Virus record (IMG/VR): IMGVR_UViG_3300031730_000020
Location: 1-23,633 of that record
Source: a virus
DNA: 23,633 nt
Reading direction: 5' to 3' (one strand)
A model generated the notes under the pieces. That model ran no database searches, was not told the DNA's origin, and worked only from the letters and a program-made list of their open reading frames with translations. A program made the translations under genes and the position numbers. Shown piece after piece: positions 1 to 23,633 of the stretch (positions are counted from its first letter, which is position 1; every line of letters starts with the position of its first letter).

Positions 1-83
1 CTGCCGGAGAGGTTTTTTTCCCCGTCGTTCGGAGTTTTTGAAATGAAATTCTCTGAAACGTCGAAAAATTCGAACGGTTGATC

Positions 84-488
84 ATGGAAAAGCGCCCGCG
101 CGGCCGCCCCGCATTCAAACCGACCCCTCATCAACGTGCCACCGTTGCCATCGCGGCCGGCGGCGGAATGCCACTCAACGAGATCGCGATGGGTCTCGGA
201 ATCACCCGGGAAACCCTGCACAAGCACTTCGAGGTCGAACTCTCGACGGGCGCGCATGCGAAACGCCTCGAGGTGATCCGCGCGATGCATGCCGCGGCGA
301 AGCGGGGCAATGTCGCCGCGGCGAAGGCATACCTCCTGCTCGAGCCGGCATCCGCCGCGCCGCCGCTGCCAATGCCGACGCTGGAGCCGAAACCCGAGAA
401 GGAAGAGCCGGTCGGCAAGAAGCAACAGGCTAACCTCGACGCCGTCGACGCCGCCAAGGATACCGGCTGGGAGGGCATCTTGCAGTGA
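84..488 (+). CDS. terS: Small terminase subunit (putative)
   Basis: Probable DNA-recognition subunit of the packaging motor; it would bind the viral pac or cos site and hand DNA to the large subunit. The protein is about 134 residues. It has a basic N-terminus (RPRGRP at residues 4-9), a helix-turn-helix-like stretch at about residues 31-50 (LNEIAMGLGI followed by TRETLHKHF), a helical segment containing the AAAKRGNVAAAKAY stretch, and a charged, proline-rich tail. The size and HTH layout resemble small terminases of proteobacterial siphoviruses. The call rests largely on position, because it directly precedes the large terminase with a GTGA overlap. ATG at 84 is preferred over an in-frame TTG at 78; neither has a strong Shine-Dalgarno sequence. 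The 83 bases upstream hold only a 12-codon reading frame (43-81) and no clear promoter. Confidence 0.75.
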   Translation: MEKRPRGRPAFKPTPHQRATVAIAAGGGMPLNEIAMGLGITRETLHKHFEVELSTGAHAKRLEVIRAMHAAAKRGNVAAAKAYLLLEPASAAPPLPMPTLEPKPEKEEPVGKKQQANLDAVDAAKDTGWEGILQ

Positions 489-3226
489 GCTGGGATCTAA
501 GCTGTCCGGACTGGGAGGAGAGGCTCCGCGAGGGCCGCAGCCTGGTTCCGGACCTGCCGCTGGATCTCGTCGAGGGAGATCGCGCGGTCGCCGCGTTCAA
601 TCGGCTGCGCCTGGCCGACGTTCAGGGAACGCCAACGATGGCCGAGGCAGGCGGGGACTGGTTCCGCGACATCATCCGGGCATTGTTCGGATCGCTCGAC
701 CGAGCGACCGGCATCCGAATGATCCGCGAGGTGTTCCTGCTGACGCCGAAGAAGTCTGCGAAGGCTCTTGCGTTGGACACGCTCATCGCGACCCCCGAGG
801 GGTTCACCGCGATGGGTGACCTTGCGATCGGCGACCTTGTGATTGACCTGAACGGCGTGCCCACGAAGGTGCTCGCAAAGAGCGAAGTGTTCGTCGACCA
901 TGAATGCTTCGAGGTGGAATTCAGCACGGGCGAGCGCGTGGTTTGTGATGCTGGGCATCTCTGGATCACCGACGCCCATCGTGACCGGGATCTTCAGGAG
1001 CGCCAGCTGCGGCGCACGCCGGCCCCCTCGGTGAAGACGACAGCCGAAATCGCACGCAGCTTGAAGGTGCCATCGGGGCGTTACACGATCAACAATCACA
1101 GAACGTCGCTCCCTGGACCGCTGAAGCTGCCGGAGGCGAAATTGTCGATCCCGCCCTATGTGCTTGGCGCCTGGCTTGGCGACGGTCATACCTGGGGCGC
1201 CGTGATATCCGCCGGTGCGATCGACGCTCATCACATGGTGTCGCAGTTGCAAGCGGCCGGCCATCCTGCCGTCATCAAGGGATTCGACAAGCGTTCTGGT
1301 GTAGCGCGAATTTCGATCGCTCACGATGGACCTAGAAATGCCAAGCTGCCCTACCGCTTCAGGACTGCCGCGGTCGAACTCGGCGTGCTTGGAAACAAGC
1401 ACATCCCACGGCGCTACCTCCGTGCATCGCATCAACAACGACTGGAGCTTCTGCGCGGGCTGATGGACACCGATGGGACGATAGCGAAAGGAGGCCAGGC
1501 AAGCTATTCCACGACGACACAGGCGTTGAAAGACGACGTGATTGAGCTCGTGAACTCATTTGGGATGAAGGCAACGGTCGGAGAGCAGCGCGCGATGCTC
1601 CGCGGAAAGGATTGCGGGCCGTGCTGGACTGTCAGGTTCTGGCCATTCGACTCCATTTCGGTGTTCACGTTGCCGAGGAAACTGGGGCGTCAACGCGCGA
1701 GCATTGCTCGGAATAGCGCCCGATCCACCACTCGTCAGATAGTCTCGGTGACGCCGGTCGAGAGCGTGCCCACGCAGTGCATTTCTGTGGCCAGCGAGTC
1801 GAAACAGTTCCTGATTAGCAGGTCGCTCATCCCGACCCACAATACGTCGCAGGGCGCGCTGCTGATGCTGGTGGCGCTACTGCTAAACAAGCGGCCGCGC
1901 GGCGCGTTCATCATGACGGCGCCCTATCAGGACGTGGCTGAACTCGCTTTCGCGGCCGTCGCCGGCGCGATCGCCCTCGACCCGGTGCTGGAGAAGAAGC
2001 TCTGGGTGCGGGAGCACAAAAAGACCATCGTGCATCGGCAGACGAAGGCCGAACTCGAGATCATGACCTTCGATCCCGGCATCCTGACGGGCCAGAAGGT
2101 CGCCGGCGCGCTGATCGACGAGCTGCATGTGGTCGGCAAGATGGCCAAGTCGCCCAGCGCGATCCGGCAACTGCGCGGCGGTATGTTGCCGTTCCCCGAG
2201 GCCTTCCTCGCCTTCATCACGACGCAGAGCGAGGAGCCGCCGACGGGCATCTTCCATTCGGAGCTGCAGAAGGCGCGTGCCATCCGCGACGGAACACGCG
2301 AGGGCGCGATGTTGCCGATCCTCTACGAGTTCCCGGAGAAGATGCAGCGGTCCGACGAATGGCGTGATCCGGCGCACTGGCACATGGTGACGCCGAACAT
2401 CGGCCGCTCTATCTCGATTCCGCGCCTGGTCGAGGAGTATAAGGTCGCCGAGGCTACGTCGAAGGAGGAACTCGCCGCGTGGAGCTCCCAGCACTTGAAC
2501 ATCGAGATGGGGATCGCGCTGCACTCCGACCGCTGGGAGGGCATCGACTTCTGGGTGAAGTCGACCGCCAAGGGCGGCCTCACGCTGAAGAACGTGCTCG
2601 AGCGATCCGAGGTCATCACGATCGGCATCGATGGTGGCGGCCTCAACGACCTGTTGGGCCTATCGGTGCTCGGGCGCGAGAGCGACAAAGCTGATTGGCT
2701 TCACTGGGGCCACGCCTGGGCGCACCCAATCGTCTTCGAGCGCCACAAAAGCAATTCCGCGCTCTATCGCGACTTCGAATCCGACGGCGACCTGACCATC
2801 GTCAAAGACATCGGGGAGGATATGACTGGCGTCGCCGACGTCGTCGAGGAATGCGAGAAATCCGGGCTCCTGGACAACATCGGTGTCGACCAGGCGGGTA
2901 TCGGCTCCCTTGTGGACGCGATCACGGGCCGCGGTTTCGCACCCGAGCGAATCGTCGGTATCCCGCAAGGCTGGAAGCTTCAGGGGGCGATCCTGACGAT
3001 GGAACGGAAGCTCGCGTCTGGTGAATTCCACCATGCCGGGTCTAGAATGATGGCCTGGACGGTCGGAAACGCGAAGAGTGAGCCGCGCGGTAATGCGGTG
3101 ATGATCACGAAGCAAGGCTCAGGACGCGCGAAGATCGACCCGCTGATGGCCCTATTCGATTCGGTTGCGCTGATGGGGATGAACCCCAAACCGCGCAAGC
3201 GAAAGTACCAAGCCTTTTTTCTCTGA
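485..3226 (+). CDS. terL: Large terminase subunit (TerL) interrupted by an intein
   Basis: ATP-driven packaging motor and headful/cos nuclease that pumps DNA through the portal. The precursor is 913 residues, of which 360 (94-453) are an intein, leaving a 553-residue mature TerL, a usual size for HK97-like terminases. The Walker A motif is the deviant phage form PKKSAK-TS, split directly after its lysine (K93). Walker B is ALIDE at about 542-546 (D545, E546). The C-terminal RNase H-like nuclease starts with IGIDGGG (D716), and a late acidic motif KIDPLMALFD lies near the C-terminus. The start is GTG at 485, overlapping the TerS stop. Removal of the intein is needed to restore the ATP-binding loop. 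Identification as TerL is firm; splicing activity is inferred from motifs. Confidence 0.95.
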   Translation: MSWDLSCPDWEERLREGRSLVPDLPLDLVEGDRAVAAFNRLRLADVQGTPTMAEAGGDWFRDIIRALFGSLDRATGIRMIREVFLLTPKKSAKALALDTLIATPEGFTAMGDLAIGDLVIDLNGVPTKVLAKSEVFVDHECFEVEFSTGERVVCDAGHLWITDAHRDRDLQERQLRRTPAPSVKTTAEIARSLKVPSGRYTINNHRTSLPGPLKLPEAKLSIPPYVLGAWLGDGHTWGAVISAGAIDAHHMVSQLQAAGHPAVIKGFDKRSGVARISIAHDGPRNAKLPYRFRTAAVELGVLGNKHIPRRYLRASHQQRLELLRGLMDTDGTIAKGGQASYSTTTQALKDDVIELVNSFGMKATVGEQRAMLRGKDCGPCWTVRFWPFDSISVFTLPRKLGRQRASIARNSARSTTRQIVSVTPVESVPTQCISVASESKQFLISRSLIPTHNTSQGALLMLVALLLNKRPRGAFIMTAPYQDVAELAFAAVAGAIALDPVLEKKLWVREHKKTIVHRQTKAELEIMTFDPGILTGQKVAGALIDELHVVGKMAKSPSAIRQLRGGMLPFPEAFLAFITTQSEEPPTGIFHSELQKARAIRDGTREGAMLPILYEFPEKMQRSDEWRDPAHWHMVTPNIGRSISIPRLVEEYKVAEATSKEELAAWSSQHLNIEMGIALHSDRWEGIDFWVKSTAKGGLTLKNVLERSEVITIGIDGGGLNDLLGLSVLGRESDKADWLHWGHAWAHPIVFERHKSNSALYRDFESDGDLTIVKDIGEDMTGVADVVEECEKSGLLDNIGVDQAGIGSLVDAITGRGFAPERIVGIPQGWKLQGAILTMERKLASGEFHHAGSRMMAWTVGNAKSEPRGNAVMITKQGSGRAKIDPLMALFDSVALMGMNPKPRKRKYQAFFL
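764..1843 (+). mobile_element. Class 3-type intein with LAGLIDADG homing endonuclease, inside terL
   Basis: A 360-residue in-frame protein-splicing element at TerL residues 94-453. It begins with ALALDT (Ala at position 1 instead of Cys or Ser) followed by the typical block A text TPEGFTAMGDLAIGD. It ends THN, followed by extein Thr. Block B reads GERVVCDAGHLWIT with Trp at block position 12 (TerL W160). Block F has Cys at position 4 (C432, in TQCISV), and Thr precedes the terminal His-Asn (T451). This W-C-T set with a non-nucleophilic first residue defines class 3 inteins, in which the block F Cys starts splicing. Two dodecapeptide endonuclease motifs, LGAWLGDG (227-234) and LLRGLMDTDG (322-331), look intact. 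The host site is the Walker A loop, a typical conserved insertion point. Confidence 0.93.
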
Positions 3227-3316
3227 TTCGAAGCACCAGGTACCGCGCCCGGAGCCCCTGTTGACCCTTTCCACACGCCATGCTGATGCCTGGCGCTCAC
3301 GCCCAGGATCACTTCG

Positions 3317-3841
3317 ATGCCCATGCCCAACTCGAACGTCTATACCGACATCGTCGGGACGGGCTTGACTCTCATCGAGAGCGAGGATGGCGGCGCGTTT
3401 CTGATCGATACCTGCAATCGGGCGCTCGCAGAGGGGCATTGCTGGGGGCTGCACGAGCACGGCTATGCCGATGCGAGATGGCGCGAAGGCAAAGAGCAAG
3501 GCGGCAAGATGCGCCATGTCTATCTGCATAGGCTCATCTGCCGGCCGACTGCGGATCGCCCTGACGTTGATCACAAGAATCGCTCAAACTGGGATTGCCG
3601 CGAGGAGAACCTGCGGGCCTGCACGGTTTCGCAGAATCAGTGCAACCAGAAGATCCGTTCGGACAATGCCTCCGGTGCCAAAGGCGTCGGACTACATCGG
3701 GCTACCGGAAAATTCCGCGCTCGTGTGAAAATCCGCGGCGTGGAAAGACATCTCGGCCTTTTCGTCACGCTCGCCGAAGCTGACGCGACCGTGCGCGCCG
3801 CGCGGAAAGAGTTCCATCAGGAGTTTGCACGCCATGAGTGA
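3317..3841 (+). CDS. Free-standing HNH endonuclease with AP2-like DNA-binding domain
   Basis: A 174-residue putative homing endonuclease. Its HNH core is at about residues 83-112, with DVDHKN (D85, H86, N88) and the downstream ENLRACT and NQCNQK segments typical of the HNH_3 family. The C-terminal 55-60 residues (GAKGV, FRARVKIRG, HLGLF, A-DATVRAA) look like an AP2/ERF-type DNA-binding domain, a common pairing in phage HNH genes. AGGA at 3305-3308 precedes ATG 3317 by 8 bases. The gene follows terL after a 90-base gap with no clear promoter, and its last 8 bases overlap the start of the protease-capsid gene. It is probably a selfish element that cuts phage DNA lacking the insertion; a packaging role, as shown for some HNH proteins next to terminases, is also possible. 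Confidence 0.88.
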   Translation: MPMPNSNVYTDIVGTGLTLIESEDGGAFLIDTCNRALAEGHCWGLHEHGYADARWREGKEQGGKMRHVYLHRLICRPTADRPDVDHKNRSNWDCREENLRACTVSQNQCNQKIRSDNASGAKGVGLHRATGKFRARVKIRGVERHLGLFVTLAEADATVRAARKEFHQEFARHE

Positions 3842-5852
3842 AAAGAATCTGAAGCGGGCTTACTGCACCTTTGAGGTGAAGGCAATCTCTGAGGAGGGTG
3901 GAAAACGAACCTTCACCGGTATCGCCTCCACTCCATCTACCGACCTGATGGACGATATCGTCGTCCCGACTGGCGCCGTCTACTCGTTGCCTCTATGTCT
4001 ACTTTGGCAGCATGACTCGAGTGATCCGATCGGCTGGGTCACGGCCGCGCGCGTCACGGCGAAGGGCATTGAGGTCGACTGCGAAGTGCACAATGAGCAG
4101 GAGCCAGGCCCCCTGCAGGACTGCCTCAACAAATACTGGCAGATGCTCAAGGCGAAGCTCGTCCGCGGCCTGTCGATCGGCTTCAACGCCATCGAATACG
4201 CTCGCATCGAGGGTTCGTACGGCATCAAGTACCTGGCCTGGAACTGGCTCGAGCTGTCGTGCGTCACGATCGCCGCCAACCAGGACGCCTCGATAACCAG
4301 CATCAAGTCGATCGATATGGAGCACCGCCGCGCCGCGTCAGGCGCAGGTGTCCGGGTCGTTCGTCTCGGGCAGCCCGCCAGCCAGCGATCTGCCACCCCA
4401 CGACCCGGCGCCACGGGAAATCAACCATCGAAAGGAATCCCCGTGAAAATCGCTGAACAAATTGCCGCCTTCCGCGCGAAGCGCCTCGTCGCCCAGCAAC
4501 GCCAGGACGCCATCATGGAGAAGAGCAGCGCCGAAGGCACCACGCTCGACGCCGCCGAGAAGACCGAATACGACGAGCTCGTTTCGGAGATCAAGGAAAT
4601 CGACGACCACGTCGTGCGTCTGACGGCGCATGAAGCCAGCATGGTTGCCCGCGCCGCGCCCGTGATCGGCTCCGGCCAGCAACGCGAAGTCGGGGAGACC
4701 GACGGAGTCCAGCTGCGCGGCGGCGTCATCAGCGTCCGCCGCAACGTCGAGAAGGGCATCGCCATGTCGCGCTACGCCATTGCGTTGGGCCGCGCGAAGG
4801 GCAATATCATGCATGCAGCCGAGATCGCCAAGCAATGGAATGACTCCACGCCGGAAGTCGCGCTCTTCATCGACCAGATTGTGAAGCACGGCTCGGTCGA
4901 TGCGCTCATGAAGACGGCCGTCGCCGCCGGCACGACATCGGACGCCACCTGGGCGGGCCCGCTGGTCTACGCGCAGAACATGGTGACCGAGTTCATCGAG
5001 TTCCTGCGCCCGATGACCATCATCGGCCGGCTGCCTGCACTGCGCCACGTGCCGTTCAACATCCGGATCCCGCGCCAGACGGCCGGCACCTCGGGCACCT
5101 TCGTGGGTGAAGGCCTGCCGACGCCGGTCAACAAGGCTTCGTTCGACGCGCTGACGCTCACTTGGGCGAAGGCCTCGACGATCGCCGTCCTGACGCAGGA
5201 ACTGGTAATGATGAGCAACCCGGCGGCCGAGAGCCTGGTGCGCAACGATCTGGCGGCGGGCATCGCGGCTTACCTCGACAAGCGCTTCATCGATCCGAGC
5301 TATGCGGGCGTCGCCAATGTCTCGCCGGCTTCGATCTCGAATGGCGTGACCTCGAGGCAGGCGAGCGGCGCAACGCTCGCGGCGATCGACCAGGACGTGG
5401 CCTACCTGCTGTCGCAGGTGGCGAGCGCGGAAATCTCGCTCTCGTCGGCGATCTGGCTGATGTCGCCTTCGCTGGCCATCCAGCTCGGCACGATCCGCAC
5501 CGCCTTCGGCGATCTCGCATTCCCGGACCTCGGCGTCATGGGCGGTACGTTCAAGGGCTTGCCGGCGATCACGTCCAACAGCATCGTCTCCAGCGGTTCG
5601 CCGGGCGAGCAGCAACTGTTCCTTGTCGTGCAGAACGAAGTGCTGCTGGCCGACGACGGCCAGATGCTCCTGGACATGAGCACGGAAGCCTCGGTGCAGA
5701 TGAACGACGCGCCGAGCGCCGGCGCGCAGTCGCTGGTCAGCCTGTGGCAGAACGGCATGGTCGGCCTGAAGTGCGATCGCTGGATCAACTGGGCGAAGCG
5801 TCGCTCGGCGGCGGTGCAATACATCGAGGCTGCCCAGCGCTACGGCTCCTGA
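3834..5852 (+). CDS. Prohead protease fused to HK97-type major capsid protein
   Basis: A single 672-residue reading frame joining two normally separate proteins. Residues 1 to about 165 match the HK97 prohead protease family (peptidase U35/S78): FTGIASTP, the catalytic His in LWQHDSSDP (H60), and the catalytic Ser in VRGLSIGF (S114). A low-complexity linker (about 166-203, rich in Ala, Arg, Pro, Ser) leads into a major capsid protein. That part has a charged, helical delta-domain-like start (AEQIAAFRAKR through EIKEIDDHVVRL) and then the HK97 fold (GPLVYAQNMVTEFIEFLRP, RIPRQTAGTSG, FVGEGLPTP, and a C-terminal NEVLLADDGQ). ATG 3834 with AGGAG at 3819-3823 is preferred over TTG 3825. The protease would cleave delta domains after assembly. 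No stop separates the halves, but a strong internal start exists at 4443. Confidence 0.92.
   Translation: MSEKNLKRAYCTFEVKAISEEGGKRTFTGIASTPSTDLMDDIVVPTGAVYSLPLCLLWQHDSSDPIGWVTAARVTAKGIEVDCEVHNEQEPGPLQDCLNKYWQMLKAKLVRGLSIGFNAIEYARIEGSYGIKYLAWNWLELSCVTIAANQDASITSIKSIDMEHRRAASGAGVRVVRLGQPASQRSATPRPGATGNQPSKGIPVKIAEQIAAFRAKRLVAQQRQDAIMEKSSAEGTTLDAAEKTEYDELVSEIKEIDDHVVRLTAHEASMVARAAPVIGSGQQREVGETDGVQLRGGVISVRRNVEKGIAMSRYAIALGRAKGNIMHAAEIAKQWNDSTPEVALFIDQIVKHGSVDALMKTAVAAGTTSDATWAGPLVYAQNMVTEFIEFLRPMTIIGRLPALRHVPFNIRIPRQTAGTSGTFVGEGLPTPVNKASFDALTLTWAKASTIAVLTQELVMMSNPAAESLVRNDLAAGIAAYLDKRFIDPSYAGVANVSPASISNGVTSRQASGATLAAIDQDVAYLLSQVASAEISLSSAIWLMSPSLAIQLGTIRTAFGDLAFPDLGVMGGTFKGLPAITSNSIVSSGSPGEQQLFLVVQNEVLLADDGQMLLDMSTEASVQMNDAPSAGAQSLVSLWQNGMVGLKCDRWINWAKRRSAAVQYIEAAQRYGS
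4431..4436 (+). promoter_or_regulatory. Internal Shine-Dalgarno for separate capsid protein
   Basis: AAAGGA lies six bases before GTG 4443, inside the linker between the protease and capsid domains. The upstream fusion start has only AGGAG at a longer spacing of 10 bases. This supports internal initiation of the major capsid protein. Confidence 0.6.
4443..5852 (+). CDS. Major capsid protein from internal in-frame start (alternative product)
   Basis: Within the protease-capsid reading frame, GTG at 4443 is preceded by AAAGGA at 4431-4436, a better Shine-Dalgarno than those of most genes in the window. The 469-residue product would begin MKIAEQIAAFRAKR, which looks like the natural N-terminus of stand-alone HK97-type capsid proteins in proteobacterial phages. 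This could supply the hundreds of capsid subunits needed, while the full-length fusion supplies a few proteases. The start is inferred from sequence only; the alternative is that all capsid protein is made as the fusion and then cleaved. Confidence 0.6.
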   Translation: MKIAEQIAAFRAKRLVAQQRQDAIMEKSSAEGTTLDAAEKTEYDELVSEIKEIDDHVVRLTAHEASMVARAAPVIGSGQQREVGETDGVQLRGGVISVRRNVEKGIAMSRYAIALGRAKGNIMHAAEIAKQWNDSTPEVALFIDQIVKHGSVDALMKTAVAAGTTSDATWAGPLVYAQNMVTEFIEFLRPMTIIGRLPALRHVPFNIRIPRQTAGTSGTFVGEGLPTPVNKASFDALTLTWAKASTIAVLTQELVMMSNPAAESLVRNDLAAGIAAYLDKRFIDPSYAGVANVSPASISNGVTSRQASGATLAAIDQDVAYLLSQVASAEISLSSAIWLMSPSLAIQLGTIRTAFGDLAFPDLGVMGGTFKGLPAITSNSIVSSGSPGEQQLFLVVQNEVLLADDGQMLLDMSTEASVQMNDAPSAGAQSLVSLWQNGMVGLKCDRWINWAKRRSAAVQYIEAAQRYGS

Positions 5853-5882
5853 TCGTTGAGCCCGCGGGGCGCGAGCCCCCGA

Positions 5883-5912
5883 GGCCGGTGCGGAGCTCAG
5901 GCCGCACCGGCC
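5883..5912 (+). terminator. Hairpin terminator after the capsid gene
   Basis: A perfect 11-bp inverted repeat, GGCCGGTGCGG (5883-5893) and CCGCACCGGCC (5902-5912), with an 8-base loop, followed by the T-rich run ATTTCTT (5913-5919). It lies in the 85-base gap after the capsid gene. The tail is weak for a full intrinsic terminator, so it may act as a partial attenuator that keeps capsid mRNA more abundant than portal and downstream mRNA. It could also stabilise the 3' end of the capsid transcript. Confidence 0.7.
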
Positions 5913-5937
5913 ATTTCTTCACCTGGAGATCGTCCCC

Positions 5938-6333
5938 ATGAAGCACAGCTACCAGACCCGCCGCCTCCTGGCGCTCCGGGACATGCGCCACGACGGCCAG
6001 AACGTGATCACCGGCGCCGAGGTCTTCGCGACGGAGACCGACGCGCGATATCTGATCCGCAGCGGCCATGCGCGCGATCCGGAACAGGCCGCGCTGGCTG
6101 CGCCGGCGGCGCCCCCCGCTGCCGCGCTGCGCCGCGGGCCGGGCCGCCCTTCGAAGGCGGAACTTGCCAAATCAAGCAATTCGGCAAGTTCGCGATCGGC
6201 GCCCGCGGGCGCCATGCAGATCAGCGATTTCGAATCGAATCCCGACGGTGCGCCGGATGGCACGGCCGGTACCTGCGAAGACGCCAGCGATGGTCCTGGC
6301 GCCGGTGAATCCGGCAGTGCCACGGCGGCCTAA
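5938..6333 (+). CDS. Small phage protein between capsid and portal, function unknown
   Basis: A 131-residue protein. The N-terminal 50 residues (YQTRRLLALRDMRHDGQNV, GAEVFATETDARYLIRSGHA) look like a small beta/helix domain similar to the short 'required-for-head' style proteins often found next to phage capsid and portal genes. An Ala/Pro-rich linker follows, then an AT-hook-like basic core RRGPGRPSK at about residues 64-72, and then an acidic, Gly/Ser-rich tail. GGAG at 5925-5928 precedes ATG 5938, just after the capsid terminator, and the next gene (portal) starts immediately after the TAA. No catalytic motif is visible. A role in head assembly or DNA contact is only a guess. Confidence 0.75.
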   Translation: MKHSYQTRRLLALRDMRHDGQNVITGAEVFATETDARYLIRSGHARDPEQAALAAPAAPPAAALRRGPGRPSKAELAKSSNSASSRSAPAGAMQISDFESNPDGAPDGTAGTCEDASDGPGAGESGSATAA

Positions 6334-7740
6334 ATGCGGATCTTCGGTCTGGAGATCAGCTGGCGCGCCAAGGGCGCCGTCCCGGCCGGAACCGGGATGC
6401 CTATCACCTCGGGCGGCTGGGGATGGCTTCGCGAGACGATCTCCGGCGCCTGGCAGCGGGGCGTCACCGTCGACGGCCACGAGTCGGTGCTCGCCTTCGC
6501 CGCCGTCTTCGCGTGCATCTCGCGCATCACCTCCGACATCTCGAAGTTGCGCGTCAAGCTCGTGCAACAGGACGGCGGGATCTGGGATGAGGTCACTGCG
6601 CAATCGCCCTTCTGGACGACGTTGCGCAAGCCGAACAGCTACCAGACCCGCATTCAGTTCATGGCCGCATGGGTCATTTCGAAACTGGTCTACGGCAACA
6701 CCTACGTGCTCAAGATCCGCAAAGACGCCCGCGGCATGGTGACCGAGCTGCACGTGCTGCATCCTCGCCTCGTGACGCCTCTCATCGCGCCAGACGGTTC
6801 GGTCTACTACCGGCTCGGCGCGGACCTGCTCGCAGAGAAGCCGCTCGGCGCCACGGTGCCGGCGAGCGAGATCATCCATGACCGCGGCATGACACTGTTC
6901 CACCCACTGGTCGGCGTCTCTCCGATCTTCGCCTGCGGCGCCGCGGCCACGCAGGGCAATCGTATCCAGGGCAACAGCGCCAAGTTCTTCGAGAACATGA
7001 GCCGGCCCTCCGGCATGCTCACCGCGCCCAGCACCATCACCGATGAGACGGCCGGCCGCCTGAAGCGCGAATGGGAGGAGAACTTCTCGGGCTCGAATAT
7101 CGGGCGCATGGCCGTCCTCGGTGACGGCCTGACCTACGAGGCGATGACGATCAATGCCGACGACGCGCAACTGATCGAACAACTGAAATGGACCGGCGAG
7201 GACGTTGCCCGCGCCTTCGGCGTGCCGGGCTACAAGATCGGCGTCGGCCCGATCCCGACGAACAACAACGTCGAGGCGCTTGAGCAGCAGTACTACTCGG
7301 GAGCGTTGCAGCCCCTCATCGAAAGCATCGAGATCCTACTGGACGAGGGCCTCGAGATTTCCAGCGGAATGGGCACGGAATTCGACCTCGACGGCCTGCT
7401 CCGCATGGACACCGCGACCCTGTACGAATCGCTCGGCAAGGTCGTGACGACCGGCATCATGGCGCCGAACGAGGCCCGCCAGAAGATCAACCTCGGCCCG
7501 GTTCCCGGCGGCGCGACGCCCTACATGCAGCAGCAGCAATACAGCTTGGCCGCATTGGATGAGCGAGATAAAGACAAGCCATTCTCGAAGGCTGCTGCTG
7601 GCGCGTCTGGATCAACAAATTCGCCGCCCCCCACACCAGCGAATGATGACGGAGTCGACCCCGCTGCGAAATCATTTTTGCTCGAGCTCATGGTCGCTGA
7701 CCAACTGCGTAAAGAACTCGCAGTCGTCGAAGTTTTATGA
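6334..7740 (+). CDS. Portal protein (HK97 family)
   Basis: A 468-residue phage portal protein, which forms the dodecameric ring at the packaging vertex, docks the terminase and later the connector. Family features are visible in order: FAAVFACISRITSDISKLRV, FMAAWVISKLVYGNTYVLKIR, an LHVLHPRLVTP segment, FHPLVGVSP, SRPSGMLTAP, the stem/clip region DVARAFGVPGYKIG, NNVEALEQQYYSGALQPL, and a C-terminal NEARQKINLGPVPGGATPYMQQQQYSL. The tail past residue 410 is low-complexity and acidic, as is usual. ATG directly abuts the preceding TAA, implying translational coupling. Its stop overlaps the next HNH gene in ATGA. Confidence 0.96.
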   Translation: MRIFGLEISWRAKGAVPAGTGMPITSGGWGWLRETISGAWQRGVTVDGHESVLAFAAVFACISRITSDISKLRVKLVQQDGGIWDEVTAQSPFWTTLRKPNSYQTRIQFMAAWVISKLVYGNTYVLKIRKDARGMVTELHVLHPRLVTPLIAPDGSVYYRLGADLLAEKPLGATVPASEIIHDRGMTLFHPLVGVSPIFACGAAATQGNRIQGNSAKFFENMSRPSGMLTAPSTITDETAGRLKREWEENFSGSNIGRMAVLGDGLTYEAMTINADDAQLIEQLKWTGEDVARAFGVPGYKIGVGPIPTNNNVEALEQQYYSGALQPLIESIEILLDEGLEISSGMGTEFDLDGLLRMDTATLYESLGKVVTTGIMAPNEARQKINLGPVPGGATPYMQQQQYSLAALDERDKDKPFSKAAAGASGSTNSPPPTPANDDGVDPAAKSFLLELMVADQLRKELAVVEVL

Positions 7741-8291
7741 CCTCCGCCGAAATCCAGTGCCGTCAATGCGAGGTCGAAAAGACCTTGGCAGACTTCTTCC
7801 CGAGTTGCAAAACCCAATGTCGCCAATGCCGCGCTGCATATGACGCCCCTTGCCGCGCTAAAAGGTTGGAATATCTCGCCGCATGGCGGAAACTCCATCC
7901 CGAAGCTGCCAGCGAGTGGTATCTGAATAACCGGGAACGCAAAGCAGCCTACAACGCCGCTTGGTACGCGGAGAACAAGGAATCCGAGGCCGCAAGATAC
8001 GCAGAATGGGCCAGAGCCAATTCTGAAAAGAGAATCGCTGCGATGGCGGCGCGAAAAGCGCGCAAACTGAAGGCTACGGTACCCTGGGGGAATGCGAAAT
8101 TGATCGATGACTTCTACACCCTGGCGGCGAAGCTCACAGAAGAAACTGGCATTCGCCATGAAGTTGATCACATCGTCCCTCTGCAGGGGAAGTCGGTTTG
8201 TGGTCTTCATTGGGAGGGCAATCTTCAGGTGCTCACGAAGACGGATAACCTGAAGAAATCGAACAAGATTTGGGAAGGAATGCCGGCATGA
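7737..8291 (+). CDS. Free-standing HNH endonuclease (second copy)
   Basis: A 184-residue HNH protein. The N-terminus carries paired Cys motifs (CRQC at residues 8-11 and again near 27-30), probably a zinc ribbon. A central, helical, Ala/Arg/Glu-rich stretch with repeated aromatic spacing ([20 protein letters not shown]) follows. The catalytic core [10 protein letters not shown] (D144, H145) is followed by [13 protein letters not shown] (H158, N162) and NLKKSNKIW. It starts in an ATGA overlap with portal and ends in an ATGA overlap with the fibre gene, so insertion kept translational coupling. It resembles the third HNH gene at 18454. Probably a mobile homing endonuclease. Confidence 0.9.
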
Positions 8292-9874
8292 AAAGCGAAG
8301 ACATCACGGCAGTCATGCGAGGCGTCGCTACGGTTGTCAAGGAACAGATCGGCGCATTGGCCGCATCGCTTTCCGAACGGTTCAAGCATCTCGAGTCGCA
8401 AATCAATGCAGCACGCGCGATTGCTGAAAAGGCAGAGCGCGGGGTACCGGGCGCGAGCGCCTACGATCTTGCCGTTGCCGCCGGCTACCGGGGCACCGAG
8501 CCGGAATGGATCGCATCTCTGCGCGGCGTCGATGGCGAATCGATTGGCAGCGATGCATTCGAAGAGCGCTTCATAGCGATCGAGCAGCGCCTGCAGGAAG
8601 TTCCGGCGCCGATTTCTGCCGAAGCCATGACGGATATGATCGTCGGCAGAGTCGATCACGTGCTGGGCGAGGCAATCGAGCCCCGGCTGGTCGGTCTCGC
8701 TGAGCGCCTGGTCGTCGTCGAAGAACGCGCGCCGATCGCCGGCGCCCCGGGCGAGCGTGGCGCACCCGGTGAGCGTGGCGAGCCGGGCCCGCACGGTGAG
8801 CCGGGCGAGCGTGGGCTGGACGCCGAGCCCGCCGTCGGCCTGCCGGGCGAGCGCGGCGAACCTGGCCCGCGGGGAGATCCGGGCGAACCCGGGGAGCGCG
8901 GCATCGAAGGCGCGCCCGGCAAGGACGTCGACGAGGCGGCGCTGCAGGCGCGCATCGATGCCGCGGTTGAACTGAGGATCGACGCCGCGGTCGAGAAGGC
9001 GGTCGCCGCGGCCCTGGCTGCGGTCGCGATGCCGAAGGACGGCATCGACGGCAAGGATGGTCTGGACGGCAAGGGCGTCGACGAATTGGAGCTTCAGCGT
9101 CAAGTCGACGCCGCCGTCGACAAGACGCTGACGGCAGCGGTCGCATCGATCCCGGTTCCCAAGGATGGCATCGACGGCAAGGACGGAATCGATGGCGTCG
9201 ATGGAAAGGACGTCGACGATACATTGCTGCAGTCGCGTATCGACGATGCTGCAGCGAAGGCTGCGGCGGTGGCCATTGGCGCGATCCCGGTGCCGAGGGA
9301 CGGTGTCGATGGCAAGGATGGGAAGAACGGCGAAGACGGCCGGGACGCGCTGCAGATCGACGTGCTCGACATGATCGACGAGGAGCGATCCTACCCCCGC
9401 GGCACATTCGCGCGCTGGCGCGGCGGCGTCATCCGTTCCTTCCGCGCGACCGATCCACCCATCGAAGGCGAGCCGATCGAAAAGGCCGGTTGGGCCTGCT
9501 TCGTCGACGGCGTTCACGAGCTCACGCCGGAGGCGGCGGGCGACCAGCGCGGGTTCACGCTGCGCGCGTCTACCACCAGCGGCAAGGTTCGCGAGGCCAA
9601 GATCTGCATGCCGACCCCGATCTATCACGATGTCTGGACGGAGCGCGAGTATGAACTGGGCGACATGGTCACCTACGATGGCTCGATCTGGCATTGCAAG
9701 CGGCCGACGAAAGCGAAGCCCGGCACCCAGACCAGCGAACCGGACTGGACGCTGTGCGTTAAGAGGGGTCGCGCCGGCAAGGATGGTGAGAAGGGCACCA
9801 AGGGCGACCGCGGTACCGACGGCCGCCACGGCCGCGACTTAACGCAGCTCCGATTCGACGGGTCGAAGACCTGA
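8288..9874 (+). CDS. Collagen-like virion fibre protein with carbohydrate-binding-like C-terminus
   Basis: A 528-residue structural protein. Residues 1-45 look helical. About residues 55-80 hold the phage-fibre adaptor motif [23 protein letters not shown] collagen Gly-X-Y block at about 152-213 (GERGEPGP type) is followed by three helical segments rich in Asp/Ala (for example [15 protein letters not shown]), separated by short Gly-Asp-Gly collagen stretches (DGIDGKDG). The C-terminal half has a phage domain starting [12 protein letters not shown], then a CBM5/12-like module (W450, [22 protein letters not shown]), and a last collagen stretch ([13 protein letters not shown]). ATG 8288 with GGGAAGGA upstream is chosen over TTG 8270. 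It probably forms a trimeric fibre; whether on head, neck or tail is not visible. Its place between portal and connector is unusual. Confidence 0.85.
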
Positions 9875-9898
9875 GCCAGGCTCGGGGCGGAAGAACGC

Positions 9899-10507
9899 AT
9901 GCAAGCATGGACGGTTCCCCGCATGTGGGACGGAAAGACGGTGGCGGTGCTGGCCAGCGGCCCCAGCATGTCGAAACAGATAGTCGCCGAGATGTTCGCA
10001 TCCGGACTCCCGGCGATCGTCGTCAACAACACTTTCCAACTGGCGCCATGGGCGGACATGCTCTATGCGGCCGACGCCGCCTGGTGGCACGCGCACCCCG
10101 AGGCAGCCCAATTCCAGGGTCTCCGCGTCACGGTGCAGGATGTCCGCGGCACGCTGAAGCTGCGCTGCAGCGGGCCCACTGGCTTCGATCCTCATCCCGG
10201 CGCGGTGCGCTCCGGCGGCCATAGCGGCTACCAAGCGGTCCATATCGCGATACACGCCGGCGCTCGACGGATCCTGCTCTGCGGCTTCGACATGCATGGC
10301 ACTCATTGGCACGGCCTGCATGCGGAGCCGCTACGCAACACTGCGGAGGGCACCTATGGGCGCTGGGTGGAGAATTTCGACGCGTTGCGCGAAGCGGCCG
10401 AGGAGCGCAACATCGCGATCATCAATTGCACCCCGAAAAGCGCATTGACATGCTTCCCGATGTCGAGTCTGGAGAACGCGCTCCGGTCACGGCCAATCAA
10501 CGAATGA
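9899..10507 (+). CDS. Rossmann-like phage protein (DUF115/MptE-like), possible sugar-related function
   Basis: A 202-residue protein of a type seen in many phages near fibre and glycan genes. The N-terminal VAVLASGPSM (G21, P22, S23) resembles the nucleotide-binding loop of DUF115/MptE-like and sialyltransferase-like Rossmann folds. It is followed by PAIVVNNTFQLAPWADMLY and DAAWWHAHP. A second conserved part contains SGGHSGYQAVHIAIHAGARRILLCGFDM and GTHWHG. No reaction can be assigned from sequence. It lies 24 bases after the fibre gene and ahead of two appendage genes, so a role in making or modifying a virion or cell-surface glycan is a reasonable inference. Confidence 0.7.
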   Translation: MQAWTVPRMWDGKTVAVLASGPSMSKQIVAEMFASGLPAIVVNNTFQLAPWADMLYAADAAWWHAHPEAAQFQGLRVTVQDVRGTLKLRCSGPTGFDPHPGAVRSGGHSGYQAVHIAIHAGARRILLCGFDMHGTHWHGLHAEPLRNTAEGTYGRWVENFDALREAAEERNIAIINCTPKSALTCFPMSSLENALRSRPINE

Positions 10508-10519
10508 GGAGTGGCCAAA

Positions 10520-11227
10520 ATGCAGAATATGGTTCCAGTTCAGATGGAGCGCGACACGGCCTGGGTCGAGGTCCCGGTCACGAGCGCCTGGGGCGGCGCC
10601 GGCACGCTGGTCAGCGACCCGACGGATTCGACCTGGCTCACGCTGCGGAGCGTCGGGTCGTTCCCGATCGAATATCGCGTCGGCTCCGGCGATTGGACGA
10701 AGCTCGAGTACCTGAAGTCGATCCGCCTAAACATCAGCTTGGCGTCGACGCAGCTCCGGCTCCGGAAATCAGAATTCGGGGCCGACACGCTGGTCCGCCT
10801 GGAGATCAACAGCCTCATCGATCAGCTCTACGCCGACGGGGCGCCGGTGGACGTCGGCAATCCCAGCGGCGCCCAGTTGGACGCCACCCAGACCTTCACG
10901 AAGGCGCAGACCGTCGCGGTGGTGCCGCTGACGCCGGGCTCGACCGTGACGCCGGACTCATCGGCATCGAACAATTTCAGCCTAGTGGCGGCGCAGGATT
11001 TCACTCTCGCCAATGCGATCAACCCAGTCGGCAGCCGCGGCCTGAACATCGAGATCGTCCAGGATAGCCCCGGTTCGCGCGCTTGCACTTTTGACACCGA
11101 ATATCTGTTTCCGGCCGGCGCCGACAAGGTACTAACCACGACGGCGGCTGCGATCGATTACCTGTCTTGCGTCCGCAATCAGGCTAATACGGCCTGGCTC
11201 TGCACGCTGTTGAAGACCTTCGGCTGA
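10520..11227 (+). CDS. Beta-rich virion appendage protein (putative)
   Basis: A 235-residue protein with no catalytic motif. The N-terminal half (TAWVEVPVTSAWGG through LRKSEFGADTLVRLEINSL) looks like a beta-sandwich. The C-terminal half, starting QTFTKAQTV, has the pattern common in phage tail-fibre and baseplate proteins: VTPDSSASNNFSLV, FTLANAINP, RGLNIEIVQD, then ending in hydrophobic strands. ATG 10520, nine bases after GAGGA (10506-10510), is preferred over GTG 10511, which abuts the same GAGGA. It is placed between the Rossmann protein and a lectin-like protein, so an accessory fibre or decoration role is inferred. Confidence 0.7.
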   Translation: MQNMVPVQMERDTAWVEVPVTSAWGGAGTLVSDPTDSTWLTLRSVGSFPIEYRVGSGDWTKLEYLKSIRLNISLASTQLRLRKSEFGADTLVRLEINSLIDQLYADGAPVDVGNPSGAQLDATQTFTKAQTVAVVPLTPGSTVTPDSSASNNFSLVAAQDFTLANAINPVGSRGLNIEIVQDSPGSRACTFDTEYLFPAGADKVLTTTAAAIDYLSCVRNQANTAWLCTLLKTFG

Positions 11228-11232
11228 CCAGC

Positions 11233-12687
11233 ATGGCCGATTTCAGGCTCATCCAGTCGCACGCATTCCGGTCGGCGGCCGCGGCGATCATCCATGCCGT
11301 CATCCTTCCGCTGACGCCAACGGCCGGGAACACGATCATCCTGACAGTGGTCTCGAATGCCCTCATCGCGACGCCGGTGGGTTACTCATTGGCCTCGAGC
11401 GCGATCAATTCGACCGGCACCTACATTTTCTTCAAGATCGCCGGCGTCAGTGAGTCATCGTCCATTGCGCTGGTGCCGTCGGTCTCGGCGGACGTTGCGG
11501 TGCGGGCCTACGAATTTTCAGGGCTCGCCACGGCATCGGTCTTTGACCAGCAGGCCAGCGCGACGCCTGGATCCGGCACGACGCAGGCCAGCGGCGCCAC
11601 GGCCGCGCTGAGCCAGGCGAACGAGCTCTGCATTGCCGTCTATGGCTATCCGCACGCGTCATATCCAACGATCCCGGTCTCATGGAGCGATTCGTTCCTG
11701 CCTGAAGGCGCGCTGTTCGGCGCCGGCACGGACAAGCCTTGCAACGCCACCGCCATGAAGCGTGTCACGGCTACGACGGCTGTCTCGGCGACGGTCACGG
11801 TACCAACGTCGCAGTCCGGAAACTCGATCTGCCTCGCCACCTTCAAGATGGCCGCCGGCACGACGACGTTCACAGGCAAGCCGGCGAACTACATCGACTC
11901 GCTCCTGCACTTCGAGGCATCGAGCGCGGGAACGGTCGTTACCGACGCGATCCTCGCGGCTTCGATCGCTGGTTCATTCTCCGATCGATGGTTCACCGTC
12001 TCCAACCCGGACGCGCAGACCGCAGGCGCAACGCCGGGCCTGACGATCGAAACCGGTGCCGGATATGCGCAAGACCGAGATCTGCTCGTCGAGGGCATAT
12101 CATTTCCAGCGCCGGCATCGGGAACGCGCGGCCTACGCGCGACGCAATCGGCGGACAACTGCATCCAGCTCGCGGCCGGTCAGGCGGCGGACATCGCGGT
12201 CGGTATGCACTGGCGCTGGCATGGCGCGCAGATCGACAATGGTCCGCGCGACTTCCTGGCACTGAGGTCTGATCCGTCGGGCAACTACCAGTTCGGCCAG
12301 GTCAACGACGGTGCTTCCCCGACAATGCATCTGCATGGGCAGCCAACCGGGGGCACCGGCGTCGGCAATGACATCGCGATTGCCAAGGATCATTGGTACT
12401 GGCTTCAGACCACGCACCAGCCCGGCGGCGGCACGTCAACGCTGAGCGTTTACGACGCGCAGGCCGACTACATATTGGTCGGCACCTCATCGCTCGCGAT
12501 CACCGGTACCGATAGCATCGGCGCGACGACGATCCAGATCGGCCAGCTCAAATACGCCGCCGGCGCCACGCAATGGATGGACTTCGACAACATTACGTTG
12601 TCGCTCGATGGCAGGACGCCTCAGACGCCATCATCGGCAACCGCGGCCGCGCCAATGCGCATCAAGATTTCCAGCGGCATGTTCTAG
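11233..12687 (+). CDS. Lectin-like virion surface protein (putative)
   Basis: A 484-residue Ser/Thr/Ala-rich protein with no catalytic motif. Residues 1 to about 215 form a beta-rich domain typical of phage or secreted adhesins. The C-terminal part from about 220 (YIDSLLHFE) to 465 resembles a concanavalin A/LamG-like jelly roll: IAVGMHWRW, YQFGQVNDG, DHWYWLQTTHQPGGG, STLSVYD, and MDFDNITLSLDG. Such folds often bind sugars. It follows the previous appendage gene after 5 bases and precedes glycosyltransferase-like genes. Probably exposed on the particle; its location is unknown. Confidence 0.72.
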   Translation: MADFRLIQSHAFRSAAAAIIHAVILPLTPTAGNTIILTVVSNALIATPVGYSLASSAINSTGTYIFFKIAGVSESSSIALVPSVSADVAVRAYEFSGLATASVFDQQASATPGSGTTQASGATAALSQANELCIAVYGYPHASYPTIPVSWSDSFLPEGALFGAGTDKPCNATAMKRVTATTAVSATVTVPTSQSGNSICLATFKMAAGTTTFTGKPANYIDSLLHFEASSAGTVVTDAILAASIAGSFSDRWFTVSNPDAQTAGATPGLTIETGAGYAQDRDLLVEGISFPAPASGTRGLRATQSADNCIQLAAGQAADIAVGMHWRWHGAQIDNGPRDFLALRSDPSGNYQFGQVNDGASPTMHLHGQPTGGTGVGNDIAIAKDHWYWLQTTHQPGGGTSTLSVYDAQADYILVGTSSLAITGTDSIGATTIQIGQLKYAAGATQWMDFDNITLSLDGRTPQTPSSATAAAPMRIKISSGMF

Positions 12688-12720
12688 ACGCGACAATCTA
12701 CGAACCAACAGAGGATAGGG

Positions 12721-13503
12721 ATGAATTCCAGGCCGCGCGCGCTTTCACTTCTTCGCAACTCGGAGCACTACCGGGCGACCGCATTCCGCACCGGTCTGCA
12801 GGCCGTCGGATTCGAGGTCGTCACCGAGCTCCGCGATCCGATGCCGGCCGACGTCTTGCTGACCTGGAATCGCAGCGGCGGCAACAATGAGACCGCCCAT
12901 CAGTTCGAAGGCGCCGGCGCGCGCGTCCTGGTTGCGGAGAACGGATATCTCGGGAAGTCCTGGCGCGGCGAGAAGTGGTTCGCGCTCTCGCTCGGGCACC
13001 ACGTCGGCGCCGGCGAGTGGATGCCGGCCGGGCGCGAGCGCTGGGACGCCCTGCAGGTGCCGCTGGCGCCGTGGCGCGAGGGCGGTACCGACGTGCTGGT
13101 GCTCGAGCAGCGCGGCATCGGCGAGCCCGGCATCGCATCACCTCCAGGGTGGGCCGAGCGCATTGCGCACCTGACCGGCGGCCGCATCCGCAAGCACCCC
13201 GGCGCCACCGAGCCGGCCATCTCGCTCGAGGCGGACCTCGTCGGCGTGCGCGAGGTCATCACCTGGCACAGCGCCGGCGCGCTCGCGGCGCTGATGGCGG
13301 GCGTCCCGGTGTTCTACGATTTCCCGCGCTGGATCGGTGCCCAAGCCGCCGTGCCGCTGCGCCTGCGCGGCCAGGTGCCACCGCTGCGCGACGATGCCGC
13401 GCGCCTGGCAATGTTCCGCAGCCTGGCATGGGCGCAATGGGCATTTCCGGAGATCGAACGCGGCGACGCCTTCGCCCACCTCCTGGAGCCCGCGCATGCC
13501 TGA
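12721..13503 (+). CDS. Glycosyltransferase-like phage protein (first paralogue)
   Basis: A 260-residue protein. The C-terminal half has the GT-B/capsule-type signature ITWHSAGALAALMAGVPVF (H183, S184, then GVP at 194-196), in which a nucleotide-sugar-binding helix is followed by the 'G-x-P' turn. It ends with LAWAQW (235-240) and a helical close (EIERGDAFAHLL). This ending is shared with the gene at 14314, so the two look paralogous. GAGG at 12711-12714 gives a good start at ATG 12721. Its last 8 bases overlap the next gene. The exact donor and acceptor cannot be read from the sequence. Confidence 0.68.
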   Translation: MNSRPRALSLLRNSEHYRATAFRTGLQAVGFEVVTELRDPMPADVLLTWNRSGGNNETAHQFEGAGARVLVAENGYLGKSWRGEKWFALSLGHHVGAGEWMPAGRERWDALQVPLAPWREGGTDVLVLEQRGIGEPGIASPPGWAERIAHLTGGRIRKHPGATEPAISLEADLVGVREVITWHSAGALAALMAGVPVFYDFPRWIGAQAAVPLRLRGQVPPLRDDAARLAMFRSLAWAQWAFPEIERGDAFAHLLEPAHA

Positions 13504-14341
13504 GATCCTGTTCACCGGCCGCGGCACATCGGGCAGCTGGGCCATCAGAGGGGCGCAGCTCGGCGGCGCACTGCACGGTAACGTCTGCCCGGCCCCGGAT
13601 CAGATCCCGCCATGTGATCTCGCAATTCTGGTGAAGCGGCCGCCGGCAGGGCTCGTCGACCGCCTGCACGCCGCCAGGGTGCCCATCGTCTGGGACATCG
13701 TCGACGCCTGGCCGCAGCCGCATGGAAACGACTGGGACCGCGCTGCCTGTCTGGCGTGGCTACGGCAGACGGTCGCGGAGATCCGGCCGGCGGCGCTGGT
13801 GGCCGCCACCGAGCAGATGGCCATCGATTGCGAGGAGTTCGGCCTGCCGTTGATCGCCCTGCGCCACCATGCGCGGCCGCAGCAGGAGAGAAACCCGGTC
13901 CGGGAGCGCGTGCGTCGCGTCGGCTACGAAGGCTCGCCTGCCTACCTCGGCCCATGGCGGCCCGAAATGGAGCGCGTTTGCAAGGCGCGGGGCTGGGAAT
14001 TCGTCGTCAATCCGCCGCAGCTGGCCGACCTCGACATCGTCGTCGCGCTGCGGCACGCCACCGGCTACGCCGCGCGGGAATGGAAATCAGGCGTCAAGCT
14101 GGCCAACGCGCAGGGCTCCGGCACGCCCTGCATCCTGAACCGCGCCGCCGGCTACACCGAGACGGCCAGCGGCGCCGAGAAGTGGGCAGACAGCTTCGAC
14201 GAGATGAACGCGGCGCTCGACGCGCTGACCCCTCACAAGGTGCGCGCATCCATGGCCTGCACCCTGAACCGCGCCGCGCCGCTGCTGCCGGCGGTATCCA
14301 ACGAATACGGCACATGGCTGCAACAACTGTCGAAATCCTGA
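13496..14341 (+). CDS. Glycosyltransferase-like protein
   Basis: A 281-residue protein, probably GT-B fold. The N-terminal half has WDIVDAWPQPHGNDWD and a strand-turn AALVAATEQMAIDC that looks like the acceptor domain. The C-terminal half has VGYEGSPAYLGPWRPEM, LDIVVALRH, and a donor-binding motif WKSGVKLANAQGSGTP (W196-P211), as in family GT4/GT1-like phage enzymes. ATG 13496, with GGAG at 13485-13488, is chosen because the upstream extension only covers the preceding gene out of frame. It overlaps its neighbours by 8 and 28 bases, so the three transferase-like genes are translated as a unit. Confidence 0.68.
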   Translation: MPEILFTGRGTSGSWAIRGAQLGGALHGNVCPAPDQIPPCDLAILVKRPPAGLVDRLHAARVPIVWDIVDAWPQPHGNDWDRAACLAWLRQTVAEIRPAALVAATEQMAIDCEEFGLPLIALRHHARPQQERNPVRERVRRVGYEGSPAYLGPWRPEMERVCKARGWEFVVNPPQLADLDIVVALRHATGYAAREWKSGVKLANAQGSGTPCILNRAAGYTETASGAEKWADSFDEMNAALDALTPHKVRASMACTLNRAAPLLPAVSNEYGTWLQQLSKS

Positions 14342-15114
14342 GCGCGCGCCGGCGCTCCTCCACCGCCGCGCCGATGCTCGACGCGATCGAGGCGGCCGCG
14401 CGGGCCGCCGGCGATGAGGTCATCCTCACCGAGACCTACCGCGGCGGCAGCGATTGGCTGGTGCTGTTCGGTGTCGGCGCGGAGGCGCATGCAGCAGCCC
14501 GCGCGGCGCACGTTCCACGTGGAACACACGCGATCCTGTTCGATCTCGGCTACTTCGGCCGACGCAAGGGCCCTGACGGCTTCCTCCGCGTGTCGATCGA
14601 CCGCGATCACCCACAGCATCTGCTGGACCGCGCGCCAGACGACGGCGGCGCGCGCTGGGCAGAGCATGGAATCGCCCTGCGCGATGACGCCGACCCGGCC
14701 GGGCCCATCATCCTGGTCGGGCTCGGCGCGAAGTCGCGGATCTACCTCGAGGCGGAGGACTGGGAACTGGACAAGCTTGCGGAGCTCGAGCGCCGCTTCC
14801 CGGACCGGCGCATCATCCACCGGCCGAAGCCGGGCCAGGAGTTCCGCCGCCTGCGCTGCGATCGCGACGAGACGACGCCGATCGACGATCTGCTCCGCGG
14901 CGCCTCCCTGGTCGTCGCCAGGCATTCGAACGTGGCCGCCGAGGCCGTGGTCGCCGGCGTGCCTTTCGAAGCCGAGGACGGCGCCGCGGCATGGCTTAAC
15001 GGGCGAGAATACAACTTGGCGAACCGGCGCGAGTTCCTGCACCGCCTCGCCTGGTTCCAGTGGCGCGCCGCCGAAGCGCCGCAGGCATGGCAATTTCTGA
15101 AAGGACTGGCATGA
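14314..15114 (+). CDS. Glycosyltransferase-like phage protein (second paralogue)
   Basis: A 266-residue protein sharing its C-terminal plan with the gene at 12721: ARHSNVAAEAVVAGVPFE (H204, S205), then a hydrophobic link, LAWFQW (245-250) and a final WQFLKGL. The middle part has VPRGTHAILFDLGYFGR and PIILVGLGAKS. The start at ATG 14314 lies 28 bases inside the previous gene and has no strong Shine-Dalgarno, which fits coupled translation. Its stop overlaps the methyltransferase ATG. Codons 67-71 (VPRGT) contain a perfect parS-like palindrome. A role in sugar transfer is inferred; substrate unknown. Confidence 0.68.
   Translation: MAATTVEILSARRRSSTAAPMLDAIEAAARAAGDEVILTETYRGGSDWLVLFGVGAEAHAAARAAHVPRGTHAILFDLGYFGRRKGPDGFLRVSIDRDHPQHLLDRAPDDGGARWAEHGIALRDDADPAGPIILVGLGAKSRIYLEAEDWELDKLAELERRFPDRRIIHRPKPGQEFRRLRCDRDETTPIDDLLRGASLVVARHSNVAAEAVVAGVPFEAEDGAAAWLNGREYNLANRREFLHRLAWFQWRAAEAPQAWQFLKGLA
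14512..14525. other. parS-like palindrome GTTCCACGTGGAAC
   Basis: A perfect 14-base palindrome identical to the core of chromosomal parS sites bound by ParB/Spo0J in many bacteria (proteobacterial form TGTTCCACGTGGAACA). With one flanking base on each side the match is 15 of 16 (C instead of the first T). It lies inside the glycosyltransferase-like gene and reads V-P-R-G-T, so it may be chance codon choice. No ParA or ParB gene is in the window. Confidence 0.5.
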
Positions 15115-15653
15115 AAATCAACTTCGGGTGCGGCGCGCGAGTGCTGGACGGGTATTTCAACGTCGACGCCATGCGCGATCCGAACGCGCCGCGCGATCCC
15201 GAGCTGGTCGAGGCGATGCAGTTCGATGGCGCACGCCTCGTCAATCCGCTGCCGCTCGCCGACGGCTGCGCCGACGAGGTGATGGCAATCCACTTCTTCG
15301 AGCACGTGTACAGATGGCAGGCCGATCCGCTCCTGGACGAATGGCGGCGGCTACTACGCGTGGACGGACTGCTCGTCCTGGAGTTGCCCAATCTGTTGAA
15401 ATGCTGCGAGAACATCATCAGCGGCCGCACCGTCGGCGCGGGCAAGCATCCCGATCAGTCCGGCATGTGGGGATGTTTTGGAGATCCGAGACTCGAGTCG
15501 GAGTTCATGTCGCACAAGTGGGGCTGGACCCCACAGACGCTGCGCATGCTCCTCGAGCAGCACGGTTTCCGTGGGGTCGAAGAGCACACGACGGTCTTTC
15601 ACCCGGCCGGCCGTGCGCACCGCGACATGCGCATCATCGCGCGAAGGAGCTGA
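15111..15653 (+). CDS. SAM-dependent methyltransferase
   Basis: A 180-residue class I methyltransferase. Motif I is INFGCGARVLDGYFNVD (G6, C7, G8), giving the SAM-binding loop and acidic residue. Motif DEVMAIHFFEHV is the typical post-loop 'EHV' of small-molecule or sugar methyltransferases, followed by RLLRVDGLLVLELPNL. The short C-terminus contains HKWGWTPQTLRMLLEQHGF, the usual closing helix. AAGGA at 15101-15105 and an ATGA overlap with the preceding transferase-like gene fix the start. Given the neighbours, a sugar or fibre modification is more likely than DNA methylation; no DNA methyltransferase motif is seen. Confidence 0.85.
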   Translation: MKINFGCGARVLDGYFNVDAMRDPNAPRDPELVEAMQFDGARLVNPLPLADGCADEVMAIHFFEHVYRWQADPLLDEWRRLLRVDGLLVLELPNLLKCCENIISGRTVGAGKHPDQSGMWGCFGDPRLESEFMSHKWGWTPQTLRMLLEQHGFRGVEEHTTVFHPAGRAHRDMRIIARRS

Positions 15654-15654
15654 C

Positions 15655-15870
15655 ATGGCCAAACTCCGAGTCTCCGCGGAGGTCCTGCTGCAGGTACTCT
15701 TCCCGGACCGCGATCTGCTCATGCTGCGCGGTGCCCAGTTCGATCTGGCGCGTGGCGTGCTCATACTGGAACTGACCGGCCACGGCGTTCCGGACGTCGA
15801 AGAGATCATCGCCGAGATCAGCATCGAACGCCGTACGACCCGCTTCGTGCCGGCGCTCCGCCGCGGCTGA
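15655..15870 (+). CDS. Small protein of unknown function
   Basis: A 71-residue protein starting two bases after the methyltransferase stop, with AAGGAG at 15644-15649. The sequence contains alternating hydrophobic segments (VLLQVLF, GVLILELTG) and an Ile/Glu-rich strand (EEIIAEISIERRTTRF), as expected for a compact alpha/beta protein. No motif is recognised. It is kept as a gene because of the strong ribosome-binding site, the tight spacing and its place in a co-directional operon. Confidence 0.65.
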   Translation: MAKLRVSAEVLLQVLFPDRDLLMLRGAQFDLARGVLILELTGHGVPDVEEIIAEISIERRTTRFVPALRRG

Positions 15871-15879
15871 GGGTAAACG

Positions 15880-16557
15880 ATGCAACACGTCTTTTTCGGC
15901 CACGACGAACGCGTCGAAGCGGGAACGACGGCATTCCTTCGCTCGGCGATCGCGCACTCGACCGGAGCGCTGGCGTTGACGCCGATCACGCGCAATAACA
16001 TGCGTGACGTCAAGGAAGGTTCGAACGCTTTTACCTTCCGCCGCTTCCTGGTGCCCTGGATGCTCGGCTTCCGTGGCTGGGCCGTCTTCGTCGACGGCGC
16101 CGACATGCTGTGCAGGGCCGACCTCGGCGATCTGTTCGACCTGATCCACTACCGGGACGCCGTGCGCGTCGTGAAGCACGACTACCAAACCGCGCATCAC
16201 CGCAAGTACCGCGGAACGCCGATGGAGTGCGACAACATCGACTATTCCAGAAAAAATTGGGCCAGTGTGATGCTCGTAAATTGCGAGCACTTCGCCTGGC
16301 GCAACGTGACGCCGGAATTCCTGGAGAAGGCGAATCCGCTCGCGACGCTGCAGCTCCGCTTCATCCCGGACGAATTCATCGGCTCGCTGCCGAAGGAGTG
16401 GAACTGGTTGTGCGACGAGCATGGCACGAACCCGGATGCGAAACTGCTGCACTTCACCGCGGGAATTCCGGCGTTCGCCGCGCACGCCGACGCCCCAATG
16501 GCCGATGAATGGCGCGCCTCCCTGGCCGCTGCCTACAATGCGACAGGTGCATCATGA
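15880..16557 (+). CDS. Glycosyltransferase, GT-A (GT8-like) fold
   Basis: A 225-residue phage glycosyltransferase-like protein. The order is GT-A-like: RFLVPWMLGFRGWAVFVDGADML with an Asp pair (D72, D75) in place of a DxD metal motif, then AVRVVKHDYQTAHHRKYRG, a polar segment with NWASVMLVNCEH (acceptor strand), and the late LPKEWNWLCDE and AKLLHFTAG with the conserved His. This layout is a known phage variant of the GT8/glycogenin-like group. It lies between the small 71-residue gene and the connector gene, overlapping the latter by ATGA, so it closes the fibre/glycan cassette. Substrate unknown. Confidence 0.82.
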   Translation: MQHVFFGHDERVEAGTTAFLRSAIAHSTGALALTPITRNNMRDVKEGSNAFTFRRFLVPWMLGFRGWAVFVDGADMLCRADLGDLFDLIHYRDAVRVVKHDYQTAHHRKYRGTPMECDNIDYSRKNWASVMLVNCEHFAWRNVTPEFLEKANPLATLQLRFIPDEFIGSLPKEWNWLCDEHGTNPDAKLLHFTAGIPAFAAHADAPMADEWRASLAAAYNATGAS

Positions 16558-17234
16558 GCAATCCCAAGGTCATCACCCCCCCGACCGCCGAGCCGATCAC
16601 GCTCGAGGAGGCGCATCTGCACCTGCGACTGGACGTCTACGATAGCCCGCCGGCGCACCCCGACGACCCGCTGATCCTCGGCCAGATCACCGCCGCGCGC
16701 GAGTGGATCGAGAAATTCACCGGACGTTGCATGACCGCACGCGTGCTCGAGATGGGGCTTGATGCCTTTCCGCATCGGCACCACGGTCACCACCGGTATC
16801 CGGATCATCGTCTCGGCCTCGTCTATACCGGCGACGTGCGCCATCCTCGTCCGATCCGCCTGCTTGGCGGTCCCGTCAACGGGCTGGACAGCATCCACTA
16901 CACCGACGCGGCGGGAGTCGACCAGGTGATGACCGACGCGCAATTCGATTCCTACGAGGAGCCGGCGCGCGTGCTACCGGCGGCGGGCGCCTCCTGGCCA
17001 CCCACGCAGATCCGCATGGCGGCCGTGAAGGTGCGATATTCGGCCGGCTACAGCTTGCCCGACGACTCGCCGAACCTGCCGCCATTGCCGAAGCCGCTCA
17101 AGCAGGCGATGCTGCTGGTGCTCGGCCATCTGTACGAGAACCGCGAGGATAGCGTCGACGTCGCCCTCGAGAGCATCCCCCTCGGCGCCCAGGCGCTGGC
17201 GCGACCCTACCGCCTCGACACGGCGCTGGCGTAG
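16554..17234 (+). CDS. Head-tail connector protein (HK97 gp6-like)
   Basis: A 226-residue adaptor of the phage connector family, which forms a ring under the portal. It opens ITLEEAHLHLRLD, followed by PLILGQITAAREWIEKFTGR, the usual two N-terminal helices, then the beta part PIRLLGGPVNGLDSIHYTDAAG and VKVRYSAGY. The C-terminal helix is PLKQAMLLVLGHLYENRED. The start at ATG 16554 overlaps the preceding stop. The family is normally encoded soon after the capsid and portal, so here the connector genes are displaced by the fibre/glycan cassette. Confidence 0.93.
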   Translation: MSNPKVITPPTAEPITLEEAHLHLRLDVYDSPPAHPDDPLILGQITAAREWIEKFTGRCMTARVLEMGLDAFPHRHHGHHRYPDHRLGLVYTGDVRHPRPIRLLGGPVNGLDSIHYTDAAGVDQVMTDAQFDSYEEPARVLPAAGASWPPTQIRMAAVKVRYSAGYSLPDDSPNLPPLPKPLKQAMLLVLGHLYENREDSVDVALESIPLGAQALARPYRLDTALA

Positions 17235-17238
17235 CACG

Positions 17239-17598
17239 ATGCGCGCCGGCAAGCTCAACGCGAGGCTCATCATCGAGCGTCCGGATGTCTCGCGGGACGA
17301 TACCGGCGCAGAATTGATCACATGGATTCGGGTTGCAACGGTCTGGGCCCTGATCTCGCCGATCATCTCTTCCCGCGGCCGCGAAGCGCTGGTCGGCGAC
17401 CAAGTGCAGGCGGCGATCGACGTCAAGATCACCATCCGCTGGTCGTCGCACATCGACGCCATGTCGGCGAAATGGCGGTGTCGGTTCCCAACGCGCGACA
17501 ATCCGATCGTCTACAACATCGCCGCGCCGCCCGCGCAGGTGAACATGGGCCAGCGCGAGGTCGTGCTGCTCTGCAAAGCTGGCGTCAACGAAGGGTAA
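17239..17598 (+). CDS. Head closure / head-tail joining protein
   Basis: A 119-residue protein of the phage head-tail adaptor family (SPP1 gp16-like), which seals the connector after packaging. It has the expected start MRAGKLNARLIIERP and TGAELITWIRVATVWALISP, then the conserved pair of strands IDVKITIRW and KWRCRF, with NPIVYNIAAPP near the end. It starts 4 bases after the connector gene and is followed by the gp10-like gene after 3 bases, the standard order of this module. Confidence 0.9.
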   Translation: MRAGKLNARLIIERPDVSRDDTGAELITWIRVATVWALISPIISSRGREALVGDQVQAAIDVKITIRWSSHIDAMSAKWRCRFPTRDNPIVYNIAAPPAQVNMGQREVVLLCKAGVNEG

Positions 17599-17601
17599 GC
17601 G

Positions 17602-18066
17602 ATGGCCACGACACGCAGCGTTCAGGTTCAGGGCCTCAGCCAGTTGGGGCAAACGCTGAAGACGCTCGGCGCCGACATGCAGGCGCGCGTCGCGCGTCGC
17701 GCCACCAATGCTGCCGCGCAGGTCGTCAAAAAGGCCGTGATCATCGCCGTCAACGATCCCCGCGCCGACAAGCCCTATACGGTCGACGGCGAACTCGTTT
17801 TCCCAGGCAACATCAGCCGGAACGTGATCGTCAAGCGCATCCCACCCGGCGAGACCGATCTCACCTCGGAGCACATTGTCACAGTGCGCGGGAAGGCCGC
17901 CCACGGCTACGCATCGCGGATTGCTTCGCTGAAGGAGTGGGGCACCGTGAAAGAGGCGCCGACGCCGTTCATGACGCCGGGCTTCGAAAGCAGCAAGGGC
18001 GAGGCGCTGGAGGCAATGGCCACTTCGCTGCGCGGTGATATCGCCGACAGCGCGAAAAAGGCCTGA
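17602..18066 (+). CDS. HK97 gp10-like tail-attachment protein
   Basis: A 154-residue protein of the HK97 gp10 family, placed between head closure and tail completion as usual. It shows VQVQGLSQLGQTLKTLGADM, a helix of paired Ala/Arg (RRATNAAAQVVKKAV), then VRGKAAHGYASRIASLKEWGTVKEAPTPFMTPGFES, the typical end-motif with PFM-PGF. AAGGG at 17591-17595 precedes ATG 17602. It is likely part of the neck that joins head and tail. Confidence 0.9.
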   Translation: MATTRSVQVQGLSQLGQTLKTLGADMQARVARRATNAAAQVVKKAVIIAVNDPRADKPYTVDGELVFPGNISRNVIVKRIPPGETDLTSEHIVTVRGKAAHGYASRIASLKEWGTVKEAPTPFMTPGFESSKGEALEAMATSLRGDIADSAKKA

Positions 18067-18070
18067 ATTC

Positions 18071-18457
18071 ATGACCGCCCCGCTGTCCGTTCCCCAGGCC
18101 ATCTTCGCAGCGCTGCGCGGACTCGTCAGCGATCGCGTCTACCCGAACGAGTTCCCGCAGGGCGACCCGTTGCCGGCCTGGCCCGCCATTCGCTACACCA
18201 TCGTCATCAACGACCCGTCGCCCACGCTCTGCGGTACCGGCGACGAGGATACCGACGACGTCATCGTGTTCGTCGACGTGGTCGCGACGACCTATCCCGC
18301 GATGCGCGCGCTCAAAGCGCAGGTGATCACCGCGCTGCAGTCGACGGACCCGCCGTGCGCGCGCGAAAGCGGTGGCCAGGAGACCCCCGACGGCGAGACG
18401 CGGACGCAGCGCGCCACGATGACCTACCGGTTCCAGCAGTCGTCGAACGACTCATGA
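18071..18457 (+). CDS. Tail completion protein (DUF3168-like)
   Basis: A 128-residue protein similar in layout to the phage DUF3168/tail terminator group, which caps the tail tube. It opens PQAIFAALRGLVSDRVYPNEFPQGDPLPAWPAIRYTIV, the usual 'Y-P-P-x-I-Y' start, then DDVIVFVDVVATTYPAMRALKAQVITAL. ATG 18071 is preferred over an in-frame start 36 bases upstream inside the gp10 gene. The stop overlaps the third HNH gene in ATGA. Sequence similarity is judged by eye, but the place in the module supports it. Confidence 0.85.
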   Translation: MTAPLSVPQAIFAALRGLVSDRVYPNEFPQGDPLPAWPAIRYTIVINDPSPTLCGTGDEDTDDVIVFVDVVATTYPAMRALKAQVITALQSTDPPCARESGGQETPDGETRTQRATMTYRFQQSSNDS

Positions 18458-19071
18458 ATTCCACCAAGATCTGCTGTCGATGCAAATTCTCTCTTCCGCT
18501 GGAGGCCTTCCGTGCGAGGTCGTCCGCGGCCGACGGGCTTCCTGGCGAATGCATTCCATGCATCAAAGAGTTCAATCGTGAATATCACGAGCGAAATAGG
18601 GAAAAGCTCTGCGCCCGCGCGCGCCAGCGAAGCGCGCAACGCCGCGCATTGCCTGGAATGGCAGAGAAAAATCGCGCCGATGCGCTGCGTTGGTATCACG
18701 ATCATCCGGCGAACGCCGCTCGCGCTAAAAAGCGCGTGGCCGATTGGAACTCGGCGAATTCGGATCGGAAGAAGGCTGCAGATCGCGCTTGGCGAGAACT
18801 ACATCGCGCGCGGACGAACGCGCATGTCAAGGCCTACAAAGCGAGGAAGATCAATGCCACGCCCGCATGGGCGAACCTGTTTTTCTTGGAGGAAGCATAT
18901 GATCTCGCAGTCTTGCGAAAGGCCGCCACAGGGATTGACTGGCATGTCGACCATATCGCTCCTCTGAACGGAAAGACTGTGTGTGGTCTCCATGTAGAAC
19001 ATAATATTCAGGTGATCCCGAAGCGCCTGAACCTGCAAAAAGGCAACCGTCATTGGCCTGGGATGCCATGA
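18454..19071 (+). CDS. Free-standing HNH endonuclease (third copy)
   Basis: A 205-residue HNH protein. Its N-terminal zinc-ribbon has CCRC and a second pair CIPC (about residues 7-10 and 32-35). A long basic, Ala/Arg/Asn-rich helical section follows, then the core HVDHIAPLNGK (D166, H167), VCGLHVEHNIQVI (H180, N184) and NLQKGNRHW. It shares the core, order and the final GMP residues with the copy at 7737. Base composition looks more AT-rich than the neighbouring structural genes, consistent with recent transfer. It separates tail completion from the tail tube gene, which normally adjoin. Probably a homing endonuclease. Confidence 0.9.
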   Translation: MNSTKICCRCKFSLPLEAFRARSSAADGLPGECIPCIKEFNREYHERNREKLCARARQRSAQRRALPGMAEKNRADALRWYHDHPANAARAKKRVADWNSANSDRKKAADRAWRELHRARTNAHVKAYKARKINATPAWANLFFLEEAYDLAVLRKAATGIDWHVDHIAPLNGKTVCGLHVEHNIQVIPKRLNLQKGNRHWPGMP

Positions 19072-19096
19072 CCCCAACCACTGAAGGAACATCATC

Positions 19097-19753
19097 ATGA
19101 GCGGCGGTAAGAGATTCAAATTTGCCGGGAGCACGATCGCGGTGTCGATCGGCTTCGATGCGGTCTCGCCATCGGTCGCGATCACCGCGATCACGAGGGC
19201 GAATCCAGCAGTCGTCACCGCCGCGGGCCACGGCCTGGTCGATGGCGACGTCGTCAAGATCACCGGCGTCGTCGGCATGACCGAGGTCAACGACGACATC
19301 TACCTCGTGAACCAGCTCAGCTCGAGCACCTTCGAACTTGTCGACACCGATTCGACCGGCTGGACGGCGTATGGGAGCGGCGGCCATGCCGACAAGGCGC
19401 AGATGTCGAACTGGTGCGAGCTCACCGGCTACAACCGTCAGGGCGGCACGAAGACGGAGAACGATGCCTCGAGCCTGTGCTCGACCGCCAAGGAATACGA
19501 GCTCGGCTTGCCGGACTTCGGCACCACGCAGCTCGACTACCACTTCGCGCCGCAGACCGCCATCCAGATCGCGATGGCGGCGCTCGATCTCAGCGGCGAC
19601 AAGATGGCCGTCAAGGTCGTCCTGCCGAAGAATGGTGGCAGCCGCACGCAACTCGGATTCGTCACCCAGACGTCGGAGACCTCCTCGGTCAATGGCCTCT
19701 GGACGGGCACGATGACGGTGCGCAATACCGGCAAGCCGCTGGATCTGGCATGA
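19097..19753 (+). CDS. Major tail tube protein with inserted FCCH-like domain
   Basis: A 218-residue tail tube subunit. The tube fold is split: residues 1-26 (KRFKFAGSTIAVSIGF) and about 99-218 (WCELTGYNRQGG, SSLCSTAKEYELGLPDFGT, QLDYHF, VKVVLP, TGTMTVRNTGKP). Between them, about residues 27-98 look like the ubiquitin-activating enzyme E1 FCCH-like module found in many phage proteins: ITAITRANPAVVT, GHGLVDGDVVKITGVVGM, VNDDIYLV, STFELVDTDSTGW. AAGGA at 19084-19088 precedes ATG 19097. The stop overlaps the next gene in ATGA. The tube monomers stack around the tape measure; the insert may face outward. Confidence 0.88.
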   Translation: MSGGKRFKFAGSTIAVSIGFDAVSPSVAITAITRANPAVVTAAGHGLVDGDVVKITGVVGMTEVNDDIYLVNQLSSSTFELVDTDSTGWTAYGSGGHADKAQMSNWCELTGYNRQGGTKTENDASSLCSTAKEYELGLPDFGTTQLDYHFAPQTAIQIAMAALDLSGDKMAVKVVLPKNGGSRTQLGFVTQTSETSSVNGLWTGTMTVRNTGKPLDLA

Positions 19754-20121
19754 ACCGCGAAGACCTGATCGCGGCGATGCAGGCGACCGCCTCGCCGAAG
19801 CCGGTGCCGATTCCGACGCCGAGCTGGGGCATCGTCTTCGTCAAGCCTCCCACGGTGGAAGAGGTTGACGCGAACACGGATGAAGCGGCGAAGCCCGGCG
19901 GCGATGACAAGAAGCGGCGCCTGGCCCGCGCCGCGGCGCGCGTCATCTGCGATGAGCAGGGACAACGCCTCTTCGATCCCGCAAACCAGGCCGACGTCGA
20001 CCTGCTCGCAGTGCAGCCATGGTCGATGCTTCAACTGATCCTCGCGGGCGCCGACGGCAACAAGGTAGCCGAACCGGGAAACTCGGACAGCGCCGCGAGT
20101 TCCTCTTCGACCTTGCAATAG
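19750..20121 (+). CDS. Tail assembly chaperone (gpG-like)
   Basis: A 123-residue protein in the position of lambda gpG, between the tube and tape measure genes. It has WGIVFVKPPTVEEVDANTDEA near the start, a basic helix (KKRRLARAAARVICDE), then DQGQRLFDP-type text and DVDLLAVQPWSMLQLILAGAD, which fits the tail chaperone group. It ends shortly after a GGGAAAC slippery site and in the zero frame reads into a Ser-rich tail. It would bind and load the tape measure protein; its ratio to the frameshifted GT form sets assembly. Confidence 0.85.
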   Translation: MNREDLIAAMQATASPKPVPIPTPSWGIVFVKPPTVEEVDANTDEAAKPGGDDKKRRLARAAARVICDEQGQRLFDPANQADVDLLAVQPWSMLQLILAGADGNKVAEPGNSDSAASSSSTLQ

Positions 20122-20399
20122 AACTCGGCCAGCCCGCGGGCGCCCTGGCCCGCGTGCTGCCTGAGTCAGAGTTTCGGGACTGGCAGCGGTACGCGGCGCG
20201 CCGCATGTTGCCTAGCCGACGGATCGAGCTCTATCTGGCGCAGATCGCCATGCAGGTCGCGCTATTGCATGGTGTCCAGAACGTCGACCTATCGGACTTC
20301 ATGTTTGACCCAATCGACGTCGACGGCGAAGATGAGCCCACCGCGGAAGAAGAGGCGGCGTTTTTCGACTTCAAGCCGCGCAATCGCGGGGAGGCATGA
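19750..20399 (+). CDS. Frameshifted tail assembly chaperone GT (-1 at 20076-20082)
   Basis: Predicted fusion of the G frame (19750-20082) to an overlapping -1 frame ending at 20399, about 216 residues. The downstream -1 frame opens LGQRREFLFDLAIEL and continues with FRDWQRYAARRMLPSRRIELYLAQIAMQVALL, the layout of lambda gpT/DUF4035-like proteins, and ends in an acidic region and FKPRNRGEA. No good separate start with a Shine-Dalgarno is seen for it, which fits expression only by frameshift. The stop overlaps the tape measure start. This is the standard lambda G/GT plan. Confidence 0.85.
20076..20082 (+). promoter_or_regulatory. Programmed -1 frameshift slippery site GGGAAAC
   Basis: G GGA AAC in the chaperone frame is a canonical X XXY YYZ heptamer; after slippage the tRNAs re-pair on GGG and AAA, in the frame of the downstream gpT-like segment. 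It is placed 39 bases before the zero-frame stop. Lambda uses GGGAAAG at the same place in its G/T pair. Confidence 0.85.
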
Positions 20400-23300
20400 T
20401 GGCTGCGAACGTAGGCGCATTGAGCGTATCCCTGGGGCTCGATGCAGCCCAGTACACCGAAGGTCTGACGAAGGCCGACGTGCAGGCGCAGCAGTTCGCC
20501 CAACAACAGACCCGTACCCAAGCATCGATCGACAGGACCGTCGCCTCGCTGGCCAAGCAGGCGCAACAGATCGGCTTGACGACGCGCGAGATCAAGCTGC
20601 AGCAACTCGCCGCCAAAGGCGCCAGCGATGCGCAACTGACATCTGCCGACGCATCCCTGAAGGCGCTCGAGGCCGGCGCCGTTGCGGCAAAGAAGCATGC
20701 CAAGGAACTCGCCGAGGCCGAGGCGGCGACAGCCGGCTTCTCGCTGGCCAGCCATGCCGCGCAGCGCGAGCTCGTCGTGCTCGCCCATGAGCTCAGCCAG
20801 GGCAACGTAAAAAAGTTCGGCAGCTCGTTGCTGGTGCTGGCGGAAACGACAGGTGCGGCGGGCCTGCTGTTTTCCGGCATGGCTGTTGCGGTCGCAGCAG
20901 CTGCGGCCGGCATCGGCGTCTTCATCTTCGCGGCTATCAAGGGTGCCGAGGAAAGCCACGCACTGGCGCGCGCCATCGATGAGACCGGAAACGTAGCCGG
21001 GCTGACCGAGGGCAAGTTCAATGATCTCGCTGCGGCTCAGGCCAAGCAGACGAACTCATCCATCGGGGCATCGCGTGACCTCCTGCAATCGCTGGCTGCC
21101 AGCGGCCGATTCAGCGGGGAGGCGCTGACGGCTGCCGGCACCGCCGCGTCCTATTTCGCGAAGGCTACCGGCGCATCGACCGAGGAGGTCGGGAAAGAAT
21201 TCGTTGGTCTCGCTGATGATGTCGTCGGCGGCGCGGACCGGATGAATAGGCAATATCACTTCCTGGATGCGACGCAACTGCAATACATCAAGACGCTGCA
21301 CGAGCAGGGCGACGAGCAGAAAGCCTTCATCGTCGCAGCCGACGCGCTGTCAGACCGTCTCAAGGGCGTCTCGACGAACCTCGGGACGCTGGAATCAGCT
21401 TGGCAGAAGATCAAGAATGCGGCGAGCGGCGCATGGGATTCCATGCTCAATATCGGGCGCACAGACACTGTCGAGGAGAAGCTGGCAACGGTCGAAAAGC
21501 AGATTGATCAGGCGCGAACCGGTTCGATCTATCAGCAATCCATCGCCGCTGTCCCGCCTTCGATCTACACGACATCATCCATCGCCGCGGTGCCGCCTTC
21601 GATCTATTCCGCGCCCACGCCCACCATGGCGCAAGCGAATTCGATCTACGGCTCGCAGGACGAAGCCCAACTTCGGACGCGCCAGGCCAGCCTGCAGGAT
21701 GACCTGAAGCTGACGAATCGGATCGCGGAGTCTCAGGCCGCCAAGGTGCGCCAGGATGAGGCCGAGATCGCGGTGATGCATCTCAAGGAAGCAAGTCTCA
21801 CCAAGCAGGAGAAGCTGACGCGCGACCTCGCGAACGCCAATGCGATCTTCGACCGCGCCGGCGCCGCGAAGGATGATCCGAGCCGGCAGAAGGTCCTCGC
21901 CGACATTCGCGAAAAGGCGTTCCCAGCCAACGCCCAGAAGTCGACGCTCGACCTCGATCTCGCGAAGATCAAGGCCTCGGCGCAGGCAGAGGAGGAAATC
22001 TATGCCAACGCGAACACCGTGTTTTCGGCATTGCGCTCGGCCGGTCTGATCGACGACGAGCACTACTACGCCGAGAAGCTATTCCTGATCAAGGCAAATT
22101 CGACCGCCGAGGAGAATGCACTCACCGCCGAGATCGCGCGCCGCGAGCGTCAGACTTTCGTCGGCGACGGCGCCGCGAACAAGGCGAACGAGAATGCAAA
22201 AGCGATTACCGAGGCGGAAACGAAGCTCGCCAAGGTGCGCAAAGACACGGCCGCGCAGGAAACCGCGCTCAGCATCGAGAGCATCGCTGCGCAGCGCCGG
22301 CGCGCCGCCGGCTATCTGGCTGAGGAACTCGCAGCGCAGCAATCGCTCGAGGCGACGAAGCGCGCGCACGCCGAAGAGATCGCCCTGGTGGGCGTCGGCG
22401 GAGAAGCGCGCATCCAGTCGACGGCCCATTCGCAGATCACCGACCGCTACCAGGCCGAAATCGACCGCCTGAACGCAGATATCGCCGCGAAGCGCGCGGC
22501 CGGCGGCGGCGCAGCGACCAAGGACGACGAGGACGCCTACGCGAAGCGCATCGCGCTGCTGCAAACCTACCAGGCTCGATCGCTGACCGAGTGGGATGAC
22601 TACTACGCCAAGCTCAAGACGGCCGAGTCCGACGCCAGCCTGGGATACCAGAAGGGGCTCGCCGACTACGAGACCAGCATCGGCAGTTTGTCGGACCGCG
22701 TCGCGAAGGCGACCGGCGATACCTTCAAGAGCCTCGAGGATGCACTGGTCACGTTCGCCACCACGGGCAAGCTCACCGTCAAGGGATTGATCGACACCGT
22801 CGTCGCCGGGCTGGAGCGCATCGCAGTGCAGGAGGGGCTCACGAAGCCGCTTGCTGCCTTCCTTCAGGGGGGCACGGGCCAGGGCGGCGCCGGAAGTGGC
22901 GCCAGCGGGCTGATATCGGGCTTCCTGAGCCTTTTCAGCAGCGCCAAGACGCCGGCGGGTGCAGGCGATACGGCAATGGGCAGCGCTGCCGGCGTGCTGG
23001 GCGCCGTCGATTCGCAGGCCGCGGCGTCCACGATGGCGGCCTCATCGGCGGGCACCGAGGTGGCGCTGACCGCGCTGGAGGCTGCCGCGAGCTCGGCAGC
23101 CTCCGCTCTGGCCAGCATCGCGGCGGCGGGCACCGGCAGTTCCGCTGGAGGCTCTGTCGGCCTGCTGGGGCTATTCGGCGGCGGAGGCGGTGCCGCGGCC
23201 GGCGCAGTCGACAACGGCAGCGTCAATCTCTTCGCGGATGCCGCGCCGGGCCTGGCTGCGGGCGGCCGCGCACTGCCCGGCAAGTTGTACCCGGTGACAG

Positions 23301-23518
23301 AACGCGGCCCCGAAGTGCTGGACGTCAACGGCAAGCAATACTTGATGACCGGCAGCGGTCGCGCGAATGTGACCCCGGTATCTTCGGGCGGCGATTCGAC
23401 ATCGCAGCGGCCGATTCAGATCGTCCAACATTTCCCAGTTGGCACGACGAAGGCCACCGTTGATCAGGCCGCTGCCCGCGCCGGCCAGGCCGTCCGCAAG
23501 GCGCTCGCCAGATCTTGA
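20399..23518 (+). CDS. Tail length tape measure protein
   Basis: A 1039-residue protein, the longest gene, following the G/GT pair as expected. It begins NVGALSVSLGLDAAQYTEGL, a usual tape-measure start, and continues with long helical, Ala/Gln/Lys-rich stretches. A hydrophobic segment at about residues 155-183 (GMAVAVAAAAAGIGVFIFAA) is followed by tail-measure domain text (FNDLAAAQAKQTNSS, LLQSLAASGRFSGEAL, YFAKATGASTEEVG). The C-terminus is Gly/Ala/Ser-rich. Short repeats SIAAVPPSIY are seen near residue 385. ATG 20399 is chosen over ATG 20396 because GGGGAGG (20388-20394) is too close to the latter. Length suggests a tail of the order of 150 nm, using the usual 0.15 nm per residue rule. 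Confidence 0.95.
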   Translation: MAANVGALSVSLGLDAAQYTEGLTKADVQAQQFAQQQTRTQASIDRTVASLAKQAQQIGLTTREIKLQQLAAKGASDAQLTSADASLKALEAGAVAAKKHAKELAEAEAATAGFSLASHAAQRELVVLAHELSQGNVKKFGSSLLVLAETTGAAGLLFSGMAVAVAAAAAGIGVFIFAAIKGAEESHALARAIDETGNVAGLTEGKFNDLAAAQAKQTNSSIGASRDLLQSLAASGRFSGEALTAAGTAASYFAKATGASTEEVGKEFVGLADDVVGGADRMNRQYHFLDATQLQYIKTLHEQGDEQKAFIVAADALSDRLKGVSTNLGTLESAWQKIKNAASGAWDSMLNIGRTDTVEEKLATVEKQIDQARTGSIYQQSIAAVPPSIYTTSSIAAVPPSIYSAPTPTMAQANSIYGSQDEAQLRTRQASLQDDLKLTNRIAESQAAKVRQDEAEIAVMHLKEASLTKQEKLTRDLANANAIFDRAGAAKDDPSRQKVLADIREKAFPANAQKSTLDLDLAKIKASAQAEEEIYANANTVFSALRSAGLIDDEHYYAEKLFLIKANSTAEENALTAEIARRERQTFVGDGAANKANENAKAITEAETKLAKVRKDTAAQETALSIESIAAQRRRAAGYLAEELAAQQSLEATKRAHAEEIALVGVGGEARIQSTAHSQITDRYQAEIDRLNADIAAKRAAGGGAATKDDEDAYAKRIALLQTYQARSLTEWDDYYAKLKTAESDASLGYQKGLADYETSIGSLSDRVAKATGDTFKSLEDALVTFATTGKLTVKGLIDTVVAGLERIAVQEGLTKPLAAFLQGGTGQGGAGSGASGLISGFLSLFSSAKTPAGAGDTAMGSAAGVLGAVDSQAAASTMAASSAGTEVALTALEAAASSAASALASIAAAGTGSSAGGSVGLLGLFGGGGGAAAGAVDNGSVNLFADAAPGLAAGGRALPGKLYPVTERGPEVLDVNGKQYLMTGSGRANVTPVSSGGDSTSQRPIQIVQHFPVGTTKATVDQAAARAGQAVRKALARS
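21539..21607 (+). repeat. Short tandem repeat coding SIAAVPPSIY in the tape measure gene
   Basis: Two 30-base copies (21539-21568 and 21578-21607, period 39 bases) agree at 27 of 30 positions and code the same ten residues. The nonamer TTCGATCTA also occurs at 21523 and 21640, giving four copies in about 125 bases. A local duplication in a Pro/Ser-rich linker of the tape measure protein. Confidence 0.8.
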
Positions 23519-23554
23519 TGCCGCCCAGAACATTCGGCCTAAATTGAGGTGATC

Positions 23555-23633
23555 ATGGAATTTGTCGACATCGAGTTTCCCAGGCGAATCGCCTTCCATG
23601 CGCTCGCCGAGGCGCAATGGCAGACCGAACTGA
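23555..23633 (+). CDS. Tail protein, DUF2460/TIGR02217-like (partial, runs off the window)
   Basis: Only the first 26 residues are in the window. They read FVDIEFPRRIAFHALAEAQW, close to the N-terminus of DUF2460 proteins (EF/RFP-x-x-I pattern), the distal tail protein group also found in gene transfer agents of alphaproteobacteria. GAGG at 23546-23549 precedes ATG 23555 by 5 bases. Its place right after the tape measure gene agrees. Confidence is limited by the short visible part. Confidence 0.65.
   Translation, partial: MEFVDIEFPRRIAFHALAEAQWQTEL

Follow-up and report, generated by a model that had tools for sequence, protein, structure and literature searches.

The interrupted terminase gene and its empty allele

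The window, by which we mean the whole 23,633-nucleotide stretch of DNA under analysis, is a 23.6 kb fragment of a metagenomic virus record. Near its start, behind an ORF at 78-488 whose place in the gene order makes it the probable small terminase subunit, a GTG-initiated ORF on the + strand (485-3226) encodes an HK97-type large terminase (TerL) that matches PHROG TerL families and Pfam TerL_nuclease. The protein falls into three segments. The N-extein (485..763, +; 93 aa), itself matching PHROG TerL families, ends in the Walker A segment LLTPKKSAK. An insert of 360 aa follows (764..1843, +), running from Ala1 to His359-Asn360, and its signature residues, its position in trees, its fold and an empty site identify it as a class 3 intein. 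The C-extein (1844..3226, +; 460 aa) opens with Thr+1, which completes Walker A, and carries Walker B (ALIDELH) and a nuclease domain (PF20441 TerL_nuclease). The insert spans precursor residues 94-453 (ALALDT...PTHN) between the flanks LLTPKKSAK and TSQGALL, and it enters directly after the Walker A lysine (LLTPKKSAK|T). An earlier note, made from the sequence alone, had described an in-frame insert of 360 residues after this lysine, with W160, C432 and T451 as key positions, and each of these is confirmed in ORF 485-3226.

A closely related phage sequence carries the same gene without the insert. L110, the nearest TerL found, is intein-free and 90% identical to the window TerL. Its 553 aa align without a gap to the 553 joined extein residues, 498 of them identical (81 of 93 in the N-extein and 417 of 460 in the C-extein). 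At the DNA level the two loci are colinear at 83-87% save exactly 764-1843. L110 is a natural empty allele of the insertion site, shorter by exactly 1080 bases, and it bears out the proposed Walker A insertion. Joining the window flanks gives an uninterrupted Walker A (PKKSAK|TSQG) that aligns gap-free with six intein-free phage TerLs, for example that of Pan4 (PKKNAK|TTSS). Pfam TerL_ATPase is matched in the L110 protein but finds no match in the window precursor, so the intein splits the TerL ATPase domain. The match to L110 stays level to either side of the insert (23-27 of 30 bases), with no conspicuous coconversion tract.

Class 3 signature, phylogeny and fold

The insert carries every class 3 feature that is legible from sequence, following the defining features listed in PMC5222942: Ala1, His65, Trp67 (B:12), Cys339 (F:4), Thr358 (G:5), His359, Asn360 and Thr+1. 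In precursor numbering, W67, C339 and T358 are W160, C432 and T451. We read relatives from 80 IMG/VR loci and a set of named phages. The W, C and T residues are present in 93 of 93 sequences readable end to end, the window included and the relatives about 32-59% identical to its intein, a pattern far beyond chance; all 93 also have Ser or Thr at +1. Of 90 distinct inteins aligned, 87 bear the triplet, and in these H65, W67, C339, T358 and N360 are invariant. The remaining three, which the same search matched weakly, belong to class 1 and have Cys1, Leu at 67 and Gly at 339.

These residues sit at defined points of the splicing domain. Block B ends in His65 (B:10)-Leu66-Trp67 (B:12) at 956..964 (+), with H65 and W67 conserved in 87/87 distinct relatives and Leu at 67 in the class 1 controls. 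The predicted first nucleophile, block F Cys339, lies at 1778..1780 (+); it too is invariant (87/87), and the class 1 controls have Gly. Block G, Thr358-His359-Asn360 (1835..1843, +), is kept as THN across the 87 relatives save for one Arg at 359. Position 1, where class 3 has no required Cys, Ser or Thr, is Ala in 69 of 93 sequences. The +1 residue is Ser or Thr at all 82 distinct insertion sites and Thr in the window, and 69 of these 82 insertion points come after a Lys, most of them Walker A-like.

Trees and structure agree with the signature. Class 1 and class 3 separate at 100% SH-aLRT on splicing-domain columns with residue 1 and the triplet removed, and again at 100% SH-aLRT in the full-length intein tree, in trees that set the class 3 inteins against only three class 1 controls. 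The earlier note had proposed building such a tree with known class 3 members; the window falls inside class 3, with the class 1 inteins outside at full support. The closest PDB sequences (E down to 1.5e-20) are the mycobacterial DnaB inteins 6rix, 6riy and 6bs8, which are class 3 (PMC7664689), and 6bs8 is titled as such. An AlphaFold model of the intein (pLDDT 93.6) superposes on 6bs8, from Msm DnaB, over 127 of 127 residues (1.4 Å, Z 20.9, 40% identity) and on full-length PI-SceI (Z 29.3, 338 residues). Among solved mini-inteins, the mycobacterial DnaB inteins also give the closest match by fold. The predicted model thus matches the Hint fold of solved class 3 inteins. Pfam and NCBIfam do not classify the window intein, because their splicing-domain matches stay below threshold: only a sub-threshold Hint_2 and an unrelated intein-bearing Tes model appeared. 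The class 3 assignment that the earlier note had made therefore holds by signature residues, trees and the fold match to class 3 structures. A class 1 reading, which requires Cys, Ser or Thr at position 1, was ruled out by Ala1, the triplet, the tree and the fold.

Endonuclease, predicted splicing and horizontal movement

The intein also contains an apparently intact homing endonuclease domain. Pfam LAGLIDADG_3 scores 30.4 bits against a cutoff of 22.5. LAGLIDADG motif 1 (block C, YVLGAWLGDG; 1157..1186, +) holds Asp140, which is conserved in 88 of 90 inteins. Motif 2 (block E, LLRGLMDTDG; 1448..1477, +) holds Asp235 and Asp237, both present in 90 of 90. Between them lies block D (KHIPRRYL; 1397..1420, +), with K212, P215 and Y218 invariant. 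Both motifs and block D retain their conserved acidic and lysine residues, and the two-motif endonuclease is likely active. With high confidence, we read 764-1843 as a class 3 intein of full length, probably active and equipped with a LAGLIDADG homing endonuclease, set in the Walker A loop of an HK97-type TerL.

Known class 3 chemistry (PMC5222942, PMC7664689) indicates how the protein could mature. Chemistry, splicing and cleavage are taken here from the family; the anatomy, signature, fold, empty site and horizontal movement come directly from the analysis. After translation, Cys339 of block F, aided by His65, Thr358 and Trp67, would attack the Lys-Ala junction to form a branched thioester. 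The chain would then pass to Thr+1, and Asn360 would cyclise. The exteins would join as ...PKKSAK-T..., restoring the ATP-binding loop. Since this chemistry would restore the P-loop, packaging activity should depend on splicing. The endonuclease, for its part, would cut intein-free terL alleles at the conserved stretch, and repair would copy the intein in.

The history of the intein differs from that of its host gene. The inteins of the window and of two IMG/VR loci, L002 and L003, form one clade (100% SH-aLRT) and occupy the same TerL codon, while their host TerLs are scattered among intein-free TerLs. Joining the three host TerLs in one group is rejected (p-AU 1e-68), and at least five intein gains or losses are needed on the TerL tree. 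Because these nearest kin share a codon while their TerLs do not group together, the intein moves horizontally. Its GC3 is 0.72, against 0.83 for the extein, and lies below that of the surrounding structural genes. Together, the clade and host mismatch, the empty site and the GC3 difference mark the intein as a mobile element, one that reaches a single fixed codon by horizontal transfer. A broader scenario is doubtful, and we put it forward only as a conjecture: at least two separate class 3 lineages repeatedly invaded one TerL family at an identical Walker A codon, and here the intein moves with an adjacent HNH gene, likewise missing from L110, the two perhaps cooperating as homing elements.

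Three other readings of the insert are far less probable. In a class 2 (KlbA-like) intein the +1 residue would attack the N-terminal junction directly and Cys339 would be incidental. Ala at position 1 and a nucleophile at +1 fit this chemistry, but the class 3 triplet is complete and does not vary among the relatives, the +1 residue is Thr, and the intein clusters by sequence and fold with biochemically proven class 3 DnaB inteins. A class 2 reading was rejected on residue 1, triplet, tree and fold, and we hold it to be very improbable. Just as improbable is an assembly chimera, in which an intein from another phage was joined into the window terL. The contig is metagenomic and its nearest relative, L110, lacks the insert; yet the junctions coincide precisely with the codon that L002, L003 and many others use, the insert is in frame with 360 codons intact, and the inteins found include no near copy (best 59%).

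Marginally less remote is a decayed, splicing-dead intein, in a phage that either has no functional terminase or relies on a second TerL copy, for which a fragment such as the window leaves room elsewhere in the genome. Against decay, all 360 codons are open and the catalytic residues of both domains are all present. Between the window and L002/L003, the rate of differences at third codon positions is about double that at first and second ones, as expected under purifying selection. The window also holds a single TerL in an otherwise normal head module.

Known relatives and neighbouring genes

The insertion site is an established one for inteins. TerL1-a inteins split the TerL P-loop where its invariant Lys meets Thr (Kelley et al. 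2016, PMC5050341), and alignment to intein-free TerLs places the window insertion at this site a of TerL1 (Walker A Lys | Ser/Thr). Among the other TerL inteins of that study, splicing was shown for sites b, c, e, f and g, and cutting of empty alleles for b and c. Phaux (L097), a cluster E Kostyavirus mycobacteriophage, shows site a and the WCT triplet in its sequence, and from its cluster and site we infer that it is one of the TerL1-a phages of PMC5050341. The earlier note had left open whether a class 3 intein is already known at this TerL site; TerL1-a and Phaux answer that it is. Nothing closer than PMC5050341 was found in the literature on metagenomic surveys of TerL inteins. The note's description of class 3 as the rarest class is misleading where phages are concerned: relatives of the window intein occur in 732 of 50,697 phage records, a count in which sampled relatives at about 32% identity or above are all WCT and some of the weakest matches are class 1.

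Comparison with individual systems places the window intein among its kin. The TerL1-a inteins of cluster E mycobacteriophages such as Phaux share with it the protein, the Walker A Lys/Thr point (RKNGK|T), WCT, THN and a LAGLIDADG domain, but the Phaux intein is only 36% identical, occupies a separate class 3 branch and resides in an unrelated phage (TerL about 20% identical). The L002 and L003 inteins, in the same TerL family, are 59% identical to the window intein, whereas their TerL exteins are 43-49% identical and not sister to the window TerL. The Msm DnaB-1 and Mch DnaB-1 mini-inteins (6bs8, 6rix, 6riy) share its splicing domain and catalytic residues but sit in DnaB helicase and lack an endonuclease domain. 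Baka TerL1-b is likewise a WCT class 3 intein with LAGLIDADG in the TerL P-loop, but it lies one residue later (RQNGKG|S) and is about 32% identical; it splices and cuts empty terL (PMC5050341). Class 3 WCT inteins also occur in Cas4/RecB-like exonuclease, DnaB and other helicases of unrelated phages, jumbo phages included (L098, Mangeria; L091, Rousseau; L103-L106).

Site and class are already known, and the window is a clear, intact new example of them, not a new kind of element. It leaves general knowledge of inteins unchanged. It does provide a clean example of a class 3 TerL intein, likely active, from beyond the well-studied mycobacteriophages, and the pair of window and L110, with 90% TerL identity, is a convenient system in which to test how such an intein splices and homes in the packaging motor. 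It lends further support to phages as a large class 3 intein reservoir and to P-loops as a favoured site.

After terL come an HNH gene, a fused head protease/major capsid protein and the portal. The free-standing HNH endonuclease (ORF 3317-3841; PHROG 99/4578) occupies an insert at 3313-3849 that separates terL from the capsid gene. Next to the intein, this is a second insertion of a mobile endonuclease, and the stop of the HNH gene overlaps the capsid start. This insert is cleanly absent from L110, where window positions 3312/3850 correspond to 2225/2228. Two endonuclease VII-like HNH genes stand further on (7737-8291 and 18454-19071), 41% identical over 126 aligned positions. The ATG of each overlaps the stop of the preceding gene (the portal and 18035-18457, respectively) and GC3 is low (0.61), all of which suggests that one element spread to two places in the same phage. 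A search of six related records for kin of the 7737-8291 gene gave no match.

One ORF before the portal gene (3834-5852) fuses a head maturation protease (S78) to an HK97-type major capsid protein, and L110 has the same fusion. After the portal and HNH genes lies a collagen-like ORF with GXY repeats (8270-9874), whose C-terminal half matches PHROG families labelled portal protein (phrog_1289); this half is perhaps a tail-fibre-like domain that PHROG mislabels. The intein-free TerLs of three prophages (L117, Rhizobium; L118, Gemmobacter; L119, a Rhodobacteraceae MAG) are 43-46% identical to the window TerL, a weak hint that the phage may infect Alphaproteobacteria.
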